Assembly: GCA_035697485.1 (NCBI GenBank)
Contig: DASSCU010000064.1
Coordinates: 1-64,000 of the forward strand
From: Actinomycetota bacterium
Lineage (GTDB): Bacteria; Actinomycetota; UBA4738; HRBIN12
Length of the DNA stretch: 64,000 nucleotides
Direction: 5' to 3'
How positions within the stretch are numbered: position 1 is the first letter of the stretch; each line of letters starts with the position of its first letter. A program made the position numbers and the translations under genes. A model generated the notes under the pieces. The model worked only from the letters and a program-made list of their open reading frames with translations. It was not told the DNA's origin and did not search any database. Below, one piece after another: positions 1 to 64,000 of this stretch.

Positions 1-1144
1 CTCCAGCGCGCGCCTGCTCGAAGGCCTTTTCGAGGTAGGCGACCGAGTGCGCGAGCTCGAACCCGCCGGTGAGGTCGGCCTGGTCGGGCTTCGCCGCGAA
101 CACCGGCGCGCGGTCGAGCGCCAGGTTGATCTTCACGGTGCCGCTCCGCGACTTCCAGTTGTGGATATCGTCCACGAAACCCGGAGGCAGTTCGCTCGCC
201 TCGAGCTGGCGCAGGAATGTGATCGTCGGGTGGGTCGCCGCCACGACGACCGCAGCGGTCAGCTCCTCGCCCGACTCGAGCGCGACTCCGGTCGTGGTAC
301 CACCCTCGATCAGGATCTTGGCGACCTTCGCGCCGGTGCGGATCTCGGCGCCCTGGGAACGCGCGCTCGAGGCGATCGCGTCGCTCACAGCACCCATGCC
401 GCCCTCGGGCACCGCCCACGAGCCGAGGTGGCCGTCGCCGACGTCGCCGATCGAGTGATGCGCCATCACGTAGCCGGTGCCCGGCTCGTTGGGGCCGGCC
501 CACGTGCCGATCAGCCCGTTCAGCGCCATCACGGTCTTGACCTGGTCGGACTCGAAGAAGCGGTCGAGCAGGTCGACGACCGACATCGTCATCAGCTGGG
601 TCACGTCGGCGAGCCCGCGCACGTCGAGCCCGCGGAAGCGCCACGCGAGCCGGAGCTGCTCGGTGAGGTCGCTCGGCTTCAGCGAGCCGAGCTTCGGAGG
701 CGTCGTCATCATCAACGGGCCGAGCACTTCGGCGAGCCCGCCGATCCACGAGTCCCAGCGCTCGATCGCGTCGGCGTCGCGCTTGGAGAACTGGGCGAAC
801 GACTCGTAGTTCTTCCGGGCGTCGTCGTCGTACTGCACGATGCAGCGGCCATCGGGGAACGGCAGGAAGTACGGCCCGACCGGCGTCGCCTTGTACCCGT
901 GCCGCTCGAGCTGCAGGTCGCGCAGGATCGTGTCGGGCATCAGGCTCATCACGTAGCTGAGCGTGGTGACCTTGAACTCGGGCGCCTCGGGCCAGGGCTC
1001 CATCGTGTCGGCGGCCCCACCGACCTTGTGGCGAGCTTCCAGCACCACGGTGCGGGCGCCGGCCCTCGCGAGGTAGGCGGCGGCGACGAGCCCGTTGTGG
1101 CCCCCGCCCACGACGATCGAGTGGTAGCCGTTCGTGGACGACAT
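1..1144 (-). CDS. FAD-dependent phytoene-desaturase-like oxidoreductase (C-terminus beyond window)
   Basis: The reading frame starts at ATG 1144 on the minus strand after a GAGAGGGAG Shine-Dalgarno stretch and stays open for 381 codons to the left edge, so the C-terminus is missing. The N-terminus has the FAD dinucleotide fold: a GGGHNG glycine motif at about residues 13-18, then an acidic residue (VLEARHKVGG) that binds the FAD ribose. This matches the COG1233 group of NAD(P)/FAD-dependent oxidoreductases related to CrtI phytoene desaturase. These enzymes oxidise or isomerise hydrophobic polyenes and similar lipids, but the group is broad and the substrate cannot be read from sequence. No carotenoid synthesis gene is visible nearby, so a role in pigment synthesis is not supported here. 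Confidence 0.85.
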   Translation of the reverse strand, partial: MSSTNGYHSIVVGGGHNGLVAAAYLARAGARTVVLEARHKVGGAADTMEPWPEAPEFKVTTLSYVMSLMPDTILRDLQLERHGYKATPVGPYFLPFPDGRCIVQYDDDARKNYESFAQFSKRDADAIERWDSWIGGLAEVLGPLMMTTPPKLGSLKPSDLTEQLRLAWRFRGLDVRGLADVTQLMTMSVVDLLDRFFESDQVKTVMALNGLIGTWAGPNEPGTGYVMAHHSIGDVGDGHLGSWAVPEGGMGAVSDAIASSARSQGAEIRTGAKVAKILIEGGTTTGVALESGEELTAAVVVAATHPTITFLRQLEASELPPGFVDDIHNWKSRSGTVKINLALDRAPVFAAKPDQADLTGGFELAHSVAYLEKAFEQARAG

Positions 1145-1286
1145 CGCTCCCTCTCCGACGGCCGACGTTGGACCGCCACGGGGCGTGACGATACCCCTGA
1201 ACGGCAATTCAATTCAAATCCCCTTGGCCGACCGTTGTCTCGAGGGGAGATGCGGGCGGCTTGCCGACCGCGTGCTGACCGGTCGT

Positions 1287-2582
1287 TCAGGACGAAGCGG
1301 CGTTGCTCGCGGGCGTGACGTCCCGCATCGCGGCGTCCCGGTGCTCGCCGCCCAGCGGGCGCACGAGCACCAGGGCGGCCAACAGACAGCTCAGTCCCCC
1401 GACGAAGTACGCGCCCCGAGGACCGATCGAGTCGACGACCTCACCGCCGAACGCGAACGAGATCGCGAGCGCGATCAGGATCGCGGATTCGCTCGCGCCG
1501 ATCACCCGGCTGCGCACGTGGTCGGGCGTGCGCCGCTGCAAGATTCCCTGTTCCGCGACGCCACCGATCCCTTCCCCGGTGCCGGCGCCGACCATCAGGC
1601 CGACGGCGAGCGGCAACCATGGGACGACCCCGATCAGACCCAGACACAGGCCGACGAGGACCACGCCCCAGATCAACGCGCGCGCCTCCTGGCGTTCCCG
1701 CAGGTATCGCTGGGCGAGGAAGGAACCCAGCGCGGCACCGCCACCCCATCCCGCGTTCAGCAGCCCGTAGCCGATCGCCCCGGCCCCGAGCTCCTCGGCG
1801 AAGGCGACCTCGGCGACGAGGGTGAAGCCCGCCCCGAGCAGCAGCACGACCCACGCGAGCGTGATCGCGCGCAGCACGCGGTCACGCAGCAGGAACACGA
1901 CGCCGTCCTTCAGACTGCCGAATCCGTCGTCCTCCCCGCGCTCACCCGAGAACGAGCCCGGAGTCGTGCCGATCAGCCATGCCGATCCCGCGAACGAGAC
2001 GGCGTTCAGGCCGAAGACCCAGTAACCGGCGGCCTGGAGCTGTTCGGGAGTGGAGTCGGGCGCGATCACGGCGACGAGCACGCCACCGAGGATGGGGCCG
2101 ACCAGGTTCCCGATGTTGCGACCGACCGCGACCATGCCGTTCGCCCAGGTCAGGTCCTCGGGCCCGACCAGGTTCGGCACGGCCGCCGCGGACACCGACC
2201 AGATCGGCGACTCGAGCGTGGCGGTCACGAATGCCATCACGAGCAGCTGCGCCGGCGTCTGCGCGAACGCGAGCGCTACGAAGCCGGCTGCGGCCGCAAG
2301 ATCGGCGATCACGAGCACCTTCCTGCGGTCGAACCGGTCGCCGAGAGCGCTCCCCAGCGGCGCGAAGAGGCCCTGGGCACCGAACGTGAGCAACAGCGTC
2401 CACGACACCCACCGGGACTCACCGGTGAGCTGGAACATGATGAAGGCGAGCGCGGCGAAGGCCGCGCCGCTGCCCGTGAGCGAGATCAGGCGGGCGGCCG
2501 CGAGCCGGCGCACGGCGGCACGCTCGCGCGCCGACGGCACATGGCGAGGCTCGGGGACGGCGGTGCTCGGGGTCTGGCTCAT
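1287..2582 (-). CDS. MFS transporter (EntS/macrolide-exporter-like)
   Basis: A 431-residue major facilitator protein with about 12 hydrophobic segments. The loop after the second membrane helix has the MFS motif A signature (GDRFDRRKV, about residues 82-90), and a long cytoplasmic linker rich in Gly, Glu and Asp follows helix 6. The shape fits the EntS/MFS_3 group of proton-coupled drug or siderophore exporters in the inner membrane. ATG 2582 is preceded by AAGGAG nine bases upstream. A 24-codon open frame lies in the leader (2634-2708) and could be regulatory. The substrate cannot be inferred. The gene stands alone between the oxidoreductase and serA on the same strand. Confidence 0.88.
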   Translation of the reverse strand: MSQTPSTAVPEPRHVPSARERAAVRRLAAARLISLTGSGAAFAALAFIMFQLTGESRWVSWTLLLTFGAQGLFAPLGSALGDRFDRRKVLVIADLAAAAGFVALAFAQTPAQLLVMAFVTATLESPIWSVSAAAVPNLVGPEDLTWANGMVAVGRNIGNLVGPILGGVLVAVIAPDSTPEQLQAAGYWVFGLNAVSFAGSAWLIGTTPGSFSGERGEDDGFGSLKDGVVFLLRDRVLRAITLAWVVLLLGAGFTLVAEVAFAEELGAGAIGYGLLNAGWGGGAALGSFLAQRYLRERQEARALIWGVVLVGLCLGLIGVVPWLPLAVGLMVGAGTGEGIGGVAEQGILQRRTPDHVRSRVIGASESAILIALAISFAFGGEVVDSIGPRGAYFVGGLSCLLAALVLVRPLGGEHRDAAMRDVTPASNAASS

Positions 2583-2633
2583 GAAGCGGGGCTCCTTGCG
2601 AGGTGGTGCTGGGCGGTGGTCCTGAGGCCGGTG

Positions 2634-2708
2634 TTACCGCGGGGCGCGCGGCCCGACGAAGGCACGCGCTCCGGCCGCATCACCGGTGATCAGGGACATC
2701 CGCTTCAT
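2634..2708 (-). CDS. Possible short leader ORF upstream of the MFS gene
   Basis: An ATG at 2708 opens a 24-codon frame ending in TAA at 2634, about 50 bases before the MFS start. A TAGCCT box (2718-2723) sits nine bases upstream of this ATG, so a transcript starting there would begin almost at the leader start codon. Regulatory leader peptides occur upstream of some drug-exporter genes, which is why it is listed. Nothing shows that it is translated, and the frame could be chance. Confidence 0.25.
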   Translation of the reverse strand: MKRMSLITGDAAGARAFVGPRAPR

Positions 2709-2753
2709 GATCGGGGCAGGCTATCACAGCGATGCGTCCCGAGGGACCGCCGC

Positions 2754-4337
2754 TCAGACGGGAGGCAGCGTCACCGTTCGCAGCTGGTGGGCCTCGATCT
2801 CTCGGGCGACGCGCTCCAGCACCTTGGGCGGGGCCTCGGTGTCGACCGTCAGGCACATCAGCGCCTCGCCACCCTCGGCCTTGCGACCGACGTCCATCGT
2901 GGCGATGTTGATGCCGGCCTCGCCGAGCAGGGTGCCGACCTTCCCGATGATGCCGGGACGGTCGACGTACGTGAAGAACACCATGTGCCCGGCCGGCGTG
3001 ACCTCGATCTCGAAGCCGTTCACCTGGGTCACTCGCTCGTGGTCGCGCCCGAGCACCGACCCCGACACCTCGACGGGGTCCGCATCGGTCTCGGCCCGCA
3101 GCGAGATCGAGCTCACGTAGTCCTGCGAGACCGTCGATCGCATCTCGCTCACCGTGAGTCCGCGCTCACGGGCGAGCATCGGCGCATTCACGAACGAGAC
3201 CGGTTCATTCACGGTATTTCCGAGGATGCCCTTCAGGGTGGCGAGCGTGAGCACCCGTGTGTCCGATTCCGCGATACGGCCGAGGTAGCTCGCGACGATC
3301 GATCGCACACCGCCCTCGGCCAGGCCGGCGGTGAGCGCGCCGAGGCGTTCCGCGAGCGGCACGAACGGCCGCACCACCTCGGTGACCTCCGCGCCCGCCG
3401 AGACGTTCACGGCGTAGGGGACGAACTCGCCGGTCAGCGCGAGCCGCACCATCTCGGCCACCGTCGTGCCGGCCTTGTCCTGCGCCTCCTTCGTCGACGC
3501 GCCGAGGTGGGGAGTGACGACGACCGACTCGAGGCCGAACAGCGGGGAATCGGTCGTGGGCTCCGTCGAGAACACGTCGAGTGCCGCACCGCCGAGATGT
3601 CCGTCCTCGATCGCCTTCGCGAGGGCGCTCTCGTCGACGATGCCCCCGCGGGCCGTGTTGACCAGCCGCGCGCCCTGTTTCATCAGCCGCAGCTCGTGCT
3701 CGCCGATCAGCCCCTCGGTCTCGGGCGTGCGGGGCAGGTGGATCGAGACGAAGTCCGCCTGCACCAGCAGGGCCTCGAGCGAGGGCATCGCGTCGACGCC
3801 CATCTCCTTCGCGCGCTCGGCGCTCACGTACGGGTCGAAGGCGATCACTCGCATGCCGAACCCGGCGGCGCGCTGCGCGACGAGCGCGCCGACGCGTCCG
3901 AGGCCCACGAGCCCGACGGTCTTGCCGGCGAGCTCGACGCCCTCCCACTTCGAGCGCTCCCAGGCGCCAGCCTTCAGCGCCGCGTGTGCCTGCGGGGTGT
4001 TGCGGGCCTGGGCGAGCAGCAGCGCCATCGCCTGCTCGGCGGCGCTGATGATGTTCGACTGCGGCGCGTTCACGACCATCACACCCCGCCGGGTGGCCGC
4101 CTCGACGTCGATGTTGTCGAGGCCGATGCCGGCGCGGGCGACGACCTTCAGGTGCGTTGCCGCCTCCAGCACCGCGTCGGTGACCTGGGTCGCACTGCGG
4201 ATGATCAGCGCGTCGTAGGGCTCGATCTCGGCCGCGAGGTCACCGCTCGCGAGGTCGGTGCGCTCGTCGACCTGGAAGTCGGCCCGCAGCAGCTCGAGCC
4301 CCTGCGCCGACAGCGGCTCGGTGACGAGGACCCTCAC
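2754..4337 (-). CDS. serA: D-3-phosphoglycerate dehydrogenase
   Basis: A 527-residue SerA that oxidises 3-phosphoglycerate to 3-phosphohydroxypyruvate with NAD+, the first step of serine synthesis. Domain order is the long actinobacterial form: substrate-binding segment, Rossmann NAD domain with GLGRVG (about 150), catalytic Arg in NTARGG (about 235) and catalytic His in TPHLGAS (about 283), then an intervening domain and a C-terminal ACT domain that usually senses serine. The start is GTG 4337; it overlaps the upstream aminotransferase stop as GTGA (4334-4337), which points to translational coupling. A longer open frame continues upstream in phase but only covers the neighbouring gene. Confidence 0.96.
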   Translation of the reverse strand: MRVLVTEPLSAQGLELLRADFQVDERTDLASGDLAAEIEPYDALIIRSATQVTDAVLEAATHLKVVARAGIGLDNIDVEAATRRGVMVVNAPQSNIISAAEQAMALLLAQARNTPQAHAALKAGAWERSKWEGVELAGKTVGLVGLGRVGALVAQRAAGFGMRVIAFDPYVSAERAKEMGVDAMPSLEALLVQADFVSIHLPRTPETEGLIGEHELRLMKQGARLVNTARGGIVDESALAKAIEDGHLGGAALDVFSTEPTTDSPLFGLESVVVTPHLGASTKEAQDKAGTTVAEMVRLALTGEFVPYAVNVSAGAEVTEVVRPFVPLAERLGALTAGLAEGGVRSIVASYLGRIAESDTRVLTLATLKGILGNTVNEPVSFVNAPMLARERGLTVSEMRSTVSQDYVSSISLRAETDADPVEVSGSVLGRDHERVTQVNGFEIEVTPAGHMVFFTYVDRPGIIGKVGTLLGEAGINIATMDVGRKAEGGEALMCLTVDTEAPPKVLERVAREIEAHQLRTVTLPPV

Positions 4338-5494
4338 GCCCCGCGCGACTCCATGAACACCGTCTCGGCAGCGGCAACCGCAGCACCACGCTTCACCGGA
4401 TGCCCGAGCGACTCGAGCGTCATCTCGAGCGCCGCGAGCCCGCGGATGATGTCGAGCTCGCTGAAGTAGCCGAAGTGCCCGATGCGGAAGACCTTCCCCT
4501 TCAGGGGGCCCTGTCCGGGGGCGAGCACGCAACCGTGATCCGCCCGGATCGTGTCGCAGATCGCGTCCGCGTCGGCCGACTCGGGCGCGCGGATCGCGGT
4601 GACGGTCCAGTTGCCGTCGAGCCCCTCCCCGAACAGGTCGAGCCCGAGCGCCTTCGCGCCTTCCTTCACCGCCCGCGAAAGCGTCCGGTGGCGCCGCATC
4701 GCGGCCTCGACGCCGTCCTGGAAGTAGAGCTCGAGCGCGGCCTGCAGGCCCTGCATCACGCTGATCGCGGGGGTCCACGGGTTCTCGGGGTCGGGAAGGT
4801 CGGCGAAGCGCTTGTAGGTGGCCCAGTCGAAGTAGAAGCGTGGGTTCGTGGCGGTGCGTGAGGCTTCCCACGCCCGCCCGCTGATCGCGACGAACGCGAT
4901 CCCCGGCGAGGCGCTCAGCGCCTTCTGCGAGCCCCCGATCGCGACGTCGACGCCCCACGCGTCGAACTCGAACGGCACGGCGCCGAGCGACGAGACGACG
5001 TCGACCACGACCATGGCGCCGGCGTCGTTCGCAACCTTCGCGAGCTGCTCGATCGGCTGGATAACGCCGGTCGAGGTCTCCGACTGCGTGAGCAGCACGG
5101 CCTTGATCGGGTGCTCGGCCAGCGCCGCCGCGACCTCGTCGGGCCGGATGCGCGCTCCCCACTCGTAGTCGACCGTGTGCACCGTGAGCCCGAACGTCTC
5201 GGCCAGGGTCTTGAACCGTTCCGCGAAGAATCCCGCGAGTGGCACGAGCACCTCGTCGCCGGGCGAGAAGCAGTTCGCGATCGCCGACTCGAGGCCGCCG
5301 GTGCCGCTCGAGGTCATCAAGAGCACGTCGGCTGTCTCCGAACGGTAGAGCTGCCTCAGCCGGTCGGTGACCTCTCGCATGATGTTTCCGAACCCAGGTC
5401 CGCGGTGGTACACGAGCGGGCTGCCCTGGGCGAGCAGTACCTCGGGTGGGATCGGGGTGGGGCCGGGTGCCAGGATGATCTCGGGCCTGTCCAC
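4334..5494 (-). CDS. Class V aminotransferase (alanine-glyoxylate/serine-pyruvate type)
   Basis: A 386-residue PLP enzyme of the AGXT/SPT group. It starts with the family pattern LAPGPTPIPPEV, has the SSGTGG phosphate-binding turn (about 72), and the Schiff-base Lys in GGSQKALS (about 190). GTG 5494 is preferred because it gives the normal N-terminus and has GAGGAG 12 bases upstream; the frame continues upstream without homology. It is coupled to serA by a four-base overlap. Since serA makes phosphohydroxypyruvate, this enzyme may act as the phosphoserine transaminase in place of SerC, or as a serine-glyoxylate aminotransferase. The pairing is seen; the reaction is inference. Confidence 0.9.
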   Translation of the reverse strand: MDRPEIILAPGPTPIPPEVLLAQGSPLVYHRGPGFGNIMREVTDRLRQLYRSETADVLLMTSSGTGGLESAIANCFSPGDEVLVPLAGFFAERFKTLAETFGLTVHTVDYEWGARIRPDEVAAALAEHPIKAVLLTQSETSTGVIQPIEQLAKVANDAGAMVVVDVVSSLGAVPFEFDAWGVDVAIGGSQKALSASPGIAFVAISGRAWEASRTATNPRFYFDWATYKRFADLPDPENPWTPAISVMQGLQAALELYFQDGVEAAMRRHRTLSRAVKEGAKALGLDLFGEGLDGNWTVTAIRAPESADADAICDTIRADHGCVLAPGQGPLKGKVFRIGHFGYFSELDIIRGLAALEMTLESLGHPVKRGAAVAAAETVFMESRGA

Positions 5495-5669
5495 GGTGCG
5501 GATCAACTCCTCGCAGGTGTCGTTCTGGGCTCGAAGTCCCAGCCTAACAGGGCCCTCCCCGGCCCCTGCGGCGTCCGGGAACGGCACGATTCCGCAACCG
5601 CGCGCACCGGCAAGGAAGCGTAGGTCCGTATCATCCGTGCGGGCGCTCCGACGGGCGCCACCTGCGGTG

Positions 5670-8600
5670 ATGGCGACCCTTCGGTTCCTGTTCAAGCGCT
5701 TCGTTGCCCAGCGATCGCTGGGGCTGGCCGTCGTCGTCACGCTGGCCTTCACGATCGGAGTGCTCGTCGCGGGGCCGATCTACGCCGATGCCGCTCGCGA
5801 GGCGATCATGTCGTCCTCGCTCGGCAGCGAGAGCGTCACGGTCACGAACGCCCGCCTGCAGCTGTTCGCGGGGGCCGACTTCGATTGGAACGCCGCTGAC
5901 GGCGCGATCACCGGCGCGTTCGACGCCGTGCCCGTGGACGCCGTGGTGCCGCAGGGCCTCGGCACGGTGCGGCTCGGCGGGGCCGACGGCCCGTCGGTGC
6001 CGCTCGTCTTCCGTAAGGGCGCCCCTGAGCACCTGGAGATCGAGGGAGAGCCACCCGGCGCCGGCGAGATCGCCCTGCCCACGAGCACGGCTGCGTCCCT
6101 CGGCCTCGAGACCGGCGACCACGTGGCCCTCGTGGGACCCAACGACGAGACGCTCGACCTGCGCGTCTCGGGCACGTTCGAGTCCCCCGATCGCGAGGAT
6201 CCGTTCTGGTACGGCGGCCGCAGCCCGTTCCCGGCGCCCGACTCGACCGACCCGCCGCCGCTGCTCGTCGACCGCGCCACCTACCTCGATGCCGCCGGGA
6301 CGCTCGGCCTCACGACGGAGTTCACGTGGGACGCGTTCCTCGCCCTGGACGGCGTGCCGTTCGAGCAGGCGTCGCGCGTGCCAGCCGAGCTCGCCGAGAT
6401 CGAGGACGTAGTGCGGGCCCGGCCGGGGCTCTCGTCGACCCGCATGGTGAGCGGCCTCGAGACGCTGTTCGATCTCGTCGACCTGCGGGTGAAGAACCTG
6501 CGGGTTCCGATCCTGCTCGTCGTGTTCCAGATCGGGGCGGTGACGTTGGCCGTGCTCGCCGGCGTCGGGTCGCTGACGCTGACCCGCCAGACGTTCGAGC
6601 TCGCGGTGCTGCACAGCCGCGGCTTCTCCCGCCGCACCCTGCTCGTGGCGCAGGGCGCCCAGGCGCTGCTCTGCGCAGCGGTCGCGTTCCCGCTCGGGTT
6701 GTTGCTCGGACTCGGGCTCGCCAAGCTCGCCGGGCGGTTCAACGGCGAACAGCTTCCCGGGGTCGAGTTCCCCGCCCGGTTCAACGACGGCGCGCTCTGG
6801 CTCGGCCTCGCCGTGGCGTTCGTCGGCGCGCTCGTGCTGCTGGCGCTCTCGGCGCCGGCGGTCTCGCGCACGGTGATCGAGGAACGCCGCATCGCCTCGC
6901 GCGAGGATCGTCCCCTGCTCGCCCGGGTGCCGGTCGAGCTGATCGTGCTGCCACTCGGCATCTTCGCCTTCATCCAGCTTCGTGGCGGTACGAAGCCGGA
7001 GGCGGGCGAGGGTGCGATCGAACCCCTGGTCCTCGCCGCGCCGACGCTGCTGTTGTTCGCGGCCTCGTTCGTCGCCCTTCGGTTGCTCTCCTTCGTGTTG
7101 CGCCGGCTCGACGGGCGTATCGGACGCGCTCGTCGGCTCCCGCCCTACCTCGCCGGGCGGCGGCTGGGGCGCTCCCCCGGCACCGGGTTCGCCTCGGCGC
7201 TGTTGCTGCTGCTGTCGATGGGACTGCTCGTGCTCGCGACGTCGTACCGGGCGATCGTGCTGCAGAACCACAGCGACGCCGCGCACGTGCAGGTCGGCGC
7301 CGACTGGAGCGTCAGCGCGACCCCGCCCGACCAGGTGCTCGCCGCAGCGGGGTCGATGCCGCCCGAGACGATGGCCGTCGTGCGCACGGACCCCAGCTTC
7401 TCGACCGGGAGCTTCTCGCTGCCGCCGACAGCCCTCGGCATCGACCCGGCCCGCTTCGAGGAAGCGGGATGGTGGCGCGACGACTTCTCTTCGACGTCGC
7501 TCGACGACATCCTCGAGCGGCTCGACACCGAGCCGCTCGGGGTCCGGGTTCCCGACGGCGCGACCGAGCTCACGATGACCGTCGAGGTGCCCCGTGCCGC
7601 CGACGAGCTGCGAGCGCAGGCAACGTCGGTGACGGTGGGGGGTGAGCTCTCGACCTCCTCGCAGCCGCTCACCGCGGGTCCGCAGGAGGTCTCCCTGGCG
7701 GTCCCCCAGGCCGAGCGCCTGCTGTCGATCACGTTCCAGGCGGACACCGGCACGGATCTCCCCGACGAGATCGATGTCGTGATCGGCGCGCCGCGGCTCG
7801 GCGACCAGGCCCTCGACCTCGCGACTTGGCAGCCGACGACCTGGCGCGGCGGCTCGGGCACGCTCGAGATCGAGCCCGACGGGTCCGCGCGCTACACCTT
7901 CCGTCCAGGGGCTGGGAACGTGGTCGGCGGGCTCCTCCCGGCCGCGCCCGTCCTGCCGGCCCTCGTCTCCGACAACGTGGCGACGCAGACCGGGGGCACG
8001 GTGGAGCTCGGGCTCGCCGGCCAACGGCTGCAGGTCGAACCCGTCGCCGTGGCGAGCCAGTTCCCCGGGGTCGTACCGAACGCGCCGTTCGTGGTCGTGC
8101 CCCTCCGTGGGCTGCTCGAGCGGCAGTTCTCGATCCCGGAAGCCGGCGTCACGCTGAACGAGGTGTGGGCCAACACCCCCGAGGACCCGTCGCCGCTGCT
8201 GACCGAGGCCGGATGGGTGCCGGGCGTGGTGAACGCCACGGCGCCGATCGAGGGATCGCTCGCACAGCTTCCGCAGTCGCTCGCGGTGGGCATGAACTTC
8301 GCGGCCGCGGTCGCGGGCGTCGGGCTCGTGATCGTCGGGGTCGCCGCGGGCCTGTACTTCACGATGCGCCGGCGAGACTACGAGTTCGCGGCCTTGCGGG
8401 CGATGGGCACGGACCGGCGACAGATCCGGACCACCCTCGTGCTCGAACAGGCCGCCCTGCTCGGCTTCGCGCTCCTCGCCGGGCTCGCGATCGGCTACTG
8501 GCTCCTGCGGCTCGTGATGCCCTACGTCGGCACGAGCCTCGGGGTCTCGTATCCGGCGCCAGTGCTGATGCTCGACTGGCCCGCGATCGGCACGGCGGTC

Positions 8601-8699
8601 GTGGCGATCGTCGTCGCGAGCGCGATCGCGCTCGGCGCGGCGATGCGCACCCTGATGCGATCGTCGGTGACCGGCGTCCTGCGAGGTGAGCCCGAATGA
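5670..8699 (+). CDS. ABC transporter permease with two FtsX domains
   Basis: A 1009-residue membrane protein. Helix 1 is near residues 15-40. A large extracytoplasmic region is followed by an FtsX block (about 375-560), another extracytoplasmic region, and a second FtsX block at the C-terminus (about 870-1009). This duplicated 4+4 layout is that of LolC/E- or MacB-like mechanotransmission permeases, which couple cytoplasmic ATP hydrolysis to events outside the membrane instead of classical pore transport. ATG 5670 (or the GTG three bases earlier) opens directly into the membrane anchor; the longer upstream frame has no such features. The stop overlaps the next gene as ATGA. The substrate is unknown; lipoprotein or lipid handling, or peptide resistance, are possible. 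Confidence 0.9.
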   Translation: MATLRFLFKRFVAQRSLGLAVVVTLAFTIGVLVAGPIYADAAREAIMSSSLGSESVTVTNARLQLFAGADFDWNAADGAITGAFDAVPVDAVVPQGLGTVRLGGADGPSVPLVFRKGAPEHLEIEGEPPGAGEIALPTSTAASLGLETGDHVALVGPNDETLDLRVSGTFESPDREDPFWYGGRSPFPAPDSTDPPPLLVDRATYLDAAGTLGLTTEFTWDAFLALDGVPFEQASRVPAELAEIEDVVRARPGLSSTRMVSGLETLFDLVDLRVKNLRVPILLVVFQIGAVTLAVLAGVGSLTLTRQTFELAVLHSRGFSRRTLLVAQGAQALLCAAVAFPLGLLLGLGLAKLAGRFNGEQLPGVEFPARFNDGALWLGLAVAFVGALVLLALSAPAVSRTVIEERRIASREDRPLLARVPVELIVLPLGIFAFIQLRGGTKPEAGEGAIEPLVLAAPTLLLFAASFVALRLLSFVLRRLDGRIGRARRLPPYLAGRRLGRSPGTGFASALLLLLSMGLLVLATSYRAIVLQNHSDAAHVQVGADWSVSATPPDQVLAAAGSMPPETMAVVRTDPSFSTGSFSLPPTALGIDPARFEEAGWWRDDFSSTSLDDILERLDTEPLGVRVPDGATELTMTVEVPRAADELRAQATSVTVGGELSTSSQPLTAGPQEVSLAVPQAERLLSITFQADTGTDLPDEIDVVIGAPRLGDQALDLATWQPTTWRGGSGTLEIEPDGSARYTFRPGAGNVVGGLLPAAPVLPALVSDNVATQTGGTVELGLAGQRLQVEPVAVASQFPGVVPNAPFVVVPLRGLLERQFSIPEAGVTLNEVWANTPEDPSPLLTEAGWVPGVVNATAPIEGSLAQLPQSLAVGMNFAAAVAGVGLVIVGVAAGLYFTMRRRDYEFAALRAMGTDRRQIRTTLVLEQAALLGFALLAGLAIGYWLLRLVMPYVGTSLGVSYPAPVLMLDWPAIGTAVVAIVVASAIALGAAMRTLMRSSVTGVLRGEPE

Positions 8700-9562
8700 C
8701 GATGGTGAGCCCCGGGCTGTTCGCCCCGTCCGATCGGGAGGTGCTGATCCGCTTCCGGCACGTGTTCAAGGTCTACCGGATCGCCGAGACCGGGGTGGTC
8801 GCGCTCGGTGGGGTCGACCTCGACATCGCGCCCGGCGAGTTCCTCGTGGTCGTCGGCCCCAGCGGCGCCGGGAAGTCGACGATCCTCAACCTGATCGGCG
8901 GGCTCGATCGGGCCTCGGCGGGCTCGGTCGAGGTCGACGGGCAGGACCTCGGCCTGCTCGACGTCGATGCGCTCACTCGCTACCGCGCCCACCGCATCGG
9001 CTTCGTGTGGCAGGGCACCGCGCGCAACCTCGTGCCGTACCTCACGGTGCGCGAGAACGTAAGCCTGCCGGCCGCCATCGACCGCCACGACGATCCCGGA
9101 CGGCGACGCGACGCCGACGAGCTCCTGCGCCTCGTCGGCCTCGGCGACCGGTTGCGCCACACGCCGGGCATGTTGTCGGGCGGCGAGCAGCAGCGGGCGG
9201 CGATCGCGGTCGCCCTCGCGAACACCCCCTCGATCCTGCTCGCCGACGAGCCGACCGCCGAGCTCGACTCCGAGAGCGCGGCCACGGTGCTCGACGCCTT
9301 CCGCGCGGTCAACCGGGAGTTCGGCGTCACGATCGTGATGGTGACGCACGACCTCGCGGCCGCGCGCGCCGCCGACCGGCGCATCCGGGTGCGGGACGGG
9401 CGTGTGCTGCACGAGGCCACCAGCGTGGGGCCGGTCGGCGACGACGGACGGGTGCGTCTGCCCGAGGAGGCAGTCGCGGCCCTCGGCGACGGGGAACTGG
9501 AGGCCGAGGTCTCGCCCGACGAGGTGCGGCTGCGGCGGCGGAGCGAGACGGGCCATGCCTGA
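8696..9562 (+). CDS. ABC transporter ATP-binding protein (MacB/LolD type), first of two
   Basis: A 288-residue ATPase with Walker A GPSGAGKST, signature LSGGEQQR, Walker B ILLADEPTAELD and a switch His in MVTHDL. It starts four bases inside the permease gene (ATGA at 8696), so it is almost certainly co-translated with it. The last 60 or so residues beyond the ATPase core are charged and not recognisable. It overlaps the second ATPase gene by eight bases. It would power the FtsX-type permease, either alone or as one half of a heterodimer. Confidence 0.93.
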   Translation: MTMVSPGLFAPSDREVLIRFRHVFKVYRIAETGVVALGGVDLDIAPGEFLVVVGPSGAGKSTILNLIGGLDRASAGSVEVDGQDLGLLDVDALTRYRAHRIGFVWQGTARNLVPYLTVRENVSLPAAIDRHDDPGRRRDADELLRLVGLGDRLRHTPGMLSGGEQQRAAIAVALANTPSILLADEPTAELDSESAATVLDAFRAVNREFGVTIVMVTHDLAAARAADRRIRVRDGRVLHEATSVGPVGDDGRVRLPEEAVAALGDGELEAEVSPDEVRLRRRSETGHA

Positions 9563-10382
9563 GATCGACGACCTGCGCGCGAAGTGGGGCCCTTCGGGCG
9601 ATGCCGCCGATGTGCGCGAGAGCGATGTCGCCGGGCCGTCGACGGAGCGTCGCGACACGACGCCGGCCGGTTCGGCCCCCTTACTCGAGGGGGAGGCCGT
9701 CGTGCGCAGGTACCCGGGGGCCCAGGGCGTCCTCGCAGTGCGGGGAGCGTCGCTCTCGCTCGCCCCGCGCGACTTCGTGGCGCTGATGGGCCCCAGCGGA
9801 TCGGGGAAGACGACGTTCATCGGTACGCTCAGCGGCCTCGACGCTCCCGACGAGGGCGAGGTTCGCTGGAAGGGTCGGACGATCCACCGGATGTCGCGCG
9901 CCGAACGCGGCGAGCTCCGCCGGCGAAACATGGGCATCGTCTTCCAGTCGTTCGGCCTGCTCCCCACGCTCTCGGCCGTCGAGAACGTCGAGCTCCCGCT
10001 CCGTGTGAACGGCGCGCAACTCGACGAGGCTCGGGAACGCGCGAGCGGCTGGCTCGAGCGGCTCGGCCTGGCCCACCGCATCGACAACCGCACGTTCGAG
10101 CTCTCAGCCGGCCAGCAGCAACGCGTCGCGGTCGCTCGCGCACTGATCACCGAGCCCGAGGTCGTGCTCGCCGACGAGCCGATCGCCGAGGTCGACACCG
10201 AGAACGCCGACCTGATCCTCGCGGCGCTGTGGGACGTGATCGGCAGAGGTGGCGCCGTGCTCGCCGCGACCCACAACCCCGAGGCGCTGCGGTACGCCAA
10301 CCGGGTGGTGCTGTTCCGCGACGGCGTGGTCGAGCGGGAAGGCTCTCCCGACGAGCTCGCCGGGCACCTGTCGACCGACTAG
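9555..10382 (+). CDS. ABC transporter ATP-binding protein (MacB/LolD type), second of two
   Basis: A 275-residue ATPase whose first 45-50 residues form a polar extension not seen in the core family. The core has Walker A GPSGSGKTT, a signature altered to LSAGQQQR, Walker B VVLADEPIAEVD and a switch His in ATHNPE. ATG 9555 overlaps the preceding stop by eight bases. The altered signature and the divergence from the first ATPase suggest two non-equivalent sites if both assemble on the same permease. This is the last gene of the three-gene plus-strand operon; a short TAGTCT/AGACTA inverted repeat follows the stop. Confidence 0.92.
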   Translation: MPEIDDLRAKWGPSGDAADVRESDVAGPSTERRDTTPAGSAPLLEGEAVVRRYPGAQGVLAVRGASLSLAPRDFVALMGPSGSGKTTFIGTLSGLDAPDEGEVRWKGRTIHRMSRAERGELRRRNMGIVFQSFGLLPTLSAVENVELPLRVNGAQLDEARERASGWLERLGLAHRIDNRTFELSAGQQQRVAVARALITEPEVVLADEPIAEVDTENADLILAALWDVIGRGGAVLAATHNPEALRYANRVVLFRDGVVEREGSPDELAGHLSTD

Positions 10383-10407
10383 TCTCGTTCAGACTACTGA
10401 CGACGCT

Positions 10408-10560
10408 TCAGAACCGGAGGGACTTCCAGACGTCGTCGCCGCGGTCGACGACGGCGTCGGGATCGAGCTCGACCGGCAGCGGTCGCTCACCGGGCTCACG
10501 CCTCAGTACGCGGTCGAGGAGCGTGCGCCGACCGCTGGCTCGCGCCAGCGCCGTGGCCAT
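10408..10560 (-). CDS. Small 50-residue protein of unknown function
   Basis: An ATG at 10560 opens a 51-codon frame ending TGA at 10408. The peptide is rich in Arg, Leu and Asp, with a basic first half and an acidic stretch before a KSLRF end. More than four fifths of its codons end in G or C, like the neighbouring genes, and it follows the ferredoxin-reductase gene in the same direction. I see no clear Shine-Dalgarno. No family is recognised; support rests on coding-like base use in an otherwise empty 265-base gap. Confidence 0.4.
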   Translation of the reverse strand: MATALARASGRRTLLDRVLRREPGERPLPVELDPDAVVDRGDDVWKSLRF

Positions 10561-10647
10561 GCGATCGCGCCGCGTCTCACGGATGCGGCGTTGCAGGTCG
10601 AGGTCTCAGGTGGGGTGCCCGACCGCGGGACCGCCGATGTGCATCGC

Positions 10648-11880
10648 TCACGCCTCCCCGGGTACGAGCGTGCGCAGGTCGACGTCGGGGTCGGCGAGCG
10701 CCGCCGGGTCGGGGGCCGCCTGCGCCGAGACGAGGCCGAACGAGCGGCGCACGTCGCGCTTCCAGTCCAGGCTGACGGTGGAACGCACCACACCGTCGGC
10801 GTCGAGCAGGAACGCGCAGAACGACCGGTGATCGATCGAGCCGCGCACGACCGTGCGGTCCCAGGTCGCCGCGACGCCGGCCATCTGCACCTGTGACTCG
10901 TACTGATCGCTCCAGAACCAGTGCGGATCGTCGTACGTCTCGCCCGCCCCGAGCATGTTCCGGGCCGCGGTCTCCCCCATCTTGATCGCGTTGTCGAAGT
11001 GCTCGACGCGGATCGGCCCGAACACCGGATGATCGTGGCGGGCGACGTCGCCGGCGGCGAACACGCCGGGCACCGACGTCTCCAGCGCCGGCCCCACCGG
11101 GATGCCGCCGCCCTGGTCGAGCCCGGTCCCGGCCATCAGCTCGACGCTCGGCTCCGTGCCGACCCCGACGATCGCGAGGTCGGCGTCGATGCGCTTCCCG
11201 CCGCTCGTGACGACCACTTCGAGGCGTCCGTCGCCTTCGAAGCTCGCGACCGCCTCGTTGAAGAGCATCCGAACCCCGCGATCGCGGTGCAGCGCCTCCA
11301 GCGCCCGCCCGATCTCGGGGCCGAGCACCCGGTAGAGGGCGGTCTCGAAGACCTCGACCACCGTCACGTCGTGGCCGAGCATGCGCATCGATGCCGCGAC
11401 CTCGGCCCCGATGAACCCCATGCCGACGCAGACGACCCGCGCGCCGTCGACGGCCGCTTCCTTGACGCGCTCGGCGTCTGCGGCCGTCCGCAGGTCGAAG
11501 ACACCGGGCAGCGAGACGCCCGGCACGTCGAGCTTGCGGTTGCGGCTGCCGGTCGCGACGAGCAGAGCGTCGAACGCGACGCGCTCGCCGCCGGCGACCA
11601 CGATCTCGCGATCGCGCACGTCGAGCTGCACCGCACGGGCCGCGAAGCGCGTCTCGACCTCGTGGTCGGCGTACCACCCCTCGGGCCGCACGTACTGCTC
11701 CTCGAGCGGCTGCTCGCCGCGCAGGAATTCCTTGGAGAGCGCGGGCCGCTCGTACGGGGGCAGCGGTTCCGCCCCGATCATCACGACACGGCCGTCGAAC
11801 CCCGCGTCCCGGAGCGTCGCGGCCGCAGTGGCGCCGGCGAGCGAGCCGCCGACGATCACGAACGACCGGTCGTGCGCCAC
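10648..11880 (-). CDS. NAD(P)H-dependent ferredoxin/rubredoxin reductase (FAD)
   Basis: A 410-residue flavoprotein of the rhodocoxin/ferredoxin reductase group. It has an N-terminal FAD motif (IVGGSLAGATAA, from residue 9), a second NAD-binding glycine motif in the middle (VGMGFIGAEVA, about 155), the FAD-closing FAAGDVA (about 275), and the reductase-specific C-terminal domain. It would pass electrons from NAD(P)H to a small iron-sulfur protein. GTG 11880 gives the standard N-terminus eight bases after the Rieske stop; the frame runs further upstream without homology. The pairing with a Rieske ferredoxin suggests an electron chain for an oxygenase, but no oxygenase is in the window. Confidence 0.92.
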   Translation of the reverse strand: MAHDRSFVIVGGSLAGATAAATLRDAGFDGRVVMIGAEPLPPYERPALSKEFLRGEQPLEEQYVRPEGWYADHEVETRFAARAVQLDVRDREIVVAGGERVAFDALLVATGSRNRKLDVPGVSLPGVFDLRTAADAERVKEAAVDGARVVCVGMGFIGAEVAASMRMLGHDVTVVEVFETALYRVLGPEIGRALEALHRDRGVRMLFNEAVASFEGDGRLEVVVTSGGKRIDADLAIVGVGTEPSVELMAGTGLDQGGGIPVGPALETSVPGVFAAGDVARHDHPVFGPIRVEHFDNAIKMGETAARNMLGAGETYDDPHWFWSDQYESQVQMAGVAATWDRTVVRGSIDHRSFCAFLLDADGVVRSTVSLDWKRDVRRSFGLVSAQAAPDPAALADPDVDLRTLVPGEA

Positions 11881-11888
11881 CAGATGCC

Positions 11889-12200
11889 TCAGGCCTCGAT
11901 CCTCAGGTCGCCGCCCTCGTCCGACACCGGGTAGGTCGCGATCGACTCGGTCGCCGGCCCCTCGACCACCTCGCCGGTCACCATGTCGAAGACGCTGCCG
12001 TGACACTCGCACTCGATCGTGGTGCCGTCGATCTCGCCGCCGAGGGACAGGTTGCACTGCCGATGCGTGCAGATGTCGCTGAACGCGCGCAGCTCGCCCT
12101 CGACGCGCGACACGGCGATCTGCTCGCCGTTGACGTCGAACGCGGTCGCGTCACCCTCGGCGACGTCGTCGGCCTTCCCGACGGTGATCCACTCGGCCAC
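11889..12200 (-). CDS. Rieske [2Fe-2S] ferredoxin
   Basis: A 103-residue soluble Rieske protein. The cluster ligands are visible as CTH (Cys44, His46) and CECH (Cys64, His67), 18-20 residues apart, as in NirD/BphA3-type ferredoxins. I chose GTG 12200 because AGGAGG lies eight bases upstream and the protein then starts one beta strand before the fold; an upstream GTG at 12227 has no such site. It is co-directional with, and eight bases from, the FAD reductase, so the two probably form an electron-transfer pair. Confidence 0.94.
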   Translation of the reverse strand: MAEWITVGKADDVAEGDATAFDVNGEQIAVSRVEGELRAFSDICTHRQCNLSLGGEIDGTTIECECHGSVFDMVTGEVVEGPATESIATYPVSDEGGDLRIEA

Positions 12201-12279
12201 GGTCCGCACCTCCTCGCTCGTCGGCACCCGGCGGGCGCGCGTCGAGCAAGCTTACGTCGCAACCTCAGAACGGTCCTCG

Positions 12280-13572
12280 TCAGGGTGGCGGCGGCATCGA
12301 GGGCGGTCGGGAGTCGTCGGCGGCGCGGGCGCGCGCCCGCAGCACCGTGCCGACCCCGAGCACGCCGTAGAACGCCGCCAGGATCAGGATGCCGACCCGG
12401 AAATCGATCGAGAGCAGCACCGGCGCGAAGGCTCCCGCCACCCACGCGACCTGGAACATCACCTCGTACCGGACGAACACCCGCCCCTGGGCGCCGGGCG
12501 GGGCGTGACGCTGCATCAGGCTCTGGAACGCGAGCCGGCTGAACTCCGCGGCGGCGCCCGCGACGAACGCGAAGACGGTGAGCAGCGGCAGCCCGAACAG
12601 CTCGAACGCGAGCACGGCGCCGATGCACGCTGCGCTCACCGACGCGACCACCACCGCCTCCTCCCGGGTGGTGCGCGGCACGCGCGGCGCCACGACATCG
12701 GCGACGAACGTGCCCAGCACCCCGGCCCCGGCCAGCACCGCGAACCAGTACAGGGGCTCCCCCGCCTCCCGGAGCGAGAACGCGAGCAGGAACAGCAGGA
12801 AGCCGCTCGCCGCGCGCATGCCGACCGCCCCCACCGCCGGCACCGCCAGGGCGGGCACGGCACCCCGACGCCCGAGCTCCCGGCGCCGCGGGGGCGGGGT
12901 GCCCGGATGCGGAAGGCGCAGCGTCAGCAGCGCCGACACCGCGTACACGGTGGCGGCCGCATAGATCGCGGCGGTCGAGTCGCCGAACCAGATCGCGGCG
13001 AACGCGATCGGCGCCGCGAGGATCGCTCCGACCGCCGCGAGCCGGCCGAGGCGCGCGTTGGCCTGCATCAGGCCGTCCCCCGGACCGGCGTAAGCGATCG
13101 TGAGCCCGTTCTTCGTGATCGCGTGCACCTTGGAGAGCACGAGCAGCGCGAGGGCGGTCGGGAACAGCACGAGGGTGTCGAAGCGGGGCGCCGCGTAGAC
13201 GGCGATCGCCGCCCTGCCTGCGGCCGAGACGAACGCGATCAGCCGGCGCGGTCCGGCTCGGTCGAGCACGGGCACGAGCAGTGGCCCCGCCAGGGCGAGC
13301 GGCAGCATCGTGATCCCGAGGTAGGCGGCCACGCGCAGCTTCGCCTCGCCGACGGGCAGCGAGAAGAAGACCGAGTCGGCCAGGGCGATCGCGAGCATCG
13401 CGTCGCCCGCCACGCTCGTGAAGTGGTTCAGCGCGTAACTGTCGATCGGATCGGTCGAGCGCCACATGCGCACGAACGGATGCACGGCGCCGCGCGCCAG
13501 GCTCGAGATGCCGTAGAGCGCCAGCTGCCACAGCGGGATCCGCTTCGGTCGGCCCGCCGGAGTCCCGGCCAC
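12280..13572 (-). CDS. MFS-family membrane protein
   Basis: A 430-residue protein with about 12 predicted membrane spans, a conserved RAGPRR loop (about 104-109) in place of motif A, and a basic Pro-rich central linker (about 225-240). The Pro-rich tail ends in PPPP. It belongs to the broad major facilitator group without a clear subfamily, so transport direction and substrate are unknown. GTG 13572 is nine bases after the gatB stop, so it is probably read on the gatB transcript. Confidence 0.82.
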   Translation of the reverse strand: MAGTPAGRPKRIPLWQLALYGISSLARGAVHPFVRMWRSTDPIDSYALNHFTSVAGDAMLAIALADSVFFSLPVGEAKLRVAAYLGITMLPLALAGPLLVPVLDRAGPRRLIAFVSAAGRAAIAVYAAPRFDTLVLFPTALALLVLSKVHAITKNGLTIAYAGPGDGLMQANARLGRLAAVGAILAAPIAFAAIWFGDSTAAIYAAATVYAVSALLTLRLPHPGTPPPRRRELGRRGAVPALAVPAVGAVGMRAASGFLLFLLAFSLREAGEPLYWFAVLAGAGVLGTFVADVVAPRVPRTTREEAVVVASVSAACIGAVLAFELFGLPLLTVFAFVAGAAAEFSRLAFQSLMQRHAPPGAQGRVFVRYEVMFQVAWVAGAFAPVLLSIDFRVGILILAAFYGVLGVGTVLRARARAADDSRPPSMPPPP

Positions 13573-13581
13573 CGCGAGACC

Positions 13582-15033
13582 TCAGCCCTGCAGTCGCTCG
13601 CGCAGCAGCTCCTGCGCCAGCTTGGGGTTCGCGGACCCACCCGAGGCCTTCATGACCTGCCCGACGAGGAAGCCGATCACGCTCTCGTTCCCGTCGCGGA
13701 ACTTCTGCGCCGCGTCAGCGTTCTCGGTGAGCACCCCGTCGACGATCGAGCCGAGCTCGCCGCTGTCGGACACCTGGCGCAGCCCCGTGCGCTCGACGAT
13801 CGTCTCGATGGCGTCGCCGGTCTCGGCCGCCTCCTCGAGTGCCTGCTTGGCGCCCGTGCCGCTGATCGAGTCGTCGCCGAGCATCTCGAGTAGATCGGCG
13901 ATGTGCTGCGGGGTTACGCGGGCGGCGGCGTTCGCCCCGTGCTTGTTCGCGAGGCCCGCGAGGTCCTGCGTGATCCAGTTCGCGGCCGCGACCGGGTCCG
14001 CACCGAGCTCGACGGTCGCCTCGAACGTCGCCGTCGAAGCGCGGTCCCCCACGAGAACTCGCGCGACCTCGGGCTTCAGGCCGTGCTCACCGACGTAGCG
14101 CTCGCGCCGAGCCCTCGGCAGCTCGGGCAGCGCCGCCCGCAGCTCCTCGATCCACTCGGCCGAGGGCTCGATCGCCGGGATGTCGGGCTCGGGGAAGTAC
14201 CGGTAGTCGAACGCTTCCTCCTTCGAGCGCATCGACGCGGTCGCGCCGGCGTCCTCGTTCCAGTGGCGGGTCTCCTGCACGATCGTCTCGCCGGCCTCGA
14301 GCGCCTTCGTCTGGCGCGAGATCTCGTAGACGAGCGCCCGTTCGAGCGAGCGCACCGAGTTCATGTTCTTGATCTCGACCTTCGTGCCGAACACCTCGGT
14401 GCGCACCGGCCGCATCGAGATGTTCGCGTCGCAGCGCAGCGAGCCCTCTTCCATGCGCACGTCGCTGACGTCGAGCGACTCGAGCGTGGCGCGCAGCTCG
14501 CGCAGGTACGCGCCGGCCTCCTCGGGCGAGCGGATGTCGGGCTCGCTCACGCACTCGACGAGCGGCACGCCGGCGCGGTTGAAGTCCACGAGCGCGGCGT
14601 CGGCGTCGTGGATCCGTCCGCTCGGGCTGCCGTGGGTCGTCTTGCCGGTGTCCTCCTCCATGTGCACGCGCGTGATGCCCACGCGGCTCGTCGTGCCGTC
14701 AGGCAGCTCGACGTCGAGGTGCCCCCCCACACAGATCGGCAGGTCGTACTGGCTGATCTGGTAGTTCTTCGGCATGTCCGGATAGAAGTAGTTCTTCCGG
14801 TGGAAGAGCGAATGCGGCGCGATCTCGCTGCCGAGCGCGAGACCGATCGTGATGATGCGCCGGATCGCTTCGCGGTTGGGCACCGGCAGGGAACCCGGAT
14901 GCCCGAGGCACACCGGGCAGACGTTCGTGTTGGGCGGCGCGCCGAACGTGTTGCGGCACCCACAGAACATCTTCGTCTCGGTGCTGAGCTCGACGTGGCA
15001 CTCGAGCCCGATCACGGCCTCGTACTCGGTCAT
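13582..15033 (-). CDS. gatB: Asp-tRNA(Asn)/Glu-tRNA(Gln) amidotransferase subunit B
   Basis: A 483-residue GatB, the subunit that binds and activates the mischarged tRNA so that GatA-derived ammonia converts Glu-tRNA(Gln) or Asp-tRNA(Asn) to the cognate form. The N-terminus reads EAVIGLECHVEL, followed by a zinc-type CGC...CPVCLGHPG cluster (about 29-48). The kinase-like core follows, and the C-terminal YqeY-like tail domain is complete. ATG 15033 is supported by a TAGGCT box (15041-15046) seven bases upstream, as expected for a leaderless transcript. Its partners gatC and gatA lie about 7 kb away on the same strand, separated by unrelated genes. Confidence 0.97.
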   Translation of the reverse strand: MTEYEAVIGLECHVELSTETKMFCGCRNTFGAPPNTNVCPVCLGHPGSLPVPNREAIRRIITIGLALGSEIAPHSLFHRKNYFYPDMPKNYQISQYDLPICVGGHLDVELPDGTTSRVGITRVHMEEDTGKTTHGSPSGRIHDADAALVDFNRAGVPLVECVSEPDIRSPEEAGAYLRELRATLESLDVSDVRMEEGSLRCDANISMRPVRTEVFGTKVEIKNMNSVRSLERALVYEISRQTKALEAGETIVQETRHWNEDAGATASMRSKEEAFDYRYFPEPDIPAIEPSAEWIEELRAALPELPRARRERYVGEHGLKPEVARVLVGDRASTATFEATVELGADPVAAANWITQDLAGLANKHGANAAARVTPQHIADLLEMLGDDSISGTGAKQALEEAAETGDAIETIVERTGLRQVSDSGELGSIVDGVLTENADAAQKFRDGNESVIGFLVGQVMKASGGSANPKLAQELLRERLQG

Positions 15034-15040
15034 GCGGCCC

Positions 15041-15046
15041 AGCCTA
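15041..15046 (-). promoter_or_regulatory. Probable -10 box of a leaderless gatB promoter
   Basis: TAGGCT on the minus strand lies seven bases before the gatB ATG, so transcription would start at or next to the start codon. No convincing -35 hexamer is seen. Confidence 0.5.
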
Positions 15047-15086
15047 CCGGCCTGCATGCCCACCCGTTCGGGGATACCCTCGTGCG

Positions 15087-15293
15087 GTGAGCGGGTACGG
15101 CGGACTGGGCGGCCACGAGGGCCACGGCGGCGTCCCGGCCGGCGGGCACGGCTACTTCAGCACGCCCGGGCGCGCCGGTGACGTCGCCGACGAGCTCCGA
15201 CGCACCCGTGGCCCACGCAGGCCTCGCGATCCGAAGCGGGGTTGGTGGCGGCGGTTCTGGCGTCGCGACGATCCGCCCGGATCGGGGTCGTGA
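15087..15293 (+). CDS. Small Gly/His-rich protein with a basic Trp/Arg tail
   Basis: A 68-residue frame divergent from gatB. The first 25 residues are mostly Gly with spaced His and Tyr, the middle is polar, and the C-terminus carries KRGWWRRFWRRD, which could bind membrane or nucleic acid. GTG 15087 has a TACCCT box six bases upstream (15075-15080), the same leaderless spacing seen at other genes here. No family is recognised. It stops eight bases before the GNAT pseudogene start, so the two may have been one transcript. Confidence 0.5.
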   Translation: MSGYGGLGGHEGHGGVPAGGHGYFSTPGRAGDVADELRRTRGPRRPRDPKRGWWRRFWRRDDPPGSGS

Positions 15294-15298
15294 GATCG

Positions 15299-15790
15299 AT
15301 GAGGGTCACGCTCCTTCCCGTCGACGACGCGAACCGGCGCGCGCTCGAGGCCCTGCGCGTCTCCCCGGAGCAGGAGCGGTTCGTCAGCACCGTCTCGGAC
15401 TCGTTGCTCGAGGCCGCCGAGGAGCCTGACGGCCGAGCGATCGCGTAGGGCGTCTACGCCGACCGGACGCCCGTCGGCTTCGTGATGATCAGCGACGAGG
15501 TGGGCGCGCCGGGCTACATCCCGCAGTACCTGTGGAAGCTGCTGATCGACGACCGATACCAGCGACGCGGGTACGGCACCGCGACGCTCGACCTGATCGC
15601 GCGCACTTCAGGGGTCGACCCGGGGTGAACGAGAAGTGGACGAGCGCCGGCCAGGGGAGACGGCAGCCCGATCCCGTTCTACGAACGCTACGGCTTCGTC
15701 CGCACGGGAGAGGTCGTCTTCGACGACGAGGTGCTGTTGCGCCTGGACCTCACCGAGAGCTCGGGACGCCCTGTGGAGAACGCGCCGTGA
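15299..15790 (+). pseudogene. Broken GNAT N-acetyltransferase (PaiA/diamine-acetyltransferase-like)
   Basis: A GNAT domain can be pieced together. ATG 15299 begins MRVTLLPVDDANRRALEAL and runs to an in-frame TAG at 15446-15448. The same frame then continues with the core (TPVGFVMISD, then RYQRRGYGTATLDLI, the acetyl-CoA loop) to about 15610. Homology moves to the next frame for WTSAGQG (15637-15657) and returns to the first frame for SPIPFYERYGFVRTGE up to the stop at 15790. One nonsense codon plus two compensating frameshifts means no intact enzyme. Sequencing error could explain single events but three in 500 bases favours decay. Confidence 0.75.
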
Positions 15791-15848
15791 TTCGCCAGTG
15801 TTCGCCTGTGTACCGGACGAAACCTGTGCTCTATGAGGAGGTCGAGTC

Positions 15849-16229
15849 ATGTCGAACGAGCGAACCCCCCACATCCCTCTGCGGGTGCTGAACGGGTTCA
15901 ACGACCACGACATCGATGCGATCATGGCGAACTTCGCCGAGGGCTGCGTCTTCGAGTCTCCTCGTGGCCCGGACCCGTGGGGGCGCAGGTTCGTCGGTAG
16001 AGCAGAGGTTCGTCGTGGACTGGCAGCTCGCTTCGAGGGGATCCCCGACGTCCACTACGGTGAGGACGATCACTTCGCGACCGGATCGCGCGGGGTCTCC
16101 GAGTGGACGATCACGGGCACCGAGGTCGGCGGAGATCGGATCGAGGTTCGGGGTTGCGACCTCTGGACCTTCGGCGATGACGGTCTCATCGTCAAGAAGG
16201 ACAGCTTCTGGAAGCGCCGCGAACCCTAG
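15849..16229 (+). CDS. NTF2-like/SnoaL-type small protein
   Basis: A 126-residue alpha+beta cone protein of the NTF2/SnoaL superfamily: an N-terminal helix (LNGFNDHDIDAIMANF), then a curved sheet with the family WTITGTEVGG and WTFGDDG turns. Members bind small hydrophobic ligands in a pocket; some are isomerases or cyclases, many have no known role. ATG 15849 follows GAGGAGG at a normal distance. It is a single gene ending 21 bases from the convergent GrpB gene. The ligand cannot be predicted. Confidence 0.85.
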   Translation: MSNERTPHIPLRVLNGFNDHDIDAIMANFAEGCVFESPRGPDPWGRRFVGRAEVRRGLAARFEGIPDVHYGEDDHFATGSRGVSEWTITGTEVGGDRIEVRGCDLWTFGDDGLIVKKDSFWKRREP

Positions 16230-16250
16230 GCGGAGCGGGCAAGCGATCGT

Positions 16251-16763
16251 CTAGGTTCCCGCGGCATCTCCCCTCGTCGAGCCCGCTTGACGGACGACTT
16301 TCCGCACATACGAGGATTTCGCTTCAGCGTAGGCGGTTGCGTCGCTGTGCCGGCCGGCAAGTGCCAGCTTCAGCTCTTCGTATCGGCGTGCCTCATCGGG
16401 ATGCGATCGAAGGTAGTCGCGGAAGGCGATCATCATGGACGCATCCGCGGCACCTTCCTCCACGACGTGCACGTTGAACGCCACACCTCCGCGAGAGCCC
16501 TTGAAGAGGACGTGCACGTCGTCCCGGTGATGATGGGTATAGCCGAGTGACGCGAGGGGAGATCGATAGACGGCCTCCGGGTCGTAGCGCTCCACGAGGA
16601 TGAGGACGTCGATCGTCGGCTTCGCCACGATGCCCGGGACCGCGGTCGACCCCACGTGCTCGACACGCAGACCCCTCGGACCGAGCGCCCGTCGGATCTC
16701 TTCCGCTGCGGTCTCGTAAAGGCCGGCCCACGCGGGATCGTGCGGCAGCAGTTGGATCACCAT
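16251..16763 (-). CDS. GrpB family protein (nucleotidyltransferase fold)
   Basis: A 170-residue member of the GrpB/UPF0157 family. The nucleotidyltransferase-like signature HVGSTAVPG (about 36-44) is followed by KPTIDVLILV with the spaced acidic residues of the fold; FNVHVVEEG and RDYLRSHPDEARRYEELK further on are typical family blocks. Biochemical function is not established for most members. ATG 16763 is preceded by TAGGGT six bases upstream, and also by GGTGG, so initiation may be leaderless or Shine-Dalgarno driven. A second, longer GrpB gene lies 1.4 kb away. Confidence 0.88.
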   Translation of the reverse strand: MVIQLLPHDPAWAGLYETAAEEIRRALGPRGLRVEHVGSTAVPGIVAKPTIDVLILVERYDPEAVYRSPLASLGYTHHHRDDVHVLFKGSRGGVAFNVHVVEEGAADASMMIAFRDYLRSHPDEARRYEELKLALAGRHSDATAYAEAKSSYVRKVVRQAGSTRGDAAGT

Positions 16764-17026
16764 CTCGCCACCCTATTGAGATGGCACGGACGGGTGCGCG
16801 CCGATCACGTCGCGACCGATCCCGCGGAGTCTCCGATCCCGCTCGTGGGGCCGATCGAGGTCGCTTGAACTCCACGCCGATCGCAAAGCCTGACCAGGCG
16901 ATTCCTTCGAGCAGCGACGCATCACGGCGCGTGACGCTGGAGTGCGTGAGCGCTCGGAGATGCCCCTGGAGAGGCTATCCGATAAGAAACGCCGGACGGC
17001 TGTGAAGCCCGCCTTGAACGTCCCTC

Positions 17027-17341
17027 CTAGCTGAAGCTGGGCACCGGGCTCAAGAGCTCGCTGTAAGTGGGTCGGACGGAATCGATCGCCCAGATCTTGC
17101 CACCCAGGGCCATCAGGTCCGGCTCCGTGAACATGTGGGTACTCTCCCGCTCGAAGGCCGCAAGGTCCGGGTAGTCGAACTCGGCGATGACCTCGGTCTC
17201 ACCGGCCAACGGCATCCAGAACGTGCCTTGTGTCCAACCCTTGTCAGCCAGGAGCTTGTTGAACTCATCGCCCAGCCTTAGGAGCTCGATCCAGGCTTCC
17301 TGCGACTTCGGGAAGAAGTGCATCCGCTGTCGGTACAACAT
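17027..17341 (-). CDS. Dimeric alpha/beta-barrel (NIPSNAP/Dabb-like) protein
   Basis: A 104-residue protein with the outline of a ferredoxin-like dimeric barrel: strand, helix (EAWIELLRLGDEFNKLL), strand (GTFWMPLAGETEVIAEFDY), helix (LAAFERESTHMF). ATG 17341 follows GGAGGAG at close spacing and starts with the first strand; the frame further upstream is low-complexity. Such proteins include monooxygenases, EthD-like and NIPSNAP-like proteins with unclear roles. The pattern is clear; the subfamily is not. Confidence 0.7.
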   Translation of the reverse strand: MLYRQRMHFFPKSQEAWIELLRLGDEFNKLLADKGWTQGTFWMPLAGETEVIAEFDYPDLAAFERESTHMFTEPDLMALGGKIWAIDSVRPTYSELLSPVPSFS

Positions 17342-17661
17342 GGCTCCTCCGATCTCCGAGGGCCGACTCGCACCAGGAACCGATCCCTGAGAGGGGCGCG
17401 AGTTCCCGCCGCCTCGGCCCTCCACCACTGGTGGCCTCCGTTCTGCTTCGCGCCCTCCTTACCTCACCCCCTCCAGTTAGGGTCCCTCCCGCTAGGCGGC
17501 CTGCGCCCAACGCGACCAAAGCCAACGTAATCCGTTGGGTTCGTCTCGAGCAGGGTCATACGACCTTCAAGGGCCGGGCACTGAACCAAGGGACGCGTCC
17601 GTCGGGGAACATGCACGCCCTGATGCGCGAGTGCTCGGGAATGTCCCCCGAGGAAGCGAGG
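17342..17661. other. 320-base stretch without a recognised gene
   Basis: The bases are a little less G/C-rich than their surroundings. I see a perfect CCAACG...CGTTGG inverted repeat with a five-base loop (17522-17538) and short non-conserved frames, but no coding pattern, tRNA or clear promoter. Confidence 0.5.
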
Positions 17662-18150
17662 CTATGAGTCGAAGGGCAGACTCATGGCGACTCCGTACCA
17701 CCCTCGTCCTGCTGCGGCGACCTTGAAACCTGCCCGGATGTAGAGTCGGACGGCGGGGTTGAGAAGGTGCACGTTCAACGCCAACGCGGGAAAATGGCCG
17801 CGCGCTCGCGCCACGAGCGCGTCGAGCAGCGCCCGACCGATTCCCCTTCCGCGCTGGTCCTCGACGACGGCTATCGCCAACTCCGGGAGCGGCTTCCCCT
17901 TCGGATCGCGTAGCAGCGGCGGTTCGCGCAGCACCCACCAGACCGCGCCGAGGCGCCGTTCGCTCCTGTCCACAGCGACAACCGCCGCATCCATCGAATC
18001 GGGCAGGAACGCCACGACCTGGGGATCGTCTGCAGCAGCCAGCGGCTGACCTTCGAGCGTGCAGACCTGCCGGGCCATCTCGACGAGGAACGGGCGATCT
18101 TCAGTGGCGGCCGACCGCAGGGCGAAGCAGAGATTCGGGTTATCCGGCAT
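17662..18150 (-). CDS. GNAT family N-acetyltransferase
   Basis: A 162-residue GNAT. The acetyl-CoA pyrophosphate-binding loop is DQRGRGIGRALL (about 98-109), preceded by the beta-4 strand PELAIAVVE and followed by LNVHLLNPAVRLYIRAGFKV, the usual C-terminal strand-helix-strand. It would transfer acetyl from acetyl-CoA to an amine; the acceptor is unknown. ATG 18150 is the only in-frame start that keeps the first strand. It sits singly between the dimeric-barrel gene and the second GrpB gene, all on the minus strand. Confidence 0.9.
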   Translation of the reverse strand: MPDNPNLCFALRSAATEDRPFLVEMARQVCTLEGQPLAAADDPQVVAFLPDSMDAAVVAVDRSERRLGAVWWVLREPPLLRDPKGKPLPELAIAVVEDQRGRGIGRALLDALVARARGHFPALALNVHLLNPAVRLYIRAGFKVAAAGRGWYGVAMSLPFDS

Positions 18151-18191
18151 GACGAGTGATCATGGACAGCGTTCGCGCATGTCCCTCGATG

Positions 18192-18767
18192 TCAATCGGA
18201 GTGATCGGATGGCTCCCAGCCCGCCTCCGTTGCCCATGCCTCTGCCGCGCGATAGATGAGGTCGCAGGCCGGGTCCTTCGCGTCCGCATAGGCATCGCTA
18301 TCGGGAGCCAGCGTCGCCAGCCCGCGCTTTACCTCCGCATACGCGGCGGCAGCGGCAGGGTGCCCGCGGAGGTAGTCACGAACGATGAGCGCGTACCGCT
18401 GGTTCGCCCGGCCTGCCACACGCACATGAACATGGGCCTGCCGTCTGCCTTCCGGCTCATGGAAGAGAGCCTTCTGCCACTCCGACGGATCGGCCGAGAG
18501 ACCGGGCACGACGTGGTCGTCCACGGGGGCACGACGTCGCCATCCCCGTTGCTCCAACATCGAAGCGACCCGGTCGAGCAGACTCTCGTCCACGACGGTG
18601 ACCTGAACGTCGATCACGTCCTTTGACAGCAAGCCGGGCACGGACGTGGACCCTATGTGATCGACCCGTTGGGCATCCTCGCCGAGGATCGTGCGGAGTT
18701 CGCGCTCGATCCGGTCGAACTCGTCGGCCCATCCTTCGTCTGCTTCCCACAAGGTGACAAGGGACAT
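18192..18767 (-). CDS. GrpB family protein, second copy
   Basis: A 191-residue GrpB/UPF0157 protein with HIGSTSVPGLLSKDVIDVQV (about 36-55) as the nucleotidyltransferase-like core and the VRDYLRGHPAAAAAYAEVKRGL helix block. I chose ATG 18767; a GTG nine bases upstream and a TTG at 18803 are also in frame and neither has a strong Shine-Dalgarno site. It is clearly divergent from the copy at 16.25-16.76 kb, so it is not a recent tandem duplicate. Function of the family is not settled. Confidence 0.87.
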   Translation of the reverse strand: MSLVTLWEADEGWADEFDRIERELRTILGEDAQRVDHIGSTSVPGLLSKDVIDVQVTVVDESLLDRVASMLEQRGWRRRAPVDDHVVPGLSADPSEWQKALFHEPEGRRQAHVHVRVAGRANQRYALIVRDYLRGHPAAAAAYAEVKRGLATLAPDSDAYADAKDPACDLIYRAAEAWATEAGWEPSDHSD

Positions 18768-19032
18768 CAGGACCACGTACTCCAGCGTCGGTCGTTGCTT
18801 CAACAGGGATGACGATACGTCGTGATGGGCCGGGACCTGAGCGTCATCAGGATCTGAAGCGGGTGGCGCACCCTGCCCGAAACTCCGCGGTCGAGATCTC
18901 CCTCTCCCGAACAGCGATCACTCCGTGAGCTGGCCGCTGCAGACCACGTCGTGGTGCTCGGGTGTTCATGAAGCGGATGTCGACACCGACGAGGTCGGTG
19001 GGGCGAGAACGCGAGCGACTTGGCTCCCGGGG

Positions 19033-19416
19033 TCAGATCGTCGCAGCCGCCTTGACGATCTCACCGTTGCTGCGGTCCACAGCGCGGACCCGGATGGCGT
19101 CGGGACCTGCCACGTTGGCGACGGTCTTGTCGACCTCGAACTCCCCTTCGTGGTCCGCGATACGGGTGCCCCTGAAGAAGACCGTGCCGTTGTGGCGCAT
19201 CACGATCCTCCACACGTGCCCGGCTCGCTTGTTCGGGGAGTTCACCTCGAAGTCGACCTCGATGCGGTGCTCCCGGTCGAGTTCGAGCTTCCAGACCGAC
19301 CCCATCGTGCCGTGGCCGGTCTTCGTCACCTCGACGTCGTCGTTGGCCAGCGCGGCCGGTGCGGCGAGTGTCAGCGCCAAGATCGCCACGAGGCATGAAC
19401 GGATGAATGCAGACAT
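19033..19416 (-). CDS. Secreted protein of unknown function
   Basis: A 127-residue protein with a typical Sec signal peptide: basic start, hydrophobic core CLVAILALTLAAP and a cleavage site after ALA (about residue 24). The mature part is charged and beta-rich, with WKLELDREHRIEVDFEV and VWRIVMRHNGTVFFRG strands; it resembles a small beta-sandwich but no family is recognised. GAGGAGG sits six bases before ATG 19416. It is divergent from the EamA gene across a 148-base gap. Confidence 0.75.
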   Translation of the reverse strand: MSAFIRSCLVAILALTLAAPAALANDDVEVTKTGHGTMGSVWKLELDREHRIEVDFEVNSPNKRAGHVWRIVMRHNGTVFFRGTRIADHEGEFEVDKTVANVAGPDAIRVRAVDRSNGEIVKAAATI

Positions 19417-19564
19417 GATTCGCCTCCTCTCCGTTGCCTCACTGTCAGCGTGGCACCGGATGGACGACGCGAACACCGCGACCGACCTGCACGAGTCGGG
19501 ACCCGGCTCGGCCCCCTGAGACCATCGGACCGACGCAGCCCGCGGCGGCCTCTATCCTTCCTCG

Positions 19565-20569
19565 ATGTCCGATGTCCCGCACCCGCCGACCGCGAAGGTC
19601 TGGACGATCCTCGGCGCCCTCTACTTCGTGTGGGGCACGACCTACCTCGGCATCGAGAAGGTCAACGAGACGGTGCCGACACTGCTCGGGGCTTCGGCGC
19701 GATTCCTGTTCGCCGGCACGGTGCTGTTCGCCTGGACGTCGATGCGCACGGGCGAGCGCACGACCTCGAAGCAGTGGCGGGCCGCCGGCATCGTGGGGGT
19801 CTTCCTGCTGCTCGGGGGGAACGCGCTCGTGGCGGTGTCGGAGAACATGGGTACGCCGACGAGCATCGTGTCGTTGATCATCGCGTTGATCCCGCTGTGG
19901 CTCGCGTTCTTCGACCGGGTCGTGTTCCGCGCGGCGCCCCTCGGTTGGAAGGTGATCGTGGGACTCGTGGGCGGCTTCACGGGGGCGGCCCTCCTCGTGA
20001 GCGGCAGCGCCGGCGCGGGCGTGCCGGTCGGCGGCATGCTCGTCGCGGTCGCCGCCACGCTCTGCTGGACGGTCGGGTCGCTGTACGCGCGCGGGGCGCC
20101 GCTTCCGAAGGCGCCGCTGCTCGGCAGCGGCATGCAGCAACTGGTGGGCGGCGGCGTGATCCTCGTCGTCGCGCTCTCGATCGGCGAGGGCGCCGACCTC
20201 GATATGGACGCGATCTCCAGCTCGTCGTGGCTCGGCCTCGCGTGGCTGATCGTGGCCGGCTCGTTCGTGGGCTTCAGCGCCTACCTGTGGCTGCTGCGCA
20301 ACGTGCGTACGACGCTCGTCTCGACGTACGCGTACGTGAACCCGATCGTCGCCGTCACGCTCGGCGTGGTCGTGCTCGACGAGGCCCTCACCGGGCGGAT
20401 CTTCCTGAGCGGCGCGATCGTGCTGGCGTCGGTCGCGCTGATCGTCTCGTCGGGCAGCGCCGCGCGGCAGCCTGAGGACGCCGGCGACCCGGCCGCGGGC
20501 GTCGCCCGAGAGATGGCCGAGGAGCACGGCGAGCCCGCGCCCTCCCCCACGGGTCGACCCGAGCACTGA
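19565..20569 (+). CDS. EamA family (DMT superfamily) exporter
   Basis: A 334-residue inner-membrane protein with ten predicted helices arranged as two EamA repeats (about 12-140 and 155-295), the layout of RhaT/YedA-type metabolite exporters. The start YFVWGTTYLGIE and the second-repeat end YLWLLRNV...VNPIVAVTLG are family hallmarks. The last 40 residues are a polar tail. ATG 19565 has a TATCCT box six bases upstream (19553-19558), fitting a leaderless transcript. Substrate is unknown; amino acids or nucleosides are typical for the family. Confidence 0.92.
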   Translation: MSDVPHPPTAKVWTILGALYFVWGTTYLGIEKVNETVPTLLGASARFLFAGTVLFAWTSMRTGERTTSKQWRAAGIVGVFLLLGGNALVAVSENMGTPTSIVSLIIALIPLWLAFFDRVVFRAAPLGWKVIVGLVGGFTGAALLVSGSAGAGVPVGGMLVAVAATLCWTVGSLYARGAPLPKAPLLGSGMQQLVGGGVILVVALSIGEGADLDMDAISSSSWLGLAWLIVAGSFVGFSAYLWLLRNVRTTLVSTYAYVNPIVAVTLGVVVLDEALTGRIFLSGAIVLASVALIVSSGSAARQPEDAGDPAAGVAREMAEEHGEPAPSPTGRPEH

Positions 20570-20606
20570 CGAGCCCGCCGCTCGACCGACGAGCGATCTC
20601 GGTTCC

Positions 20607-20626
20607 CGGCGGCCGACCGGCCGCCG
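20607..20626. terminator. GC-rich hairpin between convergent genes
   Basis: CGGCGGCC, a GACC loop, then GGCCGCCG: an eight-pair perfect stem between the convergent EamA and lipoprotein genes. There is no T-run, so it is at best a weak or bidirectional terminator. Confidence 0.4.
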
Positions 20627-20638
20627 CACGACCTGCTA

Positions 20639-21811
20639 TCACCCGACCCCCTCGGGCGGCGGCTGCTCCTCGGCGTCGGCGGCTGGCGCGGGTACCTCCG
20701 TGGGAGCGTCGACCGTGATCACCCGCGCCGCGGCCGCTTCGGCGCCCAGCACGACCGGGGTCGCGGTGCCGGACACGTCGACGGCGACGACGTCCATCGC
20801 CTCGTCGCATCCGGCGACCCCGACCAGCAGCGTCGACGCATCGAGCCACCCGAGCGCGGTCGTGGGCCGATCGGCGTCGGGCAGAGCCGGTCGGGCCACG
20901 CGGGGGCCGAGGGCGATCGTCGCGACGCGATCGGCACACGTCTCGCCGACATCGAAAGCCTGCAGCGTCCCCGACGGAGGCAGTCGGAGGTTCCACGCCG
21001 CCTGGCCGGCGTCGCCTCGCCACCCGTCGGTGAAGCCGGTGCGGTCGGCGAGGTCCATCGAATGGACCTGGGGATAGTCGCCCGCGTGCTGGGCGGTCCA
21101 GACGAGGTGCTGTCCGTCGGACGTGAACGCGATCGAGGTGAACCGTGTCCCGCCCTTCGAGAAGACGAGCGGCACCGGATCGAGCCCCTCGTTCGTCGAC
21201 AGCCAGATGCGCTGACGTCCGCCGCGATCCACGACGAAGGCCAGGGCGAGTCCGCTGGGGTGATACGCGATATGGAGGTATCGACCGACCGGCAGGTCGT
21301 CCAGCCGATCGACGCGCCCGTCGTCCATGAACCGCTTCTCCGGCGGGCGCGAACCGGGGGTCGCGAACACCAGGGCGAGGCCGAGGGGGTGGCCCCAATC
21401 GAAGGCGCGCACGCGCTGACCGGTCGCCCGCAGGTTCGGATCGTCGCCCTCGACACCCCGGATCTCGAGGTCGCCAAGGAGCACGCGGTCGCCCTGCGGT
21501 CCCCAGGCGAACGGTCCCGCGTCGGGAACCTCGAACAGACAGCTGAGGCGTCGCCCGGAGGGATCGACCACCCATGCCTTCCCCTCCGCCACGAATGCCA
21601 CGGTCTGCTTGGCCTTCGTCGAGCCGCCGACGCACGATCCAGGGATCGGATCGCCGTTCCCCAGCGCGGCGATCGGCGACGGAGCCGCCGAGGGGCCACC
21701 GGTGGCAACCGTGGACCGATCGTCGTCGCCCGCTGGCGGTCGATCGCTCGTACAGGTCGACGCCAGCAACAGCAGAGCGAGGACCAACAGGGTGTTCCGC
21801 CGTCCCCGCAC
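20639..21811 (-). CDS. Probable lipoprotein with TolB-like beta-propeller repeats
   Basis: A 390-residue exported protein. The N-terminus is a signal peptide with a hydrophobic run ending LLLLASTC; this resembles a lipobox but has Thr where Gly or Ala is usual before Cys, so lipidation is not certain. A Thr/Ser/Pro linker follows, then repeated blades of the type FAWGPQGDRVLLG and SIAFTSDGQHLVWTA, as in WD40-like/TolB propellers. GTG 21811 has GGAGG seven bases upstream. It is downstream of gatA on the same strand, 75 bases away. Probably a cell-surface protein; no enzymatic role can be assigned. Confidence 0.75.
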   Translation of the reverse strand: MRGRRNTLLVLALLLLASTCTSDRPPAGDDDRSTVATGGPSAAPSPIAALGNGDPIPGSCVGGSTKAKQTVAFVAEGKAWVVDPSGRRLSCLFEVPDAGPFAWGPQGDRVLLGDLEIRGVEGDDPNLRATGQRVRAFDWGHPLGLALVFATPGSRPPEKRFMDDGRVDRLDDLPVGRYLHIAYHPSGLALAFVVDRGGRQRIWLSTNEGLDPVPLVFSKGGTRFTSIAFTSDGQHLVWTAQHAGDYPQVHSMDLADRTGFTDGWRGDAGQAAWNLRLPPSGTLQAFDVGETCADRVATIALGPRVARPALPDADRPTTALGWLDASTLLVGVAGCDEAMDVVAVDVSGTATPVVLGAEAAAARVITVDAPTEVPAPAADAEEQPPPEGVG

Positions 21812-21886
21812 GACCCGACCTCCGGATCGAGGGTATCCCCGGGCAGCACCGCGGGCAACGGTCGATGCCTGCGATGCGACGACGCC

Positions 21887-23356
21887 TCAGGCGGCTGCGA
21901 GGAGCGGGGGCCGGAGGTCCAGCCCGAGGTCTGACTCCAGCGTGTGTGCGGCCCGGAACAGGGTGGATTCCTCGAGCGCCGGCGCGGTGAGCTGCAGACC
22001 GATCGGCAGTCCGTTCGCGTCGAGCCCGCACGGCACACTGATCGCCGGCACGCCTCCCAGGTTCGCCGGGATCGTGAAGATGTCGTTCAGGTACATCGCC
22101 AACGGGTCGTCGGCCTTCGCCCCGATCGGGAACGCGGTCGTCGGCGACGTCGGCGAGACGAGCACGTCGAACCGCTCGAAGGCCGCAGCGTAGTCCTGCA
22201 GGATCAGCGTACGCACCTTCTGGGCCTGGCCGTAATAGGCCTCGTAGTAGCCGGCCGAGAGGGCGTACGTGCCGAGCATGATGCGCCGCTTCACCTCGGG
22301 GCCGAACCCGGCGCCGCGCGTGCGGAACATCATCTCGATCGAGTCGTCGCCGTCGACGCGCAGGCCGTAACGCACGCCGTCGTACCGGGCGAGGTTCGAC
22401 GACGCCTCGCTCGGCGCGATCAGGTAGTAGGCGCTGAGCGCATACTCCGCGTGCGGCAGCGACGCCTCGCCCACCTCGGCGCCGAGCCCGGCGAGGCGAT
22501 CGACGCCCGCGTGCACCGACGCGGCGACGTCGGGCTCCACGCCCTCGCCGAAGGCCTCGGCGAGCACGCCGATCCGCAGGCCCTGAACCCCGGCTTCGAG
22601 GCCCTGCGCGTAGTCGGGCACATCGGCGTCGAGGCTCGTCGCGTCGTGGCGATCCTTCCCGGCCATCACGCCGAGCAGCGTCGCGGCGTCGCGCACGCTC
22701 CTCGTGAACGTGCCGACGGTGTCGAGCGACGAGGCGAACGCGATCAGGCCGTACCGGCTGATGCGCCCGTAGGTCGGCTTCAGCCCGACGACCCCGCTGA
22801 GCGAGGCGGGCTGACGCACCGAACCGCCGGTGTCGGTGCCGAGCGCCCACACGGCCATGCCGCTCGCGACGGCCGCCGCGCTGCCCCCGCTCGACCCGCC
22901 CGGCACGGTCTCGAGTGCCCAGGGATTGTGCACGGGACCGAACGCCGAGTTCTCGTTCGAGGAGCCCATGGCGAACTCGTCGCAGTTCGTCTTGCCGACG
23001 AGCACCGAGCCGCCGCCCGACAGCCTGGTCCAGGCCGACGCGTCGTAGGGCGGCACGTAGTCGTCGAGGATCTTCGAGCCGCACGTCGTTCGGATGCCCT
23101 TCGTGGTGAAGACGTCCTTCAGTGCGAGTGGCATCCCGGCCACGCCCGATTGCGGCGCGCCGGTCGCGAGGTACGTGTCGAACGCCTCCGCCCGCTCGAG
23201 CGCGACCTCGGGTGTCGGCGTGAGGAACGCGGCCACGCGATCGTCGAATGCCTCGCGGCGAGCGATCGCCGACTCCGCGAGGGCGACCGCGGAGATCTCA
23301 CCGTCACGCAGGGCCGCGGAGAGCTCCGTGCCCGTGCGATCGCAGAGCTCGGTCAC
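21887..23356 (-). CDS. gatA: Asp-tRNA(Asn)/Glu-tRNA(Gln) amidotransferase subunit A
   Basis: A 489-residue amidase-signature enzyme that releases ammonia from glutamine for GatB. The Lys-cisSer-Ser triad is intact: Lys80 in PLALKD, Ser155 in PGGSSGGS and nucleophile Ser179 in DTGGSVRQPA, the same spacing as in Staphylococcus GatA. GTG 23356 overlaps the gatC stop as GTGA (23353-23356), so the two are coupled. The partner gatB is not adjacent; it is 6.9 kb downstream on the same strand. Confidence 0.98.
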   Translation of the reverse strand: MTELCDRTGTELSAALRDGEISAVALAESAIARREAFDDRVAAFLTPTPEVALERAEAFDTYLATGAPQSGVAGMPLALKDVFTTKGIRTTCGSKILDDYVPPYDASAWTRLSGGGSVLVGKTNCDEFAMGSSNENSAFGPVHNPWALETVPGGSSGGSAAAVASGMAVWALGTDTGGSVRQPASLSGVVGLKPTYGRISRYGLIAFASSLDTVGTFTRSVRDAATLLGVMAGKDRHDATSLDADVPDYAQGLEAGVQGLRIGVLAEAFGEGVEPDVAASVHAGVDRLAGLGAEVGEASLPHAEYALSAYYLIAPSEASSNLARYDGVRYGLRVDGDDSIEMMFRTRGAGFGPEVKRRIMLGTYALSAGYYEAYYGQAQKVRTLILQDYAAAFERFDVLVSPTSPTTAFPIGAKADDPLAMYLNDIFTIPANLGGVPAISVPCGLDANGLPIGLQLTAPALEESTLFRAAHTLESDLGLDLRPPLLAAA

Positions 23357-23646
23357 GACCCGGTCTCCGCGATCTTCGGCACGAGGAACCGCCCGTCGGT
23401 CGACGCCGGGGCGTTCGCGAGGGCGGCGTCGTGCGGCAGGCTCGGCTCGGGCTCGTCGTCACGGAACACGTTCACCTTCGGGATCGGCGAGGCCGTCGGC
23501 GCGACGTCGTCCGCGGCGACCTCCCCGACCTTCGCGGCGTGTTCCAGGATCACGGCCAGCTGGTCGCGCATCCGCGCCTTCTCGTCGTCGGTGAGCTGCA
23601 CGCGCGCGAGCTTCGCGACGTGGTCGATGTCGATCTCCACCGGCAT
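23353..23646 (-). CDS. gatC: Asp-tRNA(Asn)/Glu-tRNA(Gln) amidotransferase subunit C
   Basis: A 97-residue GatC, the belt-like subunit that holds GatA and GatB together. It has the family start IDIDHVAKLARVQLTDDE, a central helix with QLAVILEHAAKV, and a C-terminal strand with NVFRDDEP. ATG 23646 has TAGACT seven bases upstream (23654-23659), implying leaderless transcription of a gatCA unit. The DUF4328-like gene upstream ends 24 bases away, so readthrough is also possible. Confidence 0.96.
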   Translation of the reverse strand: MPVEIDIDHVAKLARVQLTDDEKARMRDQLAVILEHAAKVGEVAADDVAPTASPIPKVNVFRDDEPEPSLPHDAALANAPASTDGRFLVPKIAETGS

Positions 23647-23653
23647 GGGCGGC

Positions 23654-23659
23654 AGTCTA
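23654..23659 (-). promoter_or_regulatory. Probable -10 box of a leaderless gatC promoter
   Basis: TAGACT on the minus strand, seven bases before the gatC start codon, inside the short gap after the DUF4328-like gene. No clear -35 element. Confidence 0.45.
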
Positions 23660-23670
23660 GTCGCGCCGGG

Positions 23671-24471
23671 TCAGTCGAGGTCCGGGCGCGGCGGTGCGAG
23701 GCCGTCCGGCCCCGCCGGGAACGGCGCCGATCCGGCTGGACCGCCCGCGGTGCCGGCGTCGATCGAGCCCTGGTGACGCTCGATGTCGCCGACGACACCC
23801 GCTCCGGCGAGCCCCGCGGCCGCAAGGAAGAGGTGCCAGACCCCGATCCCCCATGCGACCGGCGAGAGATCGACGACGTAGGTGGTGCCGCGGACCTGGT
23901 CGCCGGCCTCCGCCACCCGAGCGACGATCAGCACCCACGGCCAGATGGCCGCGACGATGCTCGCGACCACGGCCGCCAGGAACAGCGCCCACCAGACCAC
24001 GTGCAGCCCACGCCGAGGCGTCGACCCGGCCCGCGCGGCGGAGATCGTCGAGAGCTCACGCACACACACGTAGGGCATCACCAGGTTCGCGAAGGGGATG
24101 AACCACCAGATCACGGCCATGCCGGGTTTGCGGGTGGGGGCGGGAAGACCGGGCACGGCCCAGACGTTCTCGTGGGCCCGCGCCTGCCAGACGAGCCAGC
24201 ACACGGCGGTCGCGAGGAACGCAAGGCTGCCGATCCACACCACCGTGCCGATCGCGCCGGGATAGAAGGTCGAGAACGCCGGCTGGGCCGACGACCCCTC
24301 GGGGGGCAGGAAGAGGCGCACCTGCCACTCGGCATCGGAGGCCCCTCGCGTGATGGCCACGATGCCCGTGATCGACAGGATGGCCGCGCTCGCGAGGCAT
24401 GCCCATCTCGCCGCCCGCCCGGGGGCACCCGGCTCTCGGAACCGGTACGTCGTGCCGAACGCGCTCGCCAT
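23671..24471 (-). CDS. DUF4328-like membrane protein
   Basis: A 266-residue protein with about six membrane spans. The block around residues 118-140, VIWWFIPFANLVMPYVCVREL, is the conserved core of DUF4328 proteins found widely in actinobacteria; NVWAVPGLPAPTRKPGM precedes it. The C-terminus is a Pro/Gly-rich polar tail. Function is unknown for the family. ATG 24471 begins one base after the folD-like stop, so the genes share a transcript with gatC and gatA downstream. Confidence 0.75.
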   Translation of the reverse strand: MASAFGTTYRFREPGAPGRAARWACLASAAILSITGIVAITRGASDAEWQVRLFLPPEGSSAQPAFSTFYPGAIGTVVWIGSLAFLATAVCWLVWQARAHENVWAVPGLPAPTRKPGMAVIWWFIPFANLVMPYVCVRELSTISAARAGSTPRRGLHVVWWALFLAAVVASIVAAIWPWVLIVARVAEAGDQVRGTTYVVDLSPVAWGIGVWHLFLAAAGLAGAGVVGDIERHQGSIDAGTAGGPAGSAPFPAGPDGLAPPRPDLD

Positions 24472-24472
24472 G

Positions 24473-25399
24473 TCAGGTCCCCGTCCCGAAGCGCGGTTCC
24501 ACGTGGGCCGCGATCGCGGCGGCCACCAGGGTGTTCCCCACGAGCCAAACGTCGGTGATCGGCCCCACGCCGCCGGGCACCGGCGTGACCGCCTCGGCCT
24601 TGGCCGCGACCGAGTCGAAGTCGAGGTCGCCGGTCAACCGCGTCGCGCCCGTCGCCGGGTCCGGAACCGCGTGGAAGCCGACATCGACGGCGATCACGCC
24701 CTCACGGACCATGTCGCCGGTCACGAGCCCCGGCTGACCGGCGGCGACGATCAGGATGTCGGCCTGGCGGGTGGCCTCGGCCAGACGTCCCGATGCCGCC
24801 GTCCGGCTGTGGGTGGCGATCACCGTGGCGTGACGTTCGAGCGCGAGCCACTGCGCCGGCTTGCCGACGCTCGTCGAGCGCCCGACCACGACGACGGTGC
24901 GACCCTCGTAGAAGCCCGCCGGGTCGGCGCCGGTCGACCGCGCGTAGGCATCGAGCAGGAAGAAGCACGACGCGGGGGTCGACGGCACGAAGCGTGGCCG
25001 ACCCAGGGCCAGCAACCCCGCGTTCTCGGGATGCTGCCCCTCGACGTCCTTGCGTGGGTCGACCGTCGCGTTCACGACCGCCTCCGGCAGGTGCTCCGGG
25101 AGCGGTCGCAACACGAGCACGCCCGTGACGCGCGGGTCGGCGTTGACCTTGCCGATCGTGGCGAGCACGTCGGGCAGCTCCACGGTCGACGGCAGGCGTT
25201 CCGACACGTAGTGGTAGCTCAGCCCCTCGGCGAGATGCCGTACGTGGCGCTCGTAGGCGGCGGCCCCCGCGTCGTCGCCCACCGTGATCGTCGCGAGCCC
25301 GGGGGTGACCGACGACATTCGCAGCACGCGGAGTTCGTCGTCGATCGACGCCCTGAGCGTCGCCGCGAGCGCGACCCCGTCGATCACGGTCGCGCCCAC
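24473..25399 (-). CDS. FolD-like methylene-tetrahydrofolate dehydrogenase/cyclohydrolase paralogue with altered active site
   Basis: A 308-residue protein with the overall FolD architecture: VGDDAGAAAY (about 40-49), GVLVLRPLPEHL (about 93-104), PRKDVEGQHPENAG (about 115-128), the NADP fold VVVGRSTSVGKP (about 165-176), and TPVPGGVGPITDVWLVGNTL near the end. However, the three residues used by canonical FolD for cyclohydrolase chemistry are changed: the Lys four residues after the conserved Tyr is Val53, the Gln of VQLPLP is Leu97, and the Asp of DVDG is Glu120. The cofactor fold looks intact, so a dehydrogenase-only or altered-substrate role is possible. GTG 25399 lies six bases after the ligA stop. 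Confidence 0.88.
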   Translation of the reverse strand: MGATVIDGVALAATLRASIDDELRVLRMSSVTPGLATITVGDDAGAAAYERHVRHLAEGLSYHYVSERLPSTVELPDVLATIGKVNADPRVTGVLVLRPLPEHLPEAVVNATVDPRKDVEGQHPENAGLLALGRPRFVPSTPASCFFLLDAYARSTGADPAGFYEGRTVVVVGRSTSVGKPAQWLALERHATVIATHSRTAASGRLAEATRQADILIVAAGQPGLVTGDMVREGVIAVDVGFHAVPDPATGATRLTGDLDFDSVAAKAEAVTPVPGGVGPITDVWLVGNTLVAAAIAAHVEPRFGTGT

Positions 25400-25405
25400 G
25401 CGTGT

Positions 25406-29300
<3,895 letters not shown>

Positions 29301-29328
29301 GACGACAAGGCTACCGTCGGAACCGCGG

Positions 29329-29466
29329 TCAGCCCGACGTGCACGATGGCCGCGAATCGAACACGCGGGCCGGCGCCAGGCTCGATCCCGGCAGCTCGTC
29401 GAACAGCACGTCGCCGGACGGCAACACGGCGGCGTGGACGCCGATGACCCCAGTGAAGGGGCCCCG
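29329..29466 (-). pseudogene. Possible remnant of a galactose-oxidase/Kelch-like protein
   Basis: In the gap between mnmA and pabBC, one minus-strand frame ending TGA at 29329 reads GVIGVHAAVLPSGDVLFDE and then ARVFDS. This is the pattern of the first blade of galactose-oxidase-like propellers. It has no start and only about 45 codons, so if the resemblance is real it is a decayed fragment. Weak evidence. Confidence 0.22.
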
Positions 29467-29494
29467 TCAATGGCCGTACCGCTATCGTTCCGGC

Positions 29495-31267
29495 ATGATC
29501 GAGGCGCGCTTCGACGACCTGACGGGCGCCTCGGACTCGTTCCGCCTGATCGGGCCGGCGGGCGTGCTCGAGGCGCTGCGGGTCGACGAAGTCGCGGGCG
29601 TGATCGCGGCAGCGGAGAGCGCAGCCGCTCGGGGTATGTGGGTCGCGGGCTTCGTCGCCTACGAGGCGGCGCCGGGCCTCGACCCCGCGATGCGTGTGCG
29701 GGACGGGGCAGGCGACGATCCCTTCGCACGGCTGCCGCTGGCGTGGTTCGCCATGTTCGAGGATCGCGAGCGCACCGTGCTACCGGAACCGCAGGACGGC
29801 CCCCCTCGGACCGGGACCGACGCGTGGCGCCCCTCGGTCGATCGCGACTCCTACGACGCCGCGATCGTCCGCATCCGCGAGCACATCGCGGCCGGCGACA
29901 CCTACCAGGTCAACCACACGCTCCGGTTGCGATCCAGGGTGGAAGGCGACGATCGTGGCCTCTACCGGGACCTGTGCTACGCGCAGCGGGGCGCGTACGC
30001 CGCCCACCTGAACCTCGGGCGCTACCGGGTCCTCTCGGCCTCCCCGGAGTTGTTCTTCCGCATCGACGACGGCCGCATCACGACGAGGCCGATGAAGGGC
30101 ACCGCGCGCCGGGGGCGGTGGTCAGCCGAGGACGACGAGGTCGCGGCCGGCCTGCGGGGATCGGTGAAGGATCGCGCCGAGAACGCGATGATCGTCGACC
30201 TGCTCCGCAACGACATGGGGCGGGTCGCTCGCACGGGCACCGTGACCTGGAGCGACGTGTTCGACCTCGAGCGCTACGAGACCGTGTGGCAGCTCACCTC
30301 GACGGTCTCGGCCGACCTCGAGCCCACCGCGTCGCTGGTCGACGTCTTCCGGGCGCTCTTCCCGTGCGGCTCCGTCACGGGGGCGCCGAAAGTCCGGACG
30401 ATGGAGATCATCGCCGAGCTGGAGGATTCTCCGAGAGGCGTGTACTGCGGAGCGATCGGGGTCCTCTCCCCGCGCGGTTCGGACGCTCCCGCCGCGCGGT
30501 TCAGCGTGCCGATCCGCACGGTGGTGCTCGATGCCGACAGCCACACCGCCGAGTACGGGGTCGGGGGCGGCATCACGTGGGGGTCGAGCGCCGAGGGCGA
30601 GTACGACGAGACGGTCGCGAAGGCGCAGGTGCTGACGGCCAAGCGGCCGCGGTTCGAACTGTACGAGACGCTCCGCCACGACCCTGGGGAGGGGTTCCGC
30701 CACCTCGATCGGCACCTCAGGCGTCTGCGGGAGTCGAGCGCCTACTTCGGGTTCGCGTACGACGAACGAGCCGTGGTGACGGCCCTGCAGCAGGCGGCGG
30801 CGCGCTTCCCCGACCGGCCAGCCCGGCTCCGGGTCTCCGTCGACCGCCGAGGCGCGGTCGACGTGGGCGCCACCGCGCTCGTCACGTCAGCGGAACCCGT
30901 TCGCGTGGCGGTCGACCGCGGCCACCCCGTGGACCACGCCGACCCGATGATGTTCCACAAGAACAGCCTGCGCGGCGTCTACGAGGAGGCGAGGGCCCGC
31001 CACCCCGACGCCGACGAGGTCCTGCTCATGAACGACCGGGGAGAGATCACCGAGGCCACGATCGCCAACGTCGCCGTCGCTCTCGATGGGCAGTGGGTGA
31101 CCCCGCCCCTCGACGCCGGACTGCTGCCGGGCGTGGGCCGTGAAGTCGCGCTCGAGGAGGGATGGCTGGTCGAGGGCACCGTGCAACTCGACGACCTAGA
31201 CCGGGCCGACGCGATCGAGCTGGTGAGCGACGTCCGCGGGCGACGACGCGTGCTGCTGGTCGAATGA
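29495..31267 (+). CDS. pabBC: Aminodeoxychorismate synthase component I fused to aminodeoxychorismate lyase
   Basis: A 590-residue fusion for the p-aminobenzoate branch of folate synthesis. The N-terminal part (to about 390) is PabB: PMKGTARRG with the nucleophilic Lys, then FPCGSVTGAPKVRTMEII and YGVGGGITW. The C-terminal part (about 395-590) is a class IV PLP enzyme (PabC) with HKNSLRGVYEEA carrying the Schiff-base Lys and NDRGEITEATIANV before the end. ATG 29495 has TATCGT six bases upstream, so the mRNA is probably leaderless. It is divergent from mnmA. The glutamine amidotransferase PabA is not in the window. Confidence 0.94.
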   Translation: MIEARFDDLTGASDSFRLIGPAGVLEALRVDEVAGVIAAAESAAARGMWVAGFVAYEAAPGLDPAMRVRDGAGDDPFARLPLAWFAMFEDRERTVLPEPQDGPPRTGTDAWRPSVDRDSYDAAIVRIREHIAAGDTYQVNHTLRLRSRVEGDDRGLYRDLCYAQRGAYAAHLNLGRYRVLSASPELFFRIDDGRITTRPMKGTARRGRWSAEDDEVAAGLRGSVKDRAENAMIVDLLRNDMGRVARTGTVTWSDVFDLERYETVWQLTSTVSADLEPTASLVDVFRALFPCGSVTGAPKVRTMEIIAELEDSPRGVYCGAIGVLSPRGSDAPAARFSVPIRTVVLDADSHTAEYGVGGGITWGSSAEGEYDETVAKAQVLTAKRPRFELYETLRHDPGEGFRHLDRHLRRLRESSAYFGFAYDERAVVTALQQAAARFPDRPARLRVSVDRRGAVDVGATALVTSAEPVRVAVDRGHPVDHADPMMFHKNSLRGVYEEARARHPDADEVLLMNDRGEITEATIANVAVALDGQWVTPPLDAGLLPGVGREVALEEGWLVEGTVQLDDLDRADAIELVSDVRGRRRVLLVE

Positions 31268-31284
31268 GGCCGTGCTCGGGCCGG

Positions 31285-31464
31285 CTATTCGGGGTCGACC
31301 GGGGCCCTGGCCCCCGGGAAGCGGAACGGGTGCACGGTGTGCTCGTCCAACGGGCAGGCGCACAGCGGGCAGCGAGGCGGCTCCTCGTAGACGAGCACGG
31401 TTCGCTCGCAGTACGGGCAGGCGCCCTCTCGCATCGCAGGAGGCTCGGCGATCTCGTTCGTCAT
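31285..31464 (-). CDS. Small zinc-ribbon-like protein
   Basis: A 59-residue protein with CPYC and, 14 residues later, CPLCAC, spaced as in rubredoxin-type or zinc-ribbon folds; the end is Pro-rich. ATG 31464 is the first codon that leaves both Cys pairs and no low-complexity leader. I see no strong Shine-Dalgarno site. The 3' end is convergent with pabBC, 17 bases apart. A DNA/RNA- or protein-binding role is possible; the family is not identified. Confidence 0.55.
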   Translation of the reverse strand: MTNEIAEPPAMREGACPYCERTVLVYEEPPRCPLCACPLDEHTVHPFRFPGARAPVDPE

Positions 31465-31629
31465 AAAGGGTTCCACGCTCGGGGGGAGCGGTCTGCACCC
31501 TGCATCGGCACCACCCGCGGCTACCTTGAATCGGGGATACCTGAGGGCTGCACCCTGTGCGCGACAGAACATCTGAGGAACTCAAGGGATCCCCCGCTGT
31601 ACGCCGTCCGGGGGAACCCTCGAACGGCC

Positions 31630-31680
31630 GACCCCGGAACGGAACGAGGCCCTCCGGGGGAGGGCCTCGTGGTCGGGGTC
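31630..31680 (-). terminator. Strong stem-loop after the small Cys/Lys-rich gene
   Basis: A perfect ten-pair stem (CGAGGCCCTC at 31645-31654 with GAGGGCCTCG at 31660-31669, five-base loop) sits inside a second arm pair GACCCCG/CGGGGTC (31630-31636 and 31674-31680). It lies 18 bases after the stop of the minus-strand gene at 31698. On that strand a TTCCGTTCC stretch follows, which is only a weak T-run. Confidence 0.6.
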
Positions 31681-31697
31681 GATCGTCGGCGGGTGTT

Positions 31698-31898
31698 TCA
31701 GGCGGCCTTCCGGCTCTTGCGCTTGCCGCGAGGCACGTAGCTGTGCACCGGTTCGTGCTGCCAGCAGAACTGCCACTTGTTGTAGCGCGAGAGCTTCGTG
31801 TCGCAGCCTCGCTCGGCGCAGACGCGATCGCCCGCGTACTGGCGGTTCGGACGCGGGAGCGTCCGGACGGCCGCGCCCCGGTACCTCTCCTCTGCCAC
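31698..31898 (-). CDS. Small basic protein with a C-x4-C...C-x2-H zinc-type motif
   Basis: A 66-residue protein: VCAERGC, then LSRYNKWQFCWQHEP, so the spacing is Cys-x4-Cys-x13-Cys-x2-His, followed by a Lys/Arg-rich tail (RGKRKSRKAA). The arrangement of a C..GC pair, an LS-x-YN bridge and C-x2-H recurs in small actinobacterial proteins, suggesting a one-zinc finger that may bind nucleic acid. GTG 31898 has AAAGGA ten bases upstream; another GTG four codons earlier is nearer to it. A strong stem-loop follows the gene. Function unknown. Confidence 0.6.
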   Translation of the reverse strand: MAEERYRGAAVRTLPRPNRQYAGDRVCAERGCDTKLSRYNKWQFCWQHEPVHSYVPRGKRKSRKAA

Positions 31899-32061
31899 GT
31901 CGTTCACATCCTTTCGGACGGGACCGGCGGACGGCTCGGGGTGTCGGTCCCGCTTTGCACGTTCTTCGAACGGCGAACGGCATCGGTTCATTCCGCGACG
32001 TGAACGGAGTGTGACTGCATAGGTTCGGAGGCCAGGAGGTCGGGAACCGATGCAGGCCGGG

Positions 32062-32832
32062 TCAGGCGCCGAAGCGCGGATCGCGCTTTTCCAGGAACGC
32101 CCGCATGCCCTCGCGCTGGTCGGCCGTGCCGAACAGATCCAGGAAGAGCCGACGCTCCCGCGCAATGCCCTCAGGACCGGACGAGACGAGCGCGGCCCCG
32201 ATCGCGGCCTTGGCGGCCGCGAGCGCCTGCCGCGGACCGCGGGCGAACGCCCGAGCCGCCTCGACCGCCGTGGGAAGCACGTCGGCCGCCGGTACCACGC
32301 GGTCGGCGATGCCGAGGCGGCGGGCCTCGTCGGCCCGCACGAGACGCCCCGAGTAGACGAGGTCGCGGGCGCCGCTCGGACCGATCATCTGGGTCAGGCG
32401 TTGCGTCCCCCCGGCTCCGGGGATGACCCCGAGCGTGATCTCGGGCTGGCCGACGGTGGCGTCGTCGGCCAAGAACCGCAGGTCCGCCCCAAGGGCGAGC
32501 TCGAGCCCTCCGCCGAGCGCGAAGCCGTTGACGGCCGCGATCGAGACCTTGGGGATCTCAGCGAGGAGGTCGGACGCCGCGCCGAGCGCGTCGACGGTCG
32601 GCCGCACCTCGTCGGGGCCCCACTCGGCCATCGCTTTGATGTCGGCGCCCGCGGCGAAGATGCGCTCGCCACCCCACAGCACGAGGGATCCGACCTCATC
32701 GCGGTCGGCCGCCTCACGGATCGCGTCGTTGAGCTCGGTCGCGAGCTGAAGATCGATCGCGTTCGCCGGTGGCCGGTCGAGCCGGACGATACCGACAGCG
32801 TCGTCGACCTCGAGCCTCACGGAGTCGCCCAT
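32062..32832 (-). CDS. Enoyl-CoA hydratase/isomerase family protein
   Basis: A 256-residue crotonase-fold enzyme. It has the oxyanion-hole strand IFAAGADIKAM (about 58-68) and NGFALGGGLELALGADLRFL (about 102), and a Glu in QPEITLGVIPGAGGTQRL (about 128-145) in the position of the second hydratase glutamate, so hydration of a 2-enoyl-CoA is likely. ATG 32832 is 13 bases after the NmrA-like stop; a TAGCAT box lies ten bases upstream. The two genes probably share a transcript. Chain-length preference is not predictable. Confidence 0.93.
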   Translation of the reverse strand: MGDSVRLEVDDAVGIVRLDRPPANAIDLQLATELNDAIREAADRDEVGSLVLWGGERIFAAGADIKAMAEWGPDEVRPTVDALGAASDLLAEIPKVSIAAVNGFALGGGLELALGADLRFLADDATVGQPEITLGVIPGAGGTQRLTQMIGPSGARDLVYSGRLVRADEARRLGIADRVVPAADVLPTAVEAARAFARGPRQALAAAKAAIGAALVSSGPEGIARERRLFLDLFGTADQREGMRAFLEKRDPRFGA

Positions 32833-32845
32833 CGTGGCGGCGATG

Positions 32846-33736
32846 CTACCGGGCCGCGGCGTCGGCCGTCGCCGCCGAGGCGACGGCCGACCGCATGGCG
32901 TCGGCGAACGGCGTCGTGGAGAGGCCGAACCGCTCGGCTGCATCGGGTGCGTCCGAGCGCGCCGACGTGATGAGAGCGTCGACGACGTGGCGACTGACCG
33001 GGCGCTCGAACAGAGTCGAGAGGCGAGAGCGCGCCGTCTCGCCCTCGAGATGGTCGGGTCGGGCGGCGGGGCCGGCGAGCAGCGCGAGCACCTCGTCGGC
33101 GGCCACCACGTCGGGACCCTCGAGGCCCCAGATACCGGCGAGGTCCTCGTCGAGGTCGTCGGCGACCGCGAGGGTAGCGGCGAGGTCACCGACGGCAACC
33201 GGCGCGACCCGCCGTCGGCCGGACCCCCAGACGATCGGTGGCACCTGAAGCGCGCCGGCCACCGTGGCGGCGAACCAGAGTGAGCCGGCGCCCACGACCG
33301 GGGCGCTCCGGATCACGGCATGTTGCAGGCCCGACGTGACCACGACCTCTTCTGCGAGACCCTTGGCTCGCAGGAACGGCACCGCCGACGCCGGCGAGGC
33401 TCCCGGAACCGAGACGAACACGATCCGCCGCACCCCCGCCTCTCGAGCGGCGGTCACCGCTCGCACGGTCGAACCGTGGTTCGCGGCGAGCAGGGCGTCG
33501 TCGTCGACCTGGTCGGGTCCGCCGACCAGATGCACGAGCGTGAACACCCCTCGGAGCACCTCTGCGAGATCGTCCGCCTCGTCGAGCCGGCCGATCGTGA
33601 CCTTCGCCCCGAGCGCGCGGAGCGGTTCCGCGGCGTCGGGATCGCGGATCGCGACCCTCACCTCGTCCTTTCGGGCGAGCAGCGGCACGAGGGCGTGCCC
33701 GACCGGGCCGGAGGCCCCGGTGACCATGACCGTCAT
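32846..33736 (-). CDS. NmrA-like/atypical SDR NAD(P)-binding protein
   Basis: A 296-residue Rossmann protein starting TVMVTGASGPVGHALVPLL, the nucleotide-binding motif of atypical short-chain dehydrogenases (NmrA/HSCARG or NAD-dependent epimerase-like). FVSVPGASPASAVPFLRAKG replaces the usual YxxxK active site, so it may be a sensor or a non-canonical reductase. ATG 33736 has TAGCAT six bases upstream (33743-33748), a leaderless arrangement. It is divergent from the Fur-family gene and their promoters share a 77-base gap. Confidence 0.87.
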   Translation of the reverse strand: MTVMVTGASGPVGHALVPLLARKDEVRVAIRDPDAAEPLRALGAKVTIGRLDEADDLAEVLRGVFTLVHLVGGPDQVDDDALLAANHGSTVRAVTAAREAGVRRIVFVSVPGASPASAVPFLRAKGLAEEVVVTSGLQHAVIRSAPVVGAGSLWFAATVAGALQVPPIVWGSGRRRVAPVAVGDLAATLAVADDLDEDLAGIWGLEGPDVVAADEVLALLAGPAARPDHLEGETARSRLSTLFERPVSRHVVDALITSARSDAPDAAERFGLSTTPFADAMRSAVASAATADAAAR

Positions 33737-33770
33737 GGCTCGATGCTACCGAGCGGCCATGCCAAGCACC

Positions 33771-33794
33771 TGCAACGGGCGTTGCACCTGCAAC
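33771..33794 (+). promoter_or_regulatory. Nur-like operator upstream of the Fur-family gene
   Basis: TGCAACGGGCGTTGCA (33771-33786) is a perfect six-plus-six inverted repeat, followed two bases later by a third TGCAAC (33789-33794). The elements resemble the TTGCAA half-sites described for the nickel-responsive Fur-family regulator Nur. A TACTAT -10 box (33802-33807) follows and ends six bases before the GTG start, so binding would block the promoter and autoregulate the gene. Confidence 0.6.
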
Positions 33795-33813
33795 GCCCTG
33801 CTACTATCGGCGC

Positions 33814-34254
33814 GTGGAACGCACCGGACACGACTACGCCGACGTGATGGATCAGCTGCGCAGCAGGGGGCTTCGAATGACCCCACAGCGACGGGCGATC
33901 GTCACCGAGGTCATGCGCACCCAGGGACACATCTCCCCCAGCGTGATCGCCCGCAAGGTGCAGGGCGAGATGCCGGGCGTCAACGCCTCCACCGTCTACC
34001 GCACGCTCACCCTGCTCGAAGATGTCGGCGTGTTGTCCCACTCCCACCTCGAGACCGGCGCCGAGTACCACAAGACCGAGGAAGCAGAGCACGTGCACCT
34101 CACGTGCGGACGATGCGGCAAGGATGACCCGCTCTCACTCGCAGAGGCCCATGCCCTGCAGGATCTGATCCGGCGACACCATGGCTTCGAGGCCGACCTG
34201 ACCCACTTCGCGATCACGGGTCGGTGCGCGACCTGCGCCGCGAAGGCGGGCTAA
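33814..34254 (+). CDS. Fur-family metalloregulator, probably nickel-responsive (Nur-like)
   Basis: A 146-residue Fur-family repressor. The winged helix spans about 8-85, with RMTPQRRAIVTEVM and NASTVYRTLTLLEDVGVL as the recognition region. The metal half has HVHLTCGRCGK and GRCATC, giving two CxxC pairs for the structural zinc and His residues for the sensing site. GTG 33814 is six bases after a TACTAT box. It is convergent with the cbiMNQO operon and the same TTGCA-type operator is upstream of both, so nickel or cobalt sensing is the best guess; zinc (Zur) or iron are alternatives. Confidence 0.88.
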   Translation: MERTGHDYADVMDQLRSRGLRMTPQRRAIVTEVMRTQGHISPSVIARKVQGEMPGVNASTVYRTLTLLEDVGVLSHSHLETGAEYHKTEEAEHVHLTCGRCGKDDPLSLAEAHALQDLIRRHHGFEADLTHFAITGRCATCAAKAG

Positions 34255-35048
34255 GGCTTCCGCGTCTCGCCCCGGGCCCGCTCGGCCTCCGCCAACGCGG
34301 GGAAGAACCCGAACGGCAGCTCCAAGCGGTTGGCCGCCATCAACGCCTCGTCGGCGAGCACCTCCGCCGTAGCCCCGTCGGCGACGACCCGCCCACCGTT
34401 CATCACGAGGGAACGTGGGCACAGCTCCAACGCGTAGGGGAGGTCGTGGGTGACCATCAGCATCGTGATGTCGAGCGTTCGCAGGATGTCGGCGAGCTCC
34501 CGGCGGCTCGCAGGGTCGAGGTTGGACGACGGTTCGTCGAGCACCAGGATCTGCGGCCGCATCGCGAGCACGGTGGCAACAGCCACCCGCCGTCGCTGCC
34601 CGAAGCTCAGGTGGTGGGGCGCGCGGTCTGCGAAGGCCTCCATGCCGACCGACCTGAGCGCCTGGACGACGCGTTCGTCGAGGTCTTCACCTCGCAGGCC
34701 GAGGTTCGCGGGCCCGAACGCCACGTCGTCGCGGACCGTCGGCATGAACAGCTGGTCGTCGGGGTCCTGGAAGACGATGCCGACGCGGCGTCGCACCTCC
34801 TGCAGGTGCTCCTTCACGACCGGCAGCCCGCCCACGCGCACCGATCCGGCCTGCGCCGCGTGCACCCCGTTCAGGTGCAGCACGAGCGTGGTCTTGCCGG
34901 CTCCGTTGGGACCGAGCAGCGCGACCCGCTCGCCGGACCCGATCGAGAGGTCCACGCCGAACAGCGCCTGTGTACCGCCCGGATAGGCGAACGCGAGGTC
35001 GTTGACCTCCAGGGCCGGTCCGGTCACGGGGTCCCTGGACTCGGTCAT
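34251..35048 (-). CDS. cbiO: Cobalt/nickel ECF transporter ATPase
   Basis: A 265-residue ATPase of the energy-coupling module: Walker A GPNGAGKTT, Q-loop FQDPDDQLF, signature LSFGQRRR, Walker B LVLDEPSSNLD and switch His in MVTHDL. ATG 35048 overlaps the cbiQ stop as ATGA (35045-35048). At the other end its TAG stop (34251-34253) overlaps the TAA of the convergent Fur-family gene by three bases. It is last in a minus-strand cbiM-N-Q-O operon. Confidence 0.95.
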   Translation of the reverse strand: MTESRDPVTGPALEVNDLAFAYPGGTQALFGVDLSIGSGERVALLGPNGAGKTTLVLHLNGVHAAQAGSVRVGGLPVVKEHLQEVRRRVGIVFQDPDDQLFMPTVRDDVAFGPANLGLRGEDLDERVVQALRSVGMEAFADRAPHHLSFGQRRRVAVATVLAMRPQILVLDEPSSNLDPASRRELADILRTLDITMLMVTHDLPYALELCPRSLVMNGGRVVADGATAEVLADEALMAANRLELPFGFFPALAEAERARGETRKP

Positions 35049-35812
35049 GCCTGCTGCATCCACGCGATCGCGCAGATCGGCAACGCCGCAGCCGGGAGGA
35101 TCGACGCCGTGAGCCACTGCCGCGCATTGGCGTGGGCCTCACCCATCTCCGGCATCGAGCCCGAGTAGCCGCGTGAGACCATCGCGAGGTAGACGCGCTC
35201 GCCGCGCTCGTACGCCCGGATGAAGAGCGCCCCGGCGCTCTGCCCGATCGCCTTGGTCTGCCAGATCCACCGGCCCTCGAACCCTCGCGACTGGCGCGCG
35301 ATCCGCATGCGGCGCATGTCGTCGGCGATCACGTCCATGTAGCGCACCATGAACGAGGCGATCGACGTGAACGCCCTCGGGACCCGCAGCCGGTCGAACC
35401 CGGTGAGGAACTCCGCCATCGTCGTGGTCGCGGCGAGCAACGAGCTCGCGAGCACGCCGATCGTGGCCTTCGCGAGGATGTTCCAGGCCCCCCAGAGCCC
35501 CTCGACCGAGAGCGAGACGCCGAGCACGTCGACGCGTTCGCCCTGGCCCACGAACGGCAGGAAGAACGCGAAGGCGACGAACGGGATCTCGATCGCGAGG
35601 CGGCGCAGCAGGAACGTCGCCGGGATCGACGCCCACGCGGCGGCGAGGAGCACGAGGGCTGCGAAGATCCCGAAGGCCCAGAACGCCTCCCGAGGGGTGG
35701 CCACGACGATGAGCACGAAGAGGAACTGCGCGACGAGCTTCGTCTCCGGCGCCAGCCGGTGCACGACGCTGTGGCCGTGGAAGTACAGCGCGTGCGCGTG
35801 ACTGCCGCTCAC
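35045..35812 (-). CDS. cbiQ: Cobalt/nickel ECF transporter transmembrane subunit
   Basis: A 255-residue EcfT/CbiQ protein with about five membrane spans and the coupling-helix signatures ARQSRG (about 176-181) and a SRGYSG second motif near the end, which contact the ATPase. GTG 35812 follows the small CbiN-like gene by 19 bases and the stop overlaps cbiO by four. With CbiM it forms the membrane part of a nickel or cobalt uptake system. Confidence 0.93.
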   Translation of the reverse strand: MSGSHAHALYFHGHSVVHRLAPETKLVAQFLFVLIVVATPREAFWAFGIFAALVLLAAAWASIPATFLLRRLAIEIPFVAFAFFLPFVGQGERVDVLGVSLSVEGLWGAWNILAKATIGVLASSLLAATTTMAEFLTGFDRLRVPRAFTSIASFMVRYMDVIADDMRRMRIARQSRGFEGRWIWQTKAIGQSAGALFIRAYERGERVYLAMVSRGYSGSMPEMGEAHANARQWLTASILPAAALPICAIAWMQQA

Positions 35813-35831
35813 AGGAACACCGGTCCCCTGC

Positions 35832-36179
35832 TCAGCCGGCGGTGGCGGGCGACCTCGCGTCGTGGTCGTCCTCGGATCGCGGGCGCCGGGCGTGGACGAT
35901 GCCGAAGAGCACGAGGGCGATGCCGCCCGTGATCGCGACGCCGATGATCCCCGAGAGGCCGGTGCCGAGCGACTCGTCGCCGACCCCCTCCACCCCGTAG
36001 CCGGCGAGAGGACTGTCGGCGAGATCGTGGTCCTCGGCCGTCTCGATGAAGCCCTCGTTGGTCGCCACCTTCTCGAGGCCGTCCGGGCTCGAGCTGGCGA
36101 GCGGGCTCACGAAGAAGGCCAGGCCGAGGGCAACGATCAACCCACCGACCACGATCGCGACGATGCCCGTGCGGGTCAT
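35832..36179 (-). CDS. CbiN-like (PDGLE domain) small membrane protein
   Basis: A 115-residue protein with two membrane helices (about 6-26 and 75-95) that enclose an outside loop beginning SSPDGLEKVATNEGF, the PDGLE domain that replaces or resembles CbiN in metal ECF transporters. The C-terminus is charged and His/Asp-rich. ATG 36179 overlaps the cbiM stop as ATGA. It is needed with CbiM for substrate loading in related systems. Confidence 0.9.
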   Translation of the reverse strand: MTRTGIVAIVVGGLIVALGLAFFVSPLASSSPDGLEKVATNEGFIETAEDHDLADSPLAGYGVEGVGDESLGTGLSGIIGVAITGGIALVLFGIVHARRPRSEDDHDARSPATAG

Positions 36180-36874
36180 CGTCGGGACCCCTCGACCGCG
36201 AGGTCGGAGCCGAGCTGCAGCTCGGGCACGAGATCCTGCGCCCCGTACACGAGATCGGGGCGCACGGCGACCACCGCTCCGACCGTGAGGGCCGTGATCA
36301 AGCCTTCGCCGATCCCGATGAGGAAGTGCACTCCCAGCATGGCCGTGAGCACGGTGCTCAGCGGCGCATCGCCGGTGCCGCCGATCGCGTACAGGATCGT
36401 GAACGCGAACGCCGCGACCAGCACCGAGAGCAGTCCCGCGAAGAACGACGCGGCGACGACGGAGCCGCGGTTGGCGGGGAGGAACCTCCTGATGCCCAAG
36501 AAGATCGCGAGCCCGCTCCATCCGGGGATGATCGAGATCAGCAGGATGTTGGTGCCGAGCGCCGTCAGCCCCCCGTCTGCGAACAGGAGCGCCTGCACCA
36601 CGAGCACGATGGCGACCGCGATCGTGCCGGCCCACGGGCCGACCATGATGCACGCGAGCGCCCCGCCGAGCAGATGCCCGCTGGTGCCCGCGGCGACGGG
36701 GAAGTTCAACATCTGCACCGCGAAGACGAAGGCGGCCACGAGCCCCGCCATGGGTGCGAGTCGATCGGAAAGCGACTCCTTGGCCCGCATCAGGGAATAG
36801 CCGATGCCACCGGCCGACACCATCCCGGTCGCGACCGAGACCCCTGCGCTCAGGAATCCATCAGGTACGTGCAC
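36176..36874 (-). CDS. cbiM: Cobalt/nickel ECF transporter substrate-binding subunit
   Basis: A 232-residue substrate-specific subunit with about seven membrane spans. It starts MHVPDGFLS: the N-terminal Met-His that coordinates the metal in CbiM/NikM is intact, which fixes the start at GTG 36874 (GGGAGG eight bases upstream). Further family blocks are LPANRGS and HFLIGIGEGLIT. It heads the four-gene operon. Sequence alone does not separate nickel from cobalt; the Nur-like operators favour nickel while the neighbouring B12-dependent mutase would fit cobalt. Confidence 0.94.
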   Translation of the reverse strand: MHVPDGFLSAGVSVATGMVSAGGIGYSLMRAKESLSDRLAPMAGLVAAFVFAVQMLNFPVAAGTSGHLLGGALACIMVGPWAGTIAVAIVLVVQALLFADGGLTALGTNILLISIIPGWSGLAIFLGIRRFLPANRGSVVAASFFAGLLSVLVAAFAFTILYAIGGTGDAPLSTVLTAMLGVHFLIGIGEGLITALTVGAVVAVRPDLVYGAQDLVPELQLGSDLAVEGSRR

Positions 36875-36916
36875 CGACCAAACCTCCCGCCCGCACGAGC
36901 GTGTACATCCGTAATG

Positions 36917-36937
36917 TTGCAGTTGCAACGGGCTGCA
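36917..36937 (-). promoter_or_regulatory. Nur-like operator upstream of cbiM
   Basis: On the plus strand TTGCA, one base, TTGCAA, five bases, TGCA (36917-36937). It shares the core GTTGCA/TGCAACGGG with the site in front of the Fur-family gene and lies 43-63 bases upstream of the cbiM start, in a position to repress the operon. Confidence 0.6.
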
Positions 36938-37019
36938 TGAAGCTCCCTCGAGGCTACCGAGCGCTGGTCGCATCCGTCAATGCCGGGAGCACACGTGCAG
37001 AGCTTCCGCGGGCCGAGGG

Positions 37020-38666
<1,647 letters not shown>

Positions 38667-38715
38667 CGGACCTCCGGGTCGTGCCGAGCCGGCGGTCCCG
38701 CGCCGATGGACGTGA

Positions 38716-39651
38716 CTACCGGACCGCCCTGTCGACCAGCATAGCGGCGGCCCCGTAGGGATCGACGCGGCGTTCGGCCAGGTCGCCGGCGAGCGACGGA
38801 TCGGCCTCGAGCGCCGCGGCCACCTGCCGCCGGAACCGTTCGGCGGCGAGCGCCTCCACCTCTCGGAGCAGGCGCACCCGGCGCCGCTCGGCGAGCGCCC
38901 CGGTGGCGGCCAGGTGCGTGCGATGCGACTCGACCGCCTCCCACACCGCTTCGACCCCCCCGTGGTCGATCGCCGAGGTCGTGAGCACCGGTGGATCCCA
39001 GTCGCGTGCGGCGCCGAGGTGCAGCATCTGGCGCAGCTCGCGCACCACTTCCTGGGCGCCGTCACGGTCGGCCTTGTTCACGACGAAGACGTCGGCGACC
39101 TCGAGGATGCCCGCCTTCGCCATCTGCACGGCGTCGCCCATGCCCGGGGCGAGCACCACGACCGCGCTGTCGGTGGCCGCGGCGACGTCGACCTCCGCCT
39201 GACCCACGCCCACCGTCTCCACGACGACCCGCTCGTACCCGGCCGCGTCGAGGATGCGGACGGCCTCGGGCGCCGCGAGCGCCATGCCGCCGAGGTGGCC
39301 GCGGGTGGCCATGGACCGGATGAAGACGCTCGTGTCGGTGGCGTGTTCCTGCATGCGGACCCGGTCCCCGAGCAGCGCTCCGCCCGTGTACGGGGAGGTC
39401 GGGTCGACGGCGAGCACGGCCGCCCGCAGGTCGCGGGCCCGGCACACGCGGACGAGCTCGGCGGCGAGCGTGGACTTGCCGACCCCGGGCGCGCCGGTGA
39501 GCCCGATCGTCGCGGCACGTCCGGTGCTCGAGAAGATGCCCTCGGAGAGCGCCTCGAGGCCCGGGTCACCGTCCTCCACGGCGCTGATCGCGCGGGCGAC
39601 CGCGCGACGGTCGGCGCCCAACACCCCCCGGACCAGCGCGTCGACGTCCAT
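38716..39651 (-). CDS. meaB: MeaB-type GTPase, mutase chaperone
   Basis: A 311-residue G3E GTPase. Walker A is GAPGVGKST (about 53-61), then DPTSPYTGGALLGDR as switch I, ETVGVGQAEVD as switch II, and NKADRDGA as the guanine motif. MeaB gates loading of adenosylcobalamin into the mutase and ejects damaged cofactor. Its position 49 bases upstream of the acyl-CoA mutase gene on the same strand supports that partner. ATG 39651 is nine bases after the PrsW-like stop. Confidence 0.95.
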   Translation of the reverse strand: MDVDALVRGVLGADRRAVARAISAVEDGDPGLEALSEGIFSSTGRAATIGLTGAPGVGKSTLAAELVRVCRARDLRAAVLAVDPTSPYTGGALLGDRVRMQEHATDTSVFIRSMATRGHLGGMALAAPEAVRILDAAGYERVVVETVGVGQAEVDVAAATDSAVVVLAPGMGDAVQMAKAGILEVADVFVVNKADRDGAQEVVRELRQMLHLGAARDWDPPVLTTSAIDHGGVEAVWEAVESHRTHLAATGALAERRRVRLLREVEALAAERFRRQVAAALEADPSLAGDLAERRVDPYGAAAMLVDRAVR

Positions 39652-39660
39652 ATCGGCAGC

Positions 39661-40875
39661 CTACCCGCCGCCCTCCGGACCCTCGTCGCCCGCGGGGGCG
39701 GCGGCGGGGATCGCCCGCAGCGCGTCGCGGAGCGACCGGCAGTACGCGCGCTGCCGAGCGAGCGCCGGGTCGTCGCCGTCGCCGACGCGTGAAGCCACCA
39801 TCGCGAGGTTCACCTGTTCACGCTGGAGGCGGTGGAGCAGCCCCGCCGCCCCGGAGCCGGCCCGCCGGCGCATCGCGCGCCGGGCCGCCCGTCGCCGCCG
39901 TGGGTTCTCGAGCAGGTGGAGCTCCACGGCGGAGATGCCGTCGAGCCCGATCTCGCCCGCGAGGGCCTCGTGGAGCCAGCGTCGCTCGCGTCGCCGGGCC
40001 AGCGTCACCGCGATCGCGACGAACACCAGCAGCGGCAGGCCTTTCACCGCGGTGGCGAACACCACGAGCAGGTAGTCGACCCCGATCCACGGCTCCTCTG
40101 GGAACAGCGTCAGGATCGGGGAGTTCCACAACAGGTGGGCGAGCGCGGCCAGCGCGCAGAGTGCCGCCGCCACCCAGAGCCGATGCCGCAGCGGTTCCGT
40201 CGCCCGGCGGGAGACGACCACCCCGATCGCCATGCCGACGAGGCCCGTGTACAACACGTGCCCGTACAGGCCGCTCGCCACCACGCGCAGCCAGAAGCCC
40301 TGCAGAACGCCCGACGGCTGCCCGCCGAAGACCGCCATGAAGTAGAAGACGTCCTCGACGATCGCGAAACCGAGCCCGCAGATCGCCCCGTAGACGAACC
40401 CGTCCATCACGTCGTCGACCTCGTCGCGGGCGATCAGATAGATCAGCACGACGCCGCACCCCTTGAGTGTCTCCTCCACGAACGGTGCGGTGAGCGCGGC
40501 GGTCCATCGCGCGGCGAACTCGGGGCCGGCGAGGCGGGCGACGGTGAGGCCCCACCCGGCGTTGCCGATCGCGGACAACGTGGTCGCGGCGACCGCGCCC
40601 CAGACGAACACCGCTGCGAGCAGCGGCACGGGCTCGCGCTCGTACAGGTCGAGCACGTACACCACGAGCACGACGGGCAGGCCGTAGAGCGCCAGCAGCA
40701 ACCACGACAGCGCCCAACCGCTCGGCGACATGTTCCGGTACAGGCTCTGCTCGGCAACCGTCACGACGCCGGTGAGGCCCACGATCAGCACGAAGAGCCA
40801 GAACGCGGGCTGCCTCGGCTGCAGGAACCCGGTGTGGTGCAGCCGCCGGCCCAGGCGCATGTCGCTGGCGCTCAT
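39661..40875 (-). CDS. PrsW-family intramembrane metalloprotease
   Basis: A 404-residue membrane protein with about eight to nine spans. PrsW hallmarks are present: PFVEETLKG (about 131-139) with the EExxK motif, FAIVEDVFYF (about 169-178), GLYGHVLYTGLVG (about 198-210) and LAHLLWNS (about 239-246), which together form the metal site. A long basic cytoplasmic tail with an ENPRRRRAARRAMRRR stretch follows. Such proteases cut anti-sigma factors in some bacteria, but no anti-sigma gene is here. ATG 40875 overlaps the upstream stop as ATGA, tying it to the SCP2/dehydrogenase genes. Confidence 0.92.
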   Translation of the reverse strand: MSASDMRLGRRLHHTGFLQPRQPAFWLFVLIVGLTGVVTVAEQSLYRNMSPSGWALSWLLLALYGLPVVLVVYVLDLYEREPVPLLAAVFVWGAVAATTLSAIGNAGWGLTVARLAGPEFAARWTAALTAPFVEETLKGCGVVLIYLIARDEVDDVMDGFVYGAICGLGFAIVEDVFYFMAVFGGQPSGVLQGFWLRVVASGLYGHVLYTGLVGMAIGVVVSRRATEPLRHRLWVAAALCALAALAHLLWNSPILTLFPEEPWIGVDYLLVVFATAVKGLPLLVFVAIAVTLARRRERRWLHEALAGEIGLDGISAVELHLLENPRRRRAARRAMRRRAGSGAAGLLHRLQREQVNLAMVASRVGDGDDPALARQRAYCRSLRDALRAIPAAAPAGDEGPEGGG

Positions 40876-41480
40876 GCAGCCCGCCCGACGATCGCGCGGC
40901 TCACCATCGTGTGGATGTCCCCATCGACGAACGCCAGGAGCCCTTCGGGAGCGAGACCGACGAACACTACCCCTTGGCCGTCGGGCGAGATCACGGTCGT
41001 GACCTCCCCCTCCACCGCCGCGCCTGTCTCGGCGTCGATGCCCACGAACGTGAACCGCTGCCCCTCGAGGCCCTGGTCGAGCATGACCGGGACGAGCACC
41101 TCTGAGACCGACAGCTGATCGAGCGACTCACCGAGCAGCTCGTCGCGCACTTCGACCGCCAACGCCTCGGCATCGGCGGACGGGCCCCAGGCGACCGCGG
41201 CAAGCGTCCCGCCGCCCCGCGTGACCCGAACGAACCGCCGATCCCCGACGGAACCAGGCGCCGCCGGCTCCCATCCAGTGAGCGGCCGAACCGAGACGAC
41301 GCCGGGGATCGACACCGGCGGACCCGTGGGCTCCGCGAGCGCGGCCGCCGCGACGAACCCTCCCAACGTGGTGACGAGCACGACCACGAGCACCGCCGCC
41401 GGAGCCAGCCAGCGGCGGTCGTGCGCGCCCCGCCGCATCCAGGAGGACACGTCGGGACGGGACGGGGTCCTCGACGTCAC
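40872..41480 (-). CDS. Single-pass membrane protein of unknown function
   Basis: A 202-residue protein with a basic N-terminus, one strong membrane helix (about 26-48) and an extracytoplasmic domain of about 150 residues with mixed alpha/beta character. The block VRPLTGWEPAAPG and the GVVFVGLAPEG turn suggest a PsbP- or LpqN-like fold, but I cannot assign a family. GTG 41480 overlaps the preceding stop as GTGA and its own stop overlaps the PrsW gene start, so it is a candidate partner or substrate of PrsW. Confidence 0.75.
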   Translation of the reverse strand: MTSRTPSRPDVSSWMRRGAHDRRWLAPAAVLVVVLVTTLGGFVAAAALAEPTGPPVSIPGVVSVRPLTGWEPAAPGSVGDRRFVRVTRGGGTLAAVAWGPSADAEALAVEVRDELLGESLDQLSVSEVLVPVMLDQGLEGQRFTFVGIDAETGAAVEGEVTTVISPDGQGVVFVGLAPEGLLAFVDGDIHTMVSRAIVGRAA

Positions 41481-41920
41481 CGACCGGGCCGATCCCGCGG
41501 CGACTCCTGCACCGTCAGCAGGGACGTGAAACGCCCGAGTCGCCTGGGATGCCGCAGCATCCCGTGCACGCGCACCCGGCCGGTGAGCACGTCGATGAGG
41601 GCGGCGCGACCGTCCGGGTGCAGCGGATCTGGCAGTCCCGCGCGCAGGGGGGCGCCGGCCAGCGCGAGCAGCCGATCGGCCGGCGCCACCACGCGCAGGT
41701 GGGCGTCGGGTGCGATCCCGTCCGAGACCGCGACGCTGCCGGGCGACAGCCGGACCGTCACCGCGACGCCGGCGTCGGGCGCAGCAAGCACGACGACCGA
41801 CCGTCGCAGGTGCACCGCGCGCTCGGGCTCACGCGCCAGGTGCTGCTCGAGCAGGCCGGCCAGCAGCTCAGCGAGCCCGCTCGGATCGGATCCCTCCAGC
41901 GCCACCCTGGCCGCGGTCAC
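41477..41920 (-). CDS. SCP2-like lipid-binding domain protein
   Basis: A 147-residue protein. The stretch after the first helix, with SVAVSDGIAPDAHLRVVAP and then a DVLTGRVRVHG strand followed by a final helix, resembles the SCP2 sterol-carrier fold (strand LTGR-x-V-x-G). GTG 41920 overlaps the dehydrogenase stop as GTGA; a longer frame upstream only covers that gene in another phase. It is the second SCP2-type gene of this cluster and may present a hydrophobic acyl or alcohol substrate. Confidence 0.65.
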   Translation of the reverse strand: MTAARVALEGSDPSGLAELLAGLLEQHLAREPERAVHLRRSVVVLAAPDAGVAVTVRLSPGSVAVSDGIAPDAHLRVVAPADRLLALAGAPLRAGLPDPLHPDGRAALIDVLTGRVRVHGMLRHPRRLGRFTSLLTVQESPRDRPGR

Positions 41921-42957
41921 GGCTCGATCAGCACCTTCGTCGCGAGCCGGCGATCGAATCGCTCGTAGCCGGCGACGGCCTCGCCGAGCGAGATGCGGTC
42001 GCTCACGAGCGGCAGTGGGTCGATCGTTCTCTCCTCGACCCGTCGCATGACCTCCCGCCACTCGCGGTGGACGGGGCAGATACCCGTGAACCGCAGTTCG
42101 AGCGCCCGCGCCCAGGCGACGCCGAGCTGCAGCTCCACCGACTCGCCCGCGTACACCCCGGCCACGACGACCCGCCCGCCACGGCGGACCACCGCGGTCG
42201 CCGCCGTGTAGGCGTCGGCTGCCCCAACGGCATCGATCGCCACGTCGGCGCCTCGGTCGTCGGTGGCCTCGGCCAGCACGCTCTCGGCGCTGCGCTCCCC
42301 CACGTGCAGCGCCGTGGCCCCCGCAGCGCCGGAGAGCGCGAGCCGGGCCGGCTCACGATCGAGCAGGAACACACGCTCGACCCCGAGAGCCCGCAACGAC
42401 GCCGCGGCGCACCACCCGACCGGACCGGCGCCGAAGACGGCGACCACATCGTCGGCGTGCGCCCGAGCGAGCGAGGCCGCGTGGGAGCCGGTCGCGAGCA
42501 CGTCGCCGACGAAGATCGCCCGCTCGTCGTCGACGCCGGGCGGCACCGGGAGCAGGTTGACGTCGCCCCACGGCACCCGCACGAGCTCCGCCTGCGTGCC
42601 GGGCAGTCCGCCGCCGAACGGTCCCGCGCCGAAGACCGCGGCCCGCTCACACAGGTTCGTCTGTCCGTGCGCGCAGAACCAACACGCGCCACACGCCACC
42701 GCGAACGACAGCACGACACGATCGCCTGGCCGCACGGTACGGATCGAGGCACCCACCTCCTCGACCACGCCGACCGCCTCGTGGCCCAGCACCTCACCGG
42801 GAGCCGTGGGGGTCTTCCCGTGCAGGAAGTGCAGGTCCGAGCCGCAGATCGCCGCGCGCCTCACCCGCACGAGCGCATCGGAGGGCTCCCGCAGTCTCGG
42901 TTCCGCGACGTCGGCCACCTCGACCTTCCCGGGCTCGACGAAGACGACCGCACGCAT
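41917..42957 (-). CDS. Zinc-dependent alcohol dehydrogenase family protein
   Basis: A 346-residue medium-chain dehydrogenase. Catalytic-zinc ligands are in AAICGSDLHFL and GHEAVG, structural-zinc Cys residues in CGACWFCAHGQTNLC (about 89-103), and the cofactor glycines in FGAGPVGWCAA (about 165). The charged residue after the fold (LLDRE) favours NAD. ATG 42957 overlaps the preceding TGA by one base (TGATG), and its stop overlaps the next gene as GTGA. It lies between two SCP2-like genes, which suggests a hydrophobic alcohol or threonine-dehydrogenase-like substrate; the exact one is unknown. Confidence 0.9.
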   Translation of the reverse strand: MRAVVFVEPGKVEVADVAEPRLREPSDALVRVRRAAICGSDLHFLHGKTPTAPGEVLGHEAVGVVEEVGASIRTVRPGDRVVLSFAVACGACWFCAHGQTNLCERAAVFGAGPFGGGLPGTQAELVRVPWGDVNLLPVPPGVDDERAIFVGDVLATGSHAASLARAHADDVVAVFGAGPVGWCAAASLRALGVERVFLLDREPARLALSGAAGATALHVGERSAESVLAEATDDRGADVAIDAVGAADAYTAATAVVRRGGRVVVAGVYAGESVELQLGVAWARALELRFTGICPVHREWREVMRRVEERTIDPLPLVSDRISLGEAVAGYERFDRRLATKVLIEP

Positions 42958-43376
42958 CACGCCTCGTCGGGGAACCTCGTGGGCACCGCGCCACAGACCA
43001 CGACGAGCTCGTGCGCCGCCTGCACGTAGCGGAGGATCTTGGGCAGGTCGCCACGCACGCGGAGCTTCCCCTGCATCATCGCGCGGACCGGGTCGAGGTC
43101 GCCGCGCACGACGTCCTTCCAGCGGCGGTACGTCGCGGAGATGACGAACTCGGCGGCCGCGCCCTCGGCCGGCGCGATCAACCTCCCTCCCCGGCAGGCG
43201 CCGTGCCACAGGTCGAGGTACCCCCAGACGTCGGAGGCCACGCCGCGATCGGGATCGGCCTCGATCACGAAACTGATGTCGCCTTCCCAGTCGGAAGCCG
43301 CCGTCCGGTAGTCGGCCGATGCGTTGATCTCATCGGCCAGCGCACGGAACCACTCCTCCCGCGGGAACTCGAACAT
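42957..43376 (-). CDS. SCP2 sterol-binding domain protein
   Basis: A 139-residue protein of the SCP2/alkyl sulfatase C-terminal-type fold: DISFVIEAD strand, AAEFVISATYRRWKDVVRGDLDPVRAMMQGKLRVRGD, then a terminal helix. The QGKLRVRGD block is the family hallmark. I chose ATG 43376 because GGAGG lies five bases upstream; earlier in-frame starts lack one. It heads a run of overlapping genes (SCP2, dehydrogenase, SCP2-like, membrane protein, PrsW). It probably binds a fatty or sterol-like ligand. Confidence 0.85.
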   Translation of the reverse strand: MFEFPREEWFRALADEINASADYRTAASDWEGDISFVIEADPDRGVASDVWGYLDLWHGACRGGRLIAPAEGAAAEFVISATYRRWKDVVRGDLDPVRAMMQGKLRVRGDLPKILRYVQAAHELVVVCGAVPTRFPDEA

Positions 43377-43436
43377 CCCCACCTCCCCTGCCGGCCCCAG
43401 CATACGGAGGTCGTCCATGGGAGACGGCCGCACGGA

Positions 43437-44264
43437 TCAGCGCAGCGCGTCGGAGACGATCACGGAGACGGCGATCAGGTTGAATGCGGCATGACCGACG
43501 ATCGGCGAGAGCAGCGTCCTGCGTCGTTCGTAAACGAGGGCGAGGCCGAGACCGGTGACGACCATCGTGATCTGCAGCGCCAGCGCGTCAGGCCACGGAC
43601 CGGGCACGTAATGGATCACGCCGAACAGGAGCGCGGAGACGATGGCGCCGAGGGCCACCCCGTGGCGATCACGGATCGAGCGGAAGATCAGACCACGGAA
43701 CAGGAATTCCTCCGTGATCGGCGCCACGACGACCGCGAACACCGCGAAGACCACCAGCTCGAACCCCTGCAGGCCCTCGGTCACCTGCGTCGGCACCTCG
43801 ACATCCTCGTTCGTGACGGCGGTGAGGATCCAGATCGCGATCGCCGCGGCGATGCCGGCCACGATGCGCACCGCCACACCGAGCCCGGCGCCGATCGCGA
43901 CCTCGCGAGCCACCCGCGAGGACGGAACGAGCCGCAGGGCCTCGCGCCAGCCGGGGTGCCGCATGCGGAGCCACACGAGCAGGGTCCCGACCAACACAAC
44001 GTCGACGGCGATGCCCTGAGCGAGCTCGCTGACGCCGCTGGCGCCTCCGTCGGTGGTGTCGCCGAGCAGCGCGAACAACGGGACCGCGGCGAGCGATCCG
44101 AGCACGAAACCGAGCAGCGCGATGCCCACGGTGGGCAGGAACCGCCACATGACCTTGGGACGGCCGTCGGGGAGCGTCGCGACCGAAGGACCGGAGGCGA
44201 TCGCCGTGCCGATGGGCGATCCGTCGGCCCGCAGGTCGGGCCGTCTGGGGGGTCCGGGCATCAT
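43437..44264 (-). CDS. CPBP-family intramembrane metalloprotease
   Basis: A 275-residue protein with about seven to eight membrane spans and the CPBP/CAAX-protease motifs EEFLFRG (about 190-196), FGVIHY (about 213) and HAAFN (about 257). Members cleave membrane proteins or confer bacteriocin immunity; no bacteriocin gene is visible. It starts 11 bases after the murA stop with AGGA upstream, so it is likely co-transcribed with murA. Confidence 0.9.
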   Translation of the reverse strand: MMPGPPRRPDLRADGSPIGTAIASGPSVATLPDGRPKVMWRFLPTVGIALLGFVLGSLAAVPLFALLGDTTDGGASGVSELAQGIAVDVVLVGTLLVWLRMRHPGWREALRLVPSSRVAREVAIGAGLGVAVRIVAGIAAAIAIWILTAVTNEDVEVPTQVTEGLQGFELVVFAVFAVVVAPITEEFLFRGLIFRSIRDRHGVALGAIVSALLFGVIHYVPGPWPDALALQITMVVTGLGLALVYERRRTLLSPIVGHAAFNLIAVSVIVSDALR

Positions 44265-44275
44265 CGGCAGGGTTC

Positions 44276-45547
44276 CTAGGACAGACGGATCGCCGGCTCC
44301 TCGACCCGGCGAACCTCGACCCCGAGCGCCCGCAGCTTCTCGACGAACCCCTCGTAGCCGCGATCGAGATGGTGCAGTTCGGAGATCTCCGTGATGCCGT
44401 CGGCGGCGAGTGCCGCGATCGCCATCGCGGCGCCGGCCCTGATGTCGAGCGCCCGCACCGGGGCCGCCGAGAGCCGATCGACCCCGCGGATCACCGCGTG
44501 ATGCCCCTCAGTCCGGATGTCCGCCCCCATGCGACGAAGCTCGTCCACGTAGAGGAACCGGCTCTCGAAGACGTTCTCGGTCGCGATGCTCGTCCCCTCG
44601 GCGGTCGCCAGCATCGACATGAGGATCGGCTGGAAGTCGGTCGCGACGCCCGGGTAGGGCAGTGTGACGAAGTCGATCGCGCTCGCGCGCTCGGATTGAC
44701 GGATGCGCAGCCCCTGCTCGGTCATCGCGACGTCGGCCCCCGCGTCGCTCAGCTTCTGCAGGAGCAGGTCGAGGTGATCGGGCCGCGCGTGCTCGAGCGT
44801 CACGTCGCCGCGGGTCGCGACCGCGGCTGCCGCCCACGTGCCGGTCTCGATGCGGTCGGGGATCGCCACGTGGTCGGCGGGGATGAGTCCTTCGACGCCC
44901 TCGATCTCGATCGTGCTGGTGCCCGCCCCCTCGACGCGGGCTCCCATCGCGCCGAGGAAGCCCGCGATGTCGGCGATCTCGGGCTCGCGCGCCGCATTGT
45001 CGATCACCGTCGTACCCCGCGCGCGCACGGCCGCCATCATCAGGTTCTCGGTCGCGCCGACGCTCGGGTAGTCGAGCGTGATCGCGGCGCCGTGCAGCCC
45101 GCGCGTCTCCGCGACGAGGAAACCGTGTTCGGAGCCGATCTCGGCCCCCATCCTGCGCAAGCCGTGGATGTGTAGGTCGATCGGGCGCGAGCCGATCTCA
45201 TCGCCCCCCGGCATCGCGATCCTCGCCCGGCCCGCCCGGGCGAGCAACGATCCCAGCACCGCGGTCGAGGCACGCATGCGCCGCACGAGCTCGTAGGGCG
45301 CCTCCACCGACGTGAGCTCCGTGGCGTCGATCGTGACCGTGCCCCCCTGCCACGCGACGCCGGCGCCGAGGCGCTCGAGCACCTCGCCCATCGTCAGGCA
45401 GTCGCGGATGTGCGGAACGTTGCGCAACATCGTCCGCCCCGGCGCCAGCAGCGCCGCGGCCATCAGCTTGAGGGCGGAGTTCTTGGCGCCTGCGACCCGG
45501 ATCGTGCCGGTGCATCGCGCCCCTCCCGTGACCAGGAGTCGTTCCAT
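44276..45547 (-). CDS. murA: UDP-N-acetylglucosamine 1-carboxyvinyltransferase
   Basis: A 423-residue MurA that adds enolpyruvate to UDP-GlcNAc, the first committed step of peptidoglycan synthesis. Lys22-Asn23 of the start motif are present. The position of the usual catalytic Cys115 (GGCAIG) is Asp116 here (GGDEIG); the same change makes mycobacterial MurA insensitive to fosfomycin. ATG 45547 is preferred: a TACACT box (45557-45562) nine bases upstream would give a two-base leader. A GTG nine bases earlier overlaps the expected transcription start and is less likely. Confidence 0.97.
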   Translation of the reverse strand: MERLLVTGGARCTGTIRVAGAKNSALKLMAAALLAPGRTMLRNVPHIRDCLTMGEVLERLGAGVAWQGGTVTIDATELTSVEAPYELVRRMRASTAVLGSLLARAGRARIAMPGGDEIGSRPIDLHIHGLRRMGAEIGSEHGFLVAETRGLHGAAITLDYPSVGATENLMMAAVRARGTTVIDNAAREPEIADIAGFLGAMGARVEGAGTSTIEIEGVEGLIPADHVAIPDRIETGTWAAAAVATRGDVTLEHARPDHLDLLLQKLSDAGADVAMTEQGLRIRQSERASAIDFVTLPYPGVATDFQPILMSMLATAEGTSIATENVFESRFLYVDELRRMGADIRTEGHHAVIRGVDRLSAAPVRALDIRAGAAMAIAALAADGITEISELHHLDRGYEGFVEKLRALGVEVRRVEEPAIRLS

Positions 45548-45594
45548 GGGGCTCACAGTGTAGGGGGCGCCGGGCCCGGGCGTGGGACCGAGGC

Positions 45595-46044
45595 TCAGCT
45601 GCCGACGGTGGCGAGGGCGATCCGGGCCAAGGCCTTCTTGAGCTCGCCCCGGATCGCGGCCACGTCGGCCTCGGCGAGCTGCGTGTCGTGGTTCTGCAGC
45701 CGCTCCTCGAGCTCGGCGGCCCTCGCCTTCGCGGCGTCGACGTCGATGTCGCCGGCGAGCTCGGCATGCGCGGCGAGCACGTCGACCCGTGTACCACGGT
45801 CGCTGCCTTCCTCGCCGCCGGCGCTCGTCACGTGCATGAATCCTCCGTCGATCACGGCGGCGAGCTCGCCGTCACCCTCCCGATGGATGCGCAGCGGCCC
45901 GATCGCGAGCTGCACCATCATCGGCGCGTGCCCCGTGAGGATGCCGACCTCGCCGTCGACGCCGCGCGCGATCACGGTCTCGGCCGGGCCGGACCAGACC
46001 TCCCGCTCCGGGGTGACGACGTGCACGTCGAGCGACCCGCTCAT
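45595..46044 (-). CDS. atpC: ATP synthase F1 subunit epsilon
   Basis: A 149-residue epsilon subunit: an N-terminal ten-strand barrel (SLDVHVVTPEREVWSG, GEVGILTGHAPMM) and a C-terminal helical hairpin (about 105-145) that can inhibit hydrolysis. ATG 46044 follows a 43-base sequence that is an imperfect copy of the DNA just upstream, including the start site. A 13-codon mini-frame ends with a TGA that overlaps this ATG. It is the last gene of the atp operon; murA follows 47 bases later. Confidence 0.97.
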   Translation of the reverse strand: MSGSLDVHVVTPEREVWSGPAETVIARGVDGEVGILTGHAPMMVQLAIGPLRIHREGDGELAAVIDGGFMHVTSAGGEEGSDRGTRVDVLAAHAELAGDIDVDAAKARAAELEERLQNHDTQLAEADVAAIRGELKKALARIALATVGS

Positions 46045-46108
46045 GGCGCGATCGCCTTCGGCTGCTCGAGCAGCCCACTCATCGCGCGACCGCCTTCGGC
46101 TGCTTGAG
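46028..46108 (-). repeat. Imperfect tandem duplication of the atpC initiation region
   Basis: Two 43-base copies, offset by 38, at 46066-46108 and 46028-46070, with about 37 of 43 bases identical. Each contains a CAGCCGAAGGCG stretch, an ATGAG start and GCTCGA. The upstream copy supplies an ATG at 46082 for a 13-codon frame whose stop overlaps the real atpC start. Confidence 0.8.
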
Positions 46109-46112
46109 CCAA

Positions 46113-50140
<4,028 letters not shown>

Positions 50141-50158
50141 GGTGTGGTTCCAGCTCCC

Positions 50159-50698
50159 TTAGGTGCCTAGGTGTTGCTTCGCGGATGCGAGCCGGCTCGA
50201 CACCGACCCGTCGAAGACCTCGTCGCCCACCCTCGCAACGATCCCCCCGACCACCGAAGGGTCGACGACGACCTTCACGTCGACCGAACGGCCGGTGGCC
50301 TGCGAGAGCGCGCGGGCGATGCGGTCGCGTTGCGCTTCGCTCAGCTCGACCGCGCTCCGAACCTCGGCGAGGACGTGATCACGTTCGCCGGCCGCTACCT
50401 GGGCAAGGTGCTCGACGATCTTCGGCAGCTCCCGCGCCCGGCCCGCGTCGACCACGAACCCGAGCAACGTGACCGTGACCGGGTTCGCTCGATCGCCCAC
50501 CAGTTCGGCGATCACCGCCTTCTTGTTCTCTGCGGGCAGCGCGGCATCGGTCAGGGCCTCACGCAGTGGTGTGTGCTGCTCGAGCCCCTTCGCGAACCCG
50601 TAGAGCTCGTCCTCGACCGTGGGCAGGACGCCCTCGGCGCGCGCGACCGAGAACAGCGCCTCGGCGTAGCCCTGGATCAGCTCCTCGTCGCGCGTCAT
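50159..50698 (-). CDS. atpH: ATP synthase F1 subunit delta
   Basis: A 179-residue delta subunit that joins the peripheral stalk to F1. The six-helix N-terminal domain (YAEALFSVARAEG) and the C-terminal strand (KVVVDPSVVGGIVARVGDEVFDGSV) are typical. It is not fused to subunit b, unlike in mycobacteria. ATG 50698 is one base after the atpF stop; a longer frame adds only five residues. Confidence 0.96.
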   Translation of the reverse strand: MTRDEELIQGYAEALFSVARAEGVLPTVEDELYGFAKGLEQHTPLREALTDAALPAENKKAVIAELVGDRANPVTVTLLGFVVDAGRARELPKIVEHLAQVAAGERDHVLAEVRSAVELSEAQRDRIARALSQATGRSVDVKVVVDPSVVGGIVARVGDEVFDGSVSSRLASAKQHLGT

Positions 50699-50699
50699 G

Positions 50700-51266
50700 T
50701 CAGTTCGTCGCATTCCCGCCCGCGACCTGGTCGATGTACTCGTCGATCAGGCGCTCGTGGGCGCTCGGGTCGAGGGACTCGCCCACCACGCGACCGGCGA
50801 GCTCGACCGCGATCTCGGCGACCTGCGCTCTGAGCTCCTGGAAGACGCGATCGCGCTCGGCGCGGATCTCCTCTTGCGCGCGCACCACCGTGGCCTGGGA
50901 CTCCTGCTCGGCCTTGGCCTGCACGTCTCGGCGGAGCTGGTCGGCGGTCTTGCGCGCCTCCTCGATGATTCGGTTGGCCTCGTCGCGGGCACCGGCCAGC
51001 TGCTGGCGGTACTCGGCGAGCAGGGAATCGGCCTCGGACCGAGTGGACTCGGCTCGCTCCATCTCGCCCTGGATCTTGTCGGACCGGGCTGCGAGGGTCT
51101 TGTTGAGGGCCGGGAAGGCGAACTTCCACAGCACGAAGAAGACGATGAGGAAGGCGAGTCCGCCGACGATCAGCTCGACGATCGGCGGGATCAGCACGCT
51201 GATGCCGCCTGCTTCCTCCTCCTGTCCGGCCGTCGCTTCCGCGGCCAGGATCAACGTGTTCACCAT
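50700..51266 (-). CDS. atpF: ATP synthase Fo subunit b
   Basis: A 188-residue b subunit: a membrane helix (about 28-48, ELIVGGLAFLIVFFVLWKF) and a long, charged, coiled-coil stalk to the end. There is only one b gene in the operon. ATG 51266 has GAGAGGA upstream. Confidence 0.96.
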   Translation of the reverse strand: MVNTLILAAEATAGQEEEAGGISVLIPPIVELIVGGLAFLIVFFVLWKFAFPALNKTLAARSDKIQGEMERAESTRSEADSLLAEYRQQLAGARDEANRIIEEARKTADQLRRDVQAKAEQESQATVVRAQEEIRAERDRVFQELRAQVAEIAVELAGRVVGESLDPSAHERLIDEYIDQVAGGNATN

Positions 51267-51291
51267 GTCGTTCCTCTCTGGCTCGGAGACC

Positions 51292-52835
<1,544 letters not shown>

Positions 52836-52851
52836 CTCGCGCTCCGGCCGC

Positions 52852-53070
52852 TCAGTCAGGGTGTCTCCCGTGTCGCACGTAGACCAGGTAGATCGAGGCG
52901 CCGACGCCGAGCAGCATCCCGATCGGAAGGAACAAACCGTCGAAGCCGAGCCACCGGTCGAGGAGCCAGCCGACACCCCCCCAGACGACGATGCCGGCGA
53001 GCAGGGTGCCGATCACGCTCCAGGCCTGGTTGGCTCCCCTCCACGCTTCCCCTGGGTCGCGTCCCGGCAT
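52852..53070 (-). CDS. atpZ: AtpZ/AtpI-family small membrane protein
   Basis: A 72-residue protein with two helices (about 18-38 and 45-65) and the AtpZ pattern GVGWLLDRWLGFDGLFLPIGMLLG. It heads the atp operon. ATG 53070 is ten bases after a TATACT -10 box, so the leader is only three or four bases long. Confidence 0.88.
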   Translation of the reverse strand: MPGRDPGEAWRGANQAWSVIGTLLAGIVVWGGVGWLLDRWLGFDGLFLPIGMLLGVGASIYLVYVRHGRHPD

Positions 53071-53080
53071 GGGCGCGGCA

Positions 53081-53110
53081 AGTATAGGGGCGCGGCCGGA
53101 AGCCCGTCAA
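53081..53110 (-). promoter_or_regulatory. Sigma70-type promoter of the atp operon
   Basis: On the minus strand TTGACG (53105-53110), an 18-base spacer and TATACT (53081-53086). This is the best -35/-10 match I found in the window. The predicted transcript starts three or four bases before the atpZ start codon. Confidence 0.75.
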
Positions 53111-53155
53111 AGGAACGCAACATCCGTTTCCGCAGGTCAGAGGCGGTTTCCTCGT

Positions 53156-53181
53156 GACTTTGTGAAAGATTTCACGAAGTC
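53156..53181 (-). promoter_or_regulatory. Rex-like palindromic operator upstream of the atp operon
   Basis: TTGTGAAAGATTTCACGA (53160-53177) matches the 18-base Rex operator pattern TTGTGAA-N4-TTCACAA with one mismatch. The dyad continues as GACTT/AAGTC, giving a 26-base inverted repeat. It is about 50 bases upstream of the -35 box. Rex senses NADH/NAD+ and often controls respiratory genes. Confidence 0.6.
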
Positions 53182-53224
53182 GGCGGCGTCGACCCTACCC
53201 GGCGTACATCGGTCAGGAGGTCCC

Positions 53225-54124
53225 TCATTTGCCGGCACCCACGGCCGCCCTGGCACCGACCACCTCGCCCTCGGCCGCCTTGCGGCTCGACCGGAAGCTC
53301 GTGGCGAGATTCAACCCCGCGGTGAGAAGGCCGGCCATGAACAGGAGCGTGCCCCAGACGTTCACCTGCGGCGGCACGCCGATCCGGGTCGCTCCGTAGA
53401 CCCACGTCGGGAACGTGTTCACCGCGCCGCCGACGAAGTTCGTGATCACGAAGTCGTCGAGCGACAACACGAATGCCAGGAGGAATCCTGCGACGACACC
53501 CGGCAGGATCAGCGGCATCGTCACCCGCATGAAGGCCTGGAACGGTGTCGCGAACAGGTCCTGCGCCGCGTTCTCGAGCGAGCGGTCGAGTCCCTGCACC
53601 CGGGCACGCACGGTGATCGCGACGAACGCGATCGCGAAGCCGATGTGGCTGAACAGGATCGATCCGAAACCGATCGGCGTCTTCCCGAGCACGAACATCG
53701 ACAGGAGGGACGAGGCCAGCACGATCTCGGGGATCGCGATCGCGAGGAAGATGACGAAGTTCGTCACCGCGCGCCCGCTGAACTGATACCGGCCCAGCAC
53801 GAGCCCGATCAGCGCACCGAGGACCGTCGCGATGATCGATGCAGGGATCGCGACGAGGATCGACGTCCTCACGGACTCGTTCAGCGCCGGGATAGCGAAC
53901 ATGTCTCGCCACCACCGCGTCGTGCAGCACGTGAACTCCGCGATCTGCCGCTCACCCAGGAGATCGTTGAACGAGAACAGGATCATGATGAAGACCGGGA
54001 ACGCCAGGTAGATGATCATCGCGATCGTGAAGACCGGCAGGATGTAGGCGGTCCAGCGCTTGCGCTTGACGCGCAGCGGCGGGCGGTCGACGGTCTCGAC
54101 CCGGTCGACGGTGACCGCGCTCAT
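53225..54124 (-). CDS. potC: Polyamine ABC transporter permease, PotC type
   Basis: A 299-residue inner-membrane permease with six spans and the EAA-type coupling loop (ENAAQDLFATPFQAFMRVTMPLILPG, about 185-210). ATG 54124 overlaps the potB stop as ATGA. With PotB it forms the spermidine/putrescine pore. The C-terminus is a basic, Gly/Ala-rich tail. It ends the potADBC operon; the Rex-like dyad follows 44 bases later. Confidence 0.94.
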   Translation of the reverse strand: MSAVTVDRVETVDRPPLRVKRKRWTAYILPVFTIAMIIYLAFPVFIMILFSFNDLLGERQIAEFTCCTTRWWRDMFAIPALNESVRTSILVAIPASIIATVLGALIGLVLGRYQFSGRAVTNFVIFLAIAIPEIVLASSLLSMFVLGKTPIGFGSILFSHIGFAIAFVAITVRARVQGLDRSLENAAQDLFATPFQAFMRVTMPLILPGVVAGFLLAFVLSLDDFVITNFVGGAVNTFPTWVYGATRIGVPPQVNVWGTLLFMAGLLTAGLNLATSFRSSRKAAEGEVVGARAAVGAGK

Positions 54125-55077
54125 GCCGCGGCCGCCAGCGTCGAGTCTTCGGTGCCCAATACCTTGGCGTACGCGAGCGCGATCACGAGCATGCCGATCA
54201 TCAGGATCACCGAGAGCGCGGCCGCCTCGGGGTAGTCGGCCTCCGTCAGGAACTTCGTCTGGATCACCTGTCCGACCATCGTCGTGCGGTTGGACCCGAG
54301 CACGCTGGAATTCACGTAGTCGCCGGTCGCCGGCACGAACGTCAGCACGAGGGCTGCGAACAGCCCGGGGAACGACAGGGGCAGCACGACCTTGCGGAAC
54401 GCCTCGAACTTCGTCGCGTACAGATCCTTCGCCGCCTCGACGAGCCCCTTGTCGATGCGGTCGAGCGCGACGTAGAGCGGCAGCGCGGTGAACGGAAGGA
54501 AGTTGTACGTGATACCCGCCACGACGGCGACGGGACCAGCGAGCACCCGGAAGTTGTCAGGGAGGAGCCCCAGGTCCTTCAGGAAGCCGAAGAGCAGGCC
54601 GTCGTCTGCGAGGATGAAGTTCCACTGCACGGTGCGGATCACGAACGACACGAAGAACGGCACCAGGATCAGGAAGAAGAGCGTCGACTTCCATCTGCCG
54701 GCATAGAAGGCGATCCAGTACGCCATGGGGTAGGCGAGCAGGATCGTGAGCACGGTGGCGAGGGCCGAGTACAGCAGGGCTCGGGCGATGAAGGTCTTCG
54801 ACGATGCGAACGCGTCCGCGTAGTTCTCGAAGGCCCAGGTGAACTGATAGCCGCCGGAGAGCAGTCCCCCGCTCTGCAGCGAGGTGTAGACCACGAGGAT
54901 CAGCGGCACGATGAAGGCGAGCATCAGGTAGATGCCACCGGGTGCCAGGATCCCGTACGCGACCCGGCTCCGTCGCTTCGCGAGGAATTGGTCGGCACGC
55001 TTCGGCGGCTCTTCGCCGGACTGGCCGGCGACGGCCGCGGTGAGCAGCGCGAGATCCTTGGACTGATCCTGAGGCAC
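54121..55077 (-). CDS. potB: Polyamine ABC transporter permease, PotB type
   Basis: A 318-residue permease with six spans and the loop VEAAKDLYATKFEAFRKVVLPLSFPG (about 210-235) that docks on the ATPase. The first 40 residues are a polar cytoplasmic extension. GTG 55077 is two bases after the potD TAA and has GGAG eight bases upstream; the frame upstream is out of phase with potD and has no homology. Confidence 0.93.
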   Translation of the reverse strand: MPQDQSKDLALLTAAVAGQSGEEPPKRADQFLAKRRSRVAYGILAPGGIYLMLAFIVPLILVVYTSLQSGGLLSGGYQFTWAFENYADAFASSKTFIARALLYSALATVLTILLAYPMAYWIAFYAGRWKSTLFFLILVPFFVSFVIRTVQWNFILADDGLLFGFLKDLGLLPDNFRVLAGPVAVVAGITYNFLPFTALPLYVALDRIDKGLVEAAKDLYATKFEAFRKVVLPLSFPGLFAALVLTFVPATGDYVNSSVLGSNRTTMVGQVIQTKFLTEADYPEAAALSVILMIGMLVIALAYAKVLGTEDSTLAAAA

Positions 55078-55079
55078 TC

Positions 55080-56375
55080 TTACGTCTCCGAGATCGGGAC
55101 GAAGATCGCGTCCCACTCCTCGCGTTCCTCGTCGGTCGTGAGGTTGCGACCGAACGGGGTCTGCGCGAGGAGAGCATCGTCGGGCCACAGGAGCGGGTTC
55201 TCCGCCATGTCCGCCAGGTCCGCAGCGTACTCCCCGCTCTCCTCGGTGGCGTGCTGGGCGATCAGGTCCTGCACGGCGGGCACCGGCGACATGTACGCCA
55301 CCCACTCCGTGATCATCTGCGCGATCTCCGGCAGGTACACGTAATCCATCAGCTGGTACGCGCCCTGGGGGTTGGCTGAGTTCGCCGGGATCATCATGTT
55401 GTCGATCCACAGGAGCGCCCCGCCATCGGGAACGACCCACTCGTACGGCTTGTTCTCCCAGATCTTGTAGTAGAGGACGTCGCCCGACCAGGCCATCGAG
55501 GCGGCGAGGTTCCCGGCCGTGAAGTCGTCGATGTAGCCCTGGTCGTAGAACTTCCGCAGGGTGCCGGAGTCCTTGAGCATCTGGATCCAGTCCGCGGCCT
55601 CTTGCCATTCTGCCGGGCCTGAGCTGGCGGGGTCGATGCCGAGGTTGATCATGACCAGATCGGGCATGTCGCCGGTGATCATGCCGACCGACGACGTCCC
55701 AACGATGTCGGGGTTCATCAGATCGTCCATCGTGGTGACCGGCCGGCTCACCTTCTCGGTGAGGTACCCGATGCCGGTGAGGCCCGACTGCCACGCCATC
55801 GAGTACTTGTTGCCCGGATCGTAGTCGGGGTCCTTCGCCCACGACGCGGCGTTCGCGTCGAAGTTCGGCCGCATCGACGGATCGAGCTCGGTCACCCAGC
55901 CGTTCACGGTCAACGCCGTGAACTCTCGGCCGTTCGTGATCACGATGATGTCGCGTCCCGTGTCCTGCTCTGCCTGCAGCTGCGGCAGGAGCTCACCGAA
56001 GAACGACGCGTTGGCCTGGATCTCGTCGTTGTAGTTGACGGCGATGCCCGTCTCTTCGGTGAACGACACCAACGAGGGGTGGATGCGCTCGCCCGTGTCC
56101 GGATCCTTGGCAGAGTCGATGTACAGCGGCCAGTTCGCGAAGTTGATCGTGTCGCCGGGGGGCGCCGAGAAGTCGACGGTCGCCCCGCTCGTCTGGCCGC
56201 CGCTGCCCGGGGCCGTGTCGCCACCGCATGCCGCCAGGATCGACGCGAGACTCAGGGTACCGACGGTGGCACCGCCGTACTTGATCAGGTCGCGCCGCGA
56301 AACGCGACGCTGCGTCATGCCCCGCATCAACGAAGCGGAGAACCCCGGGTCGACGTCCTTGCGGTCGTGAGTCAT
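55080..56375 (-). CDS. potD: Polyamine-binding lipoprotein, PotD type, with Tat-like signal
   Basis: A 431-residue substrate-binding protein. The N-terminus has a twin-arginine pattern (SRRDLIKYGG, about 27-36), a hydrophobic stretch and a lipobox LAAC, so it is probably a Tat-exported lipoprotein. The mature protein has the PotD/spermidine-type fold: INFANWPLYID, then the YSMAWQSGLTGIGY middle block. ATG 56375 overlaps the potA stop as ATGA. Spermidine or putrescine is the expected ligand; other amines cannot be excluded. Confidence 0.93.
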   Translation of the reverse strand: MTHDRKDVDPGFSASLMRGMTQRRVSRRDLIKYGGATVGTLSLASILAACGGDTAPGSGGQTSGATVDFSAPPGDTINFANWPLYIDSAKDPDTGERIHPSLVSFTEETGIAVNYNDEIQANASFFGELLPQLQAEQDTGRDIIVITNGREFTALTVNGWVTELDPSMRPNFDANAASWAKDPDYDPGNKYSMAWQSGLTGIGYLTEKVSRPVTTMDDLMNPDIVGTSSVGMITGDMPDLVMINLGIDPASSGPAEWQEAADWIQMLKDSGTLRKFYDQGYIDDFTAGNLAASMAWSGDVLYYKIWENKPYEWVVPDGGALLWIDNMMIPANSANPQGAYQLMDYVYLPEIAQMITEWVAYMSPVPAVQDLIAQHATEESGEYAADLADMAENPLLWPDDALLAQTPFGRNLTTDEEREEWDAIFVPISET

Positions 56376-57502
56376 ACCTCGTCCTCCTCCATGATCAGGC
56401 CCTCTTGGGGCGCCACGGCGAACGTGTGCTCGGGTTTCCACGACACCGTGACGGCCTCGCCTTGTCGGGGTGCTTCCTCGCGGCCGAGGTTCTGCACGTA
56501 CGCAGTCATGATGGTGCCGCCGACGGCCTCGACCTTGTACTGGTGGCTGACGCCGATGTAGGTGGTCATCGTCACGTGACCAGTGACGTGGTTGTGCCCC
56601 GCGGGAACCGCCACGTCGCTCCCGCGCGAGATCGTGAGCTTCTCCGGACGTACGCCCACCTTCACCGTGCCGGCCACGTCGGACGGCACGCGGGTGGTCG
56701 GCAGCTGCACCGTCCCACCGTCGCGCAGCGAGACGGTGGCGACGCCGTTCCCGCCTTCCTTCAACTCACCCTCGAGCATGTTCGAGGCGCCGAGGAACCC
56801 GGCGACGAACTCCGTCGCGGGGTTCTCGTAGACGGTCTCGGGGTCGCCGAGCTGCTCGATCCTGCCGAGGCGCATGACGGCGAGGCGGTCGGACATCGTC
56901 ATCGCCTCTTCCTGGTCGTGCGTCACGTAGATGAACGTGATGCCGACCTCCCGCTGGATGCGCTTGAGCTCGAGCTGCATCTGCTTGCGCAGCTTCATGT
57001 CGAGCGCGCCGAGCGGCTCGTCGAGCAGCAGCACCTTGGGGTGGTTCACGAGCGCCCGCGCGAGCGCGACCCGCTGCTGCTGACCGCCCGACATCTGGGG
57101 GGGCTTGCGGGTCTCGAACCCGATCAGGTCGACGAGCGTCATCGCCTCCTTGACCCGGGTCTCGATCTCGGCCTTGTCGACCTTCTTGCGCCGCAGACCG
57201 AACGCCACGTTCTCCTTCACGTCGAGATGCGGGAACAACGCGTAACTCTGGAACACCGTGTTCACGTCACGCTTATACGGGGGAAGGTCGGTCACGTCGC
57301 GCCCGCCGAGGTAGACCGTGCCGTACGTCGGATCCTCGAACCCGCCGATCATGCGCAGCGTGGTGGTCTTGCCGCACCCCGAGGGCCCGAGCATCGAGAA
57401 GAACTCGCCCTCCTCGACGTCCAACGAAAGGTCGTCCACCGCGACGGCGTCACCGAACATCTTCGTGACGCGTTCCACGCGAACGTCGATCTCGTTCGGC
57501 AC
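56372..57502 (-). CDS. potA: Polyamine ABC transporter ATPase, PotA type
   Basis: A 376-residue ATPase with Walker A GPSGCGKTT (about 40), Q-loop FQSYALFP, signature MSGGQQQR, Walker B LLLDEPLGALD, switch His VTHDQEEA, and a C-terminal TOBE regulatory domain (about 245-360). GTG 57502 lies close behind a GAGGAGGGGGAG stretch. It is first in the potADBC operon and lies downstream of a 173-base gap with two perfect dyads. Confidence 0.95.
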   Translation of the reverse strand: MPNEIDVRVERVTKMFGDAVAVDDLSLDVEEGEFFSMLGPSGCGKTTTLRMIGGFEDPTYGTVYLGGRDVTDLPPYKRDVNTVFQSYALFPHLDVKENVAFGLRRKKVDKAEIETRVKEAMTLVDLIGFETRKPPQMSGGQQQRVALARALVNHPKVLLLDEPLGALDMKLRKQMQLELKRIQREVGITFIYVTHDQEEAMTMSDRLAVMRLGRIEQLGDPETVYENPATEFVAGFLGASNMLEGELKEGGNGVATVSLRDGGTVQLPTTRVPSDVAGTVKVGVRPEKLTISRGSDVAVPAGHNHVTGHVTMTTYIGVSHQYKVEAVGGTIMTAYVQNLGREEAPRQGEAVTVSWKPEHTFAVAPQEGLIMEEDEV

Positions 57503-57580
57503 GCGCTCCCCCTCCTCGGCCTCCCCCCCGACGCAGCGCGTCGAGGCGGCGGGCATCATCACCTGTCAGTACGTAGCCAG

Positions 57581-57594
57581 GAACCCGCGGGTTC
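57581..57594. promoter_or_regulatory. Perfect 14-base palindrome upstream of potA
   Basis: GAACCCGCGGGTTC, 79 bases upstream of the potA start. Candidate operator; no known regulator matches. Confidence 0.35.
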
Positions 57595-57610
57595 GGAGAT
57601 GCATCATCGA

Positions 57611-57635
57611 CCACTTGTACGGAACGGACAAGTGG
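57611..57635. promoter_or_regulatory. Perfect 8+8 inverted repeat upstream of potA
   Basis: CCACTTGT, nine bases, ACAAGTGG. It lies 41 bases after the wecA stop and 109-133 bases before potA. The TTGT/ACAA arms recall GntR-type operators. There is no T-run, so it is less likely a terminator of wecA. Confidence 0.4.
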
Positions 57636-57675
57636 GGAGGACCCGGCTCGTCAACCTGGCCGCGCGGCCCACCCC

Positions 57676-58845
57676 TCACGCCTGACCCTCGGCCGACGGC
57701 TCCGACCCGGTCGGCGTGGGGTCCCGGCCCTCGGCAGCATCGGCGGACCCTTCGCCCCTGCTCCTCCAGCGATCGAGGGCGGGGAGCGCCGTGACGAGGA
57801 ACAGTCCGAGAGCCGCCAGCAACACCAGGCCTACGGTCGTGCGCCCGTCGATCAACCCCACCGCGAGCGCGCTCGCGCTGATCAGCGAACTCCACAGGTA
57901 CATCAGCAGCACGGCCCGCCGGTGGCTGTGGCCGATGTCCATGAGCCGGTGGTGGATGTGCTCCTTGTCGGCATGGCCGATGCCCTGCCCGCGCCACGTG
58001 CGGCGGGCGATCGCGAGCACCACGTCGAGCAGCGGGATGAACAGCACGAGCAGCGGCACGAGCACCGCGCCGGTGATCGCGGCGATGTCGCCGGCGCTCG
58101 GTGGGAACGGGTTGCGGCCGATGCCGCTGATCGTCGCGATCGACAACAGCATGCCGAGCAGCAGCGAGCCGGAGTCCCCCATGAAGATCTTGGCCGGGTA
58201 GAAGTTCCATGGCAGGAACCCGAGGCAGATCCCGACCGTGATCGCCGAGAGCATCGCGGCCGCCGAGGCGTCGCCGAACATGTTCTCCGTGCGGATCACG
58301 TAGACGAAGAAGGCCGCGGCCGCGATCGCGATCATGCCGGCGGCGAGCCCGTCGAGGCCGTCGACGAGGTTGACCGCGTTCGCGACGGCCACGACCCACA
58401 GAATCGTGAGGGGAACCCCGAGGTCGGGGTCGAGCACGACCACGCCGAGCCCGGGGATCCAGAAGAACGCGAGCGCGGCACCCATCAGCACGAGCACGCC
58501 CGCGATGAAGACCTGCGCCGTGAACTTCGCGAGCGCGCTCGTGCCCCGCCGATCATCGATTAAACCGAGCCCGACCATCAGCGTGCACGTCGCGATCGCC
58601 GCCAAGGGGATCGGGCTGCCTCGTCGCACCTCGGCGAAGAACGGCAGCACCAACGCGATGCCCATGGCCACCAGGAAGCCCCCGTACATCGCGAGCCCCC
58701 CCATCGTGGGGGTGGGCACCGCGTGTACCGTGCGGTCGTTCGGCTCGGAGATCGCGCCCATGCGCACGGCCATGCGCCGAACGACGGGCGTGGCCACGAA
58801 CGTCGTCCCCGCGGCCGCGAGGAAGATGATCAGGTAGGCGCTCAC
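57676..58845 (-). CDS. wecA: Undecaprenyl/decaprenyl-phosphate GlcNAc-1-phosphate transferase (WecA/Rfe type)
   Basis: A 389-residue polyprenyl-phosphate sugar-phosphate transferase with about 11 spans. The metal and nucleotide motifs are GLIDDRRG, NAVNLVDGLDGLAAG, FMGDSGSLLLG and HIHHRLMD. It transfers GlcNAc-1-phosphate to the lipid carrier for arabinogalactan-, teichoic-acid- or other glycopolymer synthesis. GTG 58845 gives the normal N-terminal helix. It lies between glyA and the atp operon, as in many actinobacteria, except that the pot operon now lies between it and atp. Confidence 0.93.
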   Translation of the reverse strand: MSAYLIIFLAAAGTTFVATPVVRRMAVRMGAISEPNDRTVHAVPTPTMGGLAMYGGFLVAMGIALVLPFFAEVRRGSPIPLAAIATCTLMVGLGLIDDRRGTSALAKFTAQVFIAGVLVLMGAALAFFWIPGLGVVVLDPDLGVPLTILWVVAVANAVNLVDGLDGLAAGMIAIAAAAFFVYVIRTENMFGDASAAAMLSAITVGICLGFLPWNFYPAKIFMGDSGSLLLGMLLSIATISGIGRNPFPPSAGDIAAITGAVLVPLLVLFIPLLDVVLAIARRTWRGQGIGHADKEHIHHRLMDIGHSHRRAVLLMYLWSSLISASALAVGLIDGRTTVGLVLLAALGLFLVTALPALDRWRSRGEGSADAAEGRDPTPTGSEPSAEGQA

Positions 58846-58912
58846 GCTGGGGCCAGTCTGAGGGCCCGGTCGCACGCCCGGCAACCGGCCCCGTCGAGGC
58901 CACGCGACACCG

Positions 58913-60196
58913 CTACGGGTAAACGGGGAAGCGCTGCATCAGGTCCCGTACACGCCCGCGGGCCTTCTCCTTGAGGCCCGCGTCGTCGGGGGCGTTCAGC
59001 ACGTCGGCCATGATGCTGGCGATCTCGCGCATCTCCGGCTCGTCCATGCCGAGGGTCGACGGGCCCGGCGTGCCCACCCGGACCCCCGAAGGCGTCGAGG
59101 GGGGGTTCGGGTCGAACGGGATCTGGTTCTTATTGAGGGCGATGCCGACCTCGTCGCAGGCCGTCTCGGCGACCTTCCCGTCGATGCCGAGCGGGCGCAG
59201 GTCGGCGAGGAGAAGGTGCGAGTCGGTGCCGCCGGAGACGATGCGCAGACCCTCGTCGGTCAGCCCCGCGGCGAGCGCCCGCGCATCCCGCACGGTGCGT
59301 TCCGCGTACTCGCGGAACGCAGGCGTGGACGCTTCCTTGAGGGCCACGGCCTTTCCCGCGATGCAGTGCTCGAGCGGCCCGCCCTGCATCATCGGGAACA
59401 CCGCCTTGTCGATCGCCTTGGCGTGCTCCTCCTTGGTCAGGATCATCGCGCCCCGCGGCCCGCGCAGCGCCTTGTGCGTGGTGAACGTCACGACGTCGGC
59501 GTGCGGCACCGGCGACGGGTAGGCACCGCCGGCGACGAGGCCGATGAAGTGGCTCGCGTCGACCCACAACAGGGCGCCGACCTCATCGGCGATCGATCTG
59601 AACGCCGCGAAGTCGATCTCGCGAGGGTACGCGGTGAATCCGGCGAGCACGATCTTCGGGCGGTGCTCCTTCGCGAGGTCGCGGATCCGATCCATGTCGA
59701 GCTGCTCGGTCTCGCGATCGACCTCGTAGCCGACGAAGTTGAACCACATGCCACTCACGTTCACGGGTGATCCGTGGGTGAGGTGACCGCCGTGCGCGAG
59801 CACCAGGCCGAGCACCTTCTCGCTCGGATCGTTCGGCGTGAGGAACGCACCGAAGACCGCCATGTTGGCCTGCGCGCCCGCATGAGGCTGCACGTTCGCG
59901 TGATCGGCGCCGAACAGCTCCTTCGCCCGGTCGATCGCGAGCTGCTCGGTCACGTCGACGAACTCGCAGCCCCCGTAGTAGCGGCGACCCGGGTACCCCT
60001 CGGCGTACTTGTTGTTCATCGTCGAGCCGATCGCCGCGAGCACGGCCGGGCTCGCGTAGTTCTCCGACGCGATCAGCCGCAGTTCCGTCCGCTCGCGCTC
60101 GAGCTCGCCCGCGATCGCCGCGGCGACCTCGGGGTCGGTGGCCTTCAGCGCCTCCCAGTCGGCCGCGTACTCCCGCCCCTTCGCTCCTTGGCTCAT
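58913..60196 (-). CDS. glyA: Serine hydroxymethyltransferase
   Basis: A 427-residue PLP enzyme that interconverts serine plus tetrahydrofolate with glycine plus methylene-tetrahydrofolate. It has SENYASPAVLAAIGS at the start, the PLP Lys in TFTTHKALRGPRG (about 233) and FDPNPPSTPSGVRVGTP near the end. ATG 60196 has GGAG eight bases upstream and is two bases after the rpiB stop; the longer frame upstream only covers rpiB. Confidence 0.98.
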   Translation of the reverse strand: MSQGAKGREYAADWEALKATDPEVAAAIAGELERERTELRLIASENYASPAVLAAIGSTMNNKYAEGYPGRRYYGGCEFVDVTEQLAIDRAKELFGADHANVQPHAGAQANMAVFGAFLTPNDPSEKVLGLVLAHGGHLTHGSPVNVSGMWFNFVGYEVDRETEQLDMDRIRDLAKEHRPKIVLAGFTAYPREIDFAAFRSIADEVGALLWVDASHFIGLVAGGAYPSPVPHADVVTFTTHKALRGPRGAMILTKEEHAKAIDKAVFPMMQGGPLEHCIAGKAVALKEASTPAFREYAERTVRDARALAAGLTDEGLRIVSGGTDSHLLLADLRPLGIDGKVAETACDEVGIALNKNQIPFDPNPPSTPSGVRVGTPGPSTLGMDEPEMREIASIMADVLNAPDDAGLKEKARGRVRDLMQRFPVYP

Positions 60197-60198
60197 GG

Positions 60199-60645
60199 CT
60201 ACAGCTCCCCTCGCTCGATCGATGCGATCTGCTCCAGGCGCAGCACGTGCCGGCCGCCCTCGAACCCGGTCGCGAGCCACACCCGCACGATCTCGCGCGC
60301 GTAGGCCGGTGCGACCACCCGTCCACCCATGCTCAGCACGTTGGCGTCGTTGTGCCTGCGTGACAACTCCGCGAGGAACAGGTCGTGACACAACGCGGCA
60401 CGCACGCCGTGCACCTTGTTCGCGGCGATCTGCTCCCCCTGACCCGACCCGCCCATCACGATGCCCCGCTCGCATTCCCCGTTCCCGACGGCATGGGCGG
60501 CGGCGGCGATGAAGGCGGGGTAGTCGACCGGCTTCTCCGAGTCGGTGCCGTGATCCACGACCTCGTGCCCCTCGCCGACGAGGAACGACTTGATGTCCTC
60601 CTTGAGGAGGAAGCCTGCGTGATCGCTGCCCATCGCGATGCGCAT
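60199..60645 (-). CDS. rpiB: Ribose-5-phosphate isomerase B
   Basis: A 148-residue RpiB: MRIAMGSDHAGFLLK at the start, and GGSGQGEQIAANKVHGVRAALC around residues 66-87. The usual catalytic Cys of GTGIG is Ser67 (GGSGQG), as in mycobacterial RpiB, which uses a Glu instead. It interconverts ribose-5-phosphate and ribulose-5-phosphate. It is co-transcribed with the phosphatase, tsaC and glyA. Confidence 0.93.
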   Translation of the reverse strand: MRIAMGSDHAGFLLKEDIKSFLVGEGHEVVDHGTDSEKPVDYPAFIAAAAHAVGNGECERGIVMGGSGQGEQIAANKVHGVRAALCHDLFLAELSRRHNDANVLSMGGRVVAPAYAREIVRVWLATGFEGGRHVLRLEQIASIERGEL

Positions 60646-60648
60646 CGC

Positions 60649-61236
60649 TCAGCCCTCGCTGGCCGCCGGCACCGTCGCCGCGCCGTAGAGGCCGTCGACC
60701 AGCCTCCCGATCCACTCGTCGAGCTCCCACGCGATCGCCCGGTAGCTCTGAAGCGGGAGTCCCAAGGGGTCGGCCACGTCCTCGTCGAACGGGTTCCCCG
60801 TGAACCCCGCCCGCCTGGCCTCGGCCGCCAGGGAGACGCGACCGACCAGGGCGTCTGGACCCGCGTCCGGGGGCACCGGAGGCAGCGACTCGAGCAAGCG
60901 GACGAGCTCCTTGAGCGTGAACGCGCGGTCCCCCGCGGCATGCTCGTCGGTGAGCGCGACGCGATGCTCGCCCGCCATCGCGATCACGAGATCGGCGTCG
61001 GTGATCGCAACCGATGCGAGACGGCGGGCCCGGTGTCCGGCGATGTCGGTGCCCCGCTCTGACGCCGCGGTCACGGCCTCGGCGGTGGCCGCCGACCCCT
61101 CGACCCCCCACGTGCCGGCCGATGCCACGGTCGGCGCCTCGGCGCCGAACCGCGCGACCAGGGCATCACGCAACAGTCCCTCCGCGATGGGGGAACGGCA
61201 GATGTTGCCCGTACAGACGACCAGGATCGAGGTCAT
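60649..61236 (-). CDS. Low-molecular-weight protein-tyrosine phosphatase family protein
   Basis: A 195-residue phosphatase. The P-loop is Cys8-TGNIC-Arg14-Ser (CX5RS), and a DPLG acid loop lies near residue 160. A Pro-rich insertion (about 112-125) makes it longer than the 150-residue norm. The position next to tsaC and rpiB is conserved in many Gram-positive genomes. ATG 61236 overlaps the tsaC stop as ATGA. Confidence 0.92.
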   Translation of the reverse strand: MTSILVVCTGNICRSPIAEGLLRDALVARFGAEAPTVASAGTWGVEGSAATAEAVTAASERGTDIAGHRARRLASVAITDADLVIAMAGEHRVALTDEHAAGDRAFTLKELVRLLESLPPVPPDAGPDALVGRVSLAAEARRAGFTGNPFDEDVADPLGLPLQSYRAIAWELDEWIGRLVDGLYGAATVPAASEG

Positions 61237-61865
61237 GGAGAGGGGCGCGAGTCTAGCAGCGCGTCCCCGACGGGCAGAAATCGCGCGATGTCGTCGGCGC
61301 TCAAGTCGCCTCGGCGGAGCAGGCGAGGGACGCCGTGCGCCAGGTCCACCACGGTGGACGATGTGCCCTCCAGTGGGCGTTCCTCGCAGAGGTAGACATC
61401 GACGAGGTCGCCGAACACCGACCGCAGCGCGTCACAGGTGGTGGCTGGCGGCTGACCGGATCGGTTCGCGCTCGTCACCGCGAGCGGGCCGGCCGCGGAG
61501 AGCACCGCTCGGGCGAGCGGGTGCGCCGGCATCCGGACGCCGACGCTCGACCCGTCACCGCCGAGGTCCCACGGCGCGCTCACCCTCGAACGCGGCAGCA
61601 CGATCGTCAGCGCCCCTGGCCAGAAGGTCTCCACCAGGGCCTCGGCCCGAGCGTCCAGCTCGGCCACCGTCCGCGCCGCGGCGGCGGATGGGACGAGCAC
61701 CGGCAGGGTGAGGTCACGGACCCTTCCCTTGGCCGCGAAGAGTCGCGCGGTCGCCTCGGGATCGTCCGGGCGGGTGGCGACGCCGTAGACCGTGTCGGTG
61801 GGGAACACCACCAGGAGGCCGGCCAACGCCGCCTCGACGGCCTCGGCGACCGGGTCGGGCGTCAC
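61233..61865 (-). CDS. tsaC: L-threonylcarbamoyladenylate synthase
   Basis: A 210-residue TsaC/Sua5 that makes threonylcarbamoyl-AMP from threonine, bicarbonate and ATP for the t6A tRNA modification. It has VFPTDTVYGVAT at the start, and LAVTSANRSGQPPATTC near residue 130. GTG 61865 gives the GTGA overlap with the prmC stop that is usual here; a GTG six bases upstream is also possible. The Sua5 domain is absent, so it is the short TsaC form. Confidence 0.94.
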   Translation of the reverse strand: MTPDPVAEAVEAALAGLLVVFPTDTVYGVATRPDDPEATARLFAAKGRVRDLTLPVLVPSAAAARTVAELDARAEALVETFWPGALTIVLPRSRVSAPWDLGGDGSSVGVRMPAHPLARAVLSAAGPLAVTSANRSGQPPATTCDALRSVFGDLVDVYLCEERPLEGTSSTVVDLAHGVPRLLRRGDLSADDIARFLPVGDALLDSRPSP

Positions 61866-62695
61866 GGCCACGTCGCGACGATCACCCGGTCGCGCCCCGC
61901 CAGGTCGGGAAGGACGACGACGTCGGCCGCCCCCGCTTCACGGGCCTTCTCGCCGACCGCGGCCGCCTGCCGCTCCCCGATCTCGACCACGACCACGCCG
62001 CCCTCGCGCAGACGGGTCGACGCCTGCTCGAACAGCGTCGCGTACACCTCGACCCCGCCCACCAGCGCCTCCACGGGATCCGCTCGCACCTCCGCCGGCA
62101 GCGCGGCGTATTCGCCCTCCTCGACGTAGGGCGGATTGCTGACCACGAGGTCGATCGGGACGGTCGAGGAAGGGTCGAGGGCCGTGAGGAGGTCGCTCGC
62201 GCGAACCTCGATCTCCAGCCCGGTTCGAGCGGCGTTCTCCTCGGTCAACGCGAGAGCCTCGGGCGATCGATCGACGGCGATCACGCGCGCGTCCGGGCGC
62301 TCCCGCTTCAGCGAGAGAGCGATCGCCCCGGCCCCCGTGCCGACGTCGACGACCAGCGGGCCGGGCGTCACCGGCAGAGCCTCGACCGCGGCATCGACGA
62401 CGATCTCGGTCTCCGGCCGCGGGACGAACACGCCGGGGCGCACGGTCAGGACCAGGTGTCGGAAGCCGGTTTCCCCCGTGAGGTGTTGGGTCGGCACGCC
62501 CGTGCACCGCCGGCACAGCGCCCGGCCGTAGGACCTCGCCTCCGCGTTCCGCAACGGTTCCTCGCGTGCGTAGACCCCGGAGCGATCGGTGCCGAGCACG
62601 CCGGCGAGCAGCTGCTCGGCCGTGGACAGCGACGCGTCGACGTCGTGACGCTCCAGGTAATCGGCTCCTCGCCGAACCGCCTCCGAGGGCCTCAC
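61862..62695 (-). CDS. prmC: Release factor glutamine methyltransferase
   Basis: A 277-residue methyltransferase that modifies the Gln of the GGQ motif in release factors. SAM-binding GTGAGAIAL (about 118-126) and catalytic NPPY (about 187-190) are clear; the N-terminal helical domain binds the factor. GTG 62695 overlaps the prfA stop as GTGA, pairing the enzyme with its substrate. Confidence 0.95.
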   Translation of the reverse strand: MRPSEAVRRGADYLERHDVDASLSTAEQLLAGVLGTDRSGVYAREEPLRNAEARSYGRALCRRCTGVPTQHLTGETGFRHLVLTVRPGVFVPRPETEIVVDAAVEALPVTPGPLVVDVGTGAGAIALSLKRERPDARVIAVDRSPEALALTEENAARTGLEIEVRASDLLTALDPSSTVPIDLVVSNPPYVEEGEYAALPAEVRADPVEALVGGVEVYATLFEQASTRLREGGVVVVEIGERQAAAVGEKAREAGAADVVVLPDLAGRDRVIVATWP

Positions 62696-63804
62696 GCCGG
62701 CTCCTCCTCGCCTCCCTCGGCCAGCTGCTGGGAGCGCTCGACCGCGTTGAGGCGATCGATGAAGTCGTCGAGCTCCTCGCCGCCGGCGAGCACGTCGGCG
62801 AGCTGGTGCGAGGTGTGCTTGATGCGGTGATCGGTCACCCTGCCGTCGGGGAAGTTGTAGGTGCGAATCTTCTCGGCGCGATCACCCGAGCCGAGCTGCG
62901 ACCGGCGGGCAGCCGCCTCCTTGGCCGCGGCTTCCTCCTGCGCCCGCTGCAGCAGTCGGGCACGAAGGTAGCGCATCGCCTTCTCACGGTTCTGCAGCTG
63001 CGACCGCTCCTCCTGACACTCGATCTTGATGCCGGTCGGCACGTGCACGATGCGCACCGCGGAATCGGTGGTATTGACCGACTGCCCGCCCGGTCCACTC
63101 GACCGGTACACGTCGATCAGCAGATCCTCGGGGCGGATCTCCACCTCGACCTCCTCCGCCTCGGGGAGCACGGCGATCGTGGCGGTCGACGTGTGGATGC
63201 GCCCCGACGATTCGGTCACCGGCACGCGTTGCACGCGATGCACGCCCGACTCGTGCTTGAGCCGGCCGTACGCATCGCGACCGCGTACCTCGAGCACGGC
63301 GTCCTTGAAGCCGCCGAGGTCGCTGGGTGAGCTCGAGAGGGTGTCGGTCTTCCAGCGATGGCGCTCCGCGAGCCGGTGGTACATCTCGTAGAGCTCGCCG
63401 GCCCACAGCGCCGCTTCCTGACCGCCGGCCCCTGCCCTGATCTCGACGATCACGTCCTTGCCGTCGTTCGGATCCTTGGGAACGAGGAGGGTTCCGAGCC
63501 GCGAGCGGAGTTGTTGCGCGCGCTCCTCAGCCTGCGCGGCCTCGTCCTCGAGGAACGCGACCATCTCCGGTTCACTCTCGTGCGCGGCCAGCTCACGGGC
63601 GTCGGTGGCTTGCTGCACCGCCTCACGGTACGCGCGGTAGGGCACCACGATCTCCTGGAGTTCGGCGAACGCCTTCCCGAGCGAACGGAATCGGTCGGGA
63701 TCGGTGGCCACGCCGGGCTCGGCCATCTCGGCGGAGACCCGGTCGTGCCGGGCCTGGATCTCCTCGAGGCGTGTGTCGAGATTGTCGCTCACGTCCTCGA
63801 TCAT
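62692..63804 (-). CDS. prfA: Peptide chain release factor 1
   Basis: A 370-residue RF1 for UAA/UAG stops. The anticodon-like tripeptide is Pro195-Val-Thr197 and the catalytic GGQ is at 239-241 in SSGPGGQSVN. ATG 63804 is used; a GTG 12 bases later is an alternative. It is coupled to prmC, whose product methylates Gln241. Confidence 0.97.
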   Translation of the reverse strand: MIEDVSDNLDTRLEEIQARHDRVSAEMAEPGVATDPDRFRSLGKAFAELQEIVVPYRAYREAVQQATDARELAAHESEPEMVAFLEDEAAQAEERAQQLRSRLGTLLVPKDPNDGKDVIVEIRAGAGGQEAALWAGELYEMYHRLAERHRWKTDTLSSSPSDLGGFKDAVLEVRGRDAYGRLKHESGVHRVQRVPVTESSGRIHTSTATIAVLPEAEEVEVEIRPEDLLIDVYRSSGPGGQSVNTTDSAVRIVHVPTGIKIECQEERSQLQNREKAMRYLRARLLQRAQEEAAAKEAAARRSQLGSGDRAEKIRTYNFPDGRVTDHRIKHTSHQLADVLAGGEELDDFIDRLNAVERSQQLAEGGEEEPA

Positions 63805-63852
63805 CCCAGGGGGCGTGCCGATCGCCCGAACGAGCCGGGCGATCGTCGACGG

Positions 63853-64000
63853 CTAGCGTCCGCCGCCCGGCTCGTCGTCGAGATCGAGATCGAGGTCGCT
63901 CAGGTCGGGGAGGTCCGGGAACTCAGCCTCGTCGGACGCCGGTTCGTCGAACAACCGGGCGAGCCCCGAGTCGGGGTGGGGCGGCGGCGACTCGGTCGCG
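63853..64000 (-). CDS. C-terminal end of an unidentified gene
   Basis: The minus-strand frame is open from the right edge to TAG at 63853. Its last 48 codons encode an acidic tail with repeated DL units (PDLPDLSDLDLDLDDEP) and a GGGR end. The rest of the gene lies outside the window. By position upstream of prfA a ribosomal protein L31 or DUF1385-type neighbour would be usual, but the tail does not prove either. Confidence 0.55.
   Translation of the reverse strand, partial: ATESPPPHPDSGLARLFDEPASDEAEFPDLPDLSDLDLDLDDEPGGGR

Follow-up and report, generated by a model that had tools for sequence, protein, structure and literature searches.

Bifunctional FolD oxidises 5,10-methylene-tetrahydrofolate (methylene-THF) and hydrolyses the methenyl-THF that is formed. 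Which of these steps remains for a FolD homologue in which the residues of the cyclohydrolase site have been replaced? This question is raised by a gene, here called folD2, within the window analysed, a stretch of 64,000 nucleotides from an Actinomycetota bacterium (GenBank assembly GCA_035697485.1, contig DASSCU010000064.1). An earlier note on this DNA had read the canonical Lys, Gln and Asp as replaced by Val53, Leu97 and Glu120, and had proposed either a dehydrogenase for another one-carbon carrier or a regulatory relative. Our analysis points to a more ordinary function: folD2 probably encodes a monofunctional NAD(P)-dependent 5,10-methylene-THF dehydrogenase that derives from bifunctional FolD.

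The gene starts with a GTG codon. Its coordinates, together with those of the site residues and the neighbouring genes, are given in Table 1. The Pfam domains THF_DHG_CYH (E 1.3e-23) and THF_DHG_CYH_C (E 1.5e-46) together span its whole length, and their scores of 83.9 and 158.1 bits, compared to curated cut-offs of 32.8 and 27, place the protein in the FolD family. The curated NCBIfam FolD cut-off of 396 was not reached (best score 244.7 bits), which by itself is weak evidence because these cut-offs are narrow. An AlphaFold2 model had a mean pLDDT of 93.3, and its best PDB matches were all FolD or MTHFD structures with TM values of 0.8–0.9; the predicted fold is intact.

We aligned the protein with solved FolDs and with canonical FolDs of the same class, including that of its own genome. 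In this alignment, which is gap-free at the sites, the canonical Y-K-Q-D corresponds to Y49, V53, L97 and E120, such that the residues and coordinates read earlier were right. The motifs beside the sites are YERHV for YxxxK, VLVLRPLP for xxVQLPLP, KDVEGQHP for KDVDGxHP, and TPVPGGVGP. A displacement of Lys, Gln and Asp by a few residues was ruled out by the gap-free alignment, the matching flanking motifs and the fixed pattern. The Lys and Gln of the cyclohydrolase site of bifunctional FolD are absent from FolD2 and from its whole clade (see below). Since the exchange of Asp for Glu retains the carboxylate, the site has lost two residues and undergone one conservative change. The substrate and cofactor sites of the dehydrogenase are retained: Tyr49, the Glu120 carboxylate, VGRS, HSRT and GGVGP. 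The earlier statement that the NADP fold and the GGVGP segment remain was likewise borne out by the alignment and the predicted fold.

Table 1. folD2, its site residues and its neighbours in the window (columns: feature, position, strand, basis).
folD2, FolD homologue, predicted monofunctional methylene-THF dehydrogenase, 308 aa	24473..25399	-	Pfam PF00763 + PF02882, AlphaFold2, PDB matches
Val53, position of catalytic Lys54 (E. coli numbering)	25241..25243	-	alignment
Leu97, position of Gln98 (E. coli numbering)	25109..25111	-	alignment
Glu120, position of substrate-binding Asp121 (E. coli numbering)	25040..25042	-	alignment
His197-Ser198, NADP 2'-phosphate-type residues kept in folD2 (Arg174 kept too)	24806..24811	-	alignment; human-enzyme roles, PMC3368264
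ligA, NAD-dependent DNA ligase, directly upstream of folD2, 6-base gap; neighbour conserved in f1	25406..27463	-	Pfam, gene orders
DUF4328 membrane protein, directly downstream of folD2, 1-base gap; neighbour not conserved	23671..24471	-	Pfam, gene orders
gatC, downstream neighbour conserved in f1	23353..23646	-	Pfam, gene orders
gatA, downstream neighbour conserved in f1	21887..23356	-	Pfam, gene orders

The genome of the window possesses a second, canonical folD (G000:C37:94839-95678) with Lys, Gln and Asp, flanked by a purH-like gene before and a metF-like gene after it (flank names read from the sequences by eye). The earlier proviso that folD2 might be the only FolD with normal activity is therefore inapplicable here. 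A search of the class found folD2 in 13 genomes of the window's family (f1), the 12 relatives having 62–76% identity; among the public records of this group are Bacterium HR12 and the MAGs AC_45, AC_51 and QQ.bins.69. All FolD2 proteins of f1 carry Val or Leu for Lys, Leu for Gln and Glu for Asp. Canonical FolD occurs as well in 11 of these 13 genomes, the other two being less complete drafts. Close folD2 pairs within f1 gave dN/dS values of 0.04–0.11, and the gene is under purifying selection. With these values and an intact gene in all 13 genomes, a pseudogene was ruled out.

Searching 396 genomes across the phylum for FolDs without Lys and Gln provided two further sets beyond f1. Those of type A, from families f14, f5 and f47 (about 49–60% identity), have the Asp to Glu exchange, and the type A pattern (Lys to Val, Leu or Ile, Gln to Leu, Asp to Glu) was found in every member read. 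Those of type B, from f18, f25, f35, f43, f49 and f50 (about 40–46% identity), keep the Asp. In an unrooted tree, a branch with a support of 100/99 separates types A and B together from every canonical FolD included. folD2 is thus a member of a clade, which the earlier note had proposed to check. Several independent losses of Lys and Gln are not claimed, because as few as two changes suffice to explain the unrooted tree. In 20 genomes, mostly more than 90% complete, the protein without Lys and Gln was the only FolD found (four of f14, G228 and 15 with type B). Since no other FolD was found there, these cells presumably need it for their methylene-THF dehydrogenase activity, unless an unrelated enzyme is present. 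Separately, a Dehalococcoidia locus (L045, 1605-3357) holds two tandem folD genes, the first with Ile for Lys and with Gln and Asp kept, the second canonical at the site and with VNTDS instead of the GRS motif. Neighbouring pairs of folD matches were also seen in G606:C15 and G663:C13.

The gene neighbourhoods outside f1 connect the clade to THF metabolism. In f14 and f5 the gene order is fhs-fchA-folD2, near LigM/DesA-like or sarcosine-oxidase-like genes; a GcvT-family neighbour scored 632.8 bits compared to the NCBIfam cut-off of 580 for LigM vanillate/3-O-methylgallate O-demethylase. For one f5 member (G150) just a partial fhs adjoins folD2, at a contig end. The order in f47 is fhs-folD2, with fchA on another contig within a sarcosine-oxidase-like cluster. 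Type B folDs lie inside Wood-Ljungdahl clusters that also contain fhs, fchA and CODH/ACS genes. Among the CODH/ACS genes, the one for the gamma subunit was verified with a model; the rest were assigned by eye. In one genome (G064) fhs-fchA-folD2 is present twice, as near-identical copies separated by about 0.9 Mb (L100 and L101), and the L100 copy is flanked by short transposase-like genes, as read by eye.

A comparable association was seen in the Bacillota. From a sample of 149 genomes 30 fchA loci were fetched, 11 of which had an adjacent FolD, 10 of them readable at the site. The canonical K-Q pair was present in none of the 10: half of them had Ala for Lys together with Met or Phe for Gln, the other half kept Lys and had Glu for Gln. 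The pair was kept in 20 of 20 Chloroflexota FolDs, which were fetched regardless of fchA. The second kind of change at this site, Gln98 exchanged for Glu with Lys retained, was found beside fchA at the Bacillota loci L199, L200, L205, L207 and L208.

Three changes in the active site, and the canonical FolD in those 11 f1 carriers, could also be expected for a catalytically dead paralogue with a regulatory or structural role. FolD is a dimer, and such a protein might for example form a heterodimer with canonical FolD. Identical changes are however found in sole FolDs of other genomes, the Tyr, the carboxylate and the cofactor-site residues are conserved, and clade members reside in operons with fchA and fhs. 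A dead paralogue, and with it the regulatory relative suggested earlier, is thus unlikely.

The consequences of the individual exchanges can be judged from published enzymes. In the human enzyme Lys56 and Gln100 contribute to both steps, and Tyr52 and Asp125 bind folate (PMC3368264). For E. coli FolD, the K54N mutant had undetectable cyclohydrolase and about 19% dehydrogenase activity, and Q98H retained about 8% dehydrogenase and about 1% cyclohydrolase activity (PMC5688156). At odds with these mutants, K53A and Q97A of Bombyx MTHFD retained both activities; for its D120A mutant no methylene-THF parameters were detectable in the dehydrogenase assay (PMC6443876). The earlier expectation that the protein should not hydrolyse methenyl-THF normally is well supported by the E. 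coli data, with the Bombyx mutants in conflict. If the Bombyx result applied here, FolD2 might still be bifunctional, its cyclohydrolase being helped by other residues such as Arg98 beside the lost Gln, and an Arg does follow Leu97 in many members. We regard this as quite unlikely, given the complete loss of cyclohydrolase in E. coli K54N, the replacement of Arg98 by Gln, His or Lys in some members and the adjacent fchA in relatives.

A dehydrogenase for another pterin carrier, e.g. tetrahydromethanopterin (H4MPT), would agree with the altered folate site but is very unlikely, because no H4MPT cyclohydrolase gene (MCH, PF02289) was found in 21 genomes including that of the window, with positive controls matched, and FolD2 relatives are encoded in THF operons and, in 20 genomes, are the only FolD. 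MtdA and MtdB are analogous dehydrogenases for H4MPT; the FolD2 protein gave no match to Mpt_N and its genome contains no MCH. A further Mpt_N search gave no match in any control and is therefore uninformative. Together, the THF operons, the sole FolDs and the absence of an H4MPT cyclohydrolase gene are better explained by an ordinary methylene-THF enzyme than by another carrier or a regulator.

Since FolD2 keeps the Tyr, the carboxylate and an intact predicted fold, we infer a dehydrogenase without efficient cyclohydrolase. Methylene-THF would be bound via Tyr49 and the Glu120 carboxylate, and hydride would be passed to a nicotinamide cofactor held in the intact Rossmann domain. Lacking the Lys/Gln pair, the enzyme would not hydrolyse methenyl-THF efficiently, and this step would be carried out by a separate protein, which judging from the gene order in relatives would be FchA where the genes are linked. 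In the genome of the window an FTCD_C/FchA-type protein or the canonical FolD may take over hydrolysis. The monofunctional dehydrogenase would then bring C1 units, released by methyl-group catabolism or drawn from related THF pools, to methenyl- and formyl-THF and the Fhs route.

Compared to bifunctional FolD (E. coli FolD, DC domain of human MTHFD1), FolD2 has the same two Pfam domains, a similar fold (TM 0.8–0.9), the substrate Tyr, the GGVGP segment and the NADP-type Arg/His/Ser; it differs by the missing Lys54 and Gln98 and by Glu for Asp121. The loop before the Rossmann domain is longer than in the canonical FolD of the same genome. Monofunctional dehydrogenases with separate cyclohydrolases are described for Acetobacterium woodii and Clostridium formicoaceticum (PMC9124964), and published maps of C. 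ljungdahlii-type clusters show folD together with fchA (PMC8515935). The FolD2 group is similar, by description rather than by sequence, in having the dehydrogenase apart from the cyclohydrolase and, among relatives of FolD2, in the pairing of fchA with folD. Unlike these acetogens, f1 is not known to be acetogenic, and the folD2 of the window lies outside an fchA/fhs operon. Yeast Mtd1 is described as a monofunctional NAD-dependent methylene-THF dehydrogenase in work cited by PMC11064299. It belongs to the FolD family and is thus alike by description; it is eukaryotic and was not among the PDB sequence matches of FolD2 at E<=0.001.

The literature searched, mostly without subscription papers, contained no paper on the FolD2 clade or on a rule based on the Lys/Gln residues. 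FolD2 is probably a variant of monofunctional methylene-THF dehydrogenase that general models take for bifunctional FolD, the label that general family models give to proteins without Lys and Gln. Whether the Lys/Gln pair is intact, taken with an adjoining fchA, provides a simple sequence rule for FolDs that probably lack the cyclohydrolase step. Such a rule alters what is predicted for C1 catabolism and the Wood-Ljungdahl pathway in uncultured Actinomycetota.

The two FolDs of f1 differ also in their cofactor signatures. In the human enzyme Arg173, His196 and Ser197 take part in NADP binding, the Arg-His-Ser combination binding the 2'-phosphate (PMC3368264). FolD2 of f1 keeps the Arg and has mostly HSRT. 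In all 11 f1 genomes with folD2 in which the canonical FolD was read, that enzyme has the Arg replaced by His, Tyr or Phe and the Ser by Val, Ile or Ala. Among the f1 genomes without folD2 the Arg is kept in G013 and G015 and not kept in G016 and G017; the change in the canonical enzyme may be a single event. In f14, f5 and f47 the signatures are swapped: canonical FolD has Arg and His, and in FolD2 the His is replaced by Asp and the Ser mostly by Val. Because the NADP-type pocket is kept in FolD2 of f1 and lost in the canonical FolD, FolD2 probably serves NADP(H) there. From these signatures we tentatively suggest that the two FolDs of one cell might split the reaction by cofactor, with the bifunctional enzyme of f1 being NAD-type and FolD2 NADP-type. 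If true, a cell would use two enzymes for the same step to hold its C1 pool against the NAD as well as the NADP couple. The opposite signatures make this redox division of labour open to testing.

Within f1, the gene orders showed no fhs, fchA or other folate gene next to folD2. Because the gene adjoins ligA and gatCA instead, the link to FchA is weaker in this family. The genome of the window does contain an FTCD_C protein, unlinked to folD2: fhs, FTCD_C, glutamate formimidoyltransferase, two GcvT-family proteins, 5-formyl-THF cyclo-ligase and FdhD lie together on contig C31. The f1 FTCD_C protein adjoins the glutamate formimidoyltransferase and scored 175 compared to the FchA equivalog cut-off of 275, and urocanase is present in most f1 members. 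For these two reasons, the score and the urocanase, it may be a cyclodeaminase of the histidine pathway. A tight co-occurrence of folD2 with fhs and FTCD_C inside f1 was looked for and not found: no FTCD_C protein was found in G018 though folD2 is present, and fhs and FTCD_C are present in four f1 members that lack folD2. The canonical FolD could supply the cyclohydrolase step in f1.

Some further genes were seen in this family. A protein at 27460-28098 (-) of the window is kept between mnmA and ligA across f1; it has no Pfam hit and only below-cut-off matches to 'hypothetical protein' models (PRK04334). In two f1 genera folD2 and gatC have between them a gene that the window lacks and that has no NCBIfam match (L041 4280-5182, L042 2985-3875). 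The genome of the window encodes a second, divergent FTCD_C protein (L120 9802-10464, G000:C17; 92.6 bits) away from folate genes, and a similar one occurs in G007 (L121).
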